Shown here: positions 1 through 64,000 of the stretch, one piece after another
Numbering within the stretch: the first letter of the stretch is position 1
Layout of the letters: each line of letters opens with the position of its first letter
Origin: Erythrobacter sp. AP23
Lineage (GTDB): Bacteria; Pseudomonadota; Alphaproteobacteria; Sphingomonadales; Sphingomonadaceae
Assembly (NCBI RefSeq): GCF_001542855.1
Contig: NZ_LNBY01000001.1
Coordinates: 806,001 to 870,000, forward strand
Direction of reading: 5' to 3'
Length of the DNA stretch: 64,000 nt
Made by a program: the position numbers and the translations under genes
The notes under the pieces: generated by a model
Seen by the model: the letters and a program-made list of their open reading frames with translations, nothing else
What the model was told of the DNA's origin: nothing
Databases searched by the model: none

Positions 1-1611
1 GGTGCGGTCGAGGTTGAGATAATCGAGCCCGACATTGTCGAGGAAGCCCAGCCGCTCGTTGATTTCCTTGAGGATGGCCTTGGCGATCTGACCCTGCGTT
101 TCGGTCAGCTGATCGGGCAGCGCGAGGAACCAGGCCTTCGCATCGGCGACGCTCATCTTGGTGGGGGTGGCGATGTCGGTGGCGTTGTCGCCCTGGCCGA
201 TCTTCACCGCCAGCGCCTTCTCGTTGAGCCGCTTGCCGTGGCAGGTCTCGCACGGCTGCGCGGTCTGGAACTTCGACAGCTCCTCGCGCATCCAGGCGCT
301 CTCGGTCTGCAGCATGCGGCGGTTGAGATTGCCGATCACGCCCTCGAACGGCTTCTTGACGGTATATTCCTTGCGCCCGTCCTTGAAGGTGAGCGGGATG
401 GCGCGGCCCTTGGTGCCGTAGAGGATGATGTCGCGAATTTCCTTGTCGAAATCCTCCCACGGGGTCTCGAGGCTGAACTCGTATTCCTTCGCAAGGCTGG
501 CGAGCACCTGCATGTAATAGGGCGATGGCGGGTTCGACTTCGCCCAGGGTACCACCGCCCCCTTCTTCAAGGACAGCGCCTCGTTCGGCACGACCAGCTG
601 CGGATCGAACAGCTGCTTCTCGCCGATCCCGTCGCAGGTCGGGCAGGCCCCCTGCGGCGCGTTGAACGAGAACAGGCGCGGCTCGACCTCCTCGATGGTG
701 AAGCCGGAGACGGGGCAGGAGAAGCGCTCGGAGAACACGATGCGGTTGGCGGGAATGCCCGCGCCCTTCATCTTGCCGCCATCTTCGGCAGGTGTCCCTG
801 CGGAGGCAGGGACCTCATTCGGGGTCGCGCCGGAACCGCCTGAGGCCCCAGCCTTCGCTGGGGCCCGTGCCATGACCTCCGCCACCGTCCCGTCCGCCAG
901 GTCGACAAAGGCCAGCCCATCGGCGAGCTTGAGCGCGGTTTCGAAACTATCGGCCAGCCGCGTTTCGAGGCCCTCCTTCACCGCCAGCCGGTCTACCACC
1001 ACCTCGATGTCGTGCTTGAATTTCTTGTCGAGCGCGGGCGCTTCCTCGATCGGGTACATCTCGCCATCGATCCGCACGCGGGTGAAACCGGCTTTCTGCC
1101 ATTCGGCCAGTTCCTTGCGGTATTCGCCCTTGCGCCCGCGCACCACTGGCGCGAGCAGGTAGAGCCGCGTGCCTTCGGGCAAAGCCATCACGCGGTCGAC
1201 CATGTTGGAGACGGTCTGCGCCTCGATCGGCAGGCCGGTGGCGGGCGAATAGGGCACCCCCACCCTCGCCCACAACAGACGCATATAGTCGTAGATCTCG
1301 GTCACCGTCGCCACGGTCGAGCGCGGGTTGCGGCTGGTAGTCTTCTGCTCGATCGAGATGGCGGGGCTGAGCCCGTCGATATGCTCGACATCGGGCTTTT
1401 GCATCATCTCGAGGAACTGCCGCGCATAGGCGCTCAGGCTCTCGACATAGCGCCGCTGCCCCTCGGCATAGATCGTGTCGAAGGCGAGGCTCGACTTGCC
1501 CGAGCCCGACAGGCCCGTGATCACGATCAGCGCATCGCGCGGCAGGTCGATATCGACCCCCTTGAGATTATGCTCGCGGGCGCCGCGGACGGAGATCTTG
1601 GTGAGAGCCAT
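1..1611 (-). CDS. uvrA: UvrABC excinuclease subunit A, 3' part outside window
   Basis: ATPase subunit that finds and verifies bulky DNA lesions in nucleotide excision repair and loads UvrB. The N-terminus reads [20 protein letters not shown], followed by Walker [10 protein letters not shown] and the Q-loop region near [10 protein letters not shown]. The first zinc module is near residues 284-310 (FSCPVSGF...GACPTCDG); the second Cys of its first pair is replaced by Ser, a variant I believe is common in alphaproteobacteria. The stop lies beyond base 1. The start is ATG at 1611, with an SOS box 12 bases upstream. Unusual: residues about 250-273 are an Ala/Gly/Pro-rich insert encoded by a bipartite palindromic repeat (794-864) that stays open in frame, just before the zinc module. 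Confidence 0.97.
794..864. repeat. Bipartite palindromic element inside uvrA coding sequence
   Basis: Two perfect hairpins with 8-bp arms and 4-nt loops: GTCCCTGC-ggag-GCAGGGAC at 794-813 and GCCCCAGC-cttc-GCTGGGGC at 845-864, 31 bp apart. They have the same geometry as intergenic copies elsewhere in the window. In the uvrA frame they read as APAKAGAS and VPASAGTP with no stop. Confidence 0.9.
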
Positions 1612-1925
1612 GGGGGAGCGATGTTCCTAAATTGTTCACATAAGTCAAGACACGTTCCGCATCGGAATTTCGAACGAAGGAAGGCCGAAGACCGGGCCGA
1701 TACGGAAGGCGACAGCAGTCGCTGCGGCGCGCGACCCCAGACTTAGGAACGTATCGCGATATTGCGAGGTCTTGTCGCGCATCGGCCAGCAAGCAAAGGC
1801 GCGACAGGATCACGCACGAAGCCGGCAAACAGCGCCGTCCTATCCCCGCCACCGGAAAACGGAGCGCATAAGCGGATTCTTTAACGAATTGGCACTATGC
1901 TCCTTTTTCCAACGATGAGAGGGGG
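1612..1925. other. Intergenic region uvrA / GGDEF gene
   Basis: Divergent spacer of 314 bases. It holds the uvrA SOS box at 1623-1637 and a 10-bp perfect palindrome TATCGCGATA at about 1751-1760. No coding potential or RNA gene was recognised in the rest. Confidence 0.6.
1623..1637 (-). promoter_or_regulatory. LexA (SOS) box of uvrA
   Basis: GTTC-CTAAATT-GTTC is an exact match to the alphaproteobacterial LexA operator GTTC-N7-GTTC. It lies 12 bases upstream of the uvrA start, where bound LexA would block transcription. This fits known SOS control of uvrA. Confidence 0.85.
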
Positions 1926-3119
1926 TTGACGCCGGGACCGGTGCGAATCGACGACAACTTTGACGGCAATATTGCTGGCGTCCTCGCACGCGCCCCGGTC
2001 GATTCCTACGAAATCGAGCGCGAGGCGGTTATCGCCATGCTCGAACGCGAGCGTCGCTCGCTTGTCTCGAGCCTGATTGGGCTTGGGCTGCTGGCAGTCG
2101 GCGTGGCGATGCTGCCCAACCCCGCATTTATGGCGCTGTTGCTGGTCCTGCGCCTTGCCTCCTTCCTGTTTACGCGTCGCGCGGTCGCGCAACTCGAAAG
2201 GCGCATGCGCACGCGCAAGCCGGTGAAGGCGGCGCGCGCCGTCCTGTTCGGGGCCATGTCGCTGACCGGCGTCACGCTGGCGCTGATGTTGTGGCCGCAG
2301 CCGCCCGGGGCCTCCATGGTGGCGATCGGGCTGATCCAGGTCGTCGTTATCGTCGCCGTGACGCTAATATCGGTCACGCTTGCGGCGCTTCCCGCATCTC
2401 GCGACGCCATGCTGGCAAGCTTCTGGCTGACAGCCAGCGGGCTGATCCTGTTCCATCCCGCTTCGGGCGATCCCGGCATGATCGCGGTCCTGACCCTGGC
2501 CGTCCTCGGTGTGCGAATCTACAGTTCCTCGACCGGACACCACATTCACAGCTCCGCGAAAATGCTGGTCGAAAACCGGCAGCTTTCCGAAGATCTCGCC
2601 GACGCGCTTGCCCATGCCGAATTCCTCAGCTGGCGCGACCCGCTGACCGGCCTGTTCAATCGCCGCATGCTGTTCGAGGACACGCGCCGCGACCGCAGCC
2701 CGCTTTCGCGCCACCTGCTGACGATCGATCTCGATCGGTTCAAGACGATCAACGACACGTTCGGGCATGGAGTCGGAGATCACGTAATCATCGCGACGGC
2801 GGATACGATCCGCGAATGGTGCGCGACGCTGGGCGACAGGGGAGAACACCAGGCATTCCGCCTCGGCGGAGAGGAGTTTCTGGTGATCGCGCGCGGGCTG
2901 GACGATGCCGTCGTCAGCGAAGCGGCGGAACGTCTGCGGGTCGCGATTACCGAGCTCGAAGGGCAATTCACCGGCCATTCGGGCATCGCCATTTCGGCAT
3001 CCATCGGCCTCACCGGCTGGCGGTTCGGCGAAAGTCTGGACGATGCGCTGCTGCGCGCGGATATTGCCTGTTACGAGGCCAAGAACACCGGGCGAAACAG
3101 GGTGCGTCGCGCCGCCTGA
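1926..3119 (+). CDS. Membrane-anchored diguanylate cyclase (GGDEF)
   Basis: Predicted to make cyclic di-GMP from two GTP. The N-terminal half has about six hydrophobic segments (residues about 40-210). The C-terminal GGDEF domain starts near SWRDPLTGLFNRR and has the active-site motif GGEEF at residues 314-318. The substrate-binding DLDRFKTINDTFGH stretch is intact, so activity is likely. No RxxD inhibitory site is seen five residues before the motif. The start is taken as TTG at 1926 behind a purine-rich GAGAGGGGG; GTG at 1941 is an in-frame alternative. No sensor domain other than the membrane part was recognised. Confidence 0.88.
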   Translation: MTPGPVRIDDNFDGNIAGVLARAPVDSYEIEREAVIAMLERERRSLVSSLIGLGLLAVGVAMLPNPAFMALLLVLRLASFLFTRRAVAQLERRMRTRKPVKAARAVLFGAMSLTGVTLALMLWPQPPGASMVAIGLIQVVVIVAVTLISVTLAALPASRDAMLASFWLTASGLILFHPASGDPGMIAVLTLAVLGVRIYSSSTGHHIHSSAKMLVENRQLSEDLADALAHAEFLSWRDPLTGLFNRRMLFEDTRRDRSPLSRHLLTIDLDRFKTINDTFGHGVGDHVIIATADTIREWCATLGDRGEHQAFRLGGEEFLVIARGLDDAVVSEAAERLRVAITELEGQFTGHSGIAISASIGLTGWRFGESLDDALLRADIACYEAKNTGRNRVRRAA

Positions 3120-3293
3120 GCACGAGGATTCGCCGTCCGGACGTTCCGCGACAGCGACGAATTGGGGACCGATGCCCTCCCCCGAACCGTTTCATATACA
3201 AGTCCGACACCTTGCCAGCGCACATGGAACCGCATGTGCGGGTCGCAATCCAGGTGTCCCGAACCAATTACGCAATGAAAGGTGCCTCTCCAC

Positions 3294-4217
3294 ATGGAAA
3301 AGGACACCGCGAACAACGCGAACCAAACAGGCGGAGCCGATCGGGTCCCCGCACACAATGACCGCTCGGGCGCAAAGCTCAAGGCGCTCCTCGACGACCT
3401 CCACCGTCCCCTCGACGAAGTGGACTGGTCGCATACCTCGCTGCGCGGCGAGAAGGGCGACAATCCGAAGAGCTTCCTCAAGCGCCTGCGTCGCGAGCGC
3501 CAGCACAGGCGGGAGCTGCGTCGGGCGCGAAAAGCCGCAGCAAAGGCATTCGATGTCCGGCCGCAGCTGTCTACGCGCAAGCGCGCCACGCTGATGCTTG
3601 GTGCCGGCGCGCTGGGTCTGACCGCCTTCACCGGCCCGCCCAAGGCCCGCAAGCCCGTGCAGCCGCTGAATACGGCGCAAATGGTAATCGACGACGCCCA
3701 TAGCGTGCGGCAGCCCGCCGTCCTGCTCAAGGCCAGCGACACCTTCAAACAGGCGCTGATCGAAGAAGAGGGCGTGCGCTATACGGTTTACCGCGATGTC
3801 GCGGGCTATCCGACCGTGGGCGTGGGCCACCTGGTCGAGCCGGAGGACAATCTGCGTGTCGGCGACCGGGTGAGCGAGGGCCAGGTCCTCGCCTTCCTTG
3901 AAGCCGACCTCACCGAAGCCGAACAGGGCGTACGGCAGCTGGTCGGTGACCTTCCATTATACCAGCACGAATTCGATGCGCTGCTCGACCTCGTCTACAA
4001 TGTCGGTTTCGGCAATGTCTCTCCCGACCGGAGCCCGCGGCTCAACGCCGCTATCGATGCCGGCGATTACGAGGCGATCGCCGACGAACTCGACTATACG
4101 CATGCCGGCGGGAAATTTGCCAAGGGACTGCAATATCGCAGCGAACGGCGCGCCAAGATCTTCATGGATGCATCATACGAAAATCCGCGCGAGGCTGCGG
4201 CACAAAGCTCGGCCTGA
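3294..4217 (+). CDS. GH24 lysozyme-like protein with basic N-terminal extension
   Basis: The C-terminal half (from about residue 150) resembles T4-type lysozymes that cut peptidoglycan glycan strands. It has LIEEEGVRYTVYRDVAGYPT followed by VGVGHLV, giving the Glu...Asp...Thr arrangement of the family, and a later DALLDLVYNVGFGN. The first 150 residues are Arg/Lys-rich and not recognised; a hydrophobic stretch (LMLGAGALGLTAFTG) may act as a membrane anchor or export signal. ATG 3294 is preferred, with GAAAGG about 11 bases upstream; GTG 3282 is possible. No holin, spanin or other phage gene is adjacent, so this is probably a chromosomal wall-remodelling or prophage-derived enzyme. Confidence 0.82.
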   Translation: MEKDTANNANQTGGADRVPAHNDRSGAKLKALLDDLHRPLDEVDWSHTSLRGEKGDNPKSFLKRLRRERQHRRELRRARKAAAKAFDVRPQLSTRKRATLMLGAGALGLTAFTGPPKARKPVQPLNTAQMVIDDAHSVRQPAVLLKASDTFKQALIEEEGVRYTVYRDVAGYPTVGVGHLVEPEDNLRVGDRVSEGQVLAFLEADLTEAEQGVRQLVGDLPLYQHEFDALLDLVYNVGFGNVSPDRSPRLNAAIDAGDYEAIADELDYTHAGGKFAKGLQYRSERRAKIFMDASYENPREAAAQSSA

Positions 4218-4394
4218 ACGGTGCGTTTGCAACCCGGTCGGCATATCGCCCATGATGCACGGCAAAGGGGCCGGCATCGGCTTGCAACAGGCGGTCCAAG
4301 CGCTTTACGGAGCGAAGGCGCCCGTTGCCGGCGCGTCCGGCGTCTCGCCGCCTGAATCCCCTGCCATGCGCCGATCGAGCGGCGTCCGGAAGCT

Positions 4395-4940
4395 ATGTCC
4401 CACCGCCTTTTCATCGGCATCCGCCCACCCGCCGCCATCCGCGACGCGCTGATCGATCTGATGGAGGGTGTCGACGGCGCACGCTGGCAGGACGAGGACC
4501 AGCTGCACCTGACACTGCGTTTCATCGGGGAAGTCGACAGCCACCAGGCGGACGAGCTGGCCGGGCGCCTGCACGCGGCGAACTGCCCGTCGCCGGAGCT
4601 GACAGTCCGTGGTGTCGGAACCTTCGCCAAGAAGGGCCGGGCACACACTTTGTGGGCGGGGATCGAGAACAGTCCCGAACTCCAGCGCCTGCAACGGCGC
4701 GTCGAGCGGTATTGCGTGAACGCGGGGCTCGAGCCCGAACGCCGCAAATACCACCCCCATATCACGCTTGCGCGGCTCAATCGGTCGACCGGGCCGCTCG
4801 ATCCCTTTCTCCTGCGCCATCAAGGGCTACGCCTTGGCCCCTGGCAGGTGGAAGACTATATTCTCTACGAAGCATTCCTGCGGCCCGAGGGCTCGTTTTA
4901 CGAGCCTGTGGTCCGCTATCCACTCGAACCATGGCCATGA
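4395..4940 (+). CDS. thpR: RNA 2',3'-cyclic phosphodiesterase (2'-5' RNA ligase family)
   Basis: A 181-aa member of the 2H phosphoesterase family. It has the two catalytic HxTx motifs HLTL (residues 38-41) and HITL (residues 122-125) at the usual spacing, and the N-terminal RLFIGIRPP typical of ThpR. The family opens 2',3'-cyclic phosphate ends of RNA; the physiological substrate is not settled. Its stop overlaps the start of the next gene (ATGA at 4937-4940), which suggests translational coupling. Confidence 0.92.
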   Translation: MSHRLFIGIRPPAAIRDALIDLMEGVDGARWQDEDQLHLTLRFIGEVDSHQADELAGRLHAANCPSPELTVRGVGTFAKKGRAHTLWAGIENSPELQRLQRRVERYCVNAGLEPERRKYHPHITLARLNRSTGPLDPFLLRHQGLRLGPWQVEDYILYEAFLRPEGSFYEPVVRYPLEPWP

Positions 4941-5578
4941 AGACCGCAACCCTTCCCTTGCTGGCGCTGTTCTCGCTCTCGCTTGCGGGCTGCGCACCCG
5001 ATCAGCCGCCCGATGGCAAGCCGGACTGGCAGATGCTGGCCGATGCGGCGACACAGCCGGAAGATTGCCTGCTGCTGGTCTGGTCGAGCCAGGAAGAACG
5101 CCGCACGCAGTTCGACCGCGAGCACGATTTCGTCGATGGCGGCGCGATCTCCTGTTCCACCGGCACCAGCGCCAGCCAGTTCGACGCCGCGATCGCCGCC
5201 CTGCGCGACGCGGCGGCAAGCGGGAACAAGGCGCGCATTCTCGAGGAAATCGGCATTCCGCTGCTCTATATCGATGCGCAGGGGAACCGCCGCGAGATCG
5301 AGGATCGCGACGAGGTCGAAGCGGTGTTCGACGAAATCTTCGATCCCGCCATGCTCGACCTGCTGCAGCGGCTCGACCTGTCCGGCATGAGCGTCGCCAA
5401 GGATCAGGGCGGCTATTTCGGCCTCGGCGCAATCTGGCTGGTGGTGGACGAGGACGGAGGGCGCCCGCGGCTGATGACCGTCAATCGCCAGGCGCTCGAC
5501 GAAGCGCTGGCCGCGGCACGCGACCAGGCCGAGCGGCACGACGGCGATGTCGTGCCCCTCGACGAAAAGCCTCGCTAA
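4937..5578 (+). CDS. Putative lipoprotein, unknown function
   Basis: 213 aa starting MKTATLPLLALFSLSLAGC. This is a signal peptide with a lipobox (LAGC, Cys19), so the mature protein is probably lipid-anchored in the envelope. The rest is acidic, with no motif I recognise; DFVDGGAISCSTGTS and VFDEIFDPAMLDLLQRLDLS are the most distinctive stretches. The start overlaps the thpR stop by four bases. ATG 4931 is a second possible start two codons earlier. Confidence 0.75.
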   Translation: MKTATLPLLALFSLSLAGCAPDQPPDGKPDWQMLADAATQPEDCLLLVWSSQEERRTQFDREHDFVDGGAISCSTGTSASQFDAAIAALRDAAASGNKARILEEIGIPLLYIDAQGNRREIEDRDEVEAVFDEIFDPAMLDLLQRLDLSGMSVAKDQGGYFGLGAIWLVVDEDGGRPRLMTVNRQALDEALAAARDQAERHDGDVVPLDEKPR

Positions 5579-5816
5579 GTGGCCAGCGACACGATCGATC
5601 GCGGCGGTGATGCGCGATGGCGAGTTCGTGATCCGGCGATAGGACGAGTGCTTCGGAACACAATGCGTTTCTCCCGCATTCGACCAATGTAGGAAACGCG
5701 CCGACCGGCGACTTTGCAGCGCTTGCGCGCGCACGCGAAGCGGTCCAAGCGCGCACCCATTGTCGCATTCCTGCGCCCGGCGACCGTCCGGCGCATCAAT
5801 CCTTAAGGGGAACATC

Positions 5817-8048
5817 ATGAAGGCCCGCATTCTGGCCACCACCGCCGTAGCAGCTTTGTCCATTGTCACCGCAACGGGAAGCCCCGCCATGGCGCAAGAC
5901 ACCAACACCAGCGAATCGAACGAATGGGCGGCCGCCTATTTCGCCAACGACAGCACGCTGCCGTTCAAGGCACCGGACTTCGGCAAGATTTCGGAAGACG
6001 CCTATCTCCCGGCGTTCGAGACCGGCATGGCCATCCACAAGGGCGAAATTCAGGCGATCATCGACAACCCCGCCGCGCCCACATTCGAAAACACCATCGT
6101 TGCACTGGAAAAATCGGGTCGCATGCTCACCCGCGTGGCGCGCGTGTTCTTCGCGCTGACCGGCTCGAACACGACCGACCGGCTCGACGACATCAATACC
6201 GAAATCAGCCCCAAGCTGACCGCGCATGGCGATTCGATCACGCTCAATCCCGAACTCTTCGCCCGCGTGAAGGCGGTCTACGACAACCGCGCCTCGATGA
6301 CGATGACGCGCGAAGACGCCAAGCTGCTCGAGGAGACCTACGAAGGCATGGTCCATGCCGGCGCGCTGCTGAGCGATGCCGAGCGCGAGCGGGTCAAGGC
6401 GATCAATTCCGAGCTGTCGACGCTGACCACCGAATTCAGCCAGCTCGCGCGTTCGGCGATGAACGACAATCCGGTGTTCTTCGACAGCCGCGAAGATCTC
6501 GCCGGCCTGTCGGACAGTGACATCCAGTCCGCTGCCGACCTCGCCGCCGAAAACGGCCAGCCGGGCAAATTCGCCATCGCGCTGCAGAACACCACGCAAC
6601 AGCCCCTGCTCCCGACCATGGAAAACCGCGCCGCGCGCGAGAAGCTGTTCATGGCCAGCTATCACCGCGCCGACGGACAGATGGATGTCGACACGCGCAT
6701 GCTGATCGCCAAGATCGCCACGCTGCGCGCCGAAAAGGCAGCGCTGTTCGGCGAGCCCGACTGGGCGAGCTATGCGATGTGGGACCGGATGGCGGAAAAG
6801 CCCGCCACCGCGCTCGGCTTCATGGAGCAGATGGTTCCCGCCCTCGCCGCCACGCAGCGCGCCGAGGCGGCCATGCTCAACGCAGCGATCGCCGCCGATG
6901 GCGGCGATTACGAAGTGAAGCCATGGGACTGGTATCGCTACGCCAACAAGATCAAGGCCGAACGCTACGATCTCGATGAAGATGCGGTGATGGAATATTT
7001 CGTGCTCGACAAGGTGCTCGAGGACGGCGTGTTCTTCATGGCCGAAGAGCTTTACGGCCTGACCTTCGAACGCCGCACCGACATACCCGTGTATCACCCC
7101 GACGTGTGGACCTACACCGTGTTCGACCGCGACGGCAGCGAACTCGGCCTGTTCTATTTCGACCCGTTCCAGCGCGCCTCCAAGCGCGGCGGTGCGTGGA
7201 TGAGCAATTTCGTCGCGCAGAGCCACATGTGGGGCAACAAGCCGGTGATCTACAACGTGCTCAACATCCCCAAGGCGCCCGAAGGCGAGGTTCAGCTGGT
7301 GAGCTTCGACTGGGTCAACACCACCTTCCACGAATTCGGCCACGCGCTGCACGGTTTCTTCGCCAACCAGCGCTATGAGAGCCTCTCGGGCACCGCGACC
7401 GCGCGCGACTTCGTCGAATACCCCAGCCAGGTCCACGAAATGTGGGCGACCTGGCCGAGCGTGCTGTCGAACTATGCCAAGCACTACGAAACCGGCGAGA
7501 CCATCCCCGACGAGATGATCGCCAAGATCGAGGAAGCGGCCAAGTTCAACCAGGGCTATGACTTCGGCGAGGTGGTCGAAGCCGCGCTGCTCGACATGAA
7601 GTGGAGCGCGCTGTCGCCCGAAGAGGCCGCCGCGATCGACACGCCGGAGAAGGTCGATGCCTTCGAACGCCGTTCGCTCGAAGAACTCGGCCTCGAGATC
7701 GACCTCGTGCCGCCGCGCTATCGCAGCACCTATTTCAACCACATCTTCAGCTCGCCCTCGGGTTATTCGGCCGGTTACTACAGCTATCTGTGGACCGAGA
7801 TGCTCGATCGCGACAGCCGCAAGTGGTTCATCGAAAACGGCGGGATGACGCGCGAGAACGGCGATCATTACCGCGCCACCGTGCTCAGCCAGGGCGGCAC
7901 GATGGATTACTTCAAGATGTTCGAAAATTTCGCCGGTCGCGAGCCCGACGTCACCCCGATGCTGGCCGCACGCGGCCTCATCCCGGGCGACGAGGCTCCC
8001 GACAGCGAAGTGTCCGACGGCGCGCTGCCCGCCAACGCGGCCGAGTAA
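5817..8048 (+). CDS. Secreted M3 family metallopeptidase (peptidyl-dipeptidase Dcp / oligopeptidase A type)
   Basis: 743 aa. It begins MKARILATTAVAALSIVTA...AMAQ, a signal peptide, so it should act in the periplasm. The catalytic zinc motif HEFGH is at residues 505-509 within TTFHEFGHALHGFF, with the downstream Glu expected in FVEYPSQVHEMW, as in thimet-type peptidases. The family cleaves short peptides. The start is ATG 5817 behind AAGGGG at 5805-5810. The C-terminus (EAPDSEVSDGALPANAAE) is a short acidic tail. The stop (8046-8048) directly abuts the stop of the convergent btuD gene, with no room for a terminator between them. Confidence 0.93.
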   Translation: MKARILATTAVAALSIVTATGSPAMAQDTNTSESNEWAAAYFANDSTLPFKAPDFGKISEDAYLPAFETGMAIHKGEIQAIIDNPAAPTFENTIVALEKSGRMLTRVARVFFALTGSNTTDRLDDINTEISPKLTAHGDSITLNPELFARVKAVYDNRASMTMTREDAKLLEETYEGMVHAGALLSDAERERVKAINSELSTLTTEFSQLARSAMNDNPVFFDSREDLAGLSDSDIQSAADLAAENGQPGKFAIALQNTTQQPLLPTMENRAAREKLFMASYHRADGQMDVDTRMLIAKIATLRAEKAALFGEPDWASYAMWDRMAEKPATALGFMEQMVPALAATQRAEAAMLNAAIAADGGDYEVKPWDWYRYANKIKAERYDLDEDAVMEYFVLDKVLEDGVFFMAEELYGLTFERRTDIPVYHPDVWTYTVFDRDGSELGLFYFDPFQRASKRGGAWMSNFVAQSHMWGNKPVIYNVLNIPKAPEGEVQLVSFDWVNTTFHEFGHALHGFFANQRYESLSGTATARDFVEYPSQVHEMWATWPSVLSNYAKHYETGETIPDEMIAKIEEAAKFNQGYDFGEVVEAALLDMKWSALSPEEAAAIDTPEKVDAFERRSLEELGLEIDLVPPRYRSTYFNHIFSSPSGYSAGYYSYLWTEMLDRDSRKWFIENGGMTRENGDHYRATVLSQGGTMDYFKMFENFAGREPDVTPMLAARGLIPGDEAPDSEVSDGALPANAAE

Positions 8049-8777
8049 TCAGCCGCTCACCAGTGCCCGGTGGCCCGCTTCGCCGATCCACCGGACAGGC
8101 ACTTTCCAGACGCGCTCGATCACCTGCCGGTCGAGCGCGTCTTCGCATGCGCCGTCGGCGGCGATGCGGCCATCATCGAGCACGATCGCGCGGTCGGCAT
8201 GATTCATCGCATGCGCAAGATCGTGCAGAACGAGCACCACGCCCGCACCGCTTTCCGCCGCGCGCCGCAAATGGTGCAGCAGCGCGAGCTGGTGGCCGAT
8301 ATCGAGCGCGGCGAGCGGTTCGTCGGCAAGAATCCAGCGCGGCTCGCCCGCCAGCACCCGCGCGAGCAGGACGCGCGCGGTTTCGCCGCCCGACAGCGAT
8401 TGCGCACGCCGCCCGGCCAAATGTTCGATATCGAGCGCCTCCAGCGCTGCATCGACCGGTTCGGCACGCCGGTCGCCATGCGGCATACGGCCCAGCTCGA
8501 CGAGGCTGCGCACCGGGACATCCCACGCGATTTCATGCGCTTGCGGGAGATAGCCGATAGTCATTGCCCGGTCTCGTGGTGGCATTGCATCGAGCGCCGA
8601 CCCTTCCATGGCAACCTCCCCGCTATCGGGATGGAGCAAGCCTGCGAGCGCCTCGAGCAGGCTCGACTTACCCGCCCCGTTGGGGCCGCAGATGGCGGTG
8701 ATGCTGCCCGGTTCCAGCGTGAGCGAAACGCCCGAAAGGCGTTCGGCGATCGACAGCTCTTGCGCGGTCAGCCTCAT
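8049..8777 (-). CDS. btuD: Vitamin B12 ABC transporter, ATP-binding protein
   Basis: 242-aa ABC ATPase powering import across the inner membrane. It has Walker A GPNGAGKS at residues 31-38, signature LSGGE, Walker B WILADEPL and the switch His in LVLHDLAH. ATG 8777 overlaps the permease stop (ATGA at 8774-8777). The cobalamin assignment rests on the operon and its riboswitch; by sequence alone it could be any iron- or heme-type FecE-family ATPase. Confidence 0.9.
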   Translation of the reverse strand: MRLTAQELSIAERLSGVSLTLEPGSITAICGPNGAGKSSLLEALAGLLHPDSGEVAMEGSALDAMPPRDRAMTIGYLPQAHEIAWDVPVRSLVELGRMPHGDRRAEPVDAALEALDIEHLAGRRAQSLSGGETARVLLARVLAGEPRWILADEPLAALDIGHQLALLHHLRRAAESGAGVVLVLHDLAHAMNHADRAIVLDDGRIAADGACEDALDRQVIERVWKVPVRWIGEAGHRALVSG

Positions 8778-9727
8778 ACCAGCCCCCGGCGCATGCGCAG
8801 CAGCAACAGCAGGAAGAACGGCGCGCCCAGCAGGCTGAGCGCGATGCCCAGCCGCAGTTCGGTCACCAGCGGCAGCACGCGCACCACGCTGTCGGCGACG
8901 AGGACCAGCAAGGCCCCGGCAAGCGCGCTCGGCACGATCAATTGCGAAGGGCGCCGGTCGGTCAGCGGGCGCACGAGGTGCGGCACGATCAACCCGACAA
9001 AGCCGATGATCCCGGCGACCGCCACGCTCGCGCCGACGGTCAGACCGACCCCGGCGATCAGCAGCCAGAGCAGGAGGCGGGTGTCGACCCCGAGCGAGCG
9101 CGCCACCGGCTCGCCCAAAGTGAGCGCGTCGAGCGATGTCCCGCTGCGCCACAGCAGCGCTATCCCCAGCATTACCAGCGGGCCCGCGAGCCAGACTTCG
9201 CGCCAGCTACGGTCGGTCAGCGCACCGTTGAGCCACAGGACGATCTCGCTCATCGCAAAGGCATTGGGGGCCATGCTGATCGCGAGTGCGGTAAGCGCCC
9301 CGGCAAGGCTCGCCACCATCAGTCCGGCAAGCGTGAACAGCGCGATCCCGCCGGTCCGCCCCGCAATCGCGGCCAGCAGCGCCATAGCCCCGCCCGCGCC
9401 GACCAGCGCGAAGGCAGGCAGCAACCAGGGCGATATTGCATAGCCGAACCACAGCGCCGCCACCGCGCCCAGCGCCGCTCCGGGCGCGATCCCGAACAGG
9501 CCGGGATCGGCGAGCGGATTGCGCAGATAGCCCTGCATCGCCGCCCCCGCCGCTCCCAGCCCCGCGCCGACCACGATAGCCAACATGGCGCGCGGCAGGC
9601 GCAGCTCGGCGAGGATGATCGCGGCGTTTGGGGTCGTTGCCGGGTCGAGCCAGACGCGCCCCGCGAGCAGCGAGACCGGCAGGGCCAGAAGCAGCAGCGT
9701 TGCCAAGATGAGCGTCGCGCGGTTCAC
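8774..9727 (-). CDS. btuC: Vitamin B12 ABC transporter, FecCD-family permease
   Basis: 317-aa very hydrophobic protein with about nine to ten membrane segments. It has the FecCD/BtuC hallmarks LRLPRAMLAIVVGAGLGAAG near the N-terminus, NPLADPGLFGIAPGA, and GFVGLIVPHLVR close to the C-terminus (the loop that contacts the ATPase). The start is GTG at 9727, overlapping the btuF stop (GTGA). Confidence 0.93.
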   Translation of the reverse strand: MNRATLILATLLLLALPVSLLAGRVWLDPATTPNAAIILAELRLPRAMLAIVVGAGLGAAGAAMQGYLRNPLADPGLFGIAPGAALGAVAALWFGYAISPWLLPAFALVGAGGAMALLAAIAGRTGGIALFTLAGLMVASLAGALTALAISMAPNAFAMSEIVLWLNGALTDRSWREVWLAGPLVMLGIALLWRSGTSLDALTLGEPVARSLGVDTRLLLWLLIAGVGLTVGASVAVAGIIGFVGLIVPHLVRPLTDRRPSQLIVPSALAGALLVLVADSVVRVLPLVTELRLGIALSLLGAPFFLLLLLRMRRGLV

Positions 9728-10551
9728 GATGCCGCCTCACGGATTTCGGCAAGCCGCTCGACTGCGCGGATGATCGTCGGCCCGCCGCAATAGAGCAGGC
9801 CGGTGTCGAAATGCTCGCGGCGCATATCGGGCAAGGCGTCCAGCACCGGATGGCGCTGGCCCGTCTGACTTCCGGCGACGAGGAGGACCCGCGGCGGCGC
9901 GGCGACCACGTCTTCCAGCGCGACATAATCGGCCTGCGAAAGCCCGCGAGAGGGAGCGACGTTCTCGAATCCGGTCCGCGCGAGAAGATCGCTCACCAGC
10001 GCCTGTTCGCCCGCCACGATCCCGCCCGGTTGCCAGAGCAGCACCTCGATCCGCTCGTCACCGGCAGGCCGCGCCTCGGCAAGCGCTTCTTCGACCGTGT
10101 CGACCAGCCGCTCGCCCGCAGCCGGATCCCCCGCAAGCGATGCGAGATCGCGGACCTGCTGCATGCTTGCCGCAACATCTCCCGCTATACCGAATGTGAC
10201 CACCTCGATCCCCAGATCGGCGAAGGCCGCACGCGTGGCGGGCGCGAGGAAGCCGCCCGCCACGACCACATCGGGATCGAGCGCGAGCACTTCCTCCACC
10301 GTGCCTCCGGTCGCCGGGAAACGCGCGGCGGTGGCCATGTCCATCGAGCTGGAGCGCGGATCCTTGCTGTAATGCGAGATCGCCAGCAGCTGTCCAGGCG
10401 CCGTGACCTCGGCGAGCACCGCGTCGCTGCAGGGATTGAGACTGACGATGGTCGGCCGCTCGCCCCCGCCCCCTTCGCCGCCGACCCGCGCCGGTCCCTC
10501 GCCCGCGCAGCCGGCGAGCAGCAGGAGCAACGCGGACATCAGGGGTTTCAC
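9724..10551 (-). CDS. btuF: Cobalamin-binding periplasmic protein (lipoprotein)
   Basis: 275 aa. It begins MKPLMSALLLLLAGCAG with lipobox LAGC, so it is probably lipid-anchored facing the periplasm. The BtuF/TroA-like fold is indicated by IVSLNPCSDAVLAEV, LLAISHYSKDP, VEEVLALDPDVVVAG and the C-terminal hydrophobic strands. It would capture B12 released by BtuB and pass it to BtuCD. The start is GTG 10551, overlapping the btuB stop by four bases. Confidence 0.9.
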   Translation of the reverse strand: MKPLMSALLLLLAGCAGEGPARVGGEGGGGERPTIVSLNPCSDAVLAEVTAPGQLLAISHYSKDPRSSSMDMATAARFPATGGTVEEVLALDPDVVVAGGFLAPATRAAFADLGIEVVTFGIAGDVAASMQQVRDLASLAGDPAAGERLVDTVEEALAEARPAGDERIEVLLWQPGGIVAGEQALVSDLLARTGFENVAPSRGLSQADYVALEDVVAAPPRVLLVAGSQTGQRHPVLDALPDMRREHFDTGLLYCGGPTIIRAVERLAEIREAAS

Positions 10552-12440
10552 ATCCGTGCCCTCACGCCGAGGAAGGCGCCGCGACCGGGCGAATTATAGC
10601 CCGCGACGCTCTGGTAATCGCTGTCGAACACATTCTCGACGCGACCGTAGATCTCGACCGCTTCGGAAAGCGGCATGGCGGCGCGCAGGTCGAACACTTC
10701 GTAGCCGTCGAGCCGGGTCGTATTGGCCGCATTGTCGAAGCTCGCCCCGACCAGCCGCAGATCGGCACCGAGCTTGAGGCCGAACGGAGCCTCGTAATCG
10801 GCGAACAGCGTGGCGAGATGCTTCGCCCGGCGTGCGAGTTGCAGGCCGGTGGTGCGGTCTTCCGCATCGACATAGCTGTAGACGCCCGACAGGCGCAGAC
10901 CCTCTGCAATGGCAAAGCCAGCTTCGGCCTCGATCCCCTGCGCGCGCGCAGGGGCCGTGTTGTCGTAGGTCCCGAAGGGGCGGTTGGTGCAGATGCCGCC
11001 CGTCACGCCGAAGCAGGAGACGAAGCCGATCAAATCCTCGCTATCGCGGCGAAAGGCGGTCAGCGCGAGATGCGTGCCGCGCCCCCGCTCGCCCTTCTCA
11101 ACGCCGAGGTCGAAGCTGGTGCTTTCCTCGGGCTGCAGCGCCGTATTGCCGAAATTGGACAGCAGCTGGAACAGCGTCGGCGCCTTGAACCCTTCGCCCA
11201 GGCTCGCGCGCACGCGCCAGTCGCTGCCGAAGCCGTAGGAGATGTCGGCGCCGTAGCTTGCATTGCTGCCGAACAGCGAGTGGTCGTCGACGCGCGATCC
11301 GACATGCGCGGCGAAGCGGCCCATGACGAAGCCGAGCTGGACATAGGCGCCGAAGATGTCGGCCTCGCCATCGGGGCTGAAGCTGGCCGAATAGTCGGTC
11401 CATTCCTTGTCCGCCCCGAAGGCGACGGTGACCGGGCCGATCGCGCGATATTCGCCGCGCAGGCTGACGCGTTCGGAATGGCCGTCGGAAGCGAAGGAGG
11501 TGGAGCCGGTGGCATCGAGATTGTCGCGCGCAGTGTCCGACAGGCTGTAGGAACCCCGCAGCGTCAGATCGTTGCCGTACCAGGCGAAACCGACATCGCC
11601 CCAATGGCGGCGCGTTTCCTGCGTGTCGAGCGTATCGGCAAAGGCGAAAGTAGGCGGCGGGAAGCCGTCGAGATCGAGATCGCCCTCGCTCCAGTTGGCA
11701 TGGGCGAAGAGTTCGAGATTGCTGGTCACGTCGACGAAGAGCTGGCCGCCCAGCGCGAGCTGCTCGAACCCGTCGCGCTCGGTGCCCGAAGCGGCGGTGG
11801 AGAAGCCGTCGGTCCGGTACCAGGAACCGGTAAGCCCGGCATAATATCCCTCACCGCTCACGCCGCCCGCCGCGCTGGTGAACAGCGTGTCGCGCGACCC
11901 GTATTCGACATTGCCGGCAAAGCCGGTTTCGCCGCGGGTGGAGATGTCGATCACCCCGCCGATCGCGTCCGAGCCCCAGATCGTGCTGTTCGACCCGCGC
12001 AGGATGTCGAATTTGGATGCGGTGCCGAGCAGCAGGTTGCCGAAATCGAACCCGCCACCGGGCGCTGCCGGATCGGCCACGCGCACACCGTCGACCAGCA
12101 CCAGGAGCTGTTCCGAATTGGCGCCGCGCAGGTTCACCCCGGTGAAGCCGCCGACCCCGCCGTTGCGGCTGAGCGACAGGCCGGGCGTGCGGCGCAGCAA
12201 GCGCGCGGGATCGGCACCCTGGATGCTGTCGATCTCCTCGCGATCGACGATCGTCACGGCCTGGCCCGTAGTGACGATCGCAGTGCCCAGCCCGTTGGCG
12301 GTCACGGTGATCGTCGGCTCGCGATAATCGGCAATGACGATTTCGGTGTCGTCTGGGGTCGCTTCCCGAGTGGTCGCATCCTGCGCCTGGACGGCGGACG
12401 GAAACAGGGAAACGGATAGAAAAAGCAGATATTTACGCAC
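10548..12440 (-). CDS. btuB: TonB-dependent outer membrane cobalamin receptor
   Basis: 630-aa outer membrane receptor for B12, energised by TonB. A signal peptide (about residues 1-19, ending AVQAQ) is followed by a TonB-box-like PTITVTANG, a plug domain (VDREEIDSIQGADPARLLRRTPGLS, RGANSEQLLVLVDGVRV) and a long beta-barrel. It ends in Arg-Ala-Arg-Met rather than the usual aromatic residue. GTG 12440 is chosen because GGAGG lies five bases before it; an ATG further upstream would place the Shine-Dalgarno inside the gene. First gene of btuBFCD, under a cobalamin riboswitch. Confidence 0.93.
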   Translation of the reverse strand: MRKYLLFLSVSLFPSAVQAQDATTREATPDDTEIVIADYREPTITVTANGLGTAIVTTGQAVTIVDREEIDSIQGADPARLLRRTPGLSLSRNGGVGGFTGVNLRGANSEQLLVLVDGVRVADPAAPGGGFDFGNLLLGTASKFDILRGSNSTIWGSDAIGGVIDISTRGETGFAGNVEYGSRDTLFTSAAGGVSGEGYYAGLTGSWYRTDGFSTAASGTERDGFEQLALGGQLFVDVTSNLELFAHANWSEGDLDLDGFPPPTFAFADTLDTQETRRHWGDVGFAWYGNDLTLRGSYSLSDTARDNLDATGSTSFASDGHSERVSLRGEYRAIGPVTVAFGADKEWTDYSASFSPDGEADIFGAYVQLGFVMGRFAAHVGSRVDDHSLFGSNASYGADISYGFGSDWRVRASLGEGFKAPTLFQLLSNFGNTALQPEESTSFDLGVEKGERGRGTHLALTAFRRDSEDLIGFVSCFGVTGGICTNRPFGTYDNTAPARAQGIEAEAGFAIAEGLRLSGVYSYVDAEDRTTGLQLARRAKHLATLFADYEAPFGLKLGADLRLVGASFDNAANTTRLDGYEVFDLRAAMPLSEAVEIYGRVENVFDSDYQSVAGYNSPGRGAFLGVRARM

Positions 12441-12444
12441 AAAA

Positions 12445-12501
12445 CCTCCCATCATGGACGAAATGCCGCCCATGACGGGAAGGTGCGGGATTGCGCCTTC
12501 C
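12445..12501 (-). promoter_or_regulatory. Expression platform of the B12 riboswitch
   Basis: On the minus strand the btuB Shine-Dalgarno segment (12445-12456, CATGATGGGAGG) can pair with 12471-12483 (CCTTCCCGTCATG) through about 12 pairs with one bulge. The same CCTTCC can instead pair with GGAAGG upstream in the hairpin 12478-12501. The two foldings exclude each other, as expected for a switch that hides the ribosome binding site. Inferred from pairing by eye. Confidence 0.6.
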
Positions 12502-12543
12502 GCGTTTGCCATCGGTACACCCCGCCCGTGGCCGAACGACGGT

Positions 12544-12735
12544 CAAAGGCAGGTCTCCTGGCTCCCGGATCGACGCTGTCCCGCCGCCTTCCCGGACCTT
12601 GCAGGCCCAGTGGCATGTGGCGGGATCGCTCCCCGGTCACAGTTGCGGGGGCAGCGGAGGATTTCCCTGTCCGCCTCGCGGCGGCCTCGGGGCACCTCCT
12701 TCCCTCTTAGGGCCTGCATGAACAGGCCAACCCGT
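12544..12735 (-). ncRNA. Cobalamin riboswitch aptamer
   Basis: The minus strand contains the hallmark elements in order: GGAGGTGCC, CTGCCCCCGCAACTGTGA (12637 region), the B12-box GCCACTGGGCCTGC (12601-12614), GGGAAGGCGGCGGG, and GGGAGCCAGGAGACCTGCCT near the 3' end. It lies about 100 bases upstream of btuB in the same direction. In this class, adenosylcobalamin binding turns off downstream uptake genes. Confidence 0.93.
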
Positions 12736-12907
12736 GACACGAGCGCCCGATTAGCCCGCGATGCCGCAATGCACAAGATGGGTCTTCGTTAAACATTGCA
12801 GTGCTATGGGCCGGCCTGCCAGAGTCCCGAAAAGGGATGGTGGCCCCATGCGCCTGTCGGCCAGGCGGCGAATGGGCTAGAATGCAGCGCCGATGGAAGG
12901 AAGCTTA

Positions 12908-13990
12908 GTGACCAGAAGGACGGCGGGATCCGGGCAGGCGAGACGCGCACGCGGCGCGCCGTCGGCAGGGTCGCGCCGCCGCAAATCCCGCCCGACCGAT
13001 CGGCGGCAATGGGCGGCGCGCGGCGCGATTCTCGCGGCGGCGATTGCGCTTCCGACCGCTGCGGCGCAAGGCGAATGGTCCGAATTCAAGCTGGCCCTGG
13101 GCTTGGAAGACGAACGCGTTGCCCTTACCGCCATGCCCTTCGAGACGCCGGGCGAAAGCTTTCCCGGCTCGGCCTTCTATTATCTCGAAGATGCCCCGCG
13201 GCTCGCCACCGATCTGGCCGATCTGCGCGAGAGCGAAGGCACGCTGGAAACGGTAGAATTCGCCGAGAGCCATGGCGCGGGCGCGGCAGCGCAGGCGTTT
13301 CGCCAGGCCGGAAGCGGGCTCGACAAGGCGCGCGCGCTGCAATGCCTGTCGATGGCGGTCTATTACGAAGCTGCGAGCGAGAGTTACGCCGGCCAGCAGG
13401 CAGTCGCGCAGGTCGTGCTCAACCGCGTGGCGCATCCCGCCTATCCGGCAAGCATCTGCGGGGTCGTGTTCCAGGGATCGGAGCGGACCACCGGCTGTCA
13501 GTTCAGCTTTACTTGCGACGGGTCAATGCGGCGCACCCCGTCGCGTAGGGCCTGGGCCGCGGCGCAATCGGTCGCGCTCGCCGCGCTGGCGGGCGAGGTC
13601 TACGCACCCATTGGCCTCGCAACGCATTACCACACCAATTACGTGAACCCCTATTGGGCTGCGAGCCTCGATTTCATCGGCGCGATCGGCGCGCATCGCT
13701 TCTACCGCTGGAAGGGAGGCGCGGGAACGGCCGGGGCGTTCACCGACACCTATGCCGGCGGCGAGCCGCTCGCCGGGCCCAATATCCGCCGTGCCCAGGC
13801 CGAAGTTCCGGGGCCGGTACGTGCCGCCGCGCCCCCTTCGAATGCGGCAATCGCGGTCGGATCCAGCACCCAGGCCCCGGTCGGCGCGAGCGCTTCCGCA
13901 CCGGACACGGACAATCTGCCGCAATCGGGCAGTGTCCGGGAAGAATATGCCAATTCCGGCAGGTGGATCGCCGAGCCGGGCAAGCGGTGA
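12908..13990 (+). CDS. Cell wall hydrolase, SleB-type (Hydrolase_2)
   Basis: About 360 aa. A basic N-terminus (RARGAPSAGSRRRKSRPTDRRQ) precedes a hydrophobic segment ending in AAAQ that may be a signal anchor. The SleB-like catalytic domain is at the centre: ALQCLSMAVYYEAASESYAG, with the conserved Glu, then QAVAQVVLNRVAHPAYPASICGVVFQGSE and CQFSFTCDG. The family are lytic transglycosylase-like peptidoglycan hydrolases. The C-terminal 80 residues are low-complexity. GTG 12908 is preferred because GGAAGGAAG lies just upstream; ATG 12893 is the longer alternative. Confidence 0.85.
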   Translation: MTRRTAGSGQARRARGAPSAGSRRRKSRPTDRRQWAARGAILAAAIALPTAAAQGEWSEFKLALGLEDERVALTAMPFETPGESFPGSAFYYLEDAPRLATDLADLRESEGTLETVEFAESHGAGAAAQAFRQAGSGLDKARALQCLSMAVYYEAASESYAGQQAVAQVVLNRVAHPAYPASICGVVFQGSERTTGCQFSFTCDGSMRRTPSRRAWAAAQSVALAALAGEVYAPIGLATHYHTNYVNPYWAASLDFIGAIGAHRFYRWKGGAGTAGAFTDTYAGGEPLAGPNIRRAQAEVPGPVRAAAPPSNAAIAVGSSTQAPVGASASAPDTDNLPQSGSVREEYANSGRWIAEPGKR

Positions 13991-14107
13991 TCCTCGCGTT
14001 CAAGGGGACGATTTCTTTACTTTCTCACAACCATGTCGCGGAAGAGATGCTTAGTCCGGACCCGCTAGGTGAAGATCGTCGCACACGAGCTTCACGAGGT
14101 CAGAAGC

Positions 14108-14449
14108 ATGCCCCTCCATTTCGCCGCCGCCCGTTCAACCGCGCATTCGCCGATCGCCCGCGCGCTGGCGCGGAAGGCGCATGCCCGCGCGGCCAACGAC
14201 AATGGCGATGCCGTGCAGATGCAGGCCGCGGCCTCGAGTTTCGACAACACGATGCGCGCGGCACTGCGACATTTCGCGGAACATGGCCTCGGTGCGGCTC
14301 GGGCGGCGCGGCAACAGGCGGAACAGGCGCATTTCACCGGTGATCGCGAAGGATATCGCTGGTGGCTCGGCGTGTGCCGCACGCTCGACCGGCGGCTTGC
14401 AGGCCAGCTCGAGGACAGGATCGCCATCGAGACGTTCCTGGCCCGCTAA
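14108..14449 (+). CDS. Small hypothetical protein
   Basis: 113 aa, Ala- and Arg-rich, probably all-helical and cytoplasmic (no signal peptide or membrane segment). Distinctive parts are HARAANDNGDAVQMQAAASS and GYRWWLGVCRTLDRRLAGQL. ATG 14108 has GAGGTCAG about nine bases upstream; GTG 14069 would add 13 residues. I do not recognise the family and neighbours give no clear functional hint. Confidence 0.6.
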   Translation: MPLHFAAARSTAHSPIARALARKAHARAANDNGDAVQMQAAASSFDNTMRAALRHFAEHGLGAARAARQQAEQAHFTGDREGYRWWLGVCRTLDRRLAGQLEDRIAIETFLAR

Positions 14450-14532
14450 GGCAGGGGGCTACGGCCGACCTGCTATTCTTTCGGAGCGCCCCGTTAACCA
14501 ATCGATGATCGATCCGATCTATTGTTGCGCGT

Positions 14533-16506
14533 ATGGACGGACGGAATAAGTCCCTGCGATGGAAACAATTTTTTGCGTGCGAGGCCGCGGCGGACCCGCT
14601 CAGCGAAAAAGCGCATACCGCGCTCGTCGGTTCACTATATCGTCGCCGGGCAGCGTTGGGGATCGGTGCGGTAACCTGTGCTCTCGCGAGCGCTGCGGTC
14701 GCCTTCATTTCGGACATCGTGCTGCTCTATGCGTTGACATCGCTGCTCAGCGTAATCGCCGTTTTCCGCATCCTCAATGCAAGCCGAGCGGCGGAAGGGC
14801 CCGAGGATGTCAGCCCGGTCAAGCTGGAATTGACCTATAGGCTCGGCGCATTCGCGTTCAGTCTCGTCCTCGGTCTCATCGCCGCCTCCGCCGTGGCGCT
14901 CGAGATCGATCCCATGGCGCAGGTCCTGATTATCTCGAATGCGATCGGCTATGGTATCGGCATCTGCGCCCACAATGCGGCGCGCCCCACGATCGCTTTC
15001 GGCCAGCTCACATTGGTGTGTTCGCCGATCGTGATCGCCGCTCTTTTCGAAGGGTCGGTCGCCGCCGCCTTCCTCGCGCTGACGATCGCCCTCCTCTTCC
15101 CCGCGATGTACTCGATCGTTTCTTCAATCTTCCGCGCCTTGCGCGATTCGCTGCAGGCCGCCGACCGCAGCGCCGCGCTGGCAGCCGAAATGGAAGTCAT
15201 CGCAATGACCGATCCTGTTACCGGTCTTGCCAACCGGCCCGGATTGAACCGTCGCCTGCCCGAAGTGCTGGAGCAGGCCGAAGGGCTTTACCAGATCGCG
15301 CTCTTCTGGCTCGATCTGGACCGGTTCAAGGAAGTCAACGATCTCAAGGGCCACCAGGTCGGCGATGCCGTCCTGACCACGATCGGCCAGCGGCTGTCCA
15401 AGCTCGTCGAGGGGCGCGGCACCGTCGCCCGCTTTGCCGGCGACGAATTCGTGATTGCCGCCGCCGTGGAAAGCCGCCCCGGCGCCTCGCTCCTCGCCAG
15501 CCAGATCCTCGGCGAGGTGCGGCGTGCGATGCGGGTCGAGGGGGAGAGGATCGAGATGGATGCCTCGGTCGGGATCGCGCTGACGCCCGACGACGGCACG
15601 ACAGCCGACGAACTGATGCGCCATGCCGATCTTGCGCTGTTCGAGGCCAAGGCGGTCGGTCGTTCCCAGGTCCGTTTCTTCGACCGGGCGATGACCGCCG
15701 ACCTCAACCAGCGCCGCGAAATCGAAGCCGAACTGCGCCTCGCGCTCACACGTGAAGAGTTGACCGTCCATTACCAGCCGATCATCGATCTCGCGACGGG
15801 CCGCATTCGCTGTTTCGAAGCGCTGGCGCGCTGGACCCACCCGAAGCTCGGCGAGATTCGGCCCGACGTGTTCATTCCGATTGCCGAGGATTGCGGTGCC
15901 ATCGTCTCGCTGGGCAACTGGCTCACCGGCGAAGCGGCGCGGGCCGCGGCAAGCTGGCCGAGCGACGTGCGCGTGGCGGTCAATCTTTCGCCGCTCCAGA
16001 TCCGGGCGCCCGGTTCGGCGCTGGGCATCCTCAGGGCGATCCGCGAAGCGGGTCTGCCGCCCGAACGCCTCGAACTCGAGGTGACCGAAAACCTCTTTCT
16101 CGAAGACAGTCCGCACATCGCACTGTTCATCGAGGAATTGTCTCGGGCAGGCGTGCGTTTCGCGCTCGACGATTTCGGCGCGGGCTATTCCTCGCTCGGC
16201 TATATCAGCCAGTGGCCGTTCTCGAAGATCAAGGTCGATCGCAGCTTCGTCTCGGGCGCGCGCGCCGGGCGCAAGAGCGACGCGATCATCTATGCGGTGG
16301 CGCAGATGGGCCGGACGCTGGGGATCGAGATCGTGGCCGAAGGAATTGAAACGCGCAAGCAGGTCCGGCTGGTTCGTGCGGCGGGATGTACGCTCGGCCA
16401 GGGCTATCATTTCGGCCGCGCGGTCCCGAGCGAGATAGCAGCGCAGTTGCTGGCCGAGGAGCGGACCGCTGGCGCTGCCAGGCAGGCCCGTCTGCGGGCC
16501 GGTTGA
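14533..16506 (+). CDS. Membrane GGDEF-EAL cyclic di-GMP protein
   Basis: 657 aa. About six hydrophobic segments (residues about 35-205) are followed by a GGDEF domain (DPVTGLANRPGLNRR, DLDRFKEVNDLKGHQ) whose signature is AGDEF (302-306), then an EAL domain with EAL at 429-431. Phosphodiesterase residues look intact: VNLSPLQI, EVTENLFLED, DDFGAGYSSLGYI and KVDRSFV. Likely a c-di-GMP phosphodiesterase; the altered first Gly of GGDEF leaves cyclase activity open, and the domain may serve as a GTP sensor. Confidence 0.9.
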   Translation: MDGRNKSLRWKQFFACEAAADPLSEKAHTALVGSLYRRRAALGIGAVTCALASAAVAFISDIVLLYALTSLLSVIAVFRILNASRAAEGPEDVSPVKLELTYRLGAFAFSLVLGLIAASAVALEIDPMAQVLIISNAIGYGIGICAHNAARPTIAFGQLTLVCSPIVIAALFEGSVAAAFLALTIALLFPAMYSIVSSIFRALRDSLQAADRSAALAAEMEVIAMTDPVTGLANRPGLNRRLPEVLEQAEGLYQIALFWLDLDRFKEVNDLKGHQVGDAVLTTIGQRLSKLVEGRGTVARFAGDEFVIAAAVESRPGASLLASQILGEVRRAMRVEGERIEMDASVGIALTPDDGTTADELMRHADLALFEAKAVGRSQVRFFDRAMTADLNQRREIEAELRLALTREELTVHYQPIIDLATGRIRCFEALARWTHPKLGEIRPDVFIPIAEDCGAIVSLGNWLTGEAARAAASWPSDVRVAVNLSPLQIRAPGSALGILRAIREAGLPPERLELEVTENLFLEDSPHIALFIEELSRAGVRFALDDFGAGYSSLGYISQWPFSKIKVDRSFVSGARAGRKSDAIIYAVAQMGRTLGIEIVAEGIETRKQVRLVRAAGCTLGQGYHFGRAVPSEIAAQLLAEERTAGAARQARLRAG

Positions 16507-16590
16507 CGCAGCGCCCCTTGCACCCGGAACCGAATGCCGCACCATGCGTCGATGCGAGGCAAACGTCGAGTTTTCACCTATTTATTGCAA

Positions 16591-16607
16591 TTGCGAACTA
16601 TTTGCAA
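16591..16607 (+). promoter_or_regulatory. Fur-box-like palindrome upstream of mdh
   Basis: TTGCGAA-CTA-TTTGCAA is a 7-3-7 near-perfect palindrome of the TTGCRAA type bound by alphaproteobacterial Fur. It sits about 175 bases before mdh and overlaps a second inverted repeat (GAACTAT 16595-16601 / ATAGTTC 16610-16616). Inferred by pattern only. Confidence 0.5.
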
Positions 16608-16715
16608 AGATAGTTCTTTCCCAGGGTCGATTGCCGGTTGCATTCGTCTGCGCGGCAGCCTAGGCCGCACGCGCAATCGACCGGGTGCCGTGCTTCCTTT
16701 GCGGGACACATGTAG

Positions 16716-18348
<1,633 letters not shown>

Positions 18349-18352
<4 letters not shown>

Positions 18353-19239
18353 GCATCCTCGTAAACAAGAACACCAAGGTCATCACCCAGGGGATGACCG
18401 GCGACACAGGCACCTTCCACACGCAGCAGGCGCTGGCCTACGGCACACAGATGGTCGCTGGCGTGACCCCCGGAAAGGGCGGTACGACGCATATCGGCCT
18501 GCCGGTCTACAACACCGTGTCCGAAGCCAAGGCCGAAACCGGTGCGACCGCTTCTTGCATTTACGTTCCGCCGCCCTTCGCGGCGGATTCGATCCTCGAG
18601 GCGATCGATGCCGAGATGGAACTGATCGTCGCGATCACCGAAGGCATCCCCGTGCTCGACATGGTCCGCGTGAAGCGCGCTTTGGAAGGCTCGAAGTCGC
18701 GCCTGATCGGCCCGAACTGCCCCGGCGTGCTGACCCCCGGCGAATGCAAGATCGGCATCATGCCCGGCAGCATCTTCAAGAAGGGCAGTGTCGGCGTCGT
18801 CTCGCGCTCGGGCACTCTGACCTATGAAGCCGTCCACCAGACCACGCAGGTCGGCCTCGGCCAGACCACCGCGGTCGGCATCGGCGGCGATCCCGTGAAC
18901 GGCACCAATTTCATCGACGTGCTCGACCTCTTCCTCGACGACGAGGACACCAAGTCGATCATCATGATCGGCGAGATCGGTGGCTCGGCGGAAGAAGAAG
19001 CGGCCGAATTTATCAAGCAGGAAGCCGCCAAGGGGCGTTCGAAGCCGACCGTCGGCTTCATCGCCGGCCGCACCGCGCCTCCGGGCCGCCGCATGGGCCA
19101 CGCCGGTGCGATCGTCTCGGGCGGCCAGGGCGGCGCCGACGACAAGATCGCCGCGATGGAGGCTGCGGGCATCCGCGTCTCGCCCTCGCCCAGCGAACTC
19201 GGCACCACGCTCGATGCGATGCTGAAGGAGATGGCGTGA
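18349..19239 (+). CDS. sucD: Succinyl-CoA synthetase, alpha subunit
   Basis: 296 aa. With SucC it converts succinyl-CoA to succinate with formation of ATP or GTP. CoA-binding N-terminal domain ([28 protein letters not shown]), [20 protein letters not shown], and the phospho-acceptor His in [13 protein letters not shown]. No sucC is present anywhere in the window, so the beta subunit must be encoded elsewhere. Confidence 0.96.
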
Positions 19240-19252
19240 CGAAAGACCATGA

Positions 19253-19322
19253 GTCCCAGCGCAGGCTGGGACCTCCCTCGGCCTCTTAGGAGATTGACGG
19301 AGTCCCCACCTTGCGTTGGGGA
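19253..19322. repeat. Bipartite palindromic element, sucD / GIY-YIG junction
   Basis: Hairpin A GTCCCAGC-gcag-GCTGGGAC (19253-19272, perfect) and a degraded hairpin B TCCCCA...TGGGGA (19303-19322), separated by 30 bp. Same architecture as the copy in uvrA. Confidence 0.8.
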
Positions 19323-19340
19323 TCATGTTCGGAGGAACGG

Positions 19341-19625
19341 TTGAAGACTGGTTTCGTCTATATCCTGACGAACCGAAAGGACGGAGTGCTCTATATCGGC
19401 GTAACCAATGACTTGGCGACACGCATCGAGCAGCATTGCTCCGGCGCGGTTTCCAGCTTCACGAAGAAGTATCAGCGTCATCGGCTCGTCTGGCTCGAGC
19501 AGTTCGAGAATATTCATGACGCCCGCGAAGTCGAAAGGCGGATGAAAGCATGGAAGCGCGGATGGAAGATAAGGCGCATAGAAGAGATGAACCCGGATTG
19601 GGACGATCTTGCGCTGCGTCTTTAG
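19341..19625 (+). CDS. Single-domain GIY-YIG nuclease family protein
   Basis: About 94 aa, essentially one GIY-YIG domain: FVYIL (the GIY position, 5-9), YIG (18-20), Arg28 in DLATRIEQH and His32, then EVERRMKAWKRGWKIRRIEEMNPDW with the usual acidic and Asn residues. The family cuts DNA; many such short chromosomal copies have unknown roles. TTG 19341 is chosen because GGAGGA lies at 19331-19336. It is inserted between sucD and sucA and bracketed by palindromic elements (19253-19322 and 19646-19665), which suggests it arrived as, or with, a mobile unit. Confidence 0.82.
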   Translation: MKTGFVYILTNRKDGVLYIGVTNDLATRIEQHCSGAVSSFTKKYQRHRLVWLEQFENIHDAREVERRMKAWKRGWKIRRIEEMNPDWDDLALRL

Positions 19626-19645
19626 GTCGCGCCAACCCGAAGGAG

Positions 19646-19665
19646 GCCCCAGCCTGCGCTGGGGC
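19646..19665. repeat. Palindromic half-element directly before sucA
   Basis: Perfect hairpin GCCCCAGC-ctgc-GCTGGGGC, of the B type found as the second half of bipartite elements. It lies between an AAGGAGG sequence (19640-19646) and the sucA ATG (19668), so it may affect translation initiation. Confidence 0.85.
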
Positions 19666-19667
19666 TC

Positions 19668-22514
19668 ATGAGTGACGTAACGATGGGTAACGAAAGCCAC
19701 GATTTCCTGCCCGAGATGGGCGACCAGGACGGCCCGCAGCAGGGTCCGAGCTGGGGCAACCCCAACTGGCTGGCCGAAGTGGTCGACAGCGGCGCCGACC
19801 TGACCGCTGCGCTCGACCCGACGCAGATGCGCGTGGCCATCGCGCAGGCGGCGGAAAAGGCGGGCAAGGCGCTCGATCCCAAGGCCATCGAGCAGGCCGC
19901 CGACGATTCGATCCGCGCCATGCTGCTGGTGCGTCTCTACCGTGTGCGCGGCCATCTCGCCGCCAATCTCGACCCGCTCGGCCTGTCGAACCGCGACGTA
20001 CCCGAAGACCTGACGCTCGAATGGCATGGCTTTGCCGAGCAGGAAGACAAGGAAGTCTACGTCGGCGGCGTGTTCGGTTTCGAATGGGTCACGGTGCGCG
20101 AACTCTACCGCGTGCTGCGCGAGACCTATTGCGGCAATGTCGGGCTCGAATACATGCATATCTCGGACACGGAGGAGCGCCGCTTCCTCCAGGACAAGTT
20201 CGAGACGCCCGAGGACACGATCCAGTTCACTCCGGAAGGCAAGCGCGCGATCCTCGCCTCGGTGATCCGCGGCGAGCAGTACGAAGCCTTCCTCGGCAAG
20301 AAATACGTCGGCACCAAGCGGTTCGGTCTCGATGGCGGCGAATCGATGATCCCCGCGCTCGAGGCGGTGATCAAATATGGCGGCCAGCTCGGCGTGCGCG
20401 AGATCATCTACGGCATGGCCCACCGCGGCCGACTCAACGTCCTCGCCAACGTGATGGGCAAGCCCTACAAGGTCATCTTCCACGAATTCTCGGGCGGCAG
20501 CGCCAATCCCGACGATGTCGGCGGTTCGGGCGATGTGAAATACCATCTCGGCACCAGCACCGACCGCGAATTCGACGGCATCAACGTGCATATGTCGCTG
20601 GTCCCCAACCCCAGCCATCTCGAGGCGGTGAACCCCGTCGTGCTCGGAAAATCCAGGGCGCAGCAGGCGATCCGCGACGATCTGAAGCAGCACGAGCAGG
20701 TCCTGCCCGTCCTCCTCCACGGCGATGCGGCCTTTGCCGGCCAGGGCATCGTGTGGGAATGCCTCGGCTTCTCGGGCGTGCGCGGCTACAACACCGGCGG
20801 CTGCCTGCACTTCGTCATCAACAACCAGATCGGCTTCACGACGAGCCCGCAGTTCGCGCGTTCGTCGCCCTATCCCAGCGATGTGGCCAAGGGCGTCCAG
20901 GCGCCGATCCTCCACGTCAATGGCGACGATCCCGAAGCGGTGACCTTCGCCTGCAAGCTGGCGATCGAATACCGCCAGACCTTCGGCCGCGACATCGTGA
21001 TCGACATGTGGTGCTATCGCCGCTTCGGTCACAATGAGGGCGACGAGCCCAAGTTCACCCAGCCGCTGATGTATGACGAAATCCGCCAGCACCCCAAGGT
21101 GAGCAAGATCTACACGGCGCGCCTCGAGGAAGAGGGGGTGATCGAAAAAGGCTATGCCGACGATCTGACCGCCGAGTTCACCGAACTGCTCGAACAGGAA
21201 TTCGCGGCCGCCAAAGATTACAAGCCCGACCAGGCCGACTGGTTCGGGGGCCGCTGGTCGGGCATGAACAAGCCTGCCGATCCCGAAACCGCGCGCCGCA
21301 ATGTCGAAACGGCGATCGAGAAGAAGCTGTTCGACAGCCTCGGTCGCACGCTGACCTCGGTTCCCGACGACCTTACGATCCACAAGACCCTGGGCCGCGT
21401 GCTCAAGGCCAAGGAAGACATGTTCGCCAAGGGCAAAGGGTTCGACTGGGCCACCGCGGAGGCGCTGGCGTTCGGGAGCCTCGTCACCGAAGGCTTCGGC
21501 GTGCGGCTGTCGGGCCAGGATTCGGGACGCGGCACCTTCAGCCAGCGCCATGCCGTCTGGGTCGACCAGAAGGACGAGCGCAAATACATCCCGCTGACCA
21601 CGCTGCCGCATGGCAAGTTCGAAGTCTATGACAGCCCCTTGAGCGAATACGGCGTGCTCGGCTTCGAGTACGGTTTCGCCATGGCCGATCCGAAGAGCCT
21701 GGTGATGTGGGAGGCGCAGTTCGGCGATTTCGCCAATGGCGCGCAGATCATGATCGACCAGTTCATCGCCGCAGGCGAGGTCAAGTGGCTGCGCGCCAAC
21801 GGCCTCGTGCTGCTGCTGCCGCATGGCTATGAAGGCCAGGGTCCCGAGCACAGCTCTGCCCGCCTCGAACGCTTCCTGCAGCTTTGCGCGAATGACAATA
21901 TCCAGGTGCTCAACATCACCACGCCGGCGAACTACTTCCACGTGCTTCGCCGCCAGATGCTGCGCAGTTTCCGCAAGCCGATGGTCATCATGACGCCCAA
22001 GTCGTTGCTGCGCCATCCGCTGGCCAAATCGAGCGCCGAAGAATTCATGGGCGATCACCACTTCATGCGGATCAAGTCCGACATGACCGAGATTGCCGAC
22101 GAGAAGGTGAAGCGCCTCGTGCTGTGCAGCGGCAAGGTCGCCTACGATCTGATGCAGCGCCGCGACGAAGCTGGCTTGGAAGACGTCTCGATCGTGCGGA
22201 TCGAGCAGATCTACCCCTTCCCGGGCGAACCGCTGGCGGTGCGCCTCGAACGCATGAGCAATCTCGAAACCGTGGTCTGGTGCCAGGAAGAGCCGAAGAA
22301 CAATGGAGCCTGGTTCTTCGTCGACCGCCTGATCGAGGAATCGCTTACCGCCGCGGGCAAGGATGGCATGCGCCCCTGCTACGCCGGGCGCGAAGTCGCC
22401 GCCTCGCCCGCCACGGGCTATGCCAGCCGCCACCAGGTGCAGCAGGAAGCTCTCGTCAACATCGCGCTGGGCCTGAACGGGTCCGACCCCAAAGTCCGCA
22501 GCGACTGCAACTGA
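19668..22514 (+). CDS. sucA: 2-oxoglutarate dehydrogenase E1 component
   Basis: 948-aa thiamine-diphosphate enzyme that decarboxylates 2-oxoglutarate and hands the succinyl group to SucB. It shows [19 protein letters not shown], the ThDP region [38 protein letters not shown] and the C-terminal [15 protein letters not shown]. Start assigned to ATG 19668; ATG 19683 (MGNESHDF) is an alternative, since a hairpin separates the Shine-Dalgarno-like AAGGAGG from 19668. Confidence 0.97.
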
Positions 22515-22542
22515 TCCAAGAAGGCCGAAGGAACCACAACAC

Positions 22543-23775
22543 ATGGCCACCGAAGTCAAAGTCCCAACATTGGGCGAGTCGGTCACCGAAGCGACCGTCG
22601 GCGAATTGCTCAAGAACGTCGGCGATGCCGTCGCGGTCGACGAGCCGCTAATCAGCCTGGAGACCGACAAGGTAGCGGTCGAGGCGCCCTCGCCCGTCGC
22701 CGGTGTGATCAAGGAGATCAAGGTCGAGGTCGGCGACACGGTCGAGGTCGATGCGGTGATCGCGATCGTCGAGGAAGGCGCCGCACCCGCCGCCAAGGGC
22801 GACGAAGCCGGCCGCGCCAAGGAAGAGCGCGAAGAGGGCAAGGACGAGCGCGCTGCCGCGCCGGCATCCGCAGCCTCCTCCGACGCCTCGCAGACGCTCT
22901 CGCCCGCGGTACGCCGCGCCGTGCTCGAACACGGGGTCGATCCGTCGACCATCAAGGGTACCGGCAAGGACGGACGCCTGACGAAGGAAGACGTAATCGC
23001 CGCGGCGCAGGCCAAGAAGTCGGGCGGCTCGGCTCCGGCTGCAAGCTCGGCAGCCCCCGCCGCAAGCGCCGGCGAGCGCCGCGAGGAACGCGTCAAGATG
23101 ACGCGCATGCGCCAGACCATCGCCAAGCGGCTGAAGGGCGCGCAGGAAAACGCCGCGCTGCTCACCACCTTCAACGACGTCGACATGTCGGCCGTCATGG
23201 AAGCGCGCGCGAAGTACAAGGATTTGTTCGCCAAGAAGCACGACATCCGTCTCGGCTTCATGGGCTTCTTCGCCAAGGCCGCCTGCCTTGCGCTGAAGGA
23301 CGTGCCGGCGGTGAACGCCTATATCGAGGGCGACGAGATCGTCTATCATGACTACGTCGATATCTCGGTTGCGGTGTCGGCACCCAACGGCCTCGTGGTC
23401 CCGGTCATCCGCGATGCCCAGGACAAGGGCTTCGCCCGCATCGAAAAGGACATTGCCGACTTCGGCAAGCGCGCCAAGGAAGGCACGCTGACGATGGAAG
23501 ACATGAAGGGCGGCACCTTCACGATCTCCAATGGCGGTGTGTTCGGATCGCTGATGTCGACCCCGATCATCAACCCGCCGCAGAGCGCTGTGCTCGGCCT
23601 ACACCGGATCGAGGACCGCCCGGTCGTGGTCGATGGCGAGATCGTCATCCGCCCGATGATGTATATCGCGCTCAGCTACGACCACCGCCTGATCGACGGC
23701 CGCGAAGCGGTGACCGCCCTCAAGATCATCAAGGAAGCGATCGAAGATCCGACCCGGATGCTGATCGACCTCTAG
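22543..23775 (+). CDS. sucB: 2-oxoglutarate dehydrogenase E2, dihydrolipoyl succinyltransferase
   Basis: 410 aa. An N-terminal lipoyl domain with lipoyl-Lys in [14 protein letters not shown] (about residue 43) is followed by an Ala/Glu-rich linker, an E3/E1-binding domain ([22 protein letters not shown]), a second linker and the catalytic core ending in [13 protein letters not shown] with the active-site His-Asp. It transfers succinyl from E1 to CoA and lies 28 bases after sucA in the same operon. Confidence 0.97.
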
Positions 23776-23797
23776 GAACCCGCCGGGGAGCTTTTCC

Positions 23798-24127
23798 ATG
23801 CCGTTTCGACCGCAATTCCTCGCTCTGCCGCTTGCCGCCGTCTCGCTCGGCGCATGCGATGTCGCCACCGAAATGGCCGGCGATGCGATCAAGGGCGAGA
23901 TCCGCACGCAATTCGTCCAGCAATGCGAACAGATCGCCAGCGACAATGGATTTGCGAGCGAGCTGGTGGCGCCTGCCTGCGAATGCAGCGCCGACAAATT
24001 CTCCGCCGATGCGGCGGATGGCGAGCTCGAAATCAATCGGGATCGCATCGAAGAAGTTCTGAAAACATGTGTGCAGGCGCAGCCGGGCGAACCGGCAGGC
24101 GAGCCTGCGGAGGCAATCAATGGCTGA
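23798..24127 (+). CDS. Small cysteine-containing lipoprotein
   Basis: 109 aa. It starts MPFRPQFLALPLAAVSLGAC with a lipobox (LGAC, Cys20), so the protein is likely anchored in the envelope. The mature part carries four more Cys (QQCEQIA, PACECSADKF, LKTCVQ), enough for two disulfides. It overlaps lpdA by 8 bases, so it is cotranscribed with, and perhaps coupled to, the dehydrogenase genes, although a periplasmic role is hard to link to them. Family not recognised. Confidence 0.75.
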   Translation: MPFRPQFLALPLAAVSLGACDVATEMAGDAIKGEIRTQFVQQCEQIASDNGFASELVAPACECSADKFSADAADGELEINRDRIEEVLKTCVQAQPGEPAGEPAEAING

Positions 24128-25538
24128 TCAGAATTACGACTACGACGTCCTCGTCATCGGCGCCGGCCCGGGTGGCTATGTCGCCGCGATCCGCGCGGCG
24201 CAGCTGGGGCTGAAGACCGCATGCGCGGAAAGCCGCGAGACGCTGGGCGGAACCTGCCTCAACGTGGGTTGCATCCCTTCCAAGGCGATGTTGCATGCGT
24301 CCGAATACTTCGACGCCGCATCGAGCGGCAAGATGGCCGACATGGGCATCGAGGTCGCGCCCAAGCTCAATCTCGAGACAATGCACGCCCAGCGCCGCGA
24401 TGCGGTGAAGGGGCTGACAGGTGGAATCGAGCTCTTGTTCAAGAAGAACAAGATCGACTGGAAGAAGGGTCTCGCGACCTTCCAGGACGCCCACACGGTC
24501 AAGGTCGGCGACGAGACGGTCACCGCCAAGGACGTGATCATCGCCACCGGTTCCTCGGTCACTCCGCTGCCAGGCGTCGAGGTCGATAACGATAAGCATG
24601 TGGTAGTCGATTCCACCGGCGCGCTCGAACTGCCCAAGGTGCCGAAGAAAATGGTCGTCATCGGCGGCGGCGTGATCGGGCTGGAACTCGGCTCGGTCTG
24701 GAACCGGCTCGGCGCGGAAGTGGTCGTGGTCGAATTCCTTGACAAGCTGCTGCCCGGCATGGACGACGATGTGCGCAAGGAAGCGGCCAAGATCTTCAAG
24801 AAGCAGGGCATGGAACTGCGCCTGTCGACCAAGGTCACCGGCTGCACCGTCAAGGGCAAAAAAGCCACTCTGACACTCGAACCCAGCGCCGGCGGCGACG
24901 AGGAAACGCTCGAAGCCGATTGCGTGCTGGTCTCGATCGGCCGCCGCCCGAACACCGAGGGCCTCGGCCTGGAAAACATCGGGCTTGAGGTCAACCAGCG
25001 CGGCCAGATCGAAATCGATCACGATTTCCGCACCGCGGTCGACGGCGTCTGGGCCATCGGCGATTGCGTCCCCGGTCCGATGCTCGCGCACAAGGCCGAA
25101 GATGAAGGCATTGCCTGCGCCGAAAATGTCGCGGGCCAGACCGGCATCGTCAATCACGATATCATTCCGGGCGTGGTCTACACCTGGCCCGAATTCGCAG
25201 GCGTCGGCCTGACCACCGAAGAAGCCATCGAGAAGATGGGCGGCGACAAGACCAAGGTAAAGGTCGGCAAGTTCCCGATGCTTGCCAACAGCCGGGCGAA
25301 AACCAACCATGAGCCCTTCGGCTTCGTGAAAGTTATCGCCGAGGCCGAGACCGACCGCGTATTGGGCGTCTGGGCCATCGCCAGCGTCGCCGGAACGATG
25401 ATCGCGCAGGCCGCCCAGGCGATGGAATTCGGCGCCACCAGCGAGGACATCGCCTATACCTGCCACGCTCACCCGACGCATTCCGAAGCGATCAAGGAAG
25501 CGGCCATGGCGGTCCAGGGCAAGCCGATCCACATCTAA
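24120..25538 (+). CDS. lpdA: Dihydrolipoyl dehydrogenase (E3)
   Basis: 472-aa FAD flavoprotein that reoxidises lipoyl groups with NAD+. It has the FAD-binding motif VIGAGPGGYVAAIRAA, redox disulfide GGTCLNVGCIPSK, NAD-binding GGGVIGLELGSVW, and the C-terminal catalytic pair in HAHPTHSEAIKEA. ATG 24120 has CGGAGG six bases upstream; longer in-frame readings lack this. Last recognisable enzyme of the oxoglutarate dehydrogenase operon. Confidence 0.97.
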   Translation: MADQNYDYDVLVIGAGPGGYVAAIRAAQLGLKTACAESRETLGGTCLNVGCIPSKAMLHASEYFDAASSGKMADMGIEVAPKLNLETMHAQRRDAVKGLTGGIELLFKKNKIDWKKGLATFQDAHTVKVGDETVTAKDVIIATGSSVTPLPGVEVDNDKHVVVDSTGALELPKVPKKMVVIGGGVIGLELGSVWNRLGAEVVVVEFLDKLLPGMDDDVRKEAAKIFKKQGMELRLSTKVTGCTVKGKKATLTLEPSAGGDEETLEADCVLVSIGRRPNTEGLGLENIGLEVNQRGQIEIDHDFRTAVDGVWAIGDCVPGPMLAHKAEDEGIACAENVAGQTGIVNHDIIPGVVYTWPEFAGVGLTTEEAIEKMGGDKTKVKVGKFPMLANSRAKTNHEPFGFVKVIAEAETDRVLGVWAIASVAGTMIAQAAQAMEFGATSEDIAYTCHAHPTHSEAIKEAAMAVQGKPIHI

Positions 25539-25584
25539 CGTGACGATGACGGCGGGCCTCTACGAAACCGACGGGGCCCGCTGA

Positions 25585-26409
25585 ATGCGCGGGCGCAGCC
25601 TTGCCCTCATAGCGATCGCAATCCCCGTCCTCGCCGGGATCGCGTATCTCTGGATGATGGCGGCGCCGCTGGCGTATTGGGTGATCAATGCGGCGGCGAT
25701 GGGTCTGGCGGCGGCTCTCGTTCTCACGGTCCCGGCACTCCAGACTGCCAAGGCGCGCCACATCCTTGCGGTCGTTCTCATCGCACTGCTCTTCGTGCCA
25801 CTCCTCTTCGGGCCGCACGTCAACGGGATCGCGCGCTGGCTGCCGCTTGGCCCTTTCGCCCTGCATGCGGGCGCGCTGTTTGTCCCTTCCATCGTCGTAC
25901 TCGCCGCGCGGGACGAGGACTTCGCGCCGCCGATCCTGCTCGCTGCGCTGTTGGCTGCCTCGCTCCAGCCCGATGCGGCAACCGGCCTCGCGGTAATGCT
26001 GGCGGCCGTCGGGCTCTACAATGCGCGCGGCGACTGGCGGCTGGTACCGGTGGCGGGGATCGCGTTCTTCGCGAGCCTGGTTGCAGGATTGCGAGGAGAA
26101 TTGCCCGCTCAGCCCTTCGTCGAGCGCGTGCTGGTAAGCCTGGCCTTCGACCAACCGCTCGCGGCGCTGGGGCTCGCCCTGGCGCTGTTGGCATCCTTCT
26201 TTCTGATGGCGCATGGCATCCGCACGGAAAAGGCGGTTCGGCACACTCTGGCCGGTTGCCTGTTCGGCTTTTCGCTCGCGGCGGTGGTCTCCAATTATCC
26301 AAGCATCCTCATCGGCTATGGAGCGGCTCCGATCCTCGGCTTCGGCCTTGCCATCGGACTGGCAGTTGCCGGGGCTCGATCGACTACGACGGGTCTGGAA
26401 GAAAACTGA
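25585..26409 (+). CDS. Short SEDS-like (FtsW/RodA-related) membrane protein
   Basis: 274 aa with about eight hydrophobic segments. Three stretches resemble SEDS glycan polymerases in the correct order: FGPHVNGIARWLPLGPF (compare NGARRWI-type), ASLQPDAATGLAVMLAAVGL (compare QPDLGTA-type), and PSILIGYGAAPILGFGLAIG (compare the SYGGS motif). It is shorter than FtsW or RodA (about 370-400 aa) and the SYGGS serines are changed. No FtsI/PBP2 partner is adjacent. Assignment is by motif order only; it may be a degenerate or non-catalytic member. Confidence 0.6.
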   Translation: MRGRSLALIAIAIPVLAGIAYLWMMAAPLAYWVINAAAMGLAAALVLTVPALQTAKARHILAVVLIALLFVPLLFGPHVNGIARWLPLGPFALHAGALFVPSIVVLAARDEDFAPPILLAALLAASLQPDAATGLAVMLAAVGLYNARGDWRLVPVAGIAFFASLVAGLRGELPAQPFVERVLVSLAFDQPLAALGLALALLASFFLMAHGIRTEKAVRHTLAGCLFGFSLAAVVSNYPSILIGYGAAPILGFGLAIGLAVAGARSTTTGLEEN

Positions 26410-26681
26410 CAATCGATCGCGGGTTTCTTGGTGTCACTTCACGAGTTCGCATGGCCCTTTAAGGCACCTGAAGATACCCGCCGACCGGGGCCGACCCATT
26501 CAGGGCGCACTTCGTCGACAAGCAGCTCGACCCCGCGGTGGGTAGGAAATGGGACATTCCCGTTCAGGCTATCCGCTTCTGTCGATGCGAATCAAAGAAG
26601 TCGACCGCAATCGGTCCGGCCAAGAGTGCGATTGACCGCGCCCTGCTAGTCCGACATTCCTTCCGCCGAGGGGGGAAGTCG

Positions 26682-28016
26682 ATGAGCTATCCGAAGCTGA
26701 CGAAAAAACCGGGCGCAATCGAGACTGCGGCAGCAATCCGAAAAGGCGAGCTGTCGCCGCTCGAAGCGGTCGAGGCGGTGATTGCCCGGATCGAGCGTCT
26801 CGATGCGCATATCAATGCCGTGGTGGTCACCGATTTCGACCGCGCTCGAGACCGCGCAAGGCAGATGACGGACCAGCAGAGAGGCGAAGACCAGCCGCTG
26901 TTCGGCGTGCCGATGACGATCAAGGAAAGCTTCGACATTGAGGGCCTGCCGACCTGCTGGGGGCACGAGGAATATGCCGACAACATCGCCCAACGCGATG
27001 CGAAAGTCGTGCGCCAGCTGAAGGCTGCGGGTGCGATCTTCCTCGGCAAGACCAATATCCCGCCCGACCTTGCCGACTGGCAATCGAACAATCCGGTCTA
27101 TGGCCGTACCAACAATCCGCACGATCACGAGCGCTCGCCCGGCGGTTCGTCGGGCGGGTCGGCCGCCGCAGTCGCCAGTGGCATGGTGCCCTGCGAATAC
27201 GGCACCGATATCGGCGGATCGGTTCGCGTACCCGCGCATTTCTGCGGTATCTGGGGGCATAAGAGCAGCTGGGGCCTAGTGTCGAAACAGGGGCACGATC
27301 ATCCGCTGATGGCGGGCCGCGATGCGCATGACGGCGCGCTGTCGATCGCCGGTCCGCTGGCCCGCAATGCTGCCGACCTGCGCCTGCTGCTCGGGCTGAC
27401 GCAGACCATCCCGCTGACTGCAACGGACAAACCGCTGAAGCACTGCCGCTTGCTCGCGCTGGTCGATCACCCGTCCTGCCCGACCGACGACGCCGTGCGG
27501 GCACCCATCGAGGCTGCCCTCGCCGAAATCGAGAAAGCAGGGGTGAGAGTGGACCGCACGAGCGATCTCGTCCCCGACCTCGAGGCCCAACAGGCCGACT
27601 ATATGCGGATGCTCAATGTCGCCATGGCGCGCGGAATGCCGGGACCCAATGGCAAGCGCGCCAGCGCGACCGACTGGTTCGACATGCTCGACACGCAGGC
27701 GCGCAATGAAAACGCCTGGGCAGAGTTGTTCGAGACCTACGATTTCATGCTCACCCCGCCCGCGCCCGTCCTCGCCGTGCCGCATCGCGAAGGCCGCATC
27801 TTCGACGGGACGGTGACCATCAATGGCGGTGAGCAGCCGGGTGGCAGCACGCTGTGCTGGGCGGGCCTCGCGACATTCCCTAACCTCCCCGCGACGGTCT
27901 TGCCTGTGGGCGAAACGGGTGGCCTGCCTTGCGGCATGCAGGTCATATCGCGCAGGTGGGCGGACCTCGATTGCATCGCCGCGGCAGAAGCGATCGGACA
28001 GATCCTCCACGGCTAG
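26682..28016 (+). CDS. Amidase (amidase signature family)
   Basis: 444 aa. The Ser-cisSer-Lys triad of the family is visible: Lys81 in MTIKESFD, Ser156 in RSPGGSSGGS and nucleophile Ser180 in GTDIGGSVRVPA. It hydrolyses amide bonds; the substrate cannot be told from sequence. ATG 26682 follows GAGGGGGGAAG at good spacing. The 270 bases upstream (26410-26681) show no convincing gene. Confidence 0.92.
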   Translation: MSYPKLTKKPGAIETAAAIRKGELSPLEAVEAVIARIERLDAHINAVVVTDFDRARDRARQMTDQQRGEDQPLFGVPMTIKESFDIEGLPTCWGHEEYADNIAQRDAKVVRQLKAAGAIFLGKTNIPPDLADWQSNNPVYGRTNNPHDHERSPGGSSGGSAAAVASGMVPCEYGTDIGGSVRVPAHFCGIWGHKSSWGLVSKQGHDHPLMAGRDAHDGALSIAGPLARNAADLRLLLGLTQTIPLTATDKPLKHCRLLALVDHPSCPTDDAVRAPIEAALAEIEKAGVRVDRTSDLVPDLEAQQADYMRMLNVAMARGMPGPNGKRASATDWFDMLDTQARNENAWAELFETYDFMLTPPAPVLAVPHREGRIFDGTVTINGGEQPGGSTLCWAGLATFPNLPATVLPVGETGGLPCGMQVISRRWADLDCIAAAEAIGQILHG

Positions 28017-28031
28017 GGAGCCACGACGTCA

Positions 28032-28733
28032 ATGGGCAATCAGCGCGTCATGCAACGCTTTGCCAAATGGCATATCTGGCTGGGGTGGCTGGTCGGTTTC
28101 CCGATCCTGATGTGGACGGTCACCGGCCTCGTCATGGTCGCCAAGCCGATCGAAGAAGTGCGCGGCAACCACCTGCGCATGGACGTGCCTGAACGCGCGC
28201 TGCCCGCCGATACCGAAATTGCGGTCTCGCTGCCCGCCGAAAGCACCCGGCCGGTGCGCTCGGTCACCACGCAGGTCGAACGCGGCGAGACGATCACGCG
28301 GATCGCCTATATGGACGGGACAACCCAGCGCTTCCGTCCCGATGGCAGCCCCATGGGCCCGCTGAGCGAGGTCGAGGCGCGGCTGATCGTCGCCGAGGGC
28401 ATCGTCGGTGGCGAAGCCGTGGCGGGGACGGCGCGGTTCGACGCCGATGACGTGCCGTTCGATTTCCGCCGCCCGATGCCCGTCTGGCAGGTTGCACTTG
28501 CCGATGGCACGCACGTCTATGTCGGCACCGAAACCGGACGCATCGAGGCCGTGCGCACGCAATGGTGGCGCACCTTCGACTTCGTCTGGGGTCTGCATAT
28601 CATGGACCTGCAGACCCGCGAGGACACGAGCCACCCGATCCTGATCCTGTTCGCCATATTGTCGGTGATCGGCGCGCTGTTCGGCTGCATCCTGATGTTC
28701 CGCCGCCGCAAAACGCGCGTCGTGCCGAAGTGA
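28032..28733 (+). CDS. PepSY-type membrane protein
   Basis: 233 aa. An N-terminal membrane segment (WHIWLGWLVGFPILMWTVTGLVMV) resembles PepSY-associated TM proteins. A periplasmic region of about 150 residues with PepSY-like DGTTQRF and VYVGTETGRIEAVRTQWWR follows, then a second segment near the C-terminus (ILILFAILSVIGALFGCILMF). Such proteins are often linked to metal or redox functions in the envelope, but no specific role can be assigned. It overlaps the next gene by four bases (GTGA). Confidence 0.78.
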   Translation: MGNQRVMQRFAKWHIWLGWLVGFPILMWTVTGLVMVAKPIEEVRGNHLRMDVPERALPADTEIAVSLPAESTRPVRSVTTQVERGETITRIAYMDGTTQRFRPDGSPMGPLSEVEARLIVAEGIVGGEAVAGTARFDADDVPFDFRRPMPVWQVALADGTHVYVGTETGRIEAVRTQWWRTFDFVWGLHIMDLQTREDTSHPILILFAILSVIGALFGCILMFRRRKTRVVPK

Positions 28734-29350
28734 ACCCGGCGGTCCTCACACCCGTCCTCGACTGGCTCGACCTTGCCGGCGTGGCGATCTTCGCGCTGAC
28801 CGGCGCGCTGGTCGCGGCGAAGGAGAAGCAGACTTTCGTCACGCTGGCCTTCTTCGCGCTGGTTACCGGCGTCGGGGGTGGCACGGTGCGCGACCTGCTG
28901 ATCGGCGCGCCGGTGTTCTGGATCCACGATGCCTGGGTGGCGGGCGTGTGCCTGGGCGTCGCGCTATTCGCCTGGTTCACACCCACGCGCTGGTGGGAGG
29001 GCCGCTTCCTGTCGATCGCCGACGGGCTGGGTCTCGCCGCCTATGCCGTGCTGGGCGCCGCCAAGGCGCTCGAATACGGACTGCCGCCGGTGCCCGCCGC
29101 CCTGATGGGCGTCATCACGGGCTGCGTGGGCGGGATTATCCGCGACGTCGTCGCCGGGCGACCGTCGATCCTGATGCGTCCCGAACTCTATGTGACCGCA
29201 GCAGCGCTTTCGGCCAGCCTGACCGTTCTAGGCGAGTTTGCCGGGATCATGCGCGAATGGGTCTGGGTCGGCGCGACGGCTGCGGGCTATGGCCTGCGGC
29301 TCGCCGCGATCAGGTGGAATCTCGCCTTGCCCGCCTACGGCCGCGATTAA
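28730..29350 (+). CDS. UPF0126 / TRIC-like membrane protein
   Basis: 206 aa, about seven membrane helices in two similar halves: GVAIFALTGALVAAKEK...GVGGGTVRDLLIG and GLAAYAVLGAAKALEYG...GCVGGIIRDVVAG. The duplicated GG(G/I)xxRD pattern is the hallmark of the family related to trimeric intracellular cation channels. The start is GTG 28730, coupled to the preceding stop. Its stop overlaps that of the convergent gene at 29347-29350. Confidence 0.88.
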   Translation: MNPAVLTPVLDWLDLAGVAIFALTGALVAAKEKQTFVTLAFFALVTGVGGGTVRDLLIGAPVFWIHDAWVAGVCLGVALFAWFTPTRWWEGRFLSIADGLGLAAYAVLGAAKALEYGLPPVPAALMGVITGCVGGIIRDVVAGRPSILMRPELYVTAAALSASLTVLGEFAGIMREWVWVGATAAGYGLRLAAIRWNLALPAYGRD

Positions 29351-30105
29351 CGGGGCGCGCCCTGATAGCCGGTGCCGTATTCGATATCGGCATCGATTGC
29401 GCCCTCGTCCTCGCCGGGCAGCGGCCCGCCGGGATAGGCGGGTTGAGCCGTCTCGCTGCGCGCACGGGCCGCCCGATAGACATCGTCGCCGTGCTGGCGG
29501 TCCGCTTCCGCTGTGTCCATCCCATAGGCCCCGGCGGTAGAACCCTCAGCGCCATAGCGCGTATTGCCCTGGCCATAATCGAGCGCCTCGATACGGCCGT
29601 CCTCTCCGATCGAGCAGGTGAAGCCCTGGCCGTCGAAAAGCGTGCCGGTAACGCTCCACCCGCGTGCGTTGCGATTGACCGTATCGACCGTTTCGACCCG
29701 CGCATTGCGCTCGATCTCATCGACGCACATCGTCACCGCGCGGTCGATCCCGCGCCCGTCGTCATAGCGATAATCGCCCCGGCGCGGCTGCGGATACCGC
29801 GTTTCGCGGCGCGGATAGCGATCGCGCGACTTCTCGGCGGCGCTGGCGATTGCGGCAATCCCGCCGATGATCAGGATGCCGGCCAGGATATCGCCTGCGC
29901 CAACACCGCGATGGCGATGATGACGATAGTGGCGGTAGCGACGGTGTTTGGCTGCAGTATCGTCGCCGGGAGCCCATGCCGGCGCGACATGGACAGCCGG
30001 CGGCACGCTTGGCGCGGGCAGTTCGGCGGCCTGGACCGGAGTGGCGGTGAGGGACAGCGCTGCGAACATGGCCGGCGCGGCTAAGAGCGATTGCTTGGAC
30101 GGCAT
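29347..30105 (-). CDS. Secreted hypothetical protein, paralogue A
   Basis: 252 aa with a signal peptide (MPSKQSLLAAPAMFAALSLTATPVQA). A His/Arg-rich stretch (KHRRYRHYRHHRHRG) precedes a Gly/Ile helix GDILAGILIIGGIAAIASAA, followed by a domain with two Cys (TMCVDEIERNARVETVDTVN, GFTCSIGEDGRIEALDYG). The adjacent minus-strand gene upstream shares this layout, so the two arose by tandem duplication. Function unknown; the short helix suggests membrane insertion. Confidence 0.8.
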   Translation of the reverse strand: MPSKQSLLAAPAMFAALSLTATPVQAAELPAPSVPPAVHVAPAWAPGDDTAAKHRRYRHYRHHRHRGVGAGDILAGILIIGGIAAIASAAEKSRDRYPRRETRYPQPRRGDYRYDDGRGIDRAVTMCVDEIERNARVETVDTVNRNARGWSVTGTLFDGQGFTCSIGEDGRIEALDYGQGNTRYGAEGSTAGAYGMDTAEADRQHGDDVYRAARARSETAQPAYPGGPLPGEDEGAIDADIEYGTGYQGAPR

Positions 30106-30223
30106 GGTCCGTTACCCCGTTTGGCGCACCCCCACCAAGGCGCATGACTGACAATCCCATACGTATAGGCGGTCCAGGCTAAATCCTGCCTGAACCGCCC
30201 ATGGCGTTCGGGTAATGTGGGGC

Positions 30224-30820
30224 TTAGAGCCCGCGGATACCGCGGAAATCGACCCCTGCGACGCGGCCACGCTCGATATAGCAGGTGAACCTGCCGCGAT
30301 CGCGGTCGTGGTACCCGCGGTCGTAGCCGCCCCAGCGGTCATAACGGCCCCGGCGATCATAGCGGCTGTTGTAATAGCCACGCTGCCCCTCGACCACGAT
30401 CCGACCCTTGACCCGCCAGCCGTAGCGCGTGTCGTCTACATCGCGGATATCGGTCACCTGGGCATAGCGATAGCCATAGCGGCGAGCGTCCCGCTGTGCC
30501 GCCCTGACGCAGCGCTTGACGGCCCTGCGCGGATTGCCGCGGCGCGCATAGTGATGGCGACGATAGTCGCGCCCGTCGCGGTAATAGCGACCATCACGAT
30601 AGTAGCGCCCGCCGCGGTAATAATCGCGATCCTTGCTGGCCGCGCTCGCAATGGCAGCAATGCCACCGATGATCACGGCACCGGCGATAACGTCGCCGAC
30701 GGAAATTCCATCGCCGCCGCGGTCGCCGGCCTGCGCCGGGGTGGCTCCGGCCAGCGCCATCGCGCCGACTGCAGCCGTTGCGATCCCACCTTTCGCGAAC
30801 GTCTTGGGAAATAGTTTCAT
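30224..30820 (-). CDS. Secreted hypothetical protein, paralogue B
   Basis: 198 aa. Signal peptide ending ATPAQA, then GDVIAGAVIIGGIAAIASAA, almost identical to the helix of the next gene downstream. Next come Tyr/Arg/Asp-rich repeats (YYRDGRYYRDGRDYRR), a Cys-containing domain (KRCVRAAQRDARRYGY) and a second Tyr/Arg/Gly-rich repeat. It ends FTCYIERGRVAGVDFRGIRG, matching the FTCSIGEDGRIEALDYG end of its paralogue. Function unknown. Confidence 0.8.
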   Translation of the reverse strand: MKLFPKTFAKGGIATAAVGAMALAGATPAQAGDRGGDGISVGDVIAGAVIIGGIAAIASAASKDRDYYRGGRYYRDGRYYRDGRDYRRHHYARRGNPRRAVKRCVRAAQRDARRYGYRYAQVTDIRDVDDTRYGWRVKGRIVVEGQRGYYNSRYDRRGRYDRWGGYDRGYHDRDRGRFTCYIERGRVAGVDFRGIRGL

Positions 30821-30953
30821 CTCGAGGTCCTCCTCATCGAGGCCGCGGCGGGACTGCCCCGGCTGTGAGAAGCGTTCTAGACGAGGCGCCGTGAGGTCAC
30901 GCTGAACTTGGGTTACAGGAATTGTTCAGTTTAAGGGATACTTTTCTGAACAT

Positions 30954-32306
30954 CTATTCTGCAAGGCTTTCAAGCACATCGCGCGTGAAACCGGCGATAT
31001 CGAAGCGGTGGCCGGCGGGATCCTCGCCTCGGCGGACGATGACCGTATTCAGGCTCGGGACGATCACGATGAATTGCCCGCGATTGCCCATGGCGGCGAA
31101 TGTGTCGGGGGGAATGCCCTCGGACTTGTCGAACAGCCAGAAGCCCGCACCATAGCCGAAGGGACCATCGGGCTGCGGCCCGGATGGGGAGGACACATAC
31201 TCCACCCAGCCTTCGGGCAGGATGCGCTCGCCCGAGGGCAGCACGCCATCGTCGAGATAGAGCCGCCCGAGTCTCGCCAAATCGCGCGCGGTCGACCAGA
31301 CCTGGCTGGAGAGGATGTAATCGCCGCGCCAGTCGGTCTCGGCGACGGTGTCGTGCATTCCGATCCGTGCGAAGACTTGGGCCGGCGACTGTGCTTCGAA
31401 CGCGCTCTCGATCGCCTTCACCGCGGCGAGCGTATCGTTGTTGGCATAGCGGAACACGGTGCCTGGTGCATTGACCAGCGGCCAGTGCATGGCCGTCTCC
31501 GCCACGCTCGACCCACCGTAGTAGAGTGGATTGGTTCGGTTGCCCGCCGTGTCCGAGAATCGGCCCGAGGCCATCCGCAGCAGGTGGTCGATGGTTATTG
31601 CTCGCCTGCGGTCGTTGGGCGCGACCGCGAGACCGGCGCTGCGGTCCACCTCCGCCTGCCCGTGATGAACCGCGCCACCGACCAACGTCGCAGCGATGCT
31701 CTTCGCGACCGACCACGTGCGCTGCGGTACGGCGGGCCCGAAATCGGGCGCATATTGCTCGGCGAGTGTGCTGGCGCCTCGCTGGACCAATACCGCAGTG
31801 GTCCGCGTGCCTTCACCATGCGCTCCGTCAAAGGCGCGCGAGAGACTCTCGGCCAGTAGCCCGGTCGGCGGCACGACCGCGATATGCTCGCTCCCGGCAT
31901 GTGGTCGCTTGGTCCGGATGGGATGCGGCGCCCCGCCGATTGGCATCTGCTGGCAACCACGGCGGGAATCGTGCACCGCAACGCGCGGCGGCATGTCGCC
32001 AGCCCATTCCACCGATACCTGGTTCAACTCTCCGTCGGGATCGCGAAGGATCCGGTAGGGCAAATCGGCAACGATCTCGTCGAGCGGCGCCTGAATACCG
32101 GTCAGTTCCCATGCCTCGACGCTTTCGGGCGTCCGCGTCGCTCCGTTGCGTTCGGCATTGGCAATCGCGCTGCACAGGAACAGCGCCTTGTAGCCTGCCG
32201 CGAGAGCACGGTCGTAGCGCGCCTCGATTTCGTCTTGCGAGGCCGACTGCGCGGCGAGAGGGGCTGAGGCGAGCAGCGCTGCAGCTGCCAGGGCGTGTCT
32301 GATCAT
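30954..32306 (-). CDS. Serine hydrolase, beta-lactamase / class C PBP-like
   Basis: 450 aa with signal peptide (MIRHALAAAALLASAPLAAQ). After a non-conserved region of about 150 residues comes the serine hydrolase domain: nucleophile in WSVAKSIAATLVGG (SxxK), YANNDT as the Tyr-x-Asn motif, and DLARLGRLYLDDG typical of the esterase/beta-lactamase-like family. It acts outside the cytoplasm; the substrate may be an ester, amide or peptide. ATG 32306 is favoured because the signal peptide begins there. Confidence 0.85.
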   Translation of the reverse strand: MIRHALAAAALLASAPLAAQSASQDEIEARYDRALAAGYKALFLCSAIANAERNGATRTPESVEAWELTGIQAPLDEIVADLPYRILRDPDGELNQVSVEWAGDMPPRVAVHDSRRGCQQMPIGGAPHPIRTKRPHAGSEHIAVVPPTGLLAESLSRAFDGAHGEGTRTTAVLVQRGASTLAEQYAPDFGPAVPQRTWSVAKSIAATLVGGAVHHGQAEVDRSAGLAVAPNDRRRAITIDHLLRMASGRFSDTAGNRTNPLYYGGSSVAETAMHWPLVNAPGTVFRYANNDTLAAVKAIESAFEAQSPAQVFARIGMHDTVAETDWRGDYILSSQVWSTARDLARLGRLYLDDGVLPSGERILPEGWVEYVSSPSGPQPDGPFGYGAGFWLFDKSEGIPPDTFAAMGNRGQFIVIVPSLNTVIVRRGEDPAGHRFDIAGFTRDVLESLAE

Positions 32307-32340
32307 GCGCGCCTTGTGCCACGGCTTCTCCCACGCGCAA

Positions 32341-32374
32341 AACAAAAGGGCCGGAAGGTCTCCCTCCCGGCCCT
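32341..32374 (-). terminator. Rho-independent terminator after rplQ
   Basis: On the minus strand, stem AGGGCCGG / CCGGCCCT (arms 32347-32354 and 32367-32374) followed by TTTTGTTTT. It ends the rpsM-rpsK-rpoA-rplQ transcription unit about 90 bases after the rplQ stop. Confidence 0.8.
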
Positions 32375-32380
32375 ATTGAT

Positions 32381-32452
32381 CCCTCGCGAAGGCGGGGGTC
32401 TCAGGAATATGGATCGGCGCTTGCGGCCCGAGGTCCCCGCCTTCGCGAGGAC
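32381..32452. repeat. Bipartite palindromic element downstream of rplQ
   Basis: Hairpins CCCTCGC-gaag-GCGGGGG (32381-32398) and GTCCCCGC-cttc-GCGAGGAC (32433-32452, one mismatch). Same spacing and loop size as other copies, but more degraded. Confidence 0.7.
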
Positions 32453-32461
32453 GCTACGCGC

Positions 32462-32881
32462 TTACGCTTCTTCCATGTCCTCGTCGTTCATGACCGGGCC
32501 CGAATCCTGGCCCTTGGCGTCTTCGTCGCGGTCCACAAGTTCGATGACGGCCATCTGGGCGGCGTCGCTGCCGCGGTAGCCGGCCTTGATCACGCGGGTG
32601 TAGCCGCCTTCACGATCGGCGTAACGCTCGGCGAGGACATCGAACAGCTTCTTGAGCTGGGTTTCGTCCTGCAGGCGGCTCATGGCGAGGCGACGGTTCG
32701 ACAGGCCGCCACGCTTTGCCAGCGTGATCAGCTTCTCGATGTAGGGCCGCATTTCCTTCGCCTTGGGCAGCGTGGTCATGATCTGCTCGTGCTTGATCAG
32801 CGCGGCAGCCATGTTGCGGAACATCGCGTTGCGGTGGCCGGTCTTGCGCTGAAGCTTGCGGCCGGAAATCTTGTGACGCAT
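32462..32881 (-). CDS. rplQ: 50S ribosomal protein L17
   Basis: 139 aa. It starts [20 protein letters not shown], the near-invariant L17 N-terminus, and has the [24 protein letters not shown] core. L17 lines the polypeptide exit tunnel. The last 20 residues form an acidic tail ([21 protein letters not shown]) beyond the usual domain. Separated from rpoA by 168 bases holding a palindromic element. Confidence 0.97.
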
Positions 32882-32968
32882 CGTATCTTGTCCTTCGTTC
32901 GATAGGGGCCCGTTCTAGGTAGCCCGTAGCCGGTGACCGTTTTGGCCGTCACCTTCGCCCATTCATGC

Positions 32969-33037
32969 GTCCCAGCGCAGGCTGGGACCTCCATCGGCAA
33001 AGCGCCGGTGGAAGGAGGCCCCAGCCTTCGCCGGGGC
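32969..33037. repeat. Bipartite palindromic element between rpoA and rplQ
   Basis: Hairpin A GTCCCAGC-gcag-GCTGGGAC (32969-32988, perfect) and hairpin B GCCCCAGC-cttc-GCCGGGGC (33018-33037, one mismatch), 29 bp apart. Both will be present in the rpoA-rplQ transcript. Confidence 0.85.
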
Positions 33038-33049
33038 TCACCGATCGTC

Positions 33050-34105
33050 TTAGCCCAGCAGTTCCTGTTCGAGCTTCTTGGCCATTTCCTCGATGTTCTC
33101 AGGCGGCCAGCCGGGAATGTCCATGCCGAGGCGCAGACCCATCGACGAGAGCACTTCTTTGATCTCGTTCAACGACTTGCGGCCGAAGTTCGGCGTGCGG
33201 AGCATCTCGGCCTCGGTCTTCTGGACCAGGTCGCCGATATAGATGATGTTGTCGTTCTTGAGGCAGTTCGCCGAACGGACCGACAGTTCCAGCTCGTCGA
33301 CCTTCTTGAGCAGGTAACGGTTGAGCTGGTTGGTGTCGCTTTCCTGCGGCTCCGCGGCCTGGCCGATCATGGCCGAGGTCGGCTGCGGGATGCCGTCTTC
33401 GAAGTGGACGAACAGCGTCAGCTGGTCCTGGAGGATGCGCGCGGCATAGGCCACGGCGTCTTCCGGAGTGACGGTGCCGTCGGTTTCGACGGTCAGCGAG
33501 AGCTTGTCGTAGTCCAGTTCCTGGCCGACGCGGGCATTCTCGACCTTGTAGCTCACCTGGCGGACCGGCGAATACAGGCTGTCGACCGGGATAAGACCGA
33601 TCGGCGCATCGGCCGGACGGTTCATGACGGCCGGGCGATAGCCCTTACCGGTGTCGGCGGTCAGCTCCATGTTGAGCGTGGCGCCTTCGTCGAGGTGGCA
33701 GATCACGAGATCCTTGTTCATGATCTCGATGTCGCCCGAAACGGCGATGTCGCCGGCCTTGACTTCGCCCGGACCGGTTGCGGAAAGCTGCAGGCGCTTC
33801 ATGCCTTCGCCTTCCATCTTCAGCGCGATCTGCTTCACGTTGAGGACGATGTCGGTCACGTCTTCGCGCACGCCGGCGAGGCTGCTGAATTCGTGGAGGA
33901 CGTTCTCGATCTTGATCGAGGTGATCGCGGCGCCCTGAAGCGAGCTCAGGAGCACGCGGCGCAGCGCATTGCCGAGCGTCAGGCCGAAGCCACGCTCGAG
34001 CGGTTCGGCCACGAAGGTCGCCTTGCGGGCCTTGTCGCCGGATTCCTTGATATCAAGGACATTGGGTTTCTTGAGTTCCTGCCAGTTCTTGATGTTGACG
34101 GACAT
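33050..34105 (-). CDS. rpoA: RNA polymerase subunit alpha
   Basis: 351 aa. N-terminal assembly domain ([27 protein letters not shown] is the family hallmark) and a C-terminal domain from about residue 260 with [13 protein letters not shown] and [16 protein letters not shown] that binds UP elements and activators. Lies between rpsK and rplQ as in most bacteria. Confidence 0.98.
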
Positions 34106-34214
34106 GAAAATCCCCTGGTTCGGATGCGGGCGGGACCGGCGCTCTTTATGGGAGCGTCCGGTCCGTGAAAGGGTGTCGGCGGCTCAGCAAGCCAAGCCGC
34201 CAGGCAGGTACGGA

Positions 34215-34604
34215 TCAGACGCGACGACGCTTGGACGGACGGACCCCGTTATGCGGGATCGGCGTCACATCGCGGATCGAGGTGATCGTGAAACCGACTG
34301 CGGCGAGACCGCGCAGCGCGCTTTCACGGCCCGAACCCGGGCCCTTCACTTCGACTTCGAGAGTGCGCACGCCGTGCTCTGCTGCCTTGCGGCCTGCATC
34401 GTCGGCGGCGACCTGGGCGGCATAGGGAGTCGACTTGCGGCTGCCCTTGAAGCCCATCATGCCGGCGCTGGACCAGCTGATCGCATTGCCCTGCGCGTCG
34501 GTGATGGTGATCATCGTGTTGTTGAAGCTGGCGTTGATGTGCGCAACGCCGCTCGAAATGTTCTTTTTGTCGCGGCGCCTTACGCGGCCGGGTTCGCGTG
34601 CCAT
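34215..34604 (-). CDS. rpsK: 30S ribosomal protein S11
   Basis: 129 aa. It has [34 protein letters not shown] and the C-terminal [15 protein letters not shown], all typical of S11, which sits on the 30S platform near the mRNA exit. Confidence 0.98.
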
Positions 34605-34660
34605 GGTGTGTCTTCCTTACAGTCTATCAAGAAGGGAAAAGCTGACGGACGAGCCGAAGC

Positions 34661-35029
34661 TTACTTCTTCTTGCCGGCGATCGGCTTGGCCTTGCCCTTG
34701 CGGGTGCGGGCGTTGGTGTGAGTGCGCTGGCCGCGAACGGGCAGGCCGGCACGGTGACGCAGGCCGCGATAGGACTTGAGGTCCATGAGCCGCTTGATGT
34801 TCATCGCGGTTTCGCGACGAAGGTCGCCTTCCACGGTGAAATCCGCATCGATCGTTTCGCGGATGCGAAGGACTTCCTCGTCGGACAGGTCCTGCACGCG
34901 GCGCGCGTGATCGATGCCGAGCTTGTCGGCGATTTCGACGGCCTTGGTGCGGCCGATTCCGTGAATGTAGGTGAGCGCGATGATAACGCGCTTGTTGGTG
35001 GGGATATTGACCCCGGCAATACGAGCCAC
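34661..35029 (-). CDS. rpsM: 30S ribosomal protein S13
   Basis: 122 aa. It starts [20 protein letters not shown], with [20 protein letters not shown] and the basic C-terminal tail that reaches the P-site tRNA. First gene of the rpsM-rpsK-rpoA-rplQ unit, which here follows a terminator rather than adk. Confidence 0.98.
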
Positions 35030-35118
35030 TTACTTCTCCATGCTCCACAGGGGCCGGTGTGTCCGGTTTCCCTATCTCATCGCTCCATTCATTCGATGGT
35101 TCCGGCGGCTTGCCTAAC

Positions 35119-35163
35119 GCAAAAAGCCCGGATGGCGCACAATTGGCTGCCGCCTGCCGGACT
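35119..35163 (-). terminator. Likely terminator after gdhA
   Basis: On the minus strand AGTCCGG pairs with CCGGGCT (one G-T wobble) around a loop that can fold further, followed by TTTTTGCG. It would end gdhA transcription 150 bases past its stop and isolates rpsM from genes upstream. Confidence 0.55.
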
Positions 35164-35312
35164 CACCGCAATGTCGAATGAACCGCGCGCTTAGGAGGAT
35201 TCGCCTGCCGCGTCAACCGTCCAGCGCACGCAAAAGCGCGAGGCCACCGATATGGGCGGCCCGCCGGAAGATGCAACCCTTCTAGCCTTTGCGAGCGGCC
35301 AGGTCAAAACCC

Positions 35313-36671
35313 TTACATCACGCCGAAGGCAAGCATGGCATCCGCGACCTTCTTGAACCCCGCGATATTGGCCCCGCGGACATAGTCGACGTAGTCGCCG
35401 TTCTCGCCATATTCGACGCATTTTCCGTGGATACCCTCCATCAACTCGGTGAGCATCTCGCCGAGCCGGTCGTGATTCCAGCTGATGCGCTCGGCATTCT
35501 GGCTCATCTCGAGGCCCGAAACTGCCACCCCGCCGGCATTGGCCGCCTTACCCGGACCGTACATGATCTTGGCATCGTGGAAGACCTTCACGCCATCGAG
35601 CGTGGTCGGCATGTTGGCCCCCTCGGACACGGCGATGCAGCCATTGTCGACCAGCGCCTTCGCTTCGTCTTCATTGAGCTCGTTCTGCGTCGCACAGGGC
35701 AGCGCCAGATCGCAGTCCACATTCCATGGACGCTTGCCCTCGTGAAACGTCGCATTGGTGAAGTGATCGGCATATTCGCTGATCCGGCCGCGTCGCTCGT
35801 TCTTGAGCCGCTTGACCCAGTCGATCTTCTCCTGGTCGATCCCGTCGGGATCGTGGATGAATCCGTCGCTGTCCGACAGGGTGACGACCTTGCCGCCCAG
35901 GCTGACGAGCTTTTCCGCGGCATGCGTTGCGACGTTGCCGGAACCCGAAATGACCGCAGTCTTGCCTTCGACGTCCTGGCCCGCATGCTGGAGCATGTTC
36001 TGGAGAAAATAGACCGCGCCGTAGCCGGTCGCCTCGGGCCGCATCTTCGAGCCGCCATATTCGGTGCCCTTGCCGGTCAGCACGCCCTCCCAGCGGTTGG
36101 TGATCCGCTTGTACTGGCCGAACATATAGCCGATCTCGCGGCTGCCGACGCCGATGTCGCCCGCCGGCACGTCGGTATCGGGGCCGATATGGCGCTGCAG
36201 TTCGGTCATGAAGCTCTGGCAGAAGCGCATGACCTCGCTGTCGCTCTTGCCCTTGGGATTGAAGTTCGCCCCGCCCTTGCCGCCGCCCATCGGCAGGCCG
36301 GTGAGCGAATTCTTGAATGTCTGCTCGAAAGCGAGGAACTTGAGCACGCTTTCGTTGACGGTGGGGTGGAAGCGAATGCCGCCCTTATAGGGCCCGATCG
36401 CATTGTTGTTCTGCACCCGCCACCCGCGCTGGACGCGGATGCAATGATTGTCGTCCTCCCAGCAGACGCGAAAGCTGACCACACGGTCGGGTTCGGCGAT
36501 CCGGCGCAGGATCTGCGCCTCGTGATATTCCTCCTTGTCCTCGATGAATTCGAAGACGTCCTGCGCCACCTCCTGGACCGCCTGGACGAACTCGTCCTGT
36601 CCCGGATTGCGCTTCTTCACACCCTCTATGAAGGTCGAAAGATCCACGTGCCTGTCATAGACGGATGCCAT
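35313..36671 (-). CDS. gdhA: NADP-type glutamate dehydrogenase
   Basis: 452 aa, the length of the hexameric NADP-dependent type. It makes glutamate from 2-oxoglutarate and ammonia. It has GGIRFHPTVNESVLKFL, GGGKGGANFNPKGKSDSEVM with the catalytic Lys, GPDTDVPAGDIGVG, and the nucleotide-binding GSGNVATHAAEKL. It interrupts the usual adk-rpsM linkage, together with the SRPBCC gene upstream. Confidence 0.95.
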   Translation of the reverse strand: MASVYDRHVDLSTFIEGVKKRNPGQDEFVQAVQEVAQDVFEFIEDKEEYHEAQILRRIAEPDRVVSFRVCWEDDNHCIRVQRGWRVQNNNAIGPYKGGIRFHPTVNESVLKFLAFEQTFKNSLTGLPMGGGKGGANFNPKGKSDSEVMRFCQSFMTELQRHIGPDTDVPAGDIGVGSREIGYMFGQYKRITNRWEGVLTGKGTEYGGSKMRPEATGYGAVYFLQNMLQHAGQDVEGKTAVISGSGNVATHAAEKLVSLGGKVVTLSDSDGFIHDPDGIDQEKIDWVKRLKNERRGRISEYADHFTNATFHEGKRPWNVDCDLALPCATQNELNEDEAKALVDNGCIAVSEGANMPTTLDGVKVFHDAKIMYGPGKAANAGGVAVSGLEMSQNAERISWNHDRLGEMLTELMEGIHGKCVEYGENGDYVDYVRGANIAGFKKVADAMLAFGVM

Positions 36672-36752
36672 GGTGCACCTCCCCTGCTGCCCGATCGGGC
36701 GATTGATCCAGGCGACCGCGGCACCCGCGAACCGGGTGCTTCTCAGCTTGTC

Positions 36753-37397
36753 CTATTCGGTGTCCTGCATGGCATCAATCTGCGCCTCGATGCTCGGTTC
36801 CTCGTCCGGGACATTATCCGCGTCCGCCTGTGGCGCATCGGCACTTTCCAGCGCACCGAGGTGATCGCGCAGTCCGGCAAGCTGTTGGCTCATCACGCCA
36901 TCGACGGCTTTCGAAATCGTATCGATCTCGTAGCGCATGTGGCCGCCCACGACATATTCCCAGCGGATCCGCGTGCCGCCCTCGATTCCCTCGAGCGTGA
37001 TCGTCAGCACGCCCGTGGCCGGTTCGCCCTGCAGCGGGCCGAGCCCCCCGCGCATACGCAGGTTTCTGAGCGGATAGGCCTGCACGACACTCATGTGCTG
37101 CACGCTGCCGTCGAGCGAGAAACCGTCCGCTCGATCTTCTCCGGGTACGCGCTCGCAAAAACACCCGCCGGCCTGCGGGGTCAGCGTCATATTGTCGGCA
37201 TCGCCCGACCACGTGTGCGCGTCGTTCCACCATGTGCCCGGGCGAGTCAGCGCGAGCCATGTGTCCAACGGACTCGCCGCCACTTCGGCCATGTCCTGTG
37301 TGACGAAGCCGGTCGCGCTCGTCTCGGCGACCTTGGCCGAAAGCGGAGCCGCTGCGAGCGCGGCAGCGGCTGCTAGGACGGTGGCTACTGGACGCAT
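36753..37397 (-). CDS. Secreted SRPBCC-like protein
   Basis: 214 aa with a signal peptide (MRPVATVLAAAAALAAAPLSA). The central region (FVTQDMAEVAASPLDTWLALTRPGTWWNDAHTWSG split over residues 30-65, then VLTITLEGIEGGTRIRWEYVVGG) resembles the START/SRPBCC fold that binds hydrophobic ligands. The C-terminus is acidic and low-complexity. No ligand can be inferred. Lies between adk and gdhA, same strand. Confidence 0.7.
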   Translation of the reverse strand: MRPVATVLAAAAALAAAPLSAKVAETSATGFVTQDMAEVAASPLDTWLALTRPGTWWNDAHTWSGDADNMTLTPQAGGCFCERVPGEDRADGFSLDGSVQHMSVVQAYPLRNLRMRGGLGPLQGEPATGVLTITLEGIEGGTRIRWEYVVGGHMRYEIDTISKAVDGVMSQQLAGLRDHLGALESADAPQADADNVPDEEPSIEAQIDAMQDTE

Positions 37398-37465
37398 AAG
37401 ACCTCTCTCCCTGATTGGGGAGAAGCCCTAAGCGAAGTCAGGAAGCTTTGAAAGCACCTGCGACG

Positions 37466-38113
37466 TCAGCGCGAAAGGATCGCGTCGATCGCATGGGTCA
37501 CTTCATCGATCGAGCCCATGCCGTCGATCCGCGTCACGATACCGCGTGCTTCGTAACCCGGCAGAATCGGCGCGGTCTTGCCGCGATATTCCTGCATCCG
37601 CTTGCGCACGGTTTCCTCGTTGTCGTCGGGGCGGCGCTTGAATTCGGTCGAGCCACACCTGTCGCACACGCCCGGTTTTGCCGGCTGATTGAAGACATCG
37701 TGATAGCCAGCGCCGCAATTCGCGCAAGTAAAGCGGCCGGTGATACGCTCGACCAGAGCGTCCTCGTTCACCTCGAGCTCGATCACGTGGTCGAGCTTGC
37801 GACCGTGCTTGGCGAGGATCTCGTCCAACTGGTCGGCCTGCGCCGCGGTTCGCGGATACCCGTCGAAGATCGCACCGATCTCGGGGCCCATGTCGGCCAG
37901 CTTCGCATCGATCATGGCCGAGACGATCTCGTCGGACACCAGCCCGCCGGTATCCATGATGTCCGCTACCTTGCGGCCCAACTCGGTATCGGCCTTGCGC
38001 GTTTCGCGCAGCATGTCGCCAGTCGAAAGCTGGCGCATCCCGTGATGCTCGACCAGTCGCTGTGCCTGCGTTCCCTTGCCAGCGCCCGGAGGGCCCAGGA
38101 GGATGATGTCCAT
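37466..38113 (-). CDS. adk: Adenylate kinase
   Basis: 215 aa. P-loop GPPGAGKGTQAQ at residues 7-18, GYPRTAAQADQL, and a LID domain carrying two Cys pairs (CANC and CDRC), so it is a zinc-binding long-form kinase. Balances AMP, ADP and ATP. It lies 31 bases after secY, in the rplO-secY-adk unit. Confidence 0.98.
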   Translation of the reverse strand: MDIILLGPPGAGKGTQAQRLVEHHGMRQLSTGDMLRETRKADTELGRKVADIMDTGGLVSDEIVSAMIDAKLADMGPEIGAIFDGYPRTAAQADQLDEILAKHGRKLDHVIELEVNEDALVERITGRFTCANCGAGYHDVFNQPAKPGVCDRCGSTEFKRRPDDNEETVRKRMQEYRGKTAPILPGYEARGIVTRIDGMGSIDEVTHAIDAILSR

Positions 38114-38144
38114 TGCGTAAAGTCCCCTTCGCGCCTGCTGTGCC

Positions 38145-39509
38145 TTATCGCAGGCGGCCCTTCAACTTCGCCTTTTTGATGAGATCGCCATATTGGTGCG
38201 CCAGCAAATGCGACTGGACCTGGCTTATCGTATCGACCGTCACGTTGACGACGATGAGCAGGCTGGTCCCTCCAAGGAACAGCGGAACGCCCGTCTGCGC
38301 AATCATATATTCGGGTAGCACGCAGACCACCGTGAGATAGATCGCCCCGATCACGGTAATGCGGGTCAATACGTAGTCGAGATATTCCTCGGTCCGCTTG
38401 CCCGGACGGATGCCGGGAATGAAGCCGCCGTTCTTCTTCAGGTTCTCGGCGGTCTCTTCCGGATTGAAGACGATCGCGGTGTAGAAGAAACAGAAGAAGA
38501 TGATGCCGAGGCCGTACAGCGTCATGTAGAGAGGTTGGCCGTGCTGGAGATATTGCAACGTCGTCTGCAGAGCTCCGCCCGCGGCGGTATCGGTGTCGAC
38601 CGTATTGCCGGCGAACTGGGTTATCGTGAGCGGCAATAGCAGCAGCGAGCTGGCAAAGATCGGCGGGATGACGCCGGCGGTGTTCAGCTTCAGCGGAAGG
38701 TGCGAGCGATCGGCCTGCATCATGCCCTTCTGGGTCGCGCGCTTGGGATACTGGATCAGCAGACGGCGCTGCGCACGCTCCATGAAGCAGATCACGAGGA
38801 TCAGGATCACGACCATGGCAATCAGGCCCACGATGATGCCGGTGGCGATCGAGCCTTCCGAATAACCCGAACCGAGGTTCGAGACGAAAGTCGGGAACTG
38901 CGCGACGATACCCGCCATGATGATCAGCGAAACGCCGTTGCCGATTCCGCGGCTGGTGATCTGCTCGCCCAGCCACAGCAGGAACATGGTGCCACCGACG
39001 AGACTGATGACCGCGCCCACGCGGAACATGACGCCCGGATCGACCACGGCCTGCATGCCGCTCTGCGCGCCGAAGCTTTCCAGGCCCGAAGCCAGGAACC
39101 AGCCCTGGATCGCGCAGAGGAACACGGTGCCGTAGCGGGTGTACTGGTTGAGCTTCTGCCGCCCGGCAGAGCCTTCTTTCTTGAGCGCGGCCAGCGTCGG
39201 ATGCAGCGCTGCGGCCAGCTGCACGACGATCGAGGCGGTGATGTAGGGCATGACGCCGAGCGCGATGAGGCTCATGCGCTCAAGGCTGCCGCCCGAAAAC
39301 GTGTTGAACAGGTCGAGAATGCCGCCCCGCGTCTGATCGTAGAGGTCGCTCAGGATCAGCGGATTCACACCCGGGAGCGGAACGAAGCTTAGGAAGCGGA
39401 AGACGATCAGGGCCCCGATAGTGAACCAGATACGGTTCTTCAGCTCGGTGGCCTTGGAGAAGTTTGCGAGGCTCATATTGCTCGCGATATTGTCGGCGCG
39501 TGATGCCAT
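38145..39509 (-). CDS. secY: Protein translocase subunit SecY
   Basis: 454 aa with ten hydrophobic segments. N-terminal ATELKNRIWFTIGALIVFRF, plug-region GVNPLILSDLYDQTRGGILDLFNTFSGG, VSLIIMAGIVAQFP, and a conserved cytoplasmic loop with PEETAENLKKNGGFIPGIRP. Forms the Sec channel in the inner membrane with SecE and SecG. Confidence 0.98.
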   Translation of the reverse strand: MASRADNIASNMSLANFSKATELKNRIWFTIGALIVFRFLSFVPLPGVNPLILSDLYDQTRGGILDLFNTFSGGSLERMSLIALGVMPYITASIVVQLAAALHPTLAALKKEGSAGRQKLNQYTRYGTVFLCAIQGWFLASGLESFGAQSGMQAVVDPGVMFRVGAVISLVGGTMFLLWLGEQITSRGIGNGVSLIIMAGIVAQFPTFVSNLGSGYSEGSIATGIIVGLIAMVVILILVICFMERAQRRLLIQYPKRATQKGMMQADRSHLPLKLNTAGVIPPIFASSLLLLPLTITQFAGNTVDTDTAAGGALQTTLQYLQHGQPLYMTLYGLGIIFFCFFYTAIVFNPEETAENLKKNGGFIPGIRPGKRTEEYLDYVLTRITVIGAIYLTVVCVLPEYMIAQTGVPLFLGGTSLLIVVNVTVDTISQVQSHLLAHQYGDLIKKAKLKGRLR

Positions 39510-39616
39510 GGGAATCTGTTCAATCCTGAATTGGCGCCGGTCCCTCCCGGCACAGGAAGGCTAGATAGGAAGCGGGGAGCGGAATGTCGAACCCCGCTCC
39601 CCGAATTTCCCGCCGA

Positions 39617-40105
39617 TTATTCGGCGTCAGCCTTTTCAGCCTGCTTCGGCGCGATCACTTCGACCTTGCCGCCAGCCTTTTCGACCGCCTCGATGGCGCC
39701 CTTCGAAGCGCCGGCGACCTTGAAGCTGACCTTGGCCTTGATCTCGCCCTTGCCGAGGAGGCGGACGCCGTCCTTGCCACCACGCGCGAGGCCGGCGGCC
39801 TGCAGCGCTTCGTGGTCGACGACCTTCTTGCCGTCGAGCTTCTTGGCGTCGATGAACTTCTGGACCATGCCGATGTTCACTTCGGCGTAGTCCTTGCCGA
39901 AGGGGTTGTTGAAACCACGTTTCGGCAGACGCATGTGCAGCGGCATCTGGCCGCCTTCGAAGCCCTTGATGGCCACGCCCGAACGGCTCTTCTGGCCCTT
40001 CTGGCCACGGCCGCCGGTCTTGCCCTTGCCCGAGCCGATGCCACGGCCGACGCGGATGCGGTTCTTGCGTGCGCCCGAGTTGTCGCGGATGTCATTCAGT
40101 TTCAT
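39617..40105 (-). CDS. rplO: 50S ribosomal protein L15
   Basis: 162 aa from ATG 40105: [20 protein letters not shown] with the Gly-rich segment [20 protein letters not shown], then [11 protein letters not shown]. Start moved inward from longer in-frame readings because this is the family N-terminus. It is now the first gene of rplO-secY-adk and must have its own promoter in 40106-40277. Confidence 0.97.
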
Positions 40106-40254
40106 AGTGCACTCGCTTTCGCTTTCTAACGCCCCTTCACGGGGATCGCGCTGTTGGGAAGTCGGCGCCGATAGTCGGTTTGAACGACCTTGTCGACCCC
40201 CTGGCTGGTGCGCCGTACGTTTTATCACATCGACTAGCTGTATCTCACCCAATC

Positions 40255-40283
40255 TTATTGTTTATCTATAGCCAAACTATAAT
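40255..40283 (+). promoter_or_regulatory. Candidate promoter of the glycosyltransferase gene
   Basis: A perfect -10 TATAAT at 40278-40283 preceded, with a 17-base spacer, by TTATTG at 40255-40260 (weak -35). The flank is AT-rich against a GC-rich background. Transcription would begin near 40290. Confidence 0.5.
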
Positions 40284-40333
40284 AGTGGTAAGAGATGGGA
40301 CGATCGGAATTCGGCTCTGATCAATGGTGCGAG

Positions 40334-41800
40334 ATGAACCCCGTGAGGCAACCGCTAAGCGCTAGGATATGCGCACTGCAGTTTACTCTGTTTCTTGTAA
40401 CCACGCTTCTGATACGCGCATCTACGCTGGGCCATCCCGACTACTTTCTGGACGATGCATTCTATTTTGCATCGGGGATTGAAGTGCAGCAGGGTGCGAT
40501 CCCCTTCGTGGACGTTTGGGATCGCAAACCTTACGGCAATTTTCTGCTGTTCGCAGCTATCGCCGCACTGTCGCATGACCCGGCGACATTTCAATTGGCG
40601 GCAATGGCCTTCGTGGCCACGACCGCATTGATTCTTTCGATGATAACAAGCGCCCGATTCGGAAACGTTGCCGGCACAGCCGCGGGTCTTCTGTATATCC
40701 TCCAACTTCCGCTGTTCGGCGGCGATACGGTCCAAACCCCGATATTCTATAATGCCTTGGTCGCCGGAGCCGTGTTGCTCCTCACACGCACGGCGGTGCA
40801 TGAGGATCTCGCACGCACGGCAAGAACGACATCGGCATCTATGTTGCTGCTAGGGCTGGCGCTTACCATCAAAACAAGCGTCATAGCCGAGGCGATAGCG
40901 CTCGGCCTCTTTGCGAGCTGGAACTGGTGGCGATCTGCCCGCCCAAGCCCGATAAGTATGGCCGGTCAAGCTGGCAAGTGGGCACTAATCGGCGCAGCAC
41001 CGTCTCTGGCCATTGCAGCCGGATACTGGATTGTGGGCTACTGGGATATCTATTGGCACGCAATGGTCGTTTCCAATCTATCGAAGGCATATGATTTTCA
41101 GACCGCAGCGGACCGCGCCCATCTCATGATGCGGCTGATTGCTCCACTCGCATTTCTAGCGGTCGCAGGATGGATCAAATGGCGCAAGCTTCCAGAAGCC
41201 AAACTCTTGGGAATATGGACATTATCCGCCCTTGTCGGACTGCTTATGCTTCGCAACTTCTATTCGCATTATGCTCTCCCGATACTCATGCCACTCGCAA
41301 TCCTATCCGGCGCGATTTTGTCGAACTGGATCGCCGCGGCGCTCGCTTCGGCGACTGCTCTGGCCATTGTCTTCTGGCTTACTCCACCAACGGACTTCGC
41401 CCAGACCCGAATGGCCCAGTACGCCTTTGATCGCATGGCCAAAAGCATCCGCGCGCACGGCGGTGAGCGAGGACTATTCGTCTATGACGGTCCAGTCCTA
41501 TTGTACGACGCCATACCAAGCCGACCTCCGACCCCCCTCTTTTTCCCTCCCCACCTCAACCATGACATAGAGCGCGATGTCAGCCACCTTTCCACACGAC
41601 GGGAAGTCAAGAACGTCCTCGCCTCCACACCGGGCACCGTCGTGCTGGCTACCATGCCCCGCCAATATCCAGTCAATTGGGAAACCCGTCGTATGGTGTT
41701 GCGATACGTTGGTGATAATTGCCGAAAAGTCGACGAGGTTCTCATGCCAATGCGGGACCGGCTCGATAGGATTGCCGTCTGGGGCGACTGCCGCGAATGA
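40334..41800 (+). CDS. Membrane glycosyltransferase, GT39/ArnT-like
   Basis: About 488 aa with 10-12 membrane segments. The first large loop carries GHPDYFLDDAFYFASG...IPFVDVWDRKPYGNF, the acidic pair and later Pro-Tyr typical of dolichol-type PMT/ArnT glycosyltransferases, which transfer sugars from polyprenyl phosphates on the outer face of the membrane. The C-terminal 110 residues form a soluble domain. It is transcribed against the ribosomal genes between rplO and rpmD and is AT-richer than they are, so it looks inserted. ATG 40334 fits the promoter; ATG 40295 would leave almost no leader. Confidence 0.75.
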   Translation: MNPVRQPLSARICALQFTLFLVTTLLIRASTLGHPDYFLDDAFYFASGIEVQQGAIPFVDVWDRKPYGNFLLFAAIAALSHDPATFQLAAMAFVATTALILSMITSARFGNVAGTAAGLLYILQLPLFGGDTVQTPIFYNALVAGAVLLLTRTAVHEDLARTARTTSASMLLLGLALTIKTSVIAEAIALGLFASWNWWRSARPSPISMAGQAGKWALIGAAPSLAIAAGYWIVGYWDIYWHAMVVSNLSKAYDFQTAADRAHLMMRLIAPLAFLAVAGWIKWRKLPEAKLLGIWTLSALVGLLMLRNFYSHYALPILMPLAILSGAILSNWIAAALASATALAIVFWLTPPTDFAQTRMAQYAFDRMAKSIRAHGGERGLFVYDGPVLLYDAIPSRPPTPLFFPPHLNHDIERDVSHLSTRREVKNVLASTPGTVVLATMPRQYPVNWETRRMVLRYVGDNCRKVDEVLMPMRDRLDRIAVWGDCRE

Positions 41801-41815
41801 CAGAACGCTACATAC

Positions 41816-41845
41816 AAAAAGCCCCGGCGCTGAGGCCGGGGCTTT
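41816..41845. terminator. Bidirectional Rho-independent terminator
   Basis: Perfect 11-bp stem AAAGCCCCGGC / GCCGGGGCTTT (41818-41828 and 41835-41845) with loop gctgag. It has T runs on both strands (TTTTT on the minus side). It ends the plus-strand glycosyltransferase gene and the minus-strand r-protein operon just after rpmD. Confidence 0.9.
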
Positions 41846-41872
41846 CCTGTTCACATTTGGGGTGGCGCGAGA

Positions 41873-42058
41873 TCAGTCGACCACCGCTACCAGATGCGGG
41901 ATCTTGGCGATCGCGCCGCGCACCTCGGGGGTGTCCTGGCGTTCGACGACCTTGTGCATCTTGTCGAGGCCCAGGCCGACCAGAATCTTCTTCTGGCTTT
42001 CCGGGCGACGGATCGGCGAACCGATCTGCTTGATCTTGATGGTTTTCGCTTTGGCCAT
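41873..42058 (-). CDS. rpmD: 50S ribosomal protein L30
   Basis: 61 aa: [40 protein letters not shown], all typical of L30. Last gene before the strong terminator at 41816-41845, so the spc operon stops here instead of continuing into rplO. Confidence 0.97.
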
Positions 42059-42063
42059 CGATC

Positions 42064-42891
42064 TTACTCCGCGATAGCGGCGGCGTCGGCTTCAGCCTCG
42101 GCCTCCGAAGCGCCACCACGGCCGAGCAGGTCGGCGACCTTCTTGCCGCGACGCTGGGCAACCGACTTCGGCGAAGTCTGGTCCTGCAGCGCGTCGAAAG
42201 TGGCGCGGATCATGTTGTAGGGGTTCGAGGTGCCGACCGACTTGGTCACCACGTCGGCGACGCCGAGGCTCTCGAACACGGCACGCATCGGACCACCGGC
42301 GATGATACCGGTACCCGCAGGCGCGGTGCGGACGGTGACCTTGCCGGCACCGAAGTGGCCCTTGCCGTCGTGATGGAGGGTACGGCCCTCCTTCAGCGCG
42401 ACGCGGATCATCTTCTTGCGCGCAGCGGCGGTCGCTTTGCTGATCGCCTCGGGAACTTCGCGGGCCTTGCCCTTGCCGAAGCCGACACGGCCCTGGCCGT
42501 CGCCGACAACCACGAGTGCAGCGAAACCGAAGCGCTTACCGCCCTTCACCGTCTTGCTGACACGATTGATGTGGACGAGCTTCTCGATGATGCCGTCGTC
42601 TTCTTCCTCGCGGCGGTTGCCGCGACGGTTGTCGCGGCCACCACGACCGCGACCGCGATCGTTGCCGCCGCGGCCACCGCGGCCACGACCTTCGCGCTGC
42701 TGCGGCTGCCCTTCGGCACCCTGAGCAGGGCTCTGGTTGGCGGCGGCTTCCGAGGGAGTATCGGCTACTGCCGGCTCTTCCTTGGTCACGGCTGCTTCGG
42801 TCTCGGCCTTCGCCTCGGTCGCTTCAACCTTGGTCTCCTCGACCTTGGTTTCCGCTTCGGTGTTTTCGGTTTTCTTGTCGTCAGCCATCAT
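42064..42891 (-). CDS. rpsE: 30S ribosomal protein S5 with long N-terminal extension
   Basis: 275 aa, about 100 longer than the common 166-aa S5. Residues 1-65 are Glu/Ala/Thr-rich and acidic; residues 66-98 are an Arg/Gly-rich tract ([20 protein letters not shown]). The S5 core follows: [52 protein letters not shown] short acidic C-terminal tail ends the protein. The RG tract could contact rRNA or mRNA. ATG-ATG start; either codon is possible. Confidence 0.96.
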
Positions 42892-43235
42892 CAGAACTCC
42901 AGCCCGCCTTCGCGAGCGGCGTCGGCCAGCGCCTTGACGCGGCCATGGAACAGGAAGCCGCCGCGATCGAACACGACGGTGGTCACGCCGGCCTTCTTGG
43001 CAGCAGCGGCGATATCGCTGCCGACCTTCTTGGCGGCATCGACATTGGCGCCCGAGCCCTTCGCGCCCAGCGTCGAAGCGGCGGCAACGGTCTTGCCGGC
43101 AGCATCGTCGATGATCTGCGCGTAGATGTGCTTGCCGGTGCGGTGCACCGACAGGCGGGGCTTGCCACCCGACACGTTGCGAAGCGCAGTGCGGACGCGG
43201 CGACGGCGACGTTCAAAGAGAGAGAGCTTTGCCAT
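42891..43235 (-). CDS. rplR: 50S ribosomal protein L18
   Basis: 114 aa from ATG 43235: [20 protein letters not shown], then [21 protein letters not shown] and the C-terminal [20 protein letters not shown]. Binds 5S rRNA. The stop shares one base with the rpsE start codon. Confidence 0.97.
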
Positions 43236-43236
43236 C

Positions 43237-43770
43237 TTACTTCTTCTTCCCTTCCTTGCGGAAGACATATTCGCCGCGGTATTTGATGCCCTTGCCCTTG
43301 TAGGGCTCGGGCTTACGCCACTTGCGGACGTTCGCCGCGAACTGGCCCACGGCCTGCTTATCGATACCGCTGATCTCGACGGTGGTCTGATCGGGCGTCT
43401 TCACCTCGATGCCTTCCGGCACGTCCAGGTCGACATCGTGCGAATAGCCGAGCTGAAGCTTGAGCTTCTTGCCCTGCGCCTGCGCACGGTAACCGACACC
43501 GCTGATCTCGAGGACCTTGGTGAAGCCTTCGGTCACGCCTTCGACCAGGTTCGACACCATGGTGCGCTGCATGCCCCAGTGGTTGCGGGCAGCGCGTGTG
43601 TCGTTGGCCGGCTTGACCGAAATCTCGCCGTCTTCAAGCTTGTATTCGATCAGGTCCGACAGGCCCATGGTGAGGGTGCCCTTTGGCCCTTTCACGTTGA
43701 GCGTGCCATTATCGATATTGGCGGTGACGCCGCTAGGGATCGCCACCGGCTTTTTGCCGATGCGGCTCAT
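43237..43770 (-). CDS. rplF: 50S ribosomal protein L6
   Basis: 177 aa: [40 protein letters not shown], and the C-terminal [20 protein letters not shown]. Sits near the factor-binding site of the 50S subunit. Its start codon overlaps the rpsH stop by one base. Confidence 0.98.
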
Positions 43771-44165
43771 CAGAACACCTCCGCCAGCACTTCGCCGCCG
43801 ACGTTCTCGGTGCGCGCCTCGTTGTCCGAAAGCACGCCCTTCGGCGTCGAGACGATGGTGATGCCAAGGCCGTTGCGCACAACCGGGAGCTCCTTCGAAC
43901 CCGAATAGACGCGGCGGCCAGGCTTGGAGACGCGGGCAACGTGCTTGATCGCAGGTTCGCCCTCGAAATATTTCAGTTCGATCCGCAGCTGTGCGTGCTT
44001 GGCCGAAGCGTCTTCGCTGTAGCCACGGATGTAGCCTTCGCGCTGGAGCACTTCGAGGACGTTCGCACGCAGCTTGCTGGCGGGCGAAAGGACGCTGTCC
44101 TTCTTCGCGCGCTGGCCGTTGCGGATGCGGGTGAGCATATCACCCAGGGGATCGGTCATAGCCAT
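43770..44165 (-). CDS. rpsH: 30S ribosomal protein S8
   Basis: 131 aa: [32 protein letters not shown], and the conserved [19 protein letters not shown]. It binds 16S rRNA, and in many bacteria S8 also represses the spc operon by binding its mRNA. Two ATGs (44165 and 44159) could start it. Confidence 0.97.
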
Positions 44166-44176
44166 CTGTCTTTACC

Positions 44177-44482
44177 TCACCAGCTCGACTTGGTCAGGCC
44201 CGGGATCAGGCCCTTGTTGCCGAGGTCGCGCAGTTCGATGCGGTTGAGGCCGAACTTGCGGTAATAGCCGCGCGGGCGGCCGGTGGTGGAGCAGCGGTTG
44301 CGCACCCGGGTCGGGTTCGCATTGCGCGGCAGTTCCGCCATCTTGAGGCGCGCGATAAGACGCTCGCTCTCATCGAGGCTTTCGTCGTTCGCGATAGCCT
44401 TCAGCTTCGCGTACTTGTCCGCATACTGCTTGACGAGCTTCTTGCGACGCTCGTTCTTGTTGATCGAACTCAGTTTCGCCAT
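44177..44482 (-). CDS. rpsN: 30S ribosomal protein S14
   Basis: 101 aa, the long zinc-free form: [53 protein letters not shown]. Only one Cys is present in the region where the short form has a CxxC pair. Confidence 0.97.
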
Positions 44483-44508
44483 TGGACTTAAGTTCCTCTT
44501 CTAGCGGC

Positions 44509-45087
44509 TCACGCCGCCTCCTTCTCTTCCGACGCTTCGGCCGGGAACGGGAAGCCGAACAGGCGGAGCAGTTCGCGCGCCTCTTCGTCGGTCTTCGCCG
44601 TCGTGGTTACGATGATGTCCATCCCCCGGACCTTGTCGATCTGGTCGTAGCTGATCTCGGGAAAGATGATCTGTTCCTTCAGGCCCATGGCGTAGTTGCC
44701 ACGGCCGTCGAACGACTTCGGGTTGAGGCCACGGAAGTCGCGGATGCGCGGCATTGCCACGGTCACCAGGCGATCCATGAACTCGTACATGCGGTCGCGG
44801 CGCAGGGTGACCTTGCAGCCGATCGGCATGCCTTCGCGCAGCTTGAACTGCGCGATCGACTTCTTGGCCTTGGTGATGACCGGCTTCTGGCCGGCGATCA
44901 GCGCCATTTCCTCGGCAGCTGTCTGGACCTTCTTCTTGTCCTGGCTGGCTTCACCGACGCCCATGTTGAGCGTGATCTTTTCCAGCTTCGGGACTTCGAG
45001 ACGGTTCTTGTAGCCGAACTTCTCGGTCATCGCCTTGACGATCTGGTCGTCATAGCGCTGCTTCGTGCGGGGCGTATAATCAGCCAT
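44509..45087 (-). CDS. rplE: 50S ribosomal protein L5
   Basis: 192 aa: [52 protein letters not shown], then [20 protein letters not shown]. Binds 5S rRNA and contacts P-site tRNA. A short acidic tail ([10 protein letters not shown]) is present. Overlaps rplX by 8 bases. Confidence 0.98.
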
Positions 45088-45400
45088 CGATGGTCTCCCC
45101 GGATTTCACGGCAACGCGCACCTTCTTGCCGTCCTTTTCTTCGAAACGGACGCGGGTGGGCTTGCCATCCTTCGGATCTGCCAGCGCAACCTTGCTGATG
45201 GCCATCGGCGCTTCGAAGCGGTCGATGCCACCCTGCGGGTTCTGCTGGGTCGGCTTGCGGTGACGGGCGGCGACGTTCACGCCTTCAACGACGATCTTGC
45301 CATCCTTCGGCATGACCTTCGCGACGGTACCGGTCTTGCCCTTGTCCTTGCCGGACAGGACGACGACGCTGTCACCCTTCTTGATCTTAGCGGCGGCCAT
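45080..45400 (-). CDS. rplX: 50S ribosomal protein L24
   Basis: 106 aa from ATG 45400: [20 protein letters not shown] is the KOW motif, then [20 protein letters not shown]. Early assembly protein of the 50S. The start shares a base with the rplN stop. Confidence 0.97.
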
Positions 45401-45768
45401 TACAGCACCTCCGGAGCAAGCGAGATGATCTTCATGAAGCCGCGGCCGCGCAGTTCGCGCACGACGGGTCCGAAGATACGGGTGCCGATCGGCTCTTCGC
45501 TCTTGTTCACGAGCACCGCGGCATTGCTGTCGAAGCGGATCACGCTGCCATCGGGGCGGCGGACGTCCTTCTTCGTGCGCACGATGACGGCGCGATGGAC
45601 ATCGCCCTTCTTCACCTTGGTGCGCGGCTGGGCTTCCTTGACGGAAACCACGATCACGTCGCCCACGGAGGCAGTCCGGCGCTTCGAGCCGCCCAGTACC
45701 TTGATGCACTGGACGCGCTTGGCGCCGCTGTTGTCCGCGACGTCGAGATTGGATTGCATCTGGATCAT
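45400..45768 (-). CDS. rplN: 50S ribosomal protein L14
   Basis: 122 aa: [48 protein letters not shown]...[10 protein letters not shown]. Full family length, no unusual features; 65 bases separate it from rpsQ. Confidence 0.98.
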
Positions 45769-45833
45769 CGATCCGGTTCCTTCTCAATGGCTTGCCGGGA
45801 CGTTTGCCCGGCAGTTCCTACGTCAAACTAGCT

Positions 45834-46124
45834 TCAGTTACCTGCGGCTTCGACTTCGAGGTCGGCCTCGACAGCCTGCGTGCCGCCAGCGGTAACGCGA
45901 TCGATCACCTGCCAGGTCTTGGTCTTGGAGATCGGCTTGGTTTCTTCGATGCGCACGACGTCGCCGAGGGTGAACTCGTTCTTCTCGTCATGGGCATGGT
46001 ACTTCTTCGAACGACGGATGATCTTCCCGTAGAGGGGATGCTTCACCTTACGCTCGACGAGCACGGTCACGGTCTTGTCGGTCTTGTCGGAGGTGACGGT
46101 CCCGATCAGGATACGCTTGGGCAT
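45834..46124 (-). CDS. rpsQ: 30S ribosomal protein S17
   Basis: 96 aa: [60 protein letters not shown]. The last 16 residues ([15 protein letters not shown]) are an Ala/Glu tail beyond the core domain. Confidence 0.97.
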
Positions 46125-46134
46125 GGTCTACTCC

Positions 46135-46344
46135 TTAAGCCTTCGCTTCGGCCGAGCGCGAACGCTCGTTCTGCAGCGTCTTGATCTTGGCGATCGTGCG
46201 GCGGACTTCGCGGATGCGGGCCGGCGCTTCGAGCTGGTTCGTCGCCGACTGGAAGCGCAGGTTGAACTGCTCGCGCTTCAGCGTGGTCAATTCTTCGGCC
46301 AGCTGGTCGTCCGACTTCTGGCGCAGGTCTTCGGTCTTGGCCAT
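46135..46344 (-). CDS. rpmC: 50S ribosomal protein L29
   Basis: 69 aa: [56 protein letters not shown]. Helical protein at the tunnel exit. Sequence before it is ATG-ATG; the first ATG (46347) would give ATGA overlap with the rplP stop, the second is used here. Confidence 0.96.
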   Translation of the reverse strand: MAKTEDLRQKSDDQLAEELTTLKREQFNLRFQSATNQLEAPARIREVRRTIAKIKTLQNERSRSAEAKA

Positions 46345-46778
46345 CATTCGCCTCCCAGGTGGGCGGTGTCGCCCAGGCGGGCAACGACCTTGGTCTTGAT
46401 CGGCAGCTTCATCGCTGCACGTTCGAATGCTTCGGCAGCCAGCGGGCCGGCGACGCCGTCGAGTTCGAACAGAATGCGGCCCGGCTTCACGCGAGCGGCC
46501 CAATATTCGACCGAACCCTTGCCCTTACCCTGACGGACTTCGGCAGGCTTCTTCGACACCGGCACATCGGGGAACACGCGGATCCACAGACGACCCTGAC
46601 GCTTGATGTGACGGGTGATCGCACGGCGAGCCGCTTCGATCTGGCGAGCGGTAATCCGCTCGGGCTCGAGCGCCTTGAGACCGTAGGAGCCGAAGTTCAA
46701 GGTCGTGCCGCCTTTGGCGTCGCCCTTGATCTTGCCCTTGAAGGCCTTGCGGTACTTGGTTTTCTTCGGTTGCAGCAT
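46344..46778 (-). CDS. rplP: 50S ribosomal protein L16
   Basis: 144 aa: [63 protein letters not shown]-like core [15 protein letters not shown]. Needed for A-site tRNA placement. Confidence 0.98.
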
Positions 46779-46799
46779 GGTTCTTTCCTAATCCTGCAA

Positions 46800-47495
46800 T
46801 CAGCGCGCCGGACGGACGCCCGAGGTCTGGGCTTCCATCATGAGGCGGTCCTGCGCGGTCGGGTCATGCGCCATGATCTCGCCCTTGAAGATCCAGCACT
46901 TGATGCCGATGATCCCGTAGGCGGTCAGCGCTTCGGCTTCCGCATAGTCGACGTTGGCGCGCAGGGTGTGAAGCGGCACACGGCCTTCGCGATACCATTC
47001 CACACGCGCGATTTCCGCGCCGCCGAGACGGCCGCCGCAGACGATCTTGATGCCTTCCGCGCCGAGACGAAGGGCCGACTGCACGGCGCGCTTCATGGCG
47101 CGGCGGAAAGCGACACGGCGGATCAGCTGATCGGCGATGCCCTGGGCGACGAGCTTGGCGTCGATTTCCGGCTTGCGGATTTCGACGATGTTCAGCTTCA
47201 CTTCGCTTTCGGTCATCTTCGCCAGCTTGGCCCGCAGCTTCTCGATGTCCGCGCCCTTCTTGCCGATGATGACACCGGGGCGAGCCGCATAGATCGAGAT
47301 GCGGCACAGCTTGGCCGGACGCTCGATCACGACCTTCGAGATGGCTGCCTGCGGCAGGCTCTCGACGATGTGCTTGCGGATTTCGATATCTTCGCTGAGC
47401 AGCTTGGCATAGTCACGCCCTTCGGCGTACCAGCGGCTGTCCCAGGTACGGTTGATCTGCAGGCGCAGACCGATCGGATTGCTCTTCTGGCCCAT
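46800..47495 (-). CDS. rpsC: 30S ribosomal protein S3
   Basis: 231 aa: [22 protein letters not shown] domain with [17 protein letters not shown], and SGRLGG-type segment [20 protein letters not shown]. Forms part of the mRNA entry channel. Confidence 0.98.
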
Positions 47496-47496
47496 C

Positions 47497-47874
47497 TTAC
47501 GCCTCTTCCTGCTCGCGGACGACGATGCGCAGGCGGCTGAACGGCTTCAGGATGCGCGTCGACTTGCCGCGACCACGGGTGTGGAAACGCTTCATGGTAA
47601 TCGACTTGCCAACCGAAGCCTCGGCAACGACCAGCGCGTCGACATCGAGGTTGTGGTTGTTTTCCGCATTGGCGATCGCCGATGCGAGAACCTTGGTGGC
47701 GTCCTTCGCCATCGCCTTCTTCGAGAAAGCGAGGATGTTGAGCGCCTCTTCGGCCTTCTTGCCGCGGATCAGCTCGGCAACGAGGTTGAGCTTCTGCGCC
47801 GAACCACGGATCGTGGTTCCGACGGCGAGCGCCTCGTTGTCGGCTACGCGACGGGGTGCTTTCTGCTTGCTCAT
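47497..47874 (-). CDS. rplV: 50S ribosomal protein L22
   Basis: 125 aa: [40 protein letters not shown], and the tunnel-lining loop [20 protein letters not shown]. Site where macrolide resistance changes occur in other species. Ends one base before rpsC begins. Confidence 0.98.
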
Positions 47875-48149
47875 CAGCGCTTACCCTTCTTGTCGGCAGC
47901 ATGGCCCGGGAAGGTGCGCGTGGGCGCGAATTCACCGAGCTTGTGGCCGACCATCTCTTCCGAAACGGAGACCGGGATGAACTTGTGACCGTTGTAGACG
48001 TTGAACGTCAGACCAACGAACTGCGGCAGGATGGTGGAACGGCGCGACCAGGTCTTGATCGGCTTGGTGCCACCGGCGTCCTGGGCGGTCTCGGCCTTCT
48101 TCAGAAGGCTGAGCTCGACGAACGGACCTTTCCAAACGGAACGAGCCAT
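47874..48149 (-). CDS. rpsS: 30S ribosomal protein S19
   Basis: 91 aa: [40 protein letters not shown], and the basic end [20 protein letters not shown]. Head protein of the 30S. Stop overlaps the rplV start codon by one base. Confidence 0.98.
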
Positions 48150-48155
48150 GTCGGA

Positions 48156-48992
48156 TTACCTCTTCTTCTTCGCGTGGCGCGAACGGATGATCATCTTGTC
48201 CGTCTGCTTGTTCTTGCGGGTACGGGCGCCCTTGGTCGGCTTGCCCCACGGAGTGACCGGATGACGGCCACCGCTCGTGCGGCCTTCACCACCACCGTGC
48301 GGGTGGTCGACCGGGTTCTTGGCGACACCGCGGGTCAGCGGCTTGATGCCCATCCAGCGACGACGACCGGCCTTGCCCAGGTTCTGGTTCTGGTTGTCCG
48401 GGTTCGACACGGCACCGACGGTGCCCATGCAGTCGGCGCGCAGGTAACGCTGCTCACCTGAATTGAGCCTGACGATGACCATGCCGCGATCACGACCGAC
48501 GAGCTGGACGTAGGAACCTGCGGCGCGGGCGATCTGGCCGCCCTTGCCCGGCTTCATTTCCACATTGTGGCAGATCGTACCGACCGGCATCTGGCCGAGC
48601 AGCATGGCGTTGCCCGGCTTGGTGTCGGCCTTCTCGGCAGCGATGACCTTGTCGCCGACAGCCAGACGCTGCGGAGCGAGGATGTAGGCCAGCTCGCCGT
48701 CGTCATACTTCACCAGCGCGATGAACGCGGTGCGGTTGGGATCGTATTCGATCCGCTCGACGGTGCCTTCGACGTCCCACTTGCGACGCTTGAAGTCGAC
48801 ATAGCGGTACTTCTGCTTGTGGCCGCCGGCCATGCCGCGCGACGTGACGTGGCCCTTATTGTTGCGGCCACCGGTCTTGCGCTTGCCTTCGACGAGCGAC
48901 TTGACCGGCTTGCCCTTGTACAGGCCCGACTTGTCGACGAGGATCAGGCCGCGACGGCCCGGGCTCGTTGGTTTGTAGTTCTTGAGTGCCAT
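48156..48992 (-). CDS. rplB: 50S ribosomal protein L2
   Basis: 278 aa: [40 protein letters not shown], and the C-terminal [20 protein letters not shown] with the His-rich loop needed for peptidyl transfer. Full family length. Confidence 0.98.
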
Positions 48993-49005
48993 TTCTTATC
49001 TGCCC

Positions 49006-49314
49006 TCAGATACCGCTGGTGACGTCGATCGAGTCGCCGTCCTTCAGGGTGACCACGGCCTTCTTGAGGTCGTTGCGCTTGTAGGGCTTGCCCTTCCAGC
49101 GCTTGGTCTTGCCCTTCACGTTGATGGTATTCACGCCCGTCACACTCACGCCGAAGATCGCCTCGACCGCTTCCTTGATCTGCGGCTTGGTGGCATCGTT
49201 GGCGACCTTGAAGACAACGGCGTTGTTTTCCGACGCCAGCGTAGCCTTCTCGGTGATGTGCGGTGCGAGCACGACGTCGTAGTGACGCGCTTCCACTTCC
49301 TGCTTCTTAGCCAT
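49006..49314 (-). CDS. rplW: 50S ribosomal protein L23
   Basis: 102 aa: [60 protein letters not shown]. Docking site for trigger factor and SRP. Overlaps rplD by 8 bases. Confidence 0.98.
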
Positions 49315-49930
49315 TGAACCGGGCCTCCAGCTTTTCGACCGCGTCCTTGGTGAGGACCAGCGTGTCGTGCTTCAGGATGTCGTAGACGTTGGCGCCCATG
49401 GCCGGCAGCACGTTGACGCCGGGCAGGTTGCGGGCAGCCTTGCTGAAACCGTCGTTGACGCTTTCGCCGTCGATCACGAGGACCTTGCCGTTCCAGCCGG
49501 CCTTGTCGAAGTGACCCTTGAGAGCCTTGGTCTTGGCGTCCTTGAGCTCGAGGCTGTCGACGACGACGAGGCCGTCCTTCGCCTTGCTCGACAGGGCCAT
49601 CTTGAGACCGAGCGCGCGAACCTTCTTGTTGAGCGACTGCTCGAAGTCACGCTTGCGCGCACCGTGGGCCTTGCCGCCGCCAACGAAGATCGGGGCGCCG
49701 CGGTCGCCGTGGCGAGCCGTGCCGCCGCCCTTCTGGCGACCCCACTTCTTGCCGGTGCGGGCAACGTCCGAACGCTCGCGCGTCGGGCGGGCGGTGCCGC
49801 GGCGGTTCTCGAGCTGCCAGGTGACAACGCGATGCAGGATATCGGCACGCGGCTCGACACCGAACACGTCATCGTTCAGTTCGATGTCGCCCGACGCCTT
49901 GCCGTCGATTTTCTGGACCTTCACCTTCAC
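49307..49930 (-). CDS. rplD: 50S ribosomal protein L4
   Basis: 207 aa: [40 protein letters not shown] with the tunnel-reaching loop, then LEARFNG at the end. In enterobacteria L4 regulates the S10 operon; whether it does so here cannot be seen. Confidence 0.98.
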
Positions 49931-49933
49931 GGA

Positions 49934-50800
49934 TCAGCCCTCCTTGTTCTCGTCCGAGCCGGTGTCGGCTGCGGGCGTATCGGTGGTGGTTTCGCTTTCG
50001 GCACCGGCTTCCTGTTCCTTCAGCAGCTTTTCCTGCTGTTCGGCGGAAATTTCCGTGCCGACTTCGTGCTCGGCAGCGCTCTCGACCAGGCCGGCATCGG
50101 CCTCTTCGGTCTTGAACTGGTCTTCGTTGCGACGCATCACGCCGGGAAACGGCAGCTCGCCGTGATCGATCTTGACCGCGTCCTTGACCAGCAGCCAGCC
50201 ATTCTTCGAACCCGGGACCGAACCCTTGACGAAGAGCAGGCCGCGATCGGCGTCGGTGCGCACGATTTCGAGGTTCTGCTGCGTGCGCTGGCGATCACCC
50301 ATGTGACCGGCCATCTTCTTGCCCTTGAACACGCGGCCCGGATCCTGACGGTTACCCGTCGAACCGTGCGAGCGGTGCGAGAGCGAGACACCGTGGGTGG
50401 CGCGCAGACCGCCGAAGCCCCAACGCTTCATGGCGCCGGCAAAGCCCTTACCCTGGGTGTGACCGGTGATGTCGACCTTCTGGCCGGCAATGAAGTGCTC
50501 TGCCGAAATGCGGGCACCGACCGGAAGCAGCGCTTCTTCGGTGTCGACGCGGAATTCGGCGACCTTCATCTTCAGCGGAACTTCGGCCTTGGCGAAAGCT
50601 TCGCGCTGCGGCTTGTTCACGTTCTTCTGCTTGGCTTCGCCCGAGCCGACCTGGACCGCGAAGTAACCATCGCGATCTTCGGTGCGGTGAGCGGTGACCT
50701 GGCAGTTTTCCAGCGCGAGAACGGTGACCGGCACGTGCCGACCGTCCTCCTGGAAGAGGCGGGTCATCCCGACTTTCTTTGCGATAACGCCAGTGCGCAT
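49934..50800 (-). CDS. rplC: 50S ribosomal protein L3 with acidic C-terminal extension
   Basis: 288 aa from ATG 50800: [20 protein letters not shown], then GTSQGKGF-type [40 protein letters not shown]. The L3 fold normally ends near residue 220; the last 60 or so residues are Glu/Ala/Thr-rich ([20 protein letters not shown]). The extension is unusual for a protein so close to the peptidyl transferase centre. Confidence 0.96.
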
Positions 50801-50970
50801 CGTAAAACTCCTAAACAGAGGCACCCCGGCCCATCCGAGGTGCTTGCCAGCCCGTTTTGTGATGCGTCGCCCCGTCCGGGCTGAGTGCCACCGCGGCAAG
50901 AATGCCTTGGTAGCGAGACGGGGGACGCAGGCCCGGATCAGATCCGGCGGTATCCCTTTTGTCTTCGAGA

Positions 50971-51074
50971 GTTCCTGCGGAGGCAGAAACCTCAGGCCGC
51001 TGGGCGCGACCTCTGAACTCCCCGGTCGTTTAGAGTCCTACCAGGCGGACTGAAACCCCCGCCTTCGCGGGGAA
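50971..51074. repeat. Degenerate palindromic element between rpsJ and rplC
   Basis: Hairpin GTTCCTGC-ggag-GCAGAAAC (50971-50990, one mismatch) and CCCCGC-cttc-GCGGGG (51057-51072). The gap (66 bases) is longer than in other copies, so it may be a disrupted element. Confidence 0.65.
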
Positions 51075-51079
51075 TCGGA

Positions 51080-51391
51080 TCAAGCGAGCTTGATCTCTAC
51101 GTTCACGCCCGCGGCAAGGTCGAGCTTCATCAGCGCGTCGACAGTCTGGGCGTTGGGCTGCACGATGTCGAGCAACCGCTTGTAGGTGCGCACCTCGAAC
51201 TGCTCGCGCGACTTCTTGTCGATGTGCGGGCCGCGGTTCACGGTGAACTTCTCGATACGCGTCGGCATGGGAATGGGGCCACGAATAAGAGCACCCGTAC
51301 GACGCGCGGTGTCTGCGATTTCGCCAGTTGCCTGGTCGAGAACGCGATGGTCGAACGCCTTGAGGCGAATGCGGATATTCTGAGCTTCCAT
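51080..51391 (-). CDS. rpsJ: 30S ribosomal protein S10
   Basis: 103 aa: [60 protein letters not shown]. First gene of the S10 operon; S10 also acts in transcription antitermination as NusE. Separated from rplC by about 280 bases holding a repeat element. Confidence 0.98.
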
Positions 51392-51436
51392 TACCTACAC
51401 CGATGCGAAAGAGCCAAAGGAGCGTTTCCGCCCCTC

Positions 51437-51485
51437 AAAAAACAAAGGCCGGCCCCACGTTGCGGTTTCCCGTCAGTGGGCGGCC
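51437..51485 (-). terminator. Terminator-like hairpin upstream of rpsJ
   Basis: On the minus strand GGCCGCCCAC pairs imperfectly with GTGGGGCCGGCC, followed by TTTGTTTTTT (51446-51437). It lies 45 bases before the rpsJ start, so it could also act as an attenuator in the rpsJ leader. Confidence 0.6.
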
Positions 51486-51636
51486 CTACTGAAACTGTGT
51501 GCCGGGGACGAATCCCCGTCTGTGGGCGCGCATATACGGGTGAGACGCGTATCTGGCAACCCCTCAATTCCGCCCGAATTTGCGAGACGGAACCGGACGC
51601 GACAAACCGTGCATCAGCGCAGCTTGCATGCCCTCA

Positions 51637-51680
51637 CTAAAAGGCGAAGGCCCACCCCTCTGCGGAAGAGGAGCGGGCCC
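51637..51680 (-). terminator. Rho-independent terminator of tuf
   Basis: 13-pair stem (51649-51661 with 51667-51679, two wobble pairs) with a five-base loop, followed on the minus strand by TTCGCCTTTTAG. It lies 30 bases past the tuf stop. Confidence 0.7.
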
Positions 51681-51708
51681 ACGATTTCAGTGCGCTTGCG
51701 CGCGAAGA

Positions 51709-52884
51709 TTACTTGGTGATCTTCGCAACGACGCCCGAGCCGACGGTGCGGCCGCCTTCGCGGATTGCGAAGCGTAGACCTTCGTCCATGGCGATCGGAG
51801 CGATCAGCTTGACGTTGATCGTCACGTTGTCGCCCGGCATCACCATTTCGGTGCCTTCGGGAAGGATCACTTCGCCGGTCACGTCGGTGGTGCGGAAGTA
51901 GAACTGCGGACGGTAGTTCGCGAAGAACGGCGTGTGACGGCCGCCTTCGTCCTTCGACAGGACGTAGACTTCGGCGCTGAACTCGGTGTGCGGCGTAACC
52001 GAACCCGGCTTCGCCAGAACCTGGCCACGCTCGACTTCGTCACGGCCGACGCCACGGATCAGGGCACCGATGTTGTCGCCGGCTTCACCGCGATCGAGCA
52101 GCTTGCGGAACATTTCGACGCCGGTCACGGTCGTCTTGGTGGTGTCCTTGATGCCGACGATTTCGACTTCGTCGCCAACGTTCACGACGCCGGTTTCGAC
52201 ACGGCCGGTGACAACCGTACCGCGGCCCGAGATCGAGAACACGTCTTCGATCGGCATCAGGAAGTCCTGATCGACCGGACGATCGGGCTGCGGGATGGTG
52301 GTGTCGACGGCTTCCATCAGTTCCTTGATGGAGTTTTCGCCGATTTCCGGATCGCGGCCTTCGAGAGCGGCCAGAGCCGAACCCTTGACGATCGGAATGT
52401 TGTCGCCGTCGAAGCCGTACTCGCTGAGGAGTTCACGGACTTCCAGTTCGACGAGCTCGAGGATTTCCTCGTCGTCGACCTGGTCGACCTTGTTCATGTA
52501 GACGACCAGCGCCGGAACGCCGACCTGACGCGAAAGCAGGATGTGCTCGCGGGTCTGCGGCATCGGGCCGTCGGCTGCGTTCACGACCAGGATCGCGCCG
52601 TCCATCTGGGCGGCACCGGTGATCATGTTCTTCACGTAGTCGGCGTGACCCGGGCAGTCGACGTGCGCATAGTGGCGGTTGTCGGTTTCGTACTCGACGT
52701 GTGCGGTCGAGATGGTGATGCCGCGCTCACGCTCTTCGGGAGCCTTGTCGATGTTTGCAAAGTCGACGGCCGAACCGAGAACCTTGGTGATCGCCGCGGT
52801 CAGCGTGGTCTTGCCGTGGTCGACGTGACCGATGGTGCCAACGTTGACGTGCGGCTTAGTGCGCTCGAACTTTTCCTTCGCCAT
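51709..52884 (-). CDS. tuf: Elongation factor Tu
   Basis: 391 aa. GTPase that brings aminoacyl-tRNA to the ribosome. G1 [11 protein letters not shown]3 [12 protein letters not shown]4 NKVD and G5 SALAAL are all intact; domains 2 and 3 follow, ending [15 protein letters not shown]. Last gene of the str group and terminated by the hairpin at 51637-51680. Confidence 0.98.
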
Positions 52885-52979
52885 TTTTCCAATAACCTCT
52901 GTCTTAAAATTTGGGATTTCTGCGGGGGAGGAAACGGCGCCCGCGGAATCAGGCGCCGCCCCTAGACCTCAAAGCTGGC

Positions 52980-55073
<2,094 letters not shown>

Positions 55074-55183
55074 GTTGAATTCCTCGTGGGTTCGGGGTGA
55101 CGATTTCGCCGCCCCATGGGTCATTAATGTGACCGCCCGGCGACCGTTCCGCGATGAGGCGGAAACGATCGCCGAGGCAGGCC

Positions 55184-55654
55184 TTACCAGCGGTAGTGCG
55201 AGAAGGCGCGGTTCGCGTCCGCCATGCGGTGCGTGTCTTCGCGCTTCTTGACCGCATTGCCGCGGTTGTTCGACGCATCCATCAGCTCACCCGAGAGGCG
55301 CGCCGACATGGTCGTTTCGGGGCGACCGCGTGCGGCCGAGATCAGCCAGCGGATGGCCAGCGCCTGGGCACGCTCGGGGCGCACCTCGACCGGCACCTGG
55401 TAGGTCGCACCACCGACACGGCGGCTGCGCACTTCGACCTGCGGCTTGATGTTGTCCAGCGCGGCGTGGAACACCTCCACCGGATTGGCCTTGGCCTTGG
55501 CTTCGACCGTGTCGAGAGCGCCATAGACGATCTTCTCGGCAACGGCCTTCTTACCGTCGAGCATGAGGTTGTTCATGAACTTCGACAGGACCTGATCACC
55601 GAACTTGGGATCAGGCAGGATTTCCCGCTTCTCGGGACGACGACGACGTGACAT
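55184..55654 (-). CDS. rpsG: 30S ribosomal protein S7
   Basis: 156 aa: [28 protein letters not shown]-type core [40 protein letters not shown], and the C-terminal [17 protein letters not shown]. Organises the 30S head. Preceded by 269 bases with two long inverted repeats. Confidence 0.98.
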
Positions 55655-55706
55655 TTTCGTTAACTCCTTCGGAGTGGTCGCTCACCTCCGTGAGCGCCCT
55701 GCGGCT

Positions 55707-55776
55707 CCAGCCCTCTCCCCCACCCGGCCACCCAGAGACTACCTTCGCATGGTGGCCGGGTGGGGGAGAGGGCTGG
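55707..55776. repeat. Perfect 26-bp inverted repeat, copy 1
   Basis: Arms 55707-55732 and 55751-55776 are exact reverse complements around an 18-base loop. The core is CCCCCACCCGGCCACC / GGTGGCCGGGTGGGGG. A different family from the 8-bp-arm palindromes. Confidence 0.92.
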
Positions 55777-55805
55777 CCCCGCGTTAGAACTCTTGGGCTT
55801 CGGTG

Positions 55806-55876
55806 CCGGTCCGCTTCCCCACCCGGCTACCCCAACGGGATAATGCCATGGGTGGCCGGGTGGGGGAGCGGGCCGG
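55806..55876. repeat. 27-bp inverted repeat, copy 2
   Basis: Arms 55806-55832 and 55850-55876 pair with three differences, all G-T wobbles in plus-strand RNA. It shares the CCCCACCCGG(C/T)(C/T)ACCC core with copy 1, 30 bases away. Confidence 0.88.
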
Positions 55877-55923
55877 TGCCGTAGCTGACGACGGATGTCG
55901 TCAGCGCACCCAACAAAAACCCC

Positions 55924-56295
55924 TTATTTGGGCCGCTTGGCGCCGTACTTCGAGCGGCTCTGCTTGCGGTCCTTGACACCCTGCGTGTCGAGAACGCCGC
56001 GCAGGACGTGATAGCGCACGCCGGGAAGGTCGCGCACACGGCCGCCGCGGATCAGCACGACGCTGTGTTCCTGCAGGTTGTGGCCTTCGCCCGGGATGTA
56101 GGAGATGACTTCGCGCTGGTTGGTCAGGCGGACCTTGGCAACCTTGCGCAGCGCCGAGTTCGGCTTCTTCGGGGTCGTCGTGTAGACGCGGGTGCAGACG
56201 CCGCGCTTCTGCGGGTTCTGCTCCATTGCAGGGACCTTGCTCTTGGCCTTCTGCGGAACGCGGCCCTTGCGGACCAGCTGGTTGATCGTCGGCAT
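55924..56295 (-). CDS. rpsL: 30S ribosomal protein S12
   Basis: 123 aa from ATG 56295: [40 protein letters not shown] containing the streptomycin-site Lys of KKPNSA, and [20 protein letters not shown]. First gene of the translation cluster. Confidence 0.98.
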
Positions 56296-56394
56296 AGATT
56301 CTCTTCTCTTCACCGTGTGCCCGGCCCGGATGGGCCAAAGCGTTGAAGGTGACGACTAATGGGATGATCGGTGGTGTGTCTGGCTTAGCCCGTC

Positions 56395-56468
56395 ATCCCA
56401 GCGGAAGCTGGGATCGCCATCCACAAGCGTCGGCGCCTGCGGAACGAGATTCCAGCTTTCGCTGGAAT
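56395..56468. repeat. Bipartite palindromic element upstream of rpsL
   Basis: Two perfect hairpins: ATCCCAGC-ggaa-GCTGGGAT (56395-56414) and ATTCCAGC-tttc-GCTGGAAT (56449-56468), 34 bp apart; outer bases CGTC and GACG extend the symmetry. Confidence 0.88.
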
Positions 56469-56538
56469 GACGTCTAAGCTGAAACACTCCACCCATCGGG
56501 CCCACACGGCCACCGGGTTACTTTGACGGCTGCCCCAA

Positions 56539-56568
56539 GCTTCCCGGAAGGCTCCCCTTCCGGGAAGC
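56539..56568. repeat. Perfect 13-bp-arm hairpin
   Basis: GCTTCCCGGAAGG (56539-56551), loop ctcc, and its exact complement (56556-56568). It has no T-tract, so it is not an obvious terminator. Confidence 0.8.
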
Positions 56569-56571
56569 GCA

Positions 56572-56591
56572 GCCCCTGCGAAGGCAGGGGC
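56572..56591. repeat. Single palindromic half-element
   Basis: GCCCCTGC-gaag-GCAGGGGC, a perfect 8-bp-arm hairpin with 4-nt loop matching half of the bipartite elements. Confidence 0.8.
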
Positions 56592-56646
56592 CCATCCGAT
56601 AGCTGCAATAGAAAAGAGCCTCGACGCATGAAGCGACAGGCCCCCG

Positions 56647-56701
56647 GGACATGACCGGCAATGTTCAGCTCTATCTGGCCGATGGGGGAATCACGCGAGG
56701 C
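56647..56701 (+). repeat. 55-bp direct repeat, copy 1
   Basis: 48 of 55 bases match 57448-57502. Inside it an ATG (56651) opens a 26-codon frame beginning MTGNVQLYLADGGITRGG and ending at a TAG. The two copies flank the SRAP gene 801 bases apart. Confidence 0.8.
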
Positions 56702-56758
56702 GGGTCCAACACCGGATGGCCGCGCACATAGTGGGATGGGGGTGCGGGGTCAAGGGTG

Positions 56759-57385
56759 CTAGAGCAGCGAAACCTGCTCCGCCGCCCCGCCCGCCCATGG
56801 CTCGTCGGTGCGGTCGAGCGCTAGCTCTCCTTCCCACGGACGGCACAGCGCCCGCGCCGCTTCGGCATCCCCGCCGGTCCACACATTGTAGTCGCCGGGA
56901 GCGAGCACCACCGGCATGCGATCGTGGCACTTCGCCGCGACCCCGCCAGCCTCGGTCATCACCATCGAATAGCAGCGCCCCCATTCGTCGCTGTCGCGCC
57001 ATATCCCCGCGACTGCGAAGATCGGATCGTCGGGCAGCGCCAGCCAACTGCGCGTCTTGCCGCCCTTCGGCCCCTCCGCCTCGGCCCAGGCGGTCACCGG
57101 GATCAGGCAGCGGCGTTCCGTAAAGCTGTAGCGCCAGAAGAAGCCATCGAGTTTGTCGGCACGCGCATTATTGACCGGCTTGGGCTTGAGCGCCTGCCCC
57201 TTCGCGCCCTTGCGCTGGAGCGGGAAGCCCCAGTTCATCGACATAAGCGCGCCATCGGCGATCACCGCGCCGGGCGTGCCGGGAAAAATGTCGTCGGCGA
57301 AGTTGGCGCCACCAAGCTGTTCGATCGCATCGAACCAGCGCGCGACTTCGGCATTGGATTTGCTCATGCGGTAGAGATTGCACAT
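56759..57385 (-). CDS. SOS response-associated peptidase family protein (SRAP, YedK/HMCES-like)
   Basis: 208 aa. SRAP proteins form a covalent bond with abasic sites in single-stranded DNA and protect them. Cys2, exposed after Met removal (MCNLYRM), is the crosslinking residue; NAR at 73-75, Glu102 in VTAWAEAEG and the His of CHDRMPVVL complete the active site. No SOS box was seen upstream, despite the family name. It lies between two 55-bp direct repeats, next to the ATPase/TOPRIM-like module. Confidence 0.93.
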   Translation of the reverse strand: MCNLYRMSKSNAEVARWFDAIEQLGGANFADDIFPGTPGAVIADGALMSMNWGFPLQRKGAKGQALKPKPVNNARADKLDGFFWRYSFTERRCLIPVTAWAEAEGPKGGKTRSWLALPDDPIFAVAGIWRDSDEWGRCYSMVMTEAGGVAAKCHDRMPVVLAPGDYNVWTGGDAEAARALCRPWEGELALDRTDEPWAGGAAEQVSLL

Positions 57386-57447
57386 GGGTGCATGGTTACC
57401 GTGTGGGCGCTGGGGTGCCTAGGGGCGTCTGAGAATGGAAATGCCTA

Positions 57448-57502
57448 GGACATGGCCGACAATGTTCCGATCTATCTGGCCGATGGGGGATTAACGAGAG
57501 GC
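57448..57502 (+). repeat. 55-bp direct repeat, copy 2
   Basis: Partner of 56647-56701 (87% identical). ATG 57452 opens a 37-codon frame starting MADNVPIYLADGGLTRGW, similar to the peptide of copy 1; the peptides diverge right after the repeat. Confidence 0.8.
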
Positions 57503-57533
57503 TGGTTGGGTCAAGGGACAGGAAATGGCGAAA

Positions 57534-58190
57534 CTATGCAATCAACGCTGCTAGAAAATTCCTAAGCTCATGCAGGGTCTCGTGATTTTGGTCGAAATGC
57601 CCAGCCTTCAGACCTAAGCCTCCACCTTTGCACAGAGGGTGCTTTGTCGCTAGATATATCTGCATCAATCGCTTAGCGCGCCGATCGAGCCCGCCAGCTG
57701 CTTCACTAGCCGCATCAAATGGGCCCAAAAAACTGTTGTAGATCGGATCGGCGTCGACAATCTGCAGAAGAAGCTCTTCAACCGCACCCGGCTGGTCCAA
57801 GGCCGGTATCAGGAACGCGCCGGCAGACCGCCCCTCATCGTAGCCCACAATCTGACCATTTGGGATTGCCGGCAACCCAGCAGCGACAAAAGCGTCACCT
57901 AGACTTTCCCACGTCGCTGTTGGGTTAACATCAGCGTCTCTTATGACGCCAAATTTTTTAAGTTGGCGAACAATATATGGCCTAGACTTAGCTATACTAG
58001 CGATGGATTTCTCCATCTCCCCCGTGCCGCCACAAAAGACCAACTTCACGTCAGTCGGATCAGCCCCCAGATCATCCAACAAGAAATCAACTAGGTGCGC
58101 ATCATCTTTGCCTTCTACCAATAAGCCAACGCGGCTATCAAGAACGCCCCCCTTGGCCTCGCCAAAGAATTTTCCGCGACCGAAGTTCAC
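57534..58190 (-). CDS. TOPRIM-like (DUF3226-type) protein, partner of the OLD-like ATPase
   Basis: 218 aa. LLVEGKDDAHLVDFLL (Glu26) and VIRDADVNP (Asp85, Asp87) place acidic residues as in TOPRIM nuclease folds; the overall pattern resembles the DUF3226 family. A helical C-terminus follows (LCKGGGLGLKAGHFDQNHET). The start is GTG 58190, overlapping the ATPase stop by four bases, so the two are translated together. Probably the effector, a metal-dependent nuclease, of a two-gene defence module. Family name from memory; the pairing is seen directly. Confidence 0.75.
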   Translation of the reverse strand: MNFGRGKFFGEAKGGVLDSRVGLLVEGKDDAHLVDFLLDDLGADPTDVKLVFCGGTGEMEKSIASIAKSRPYIVRQLKKFGVIRDADVNPTATWESLGDAFVAAGLPAIPNGQIVGYDEGRSAGAFLIPALDQPGAVEELLLQIVDADPIYNSFLGPFDAASEAAGGLDRRAKRLMQIYLATKHPLCKGGGLGLKAGHFDQNHETLHELRNFLAALIA

Positions 58191-59269
58191 CTCATTTCCC
58201 AGTCATTTTGCGCTGCACTGATAATCTCATCCGCATCGTATGCGGTGGGAATGATTTCCTCATCCACACGATCCAACCTGAAGTAGGCAAAATCACTCTG
58301 GCACTTCTTGTCGGTCACCCCTTGGACTGCCGCATCAATACACTCTCGTGAATGGGTCGCTGCGAAAATCTGACAGTCATATTCGCGCGCCATCTCCGCG
58401 ATGAAGCCCCACACCGTCGATAACTGCGAGTAATGAATTGCGGCATCGAATTCATCTAAAATTACGACACCTTTTTCACAATTCATAATCGCAAGGCCGA
58501 TGCTCAACATAGTAAGCACCCCATCACCCGCGAATGAAGCGGGAACCATTGAACCCTTCCCAAGCTGAACGTGAAGAAGCGGCGCGTTTCCAACTTGAAA
58601 AAGCTCTACCCCTTGTATTTGCGGATTTATACGCTGAGCAATCTCGACTACTTTTTCCTTTTTTCCACTCCTTGCAATACTACTATATCTTTCAGCGAGG
58701 TCGTTTGCAAAATGCATTGTAAACCGACTCAACATGACAGCGGGGGGAAGCTTCTTCAGATCATTCTGAACCTCAAGAATTTTTATCCCCCCAATATCGG
58801 GAATAATATTTCTTGCCATCTTCACGATATTATCAGATTTTACCAAAACAGAAAACCCAATATCATGTGACTCGGACTTTGCGTCCATTTCAGATCTACG
58901 ATCTATTTCTAGCTTTCCTATTTCGACAACCTGATTTTCCGGAAGCTTTTGAGGCCCCCACTTGTATTCCACTTCAGCGCGGCCCTCACGCGTTTCAGCC
59001 ACTAGCCGAATCGTATCATTGTTCAGACTTCCAAAGAGCGTTTCACGCGCGAATTCTAAGCTTGGCGGAAGCTGGCGCCATTGGAGCGGCCTTAGGAGAG
59101 AAATAATATTCCCGCGATCCATAAGAAAAAAAATCGCCTCGAGCAAAGTAGTTTTGCCCGTTCCGTTTGTGCCCGCAATCAAATTAAGCCGACGAAATTT
59201 ATCGATGAAGAAACGGTTGAAAATCCGATAATTTTCGATTTGCACGTTCTTCAAATGCGGTGCAGCCAT
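58187..59269 (-). CDS. OLD/AAA-type ATPase of a putative defence module
   Basis: About 360 aa from ATG 59269. N-terminal LKNVQIENYRIFNRFFID and Walker A GTNGTGKT (33-40) are typical of OLD/RecF-like AAA ATPases. A long middle insertion precedes PASFAGDGVLTMLSIGLA (signature region), Walker B VVILDEFDAAIH and FAATHSRECIDAA (H-loop). It has no TOPRIM domain of its own; that role falls to the downstream gene. Both genes are AT-richer than their surroundings, suggesting recent transfer. In-frame codons upstream allow a longer start, but GGGGA precedes 59269. Confidence 0.82.
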   Translation of the reverse strand: MAAPHLKNVQIENYRIFNRFFIDKFRRLNLIAGTNGTGKTTLLEAIFFLMDRGNIISLLRPLQWRQLPPSLEFARETLFGSLNNDTIRLVAETREGRAEVEYKWGPQKLPENQVVEIGKLEIDRRSEMDAKSESHDIGFSVLVKSDNIVKMARNIIPDIGGIKILEVQNDLKKLPPAVMLSRFTMHFANDLAERYSSIARSGKKEKVVEIAQRINPQIQGVELFQVGNAPLLHVQLGKGSMVPASFAGDGVLTMLSIGLAIMNCEKGVVILDEFDAAIHYSQLSTVWGFIAEMAREYDCQIFAATHSRECIDAAVQGVTDKKCQSDFAYFRLDRVDEEIIPTAYDADEIISAAQNDWEMR

Positions 59270-59509
59270 CGCGATTTCCCCATATACCTCCCTGCAGTCT
59301 AGTTGTGAGCAAGCCACTTGGCTAGCAATAACCACCGCGAAAGCTGACGCCCGCAATTCCAACCAGAATGATCCTCATCTTAGCGGCATCGAATCGCGCA
59401 TTTCTTTGTCAATCACCGCGAGACATAGACTGCAGATGATCGCTCGATTTCGACTAAAGGCGCCAAACCATTTTCCTACTTCGCCTCAATATGCATCCTG
59501 TGGCCTGCC

Positions 59510-60286
59510 ATGCCCTCATACTCCCCTATCCCCTCCCGCAAGATCGCCCGTCAGGCCACCTCCGCCGTCGCCTACGTCGGCGACGAACCCGACGAGGACG
59601 ATCCCCTCCTCGCCTTCGCTCCCTTCCTCCACAAGGCCCCGCGCCGCAATTCGATCACGCCCGACCTGCAGCGCCGCTTTGTCGCCACGCTCGCCGCGAC
59701 CGGAATCGTCAAGGTCGCCGCCAGGCGGATCGGGAAGAGCCTCGAGGCGCTCTACAAGCTGCGTGCGCGGCCCGGGGCGGAGGGGTTTGCGGCTGCCTGG
59801 GACGCGGCGCTCGCGCGCGGGGCGGCGCGGCTGGAGGATATGGCGATGGAGCGCGCCATGCTGGGCACGCGCACGCCGATCGTCTCGGGCGGCGAAGTGC
59901 TCGGCTGGTGGGACAAGCCCGACAATGCGCTGCTGCGCTTCCTCCTCGCGCACCGCCTGCCCGCGCGCTACGGCTCGCAGGCGCAGGAGCTGGGGCCGGG
60001 GCATCCCGCCTATGACGAGCTGGCCGGGCAGGCGCGCGCCGAAATCGCCGAAATCCGGCGGCGGATGAGCGCGGAGGTGACCTCGCGCGCGATGGCGCTG
60101 CAGGTGTTCCGGCGCCGCCGGCTCTGGCGTCAGCGGCAGGCGGCGGGCGCGAATGCCGGCCCCATCGAGGACGCGTGGGATGCGAGCGGGCCCGACGGCT
60201 GTCCCGAGTTGCCCGACTGGTCCGGTCCCGCGATGGAGCGCGCACGCGAAATCCTCGCCGAGATGGAGGAGGACCCGCCCTTCTGA
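59510..60286 (+). CDS. Terminase-small-subunit-like helix-turn-helix protein
   Basis: 258 aa. The middle segment SITPDLQRRFVATLAATGIV-KVAARRIGKSLEALYKLR, then FAAAWDAALARG, resembles the DNA-binding part of phage terminase small subunits. The rest is Arg/Ala-rich with a basic FRRRRLWRQRQ and an acidic C-terminus. No large terminase, portal or capsid gene is nearby, so it is probably a domesticated chromosomal protein. Very GC-rich, unlike the preceding module. Confidence 0.65.
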   Translation: MPSYSPIPSRKIARQATSAVAYVGDEPDEDDPLLAFAPFLHKAPRRNSITPDLQRRFVATLAATGIVKVAARRIGKSLEALYKLRARPGAEGFAAAWDAALARGAARLEDMAMERAMLGTRTPIVSGGEVLGWWDKPDNALLRFLLAHRLPARYGSQAQELGPGHPAYDELAGQARAEIAEIRRRMSAEVTSRAMALQVFRRRRLWRQRQAAGANAGPIEDAWDASGPDGCPELPDWSGPAMERAREILAEMEEDPPF

Positions 60287-60348
60287 GCGCAAGGCCCCGT
60301 GGAACCGGCGCGGCGCCCATGCGCTGGACCGGGCAAGGAGACACGCGC

Positions 60349-60684
60349 TTGCCATCCGCCGAGACCGACCCGCCCGGTGACGACACCGACGCCGACGACG
60401 CCGCCGCCACGCCTGCGCTCTACCTGCTGTGGCACGATCCGGCCGCTGCGCCGGAAGGGCCGCTCGACCTGCACGGCGACGCGCACCCGCTGGCGGACGG
60501 GCTGTGGCTGGTGCGCTCGGGGCTGACGCGCTCGAAGCTCTACCACCGGATCAAGTGGCAATTGCCCGAAGGCACCGCGCTCGCCTGCGCGCCGTTGGCA
60601 GATGCGCCGGGGGGCTGGCCCAAGTTCAAGGGAATGGCGCCGGGGGCGCTCGCCTGGCTGCGGACCGGGCCCGATGGGGGCTGA
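60349..60684 (+). CDS. Small hypothetical protein following the terminase-like gene
   Basis: 111 aa from TTG 60349, which has AAGGAG eight bases upstream; ATG 60319 is the longer option. An acidic start (DDTDADDAAA) is followed by PALYLLWHDPAAAPEGPLDL and WLVRSGLTRSKLYHRIKWQL. Probably cotranscribed with the gene 60 bases upstream. Family not recognised. Confidence 0.6.
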   Translation: MPSAETDPPGDDTDADDAAATPALYLLWHDPAAAPEGPLDLHGDAHPLADGLWLVRSGLTRSKLYHRIKWQLPEGTALACAPLADAPGGWPKFKGMAPGALAWLRTGPDGG

Positions 60685-60779
60685 GCAGCGCCGCGATGCA
60701 CGCTCGCATGCCGGCGGGCGAGGCTGTATGGCGGGTGGCACGCAGGCGCGTCGCGCTGCGTTGAAGGAGGCCGGGCTCG

Positions 60780-61424
60780 ATGGCTGAAGAAAACGAGTTT
60801 CCCGCAGACCTGCGCTGGCAGGGCGCCTGCGGCGAGGCCTCGATCAATACGCGGCTGGAGGACGGGCGGGCAATCTGCATCCGCACCGTCTCGCCCGAGG
60901 ACGAGGGGCGGCTGCGCGAAGGGATCGCGCGGATGAGTCCGCGTTCGCGCTATTTGCGGTTCTTCTCCGGCGGGGCGAGCCCGCCCGACTGGGTGATCGA
61001 GCGGCTGCTCGACGTCGACGGGGTGCTGCATCTCGCCTGGGGGGCGATCGACCTGTCGGACCCGGCGCAGCCCGCGATGGGCGTGGTCCATGCGATGCGG
61101 CCCGATGCGGGCGACCCGGTGGCCGAGTTCTCGGTGGGCGTGGTCGACGAGTATCACGGGCTCGGCCTGGGGCGGCTGCTGACCGCGACGCTGCTGCTCG
61201 ATGCGCGCGGGCGGTTGGAGGCGCTTTCCGCGCATGTGCTCGCCGAGAACGATGCCGCGCGCGGCTTCATCCGGCGGCTGGGTGCGCAGCACGTTGGGCA
61301 GGACGGGCCGCAGGCGGAATACCGGCTCGAGATCGGCCCGGCGCTCGAACGGCTGCGGATGGAATGCGAGCCGCCGGGGGTTGCGGACGTATTCGCCTAT
61401 TTCGATGCGCTGGCGGCGGGCTGA
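60780..61424 (+). CDS. GNAT family N-acetyltransferase
   Basis: 214 aa. IRTVSPEDEGRLREGIARMS starts the GNAT fold, and the acetyl-CoA-binding motif A is VGVVDEYHGLGLGRLLTATL (the Q/RxxGxG/A region is GLGLGR), followed by LAENDAARGFIRRLGA. Substrate unknown; such proteins acetylate small amines or proteins. The N-terminus is about 35 residues longer than the minimal domain. Confidence 0.88.
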   Translation: MAEENEFPADLRWQGACGEASINTRLEDGRAICIRTVSPEDEGRLREGIARMSPRSRYLRFFSGGASPPDWVIERLLDVDGVLHLAWGAIDLSDPAQPAMGVVHAMRPDAGDPVAEFSVGVVDEYHGLGLGRLLTATLLLDARGRLEALSAHVLAENDAARGFIRRLGAQHVGQDGPQAEYRLEIGPALERLRMECEPPGVADVFAYFDALAAG

Positions 61425-61443
61425 CCGCGCGCCTCGGCAGCGC

Positions 61444-62079
61444 TCAGCAGCTCATCACGGTGAGGCTTTGCGTGTTGGTGATGGCGTTGTTCTGCCGCCC
61501 GCGCACGTTGAAGGCGCTTTCGTAACGGATCGTGGGCGGAGTGAAGAAGCCGGTCGAGACCAGCGGCTGGTAGGCATAGGTCGCCTCGACGAACATCACC
61601 GCGGTATCGGGCAGCGCGGTGATCGTGTCGGTGCCCGAGCCGAGGCCGCTTTCGAGGCTGTCGTCATCCGCCCCGTCGCCTTCCACGCCATAGGCGGGCT
61701 GGACCGTGGTGGCATCGCCCCAGCAGCGCTGCCAGACGATGGTCTGCCCCTCGTCCGAGCCGGTCTGGCCGTTGTGTTCGAGGCTGGAGAGCACGACGCG
61801 GCCATTGGCGGCGAAGTCGAGCCCGTTGCCGACATATTCGGCGCCGGTGAAGACCTCGTAGATATTCGCCTCGTCGATGCCGGTGGTCACGCGCCCGGCA
61901 TTGTCGGCCACGGTCATCGCCATCTGGCTGACGCGCAAATGCGCGAGCGCGAGGTTGGACAGCTCGAGCCCGGTGAGGACGAGCGTGAGGAAGACCGGCG
62001 CGGCGAAGGCGAATTCGGTCAGCGCCAGCCCGCGCGTATCGCGCCGCAGCGCGCGCAAAGGTCGCAGCGTCCTAAGCAC
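61444..62079 (-). CDS. TadE/TadF-like pilus assembly protein
   Basis: 211 aa from GTG 62079. After a basic N-terminus (LRTLRPLRALRRDTRG) comes LALTEFAFAAPVFLTLVLTG, a class III signal peptide/TadE-like helix with the conserved Glu. The exported part is acidic, with two Cys. It overlaps the upstream TadE gene by 8 bases. Minor pseudopilin role in tight-adherence (Flp) pili is inferred from family and context. Confidence 0.82.
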   Translation of the reverse strand: MLRTLRPLRALRRDTRGLALTEFAFAAPVFLTLVLTGLELSNLALAHLRVSQMAMTVADNAGRVTTGIDEANIYEVFTGAEYVGNGLDFAANGRVVLSSLEHNGQTGSDEGQTIVWQRCWGDATTVQPAYGVEGDGADDDSLESGLGSGTDTITALPDTAVMFVEATYAYQPLVSTGFFTPPTIRYESAFNVRGRQNNAITNTQSLTVMSC

Positions 62080-62695
62080 AGACCACCGCCGCCGTTGCCT
62101 GCTGGTCGTAAGGCTGATTGCGCACCGCGGTTTCCAGCGTGTAGTCGATCGTCGGCCCGGCGAAAGGCAGGAAGTGGTGGATCGGCACGATCCGCGGGGC
62201 GCTGATCTTGGCGGTGTAGAGCACGACGTCGTCCGCTCCGCCCATGCCCGCCTTTCCGGCATCGGTGTCGTAATTGCCATTGCCATTGGCGTCTTCCCAG
62301 CAATCGCCATCCGCGGCATCGAACTGGCCGTTGCCGTTATGATCGGTCATCAGCTTTTCCGGATTGCCGATTTCGGAAAAGTCGAAATAGCTCTGCTGCG
62401 TGACGGTGATCTTTGCAGTGGGCGCGACGTGCCTGACCGTGTCCTTGATCAGGTTCTCGACCTGCTCCTCGATGGTCGAGCCGGACGCGGTGATGACCGG
62501 AGACTCGACCGCCGCAGTACGCGCCGCATCGTTGAGCGCCCCCTGCATGGTCGCACGCACATAGCTGTTGTAGCCAAGCTCGAGCCCGCCCAGCAGCAGC
62601 ACCAGCATCGGCCCGCAGACGATCGCGAATTCGACGATGGTCGCACCGCGTTCGTCGCCGCAGATACGGCGCCTTATGTCGCGTAGCCGCCTCAC
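62072..62695 (-). CDS. TadE-like pilus assembly protein
   Basis: 207 aa from GTG 62695. Basic start VRRLRDIRRRICGDERG, then ATIVEFAIVCGPMLVLLLGG, the TadE helix with its conserved Glu. The exported domain includes an acidic, possibly calcium-binding stretch (DHNGNGQFDAADGDCWEDAN) with DxNxNxxxD spacing. Start overlaps the stop of the upstream vWA gene (GTGA at 62692-62695). Confidence 0.85.
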   Translation of the reverse strand: MRRLRDIRRRICGDERGATIVEFAIVCGPMLVLLLGGLELGYNSYVRATMQGALNDAARTAAVESPVITASGSTIEEQVENLIKDTVRHVAPTAKITVTQQSYFDFSEIGNPEKLMTDHNGNGQFDAADGDCWEDANGNGNYDTDAGKAGMGGADDVVLYTAKISAPRIVPIHHFLPFAGPTIDYTLETAVRNQPYDQQATAAVVCA

Positions 62696-64000
62696 CGCGT
62701 CAGCCTCAGAGTTCCGATGCCGCGCCCGATACTCTCGAAGATTTCCTCCAGATCCGAGCCGTCGGAGGTGTAGAAATGCGCCGAACTGGTCGCGCAATCG
62801 TCGATATCCTCGGTATCGGTCACGTCGAGCGCGATCACCCATATTGTGGTGCCGGTCGATTTCACCAGGTCGCAAATCGAATGAAACCGCTTGATGTGCT
62901 TTTTCTGCAAGCTATCCGTACCGTCGATCCGGTCATGGTAATTGTCGATACCATAGGCCGAATAGGTACTGCCCGTGGTCACCAATGCGCCATCGGTCAT
63001 GAAGACGATGTGCCGGTTGACCGGGACCACGCCATGCGATGTCGGATTGTCGGCTGCGAACATGCCCGTGGGCGATAGGAAGCGCGCGCCCCACAGCATG
63101 CCGATATCGTGATAGGTATAGCCGGTGACGTTGGCGGTCGCATTGTCGATCGCCGTGTTGAAGGCGCTTTCCGAGGCATATATCGCCAGTTTCTGCGATT
63201 CGGACGGACAGGCGCTCGAACTCTGGCCTTCCTGGCTTTCCGGGTCGTAGCGGCCCCACTGATAGGTCGTGTCGTTGCCATTCGAGGCAACGGCGTCGAT
63301 ATCGTTCTGCGACACGGTCTGCAGTATCGTCACCGGGCTCACCGTCTGCCCGATGCTCGAGCGCTCCTCGATGCATCCATCCCCGCTTTGGCGGAAATCG
63401 CGGCGGTTCTGGTTGGTCGTATTGCCCGCGCTGGCCCACTGCGTATCGTCGATATGGACTGTCTTTTCGCCCACATGCGTGAAGCTCGTGGTGCCGTATT
63501 TCGAGCCGTTCCAGCCGATATAGGGCGTGTCGGCTATCGTGTCGTATACCTCGCCGTCGCTTTCGCAATTGTAGAGATAGCCCCACCACACGTCGCATTC
63601 GGACCATGTGAAGGTGCCGTCATTGTAGGATTGCTCTTTCAGGATGTCGCGGTTCTTCAGGCTGCGCGCGACATTCACCGTCTGCGAATAGGACACGATG
63701 CCGAAGCGGGTGATCGATCCATTGGCGCTGTCTTCCAGCGCGCGATAGAGGCCCGATGCGCCATTGCGCAGGCGCACGATCTTGGTTTTGCCGCCGATCG
63801 AGGGGGAATTGGTCATCGACCCGGTCGTATCGAGAACCAGCATCACGTCGTTGTGGCCCAGATCGCGCTTGGCATCGCAATTGGCCTGGATGTCGATCGT
63901 ATCGAAGCCGAAAATGTGCATAAGCGAGGTGGGGATGGCCGCGCTGGCAATGCCGATGATCTGCGAATTGTCGTCGGGGTCCTGGTCGATGTCGAAAGCC
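62692..64000 (-). CDS. TadG-like von Willebrand factor A protein (5' end outside window)
   Basis: At least 435 codons in the window; the reading frame stays open to base 64000. The vWA domain has MIDAS DTTGSM in HNDVMLVLDTTGSM and the later YTYHDIGMLWGARFL, VFMTDGALVTTG and IWVIALDVTD. IPTSLMHIFGFDTIDIQANC just before it is the typical TadG junction, so a TadE-like N-terminal helix should lie beyond the edge. Probable role in surface pili or adhesion. First of three overlapping tad genes here. Confidence 0.85.
   Translation of the reverse strand, partial: AFDIDQDPDDNSQIIGIASAAIPTSLMHIFGFDTIDIQANCDAKRDLGHNDVMLVLDTTGSMTNSPSIGGKTKIVRLRNGASGLYRALEDSANGSITRFGIVSYSQTVNVARSLKNRDILKEQSYNDGTFTWSECDVWWGYLYNCESDGEVYDTIADTPYIGWNGSKYGTTSFTHVGEKTVHIDDTQWASAGNTTNQNRRDFRQSGDGCIEERSSIGQTVSPVTILQTVSQNDIDAVASNGNDTTYQWGRYDPESQEGQSSSACPSESQKLAIYASESAFNTAIDNATANVTGYTYHDIGMLWGARFLSPTGMFAADNPTSHGVVPVNRHIVFMTDGALVTTGSTYSAYGIDNYHDRIDGTDSLQKKHIKRFHSICDLVKSTGTTIWVIALDVTDTEDIDDCATSSAHFYTSDGSDLEEIFESIGRGIGTLRLTR

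Follow-up and report, generated by a model that had tools for sequence, protein, structure and literature searches.

The Ssn nuclease family and the Neisseria NTS repeat, said to have been described by Chenal et al. in Nat Commun in 2025, reportedly form the same kind of partnership as the one considered here. Ssn is said to be a small GIY-YIG nuclease of wide distribution with a multicopy, genome-wide cognate repeat; it reportedly cleaves single-stranded DNA site-specifically and affects natural transformation in Neisseria.

Repeats of the REP class are common in bacteria, and those of the GTAG type have a partner enzyme. In published accounts of this system the gene of the RAYT is flanked by the REP on which its product supposedly acts (PMC2817692, PMC3116915), and gene-less inverted REP pairs (REPINs) are found elsewhere in the genome (Nunvar 2010, PMC2817692; Bertels and Rainey 2011, PMC3116915). 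The CGTC REPs are mostly alphaproteobacterial and are described as having a stem of 8–9 bp, a loop of 4–5 nt, a tail that is mostly CCA and head-to-head dimers (Di Nocera et al. 2013, PMC3733652). As reported in that 2013 survey, no partner enzyme and no associated transposase gene were found for this class, and the string GIY is absent from its main text (PMC3733652).

The window analyzed here (the whole stretch of 64,000 nucleotides from Erythrobacter sp. AP23) carries a GIY-YIG nuclease gene bracketed by inverted REPs. The candidate partner is a GIY-YIG gene, where the CGTC survey reported no partner transposase (PMC3733652). As in the published outline of the RAYT system, the gene is flanked by a dispersed REP and gene-less inverted pairs occur elsewhere; unlike in that system, the enzyme is of the GIY-YIG type instead of a tyrosine transposase and the tag is a different one. 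The RAYT profile PF01797 had no match in the genome, with the same search positive in 5 of 14 control genomes, and a RAYT was thereby ruled out as driver of the window REPs. The layout is RAYT-like with another enzyme class, an analogy that the initial annotation had drawn.

The window nuclease resembles Ssn in having a GIY-YIG domain with conserved active-site residues (PF01541) and a multicopy cognate repeat (24 REPIN pairs of AGGC type in the host genome, G000, against none for the reversed pattern, and 28 arms of the window's REP family). A homologue in a Neisseria MAG (L128, 52% identity) has CGTC-tagged hairpins on its flanks. Features that may go beyond Ssn are the nine members with different palindromes in one genome, the REP/REPIN layout, long-term residence within the suc operon and the relation between residues and bases described below. 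We place the nuclease as an Ssn-like, REP-dedicated enzyme, laid out like the RAYT-REP pairing but without a RAYT. By analogy with Ssn and NTS the partnership is probably known in kind. A literature search, whose reach did not extend to the Ssn paper, found neither a link between GIY-YIG genes and the REP superfamily nor a residue-base relation.

Organization of the element

The initial annotation had read the order hairpin A, hairpin B', GIY-YIG ORF, hairpin B and sucA at 19253-19665. All parts were found at that site; the range proved 5 bp too short at either end, the element extending from 19248 to 19670. Its features and neighbours are as follows.

18349..19239, plus strand: ORF of 296 aa, the 5' neighbour, taken to be sucD as in the initial annotation
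19248..19670, plus strand: whole element of 423 bp, inverted REPs around the nuclease gene, in the sucD-sucA gap
19248..19271, plus strand: REP hairpin A, with tag CATG, stem GTCCCAGC, loop GCAG, stem GCTGGGAC and tail CCTC
19302..19324, minus strand: REP hairpin B', degenerate, inverted relative to A and 30–33 bp away from it
19333..19337, plus strand: GGAGG, putative ribosome-binding site of the nuclease ORF by its sequence
19341..19625, plus strand: GIY-YIG nuclease ORF of 94 codons with a TTG start (PF01541)
19647..19670, minus strand: REP hairpin B, inverted relative to A
19683..22514, plus strand: sucA, the 3' neighbour, whose ORF is listed from 19668

Hairpin A has an 8-bp stem (GTCCCAGC/GCTGGGAC) and a 4-nt loop. 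The outer arms of the element are 34-nt inverted repeats, 91% complementary and each a hairpin, the arm on the B side being 19637-19670. A and B' form a REPIN-like pair; the gap of about 30 bp that had been noted for such pairs is 33 bp (32971/33020) and 35 bp (796/847) elsewhere in the window, compared with 30–33 bp here. A GGAGG before a TTG start is also present in L043, and the sucA start is probably the ATG at 19683 (MGNESHDF, the same in L041) rather than 19668.

The nuclease ORF was matched to PF01541 by profile search (E 9.6e-16), and NCBIfam profiles gave weak off-target matches only. The residues G15, Y18, R28, H32 and E65, which are the catalytic residues of the GIY-YIG domain, were found to be invariant among 25 aligned family members. 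An AlphaFold2 model was obtained with a pLDDT of 89.7 and a pTM of 0.82. The closest solved sequences are the UPF0213 proteins BH0048 and EF2693 (1zg2 and 1ywl; E 1.6e-13 for 1zg2), and 1zg2 likewise ranks first among the fold matches, ahead of Slx1 chains. The titles of the UPF0213 and Slx1 structures mention no repeat partner, and according to such titles Slx1 works with Slx4 on branched DNA.

The window hairpins share the geometry of the CGTC superfamily as published, with an 8-bp stem, a 4-nt loop and an inverted pair, but not its CGTC/TGTC tag: A and B have CATG, and orthologues have CGTGAG, TTGTGAG or GGTGAG. Because these tags are divergent, the window hairpins are classed by sequence as REP-like but outside the strict CGTC class.

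Repeats of the same family in the window and in relatives

When at most 2 mismatches were allowed, the hairpin core CCCAGCNNAGGCTGGG had 14 matches at 9 places in the window, compared with 0.79 expected, a number reached in 0 of 100 shuffles; matches outnumber places as a palindrome can match on both strands. A loose scan of the window for any tagged hairpin gave 13 hits, which is not above chance (4–17 in 20 block shuffles). The evidence is consequently the shared stem sequence and the other genomes, and not hairpins as such. Three sites in the window carry pairs without a nuclease gene.

796..862, no strand assigned: gene-less REPIN of the same family (core match), with arms at G000:C1:806804 and 806842
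32964..33037, no strand assigned: gene-less REPIN of the same family (core match)
56391..56472, no strand assigned: inverted pair of CGTC-tagged REPs with stems ATCCCAGC and ATTCCAGC

The last of these is close to the type around another family locus of the host, L002. At the REPIN site 32964, 12 of the 13 relatives examined were without a pair of this family; the remaining one, G047, has a C-type pair as counterpart of the A-type pair of the host. The junctions of the relatives lacking the pair are too divergent for the ends of the element to be read.

Association of nuclease genes and palindromes

Bracketing was defined as an ungapped inverted-repeat score of at least 15, a cut-off chosen after controls were seen to reach at most 14. 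Relatives of the family were found in 37 of 60 genus genomes, and 34 of the 38 genus loci retrieved, out of more than 100 places listed, were bracketed (the exceptions being L005, L042, L044 and L061), compared with 0 of 148 shifted windows and 0 of 207 sucD-locus windows. Beyond the genus, bracketing was found in 57 of 80 named loci, which were the best 80 of at least 561 confirmed stretches and include Neisseria, Bacteroidota and Patescibacteria (controls 0/294), and in 44 of 69 further phylum-wide loci (controls 0/55), comprising 29 outside G000 and 40 listed places taken approximately by rank, with some omissions. Bracketing was likewise seen in 21 of 22 loci (controls 0/44) of a second clade (GHT..KxWSRAKK), which is more distant and has mainly CCGTTC- or CCGCTC-tagged palindromes; the 22 are L008 and L009, which are also among the 38 genus loci, and 20 low-scoring places. 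Over all sets no control window was bracketed (0/748). The bracketing repeat of L089 (around 2001-2264) is unusually long, with a 67-nt arm and a score of 49.

The palindromes around most nuclease loci resemble the CGTC REP superfamily in sequence. Strict CGTC/TGTC-tagged hairpins facing the gene on both sides were found at 71 of 118 loci and in 0 of 220 control windows, and on at least one side at 97 of 118 loci compared with 13 of 220; in the phylum-wide set a tagged REP was on both sides in only 25 of 69 loci. The 5' hairpins identified at 83 of the 118 loci have loops of 4 nt (64) or 5 nt (19) and stems of 7–9 bp, with the tail CCA in 45.

The initial annotation had suspected a nuclease-palindrome partnership, for which it proposed that GIY-YIG genes should lie beside these palindromes more often than by chance. 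They do so far beyond chance, and in a genome in which no gene of the RAYT type (PF01797) was found. Its suggestion that the partnership is undescribed is doubtful given the one reported for Ssn and NTS.

The copy number of the palindrome follows the cognate nuclease. This was seen with the group-II nuclease, defined by an identity to L002 of 70% or more, and its palindrome, counted as an exact 16-mer, of which 4–20 copies were present in all 11 genomes with the nuclease. Among the 49 genomes without it only 3 had 4 copies or more (Fisher p 1e-9); these exceptions, G005, G006 and G046, have 6–8 group-II palindromes and are without a nuclease of 70% identity. The palindrome was absent from 22 of the 23 genomes without any family member, and the reversed pattern, used as control, gave 2 hits in the 60 genomes. 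The number of REPIN patterns also rose with the number of nucleases over the 60 genomes, with a Spearman coefficient of 0.48 (p 1e-4) compared with 0.13 (p 0.31) for the control pattern; there was a mean of 8.6 AGGC-type pairs in the 13 genomes with at least 4 members (control 1.2) compared with 1.4 in the 23 genomes without members (control 1.0). Shared ancestry is left in these copy-number statistics. Four genomes have many members but few AGGC-type pairs: G005, G041 and G051 have 8–20 group-II palindromes instead, and G028 has four family members and neither of the counted palindrome types. In G046 the sucD-sucA nuclease is frameshifted (L043, G046:C31:196860-197135, with matches in two frames), and exact matches to the family pattern were limited genome-wide to the two REPs of the element itself. 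Such scarcity is what a decay of REPs in the absence of the nuclease would predict.

Nuclease residues and stem sequence

The relation between protein and hairpin was analyzed in those of the 118 loci that have hairpins on both sides, which left 76 (61 with 4-nt loops) after removal of 42, by scanning all protein columns against two hairpin features. Column 70 was found to carry 1.23 bits of information on stem base -3, the third from the loop (z 17.8, 76 loci), with columns 16 and 72 ranking next. In the 61 loci with 4-nt loops, K70 with N72 was accompanied by C in 22 of 22 cases, A with K by A in 10 of 10, R with K by T in 5 of 5, K with K by T in 4 of 5 and E70 by G in 8 of 9, and a rule based on one residue was correct in 51 of the 57 loci that it covers. 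The window nuclease carries A70 and K72 at these positions.

For held-out loci, 30 were planned and 40 added before scoring. Hairpins were present on both sides in 25, of which the 7 with 5-nt loops were left unscored and 18 were scored. The rule, fixed beforehand, was correct in 12 of the 14 loci covered (4.3 expected; permutation p 1e-4) and wrong in the other 2, with 4 of the 18 outside its coverage. Assigning to each locus the base that goes with its closest training protein was correct in 13 of the same 14 loci; since this baseline is as good as the rule, the held-out test alone does not single out residue 70. No held-out row is identical to a training row, the nearest reported being L184, L196 and L227 (93, 84, and 82% identical to L130, respectively); with rows of at least 80% identity removed the rule was correct in 9 of 11, and in a set non-redundant at 70% in 10 of 12. 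A two-residue table made from the training loci was correct in 10 of 10 covered among 17 held-out loci, scored after the held-out printout had been seen.

What points to residues 70 and 72 is the high information of their columns, their joint changes with the base on the tree and independent pairs. On a tree built without columns 67-75, which is weak as the protein is short, the stem base changed at least 22 times (36.9 when shuffled), residue 70 changed 22 times, and only 27 changes are needed to account for the two together. The association of C with K70 was recovered in 7 phylogenetically independent pairs on well-supported branches (6.6 concordant and 0.0 discordant on average; median p 0.016) and that of C with N72 at p 0.03; for A, G and T the independent pairs were too few for significance. 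It is likely, as far as sequences can tell, that 70 and 72 are the exact recognition residues. In the AlphaFold2 model the helix 58-70 terminates at residue 70, and the turn leading into the helix 73-83 contains residue 72. Other hairpin features were also compared with protein similarity: the nearest protein of less than 70% identity shares the loop class in 60 of 76 loci (0.68 expected), a weak relation, and the inner stem triplet in 35 of 76 (0.21 expected).

Natural variants at the sucD-sucA site show nuclease and hairpin changed together at one site. There, A or S at position 70 goes with a CCCAGC 5' hairpin (the host, L043, L069 and L070), while K70 with N72 goes with CCCCGC (L040, L041, L071, L073 and L074); the 3' hairpin of L069 is of the CCCTGC type. 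REPs outside the element differ likewise. In G000 (A70, K72) 15 of 26 are A-type, with 3 C-type, 6 T-type and 2 G-type, while G039 (K70, N72) has 29, all C-type but for a single A-type (28 and 1; Fisher p 1.6e-8 for A- vs. C-type). G047 (K70, N72) is mixed, with 4 A-type, 9 C-type and 1 G-type of 14. This co-variation suggests that the nuclease recognizes its hairpin.

Distribution and history of the sucD-sucA copy

A relative of sucD was found in 56 of the 60 genus genomes. Among 30 genus sucD loci, 29 were without a nuclease ORF at the site (including L023, which has no sucA downstream), and three further genomes carry the ORF between sucD and sucA, namely G039, G046 and G047. The initial annotation had held that its case would fall with palindromes that show no enrichment of GIY-YIG genes or with an ORF fixed in all relatives; the former are enriched, and the ORF is present in some relatives only, 29 of 30 loci lacking it.

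The initial annotation had further traced the extra hairpin B to a duplication upon arrival of the ORF, a reading that is not supported. L040, L041, L043, L070 and L071 show the order A-B'-ORF-B between sucD and sucA as well, and L069 has A-ORF-B (L073 and L074 were left out of this comparison); a recent insertion with duplication of hairpin B is thereby ruled out. The recurrence in other genomes points to an old arrangement of this lineage.

Relatives without the ORF have gaps of 18–91 bp with short unrelated sequence between sucD and sucA, and no clean empty site was found among them. The L002 junction likewise gave no clean empty allele in relatives, which have other REPINs or other sequence instead, and no target duplication, as would mark an insertion sequence or MITE, was found at either site. 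The relatives L151, L153, L154, L155 and L158 have at the L002 site another REPIN type, like GTCATTGCGAGCGAAGCGAAGCAATCC.

A single clade with a support of 96/93 unites eight of the sucD-sucA nucleases (the frameshifted L043 was left out of the tree) and spans Erythrobacteraceae, Novosphingobium and others. On the sucA tree of the hosts, the presence of the nuclease requires at least 3 changes, with 5 as the best estimate, and the nucleases of G039 and G047 are sisters (96/93) in hosts that are not sisters. The trees rest on about 90 (nuclease) and 420 (sucA) columns. A free-standing homing endonuclease would occupy the same site and cleave the empty allele; observed here are a same-site clade and incongruence between host and nuclease. 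The sucD-sucA copy looks like an old resident with patchy loss and horizontal exchange, and not like a fresh insertion. Related nucleases were also observed just 5' of sucD (L094, L096 and L100) or after sucB (L042 and L044), and the suc operon region seems to collect these nucleases.

Proposed mechanism and alternative explanations

With moderate confidence we favor an Ssn-like GIY-YIG nuclease that recognizes and cuts the REP hairpin that brackets its gene and is scattered in the genome, cleavage and mobility being inferred. Such a dedicated nuclease may read the stem near the loop through the turn between helices 58-70 and 73-83, as the co-variation suggests. By analogy it would nick the hairpin in single-stranded DNA, either on the lagging strand or in incoming DNA, a step proposed from the conserved active-site residues and the reported work on Ssn. 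Repair or recombination at the nicked REP would then let REPs, REPINs and the nuclease element spread and persist; the gene with its two REPs would be an autonomous unit and the gene-less REPINs its miniature derivatives.

The same cut could serve another purpose. A nuclease acting at the REPs of single strands that enter the cell would shape transformation or GTA exchange, and REPs would pile up because exchange ends at them. This reading overlaps with the favored one and differs in the purpose of the cut; it draws on the reported effect of Ssn on natural transformation in Neisseria, on a paralogue (L007) lying between terminase and portal genes and on the fact that G039 and G047, which are not sister hosts, have sister nucleases between sucD and sucA, and we regard it as possible though tentative. 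Less probable is a transposon-like system, with the nuclease as the enzyme that moves the REP-bracketed unit by excision and insertion, the part that RAYTs supposedly play for GTAG REPs. A gene between inverted REPs that resemble dispersed gene-less pairs, a window REPIN missing from 12 of the 13 relatives examined and the several nuclease types together in one genome all agree with it. Target duplications and clean empty sites were, however, not found at sucD-sucA or L002, the sucD-sucA lineage keeps one site across genera (96/93), which is unlike free transposition, and GIY-YIG enzymes are not known to be transposases.

It could also be argued that GIY-YIG genes merely share intergenic gaps that collect REPs, with related genes keeping related REPs by descent; related loci do share gene and REP, and the nearest protein predicts the base as well as the residue rule (13 against 12 of 14). 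This is very improbable given that none of the 748 control windows was bracketed, that the stem base, on the tree lacking columns 67-75, changed at least 22 times and mostly together with residue 70 (which itself changed 22 times, 27 changes being needed for both), and that, outside the element, differences between REP populations parallel those between the resident nucleases. We give equally little credence to a role at the RNA level, in which the hairpins stabilize or terminate the suc mRNA and the nuclease either has RNA as its substrate or has nothing to do with them. Hairpins A and B lie between operon genes and are stable as RNA (-17.1 and -18.7 kcal/mol, respectively), but such a role leaves the co-variation of nuclease and palindrome and the dispersed genomic copies unexplained.

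Taken as one proposition, we lean only slightly towards the reading that CGTC REPs and the CCGTTC/CCGCTC class have GIY-YIG partners, that a two-residue code operates (positions 70 and 72: A with K for A, K with N for C, R or K with K for T, and E for G) and that REP populations follow the resident nuclease. If true, this would explain what drives CGTC REPs, the question raised by the 2013 survey, and would constitute a non-transposase way of maintaining genomic repeats. It provides a candidate partner for these REPs and a candidate recognition rule that is testable with synthetic oligonucleotides; if the code holds, single-strand nucleases with specificity predictable from two residues would be available.

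Other family members in the host genome

Nine members of the nuclease family, including the sucD-sucA ORF, were found in the host genome. Six (L001-L004, L008 and L009) have inverted repeats of 28–35 nt on either side, with differing palindromes; L006 and L007 also pass the inverted-repeat score, and L005 has a pair on one side only. The member in L006 (433-2876) lies between two ORFs that are, by their sequences, putative ruvA and ruvB, and its stop codon is inside the palindrome. L009 (1-1503) adjoins an ORF resembling, and presumably encoding, the dnaG primase. L007:53-3052 (G000:C14) holds a member with REPs between a phage-type terminase large subunit gene (PF17289, PF03237) and a portal gene (PF04860), surroundings that are possibly a prophage or a gene transfer agent cluster. 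On the minus strand of L008 (517-1761) a frame of 415 aa combines GIY-YIG and RNA pseudouridylate synthase (PF00849) domains, which by its sequence may be either a real fusion or an overlapping start. The frame reads through the REP after the GIY-YIG part, and five relatives have frames of 415–419 aa.
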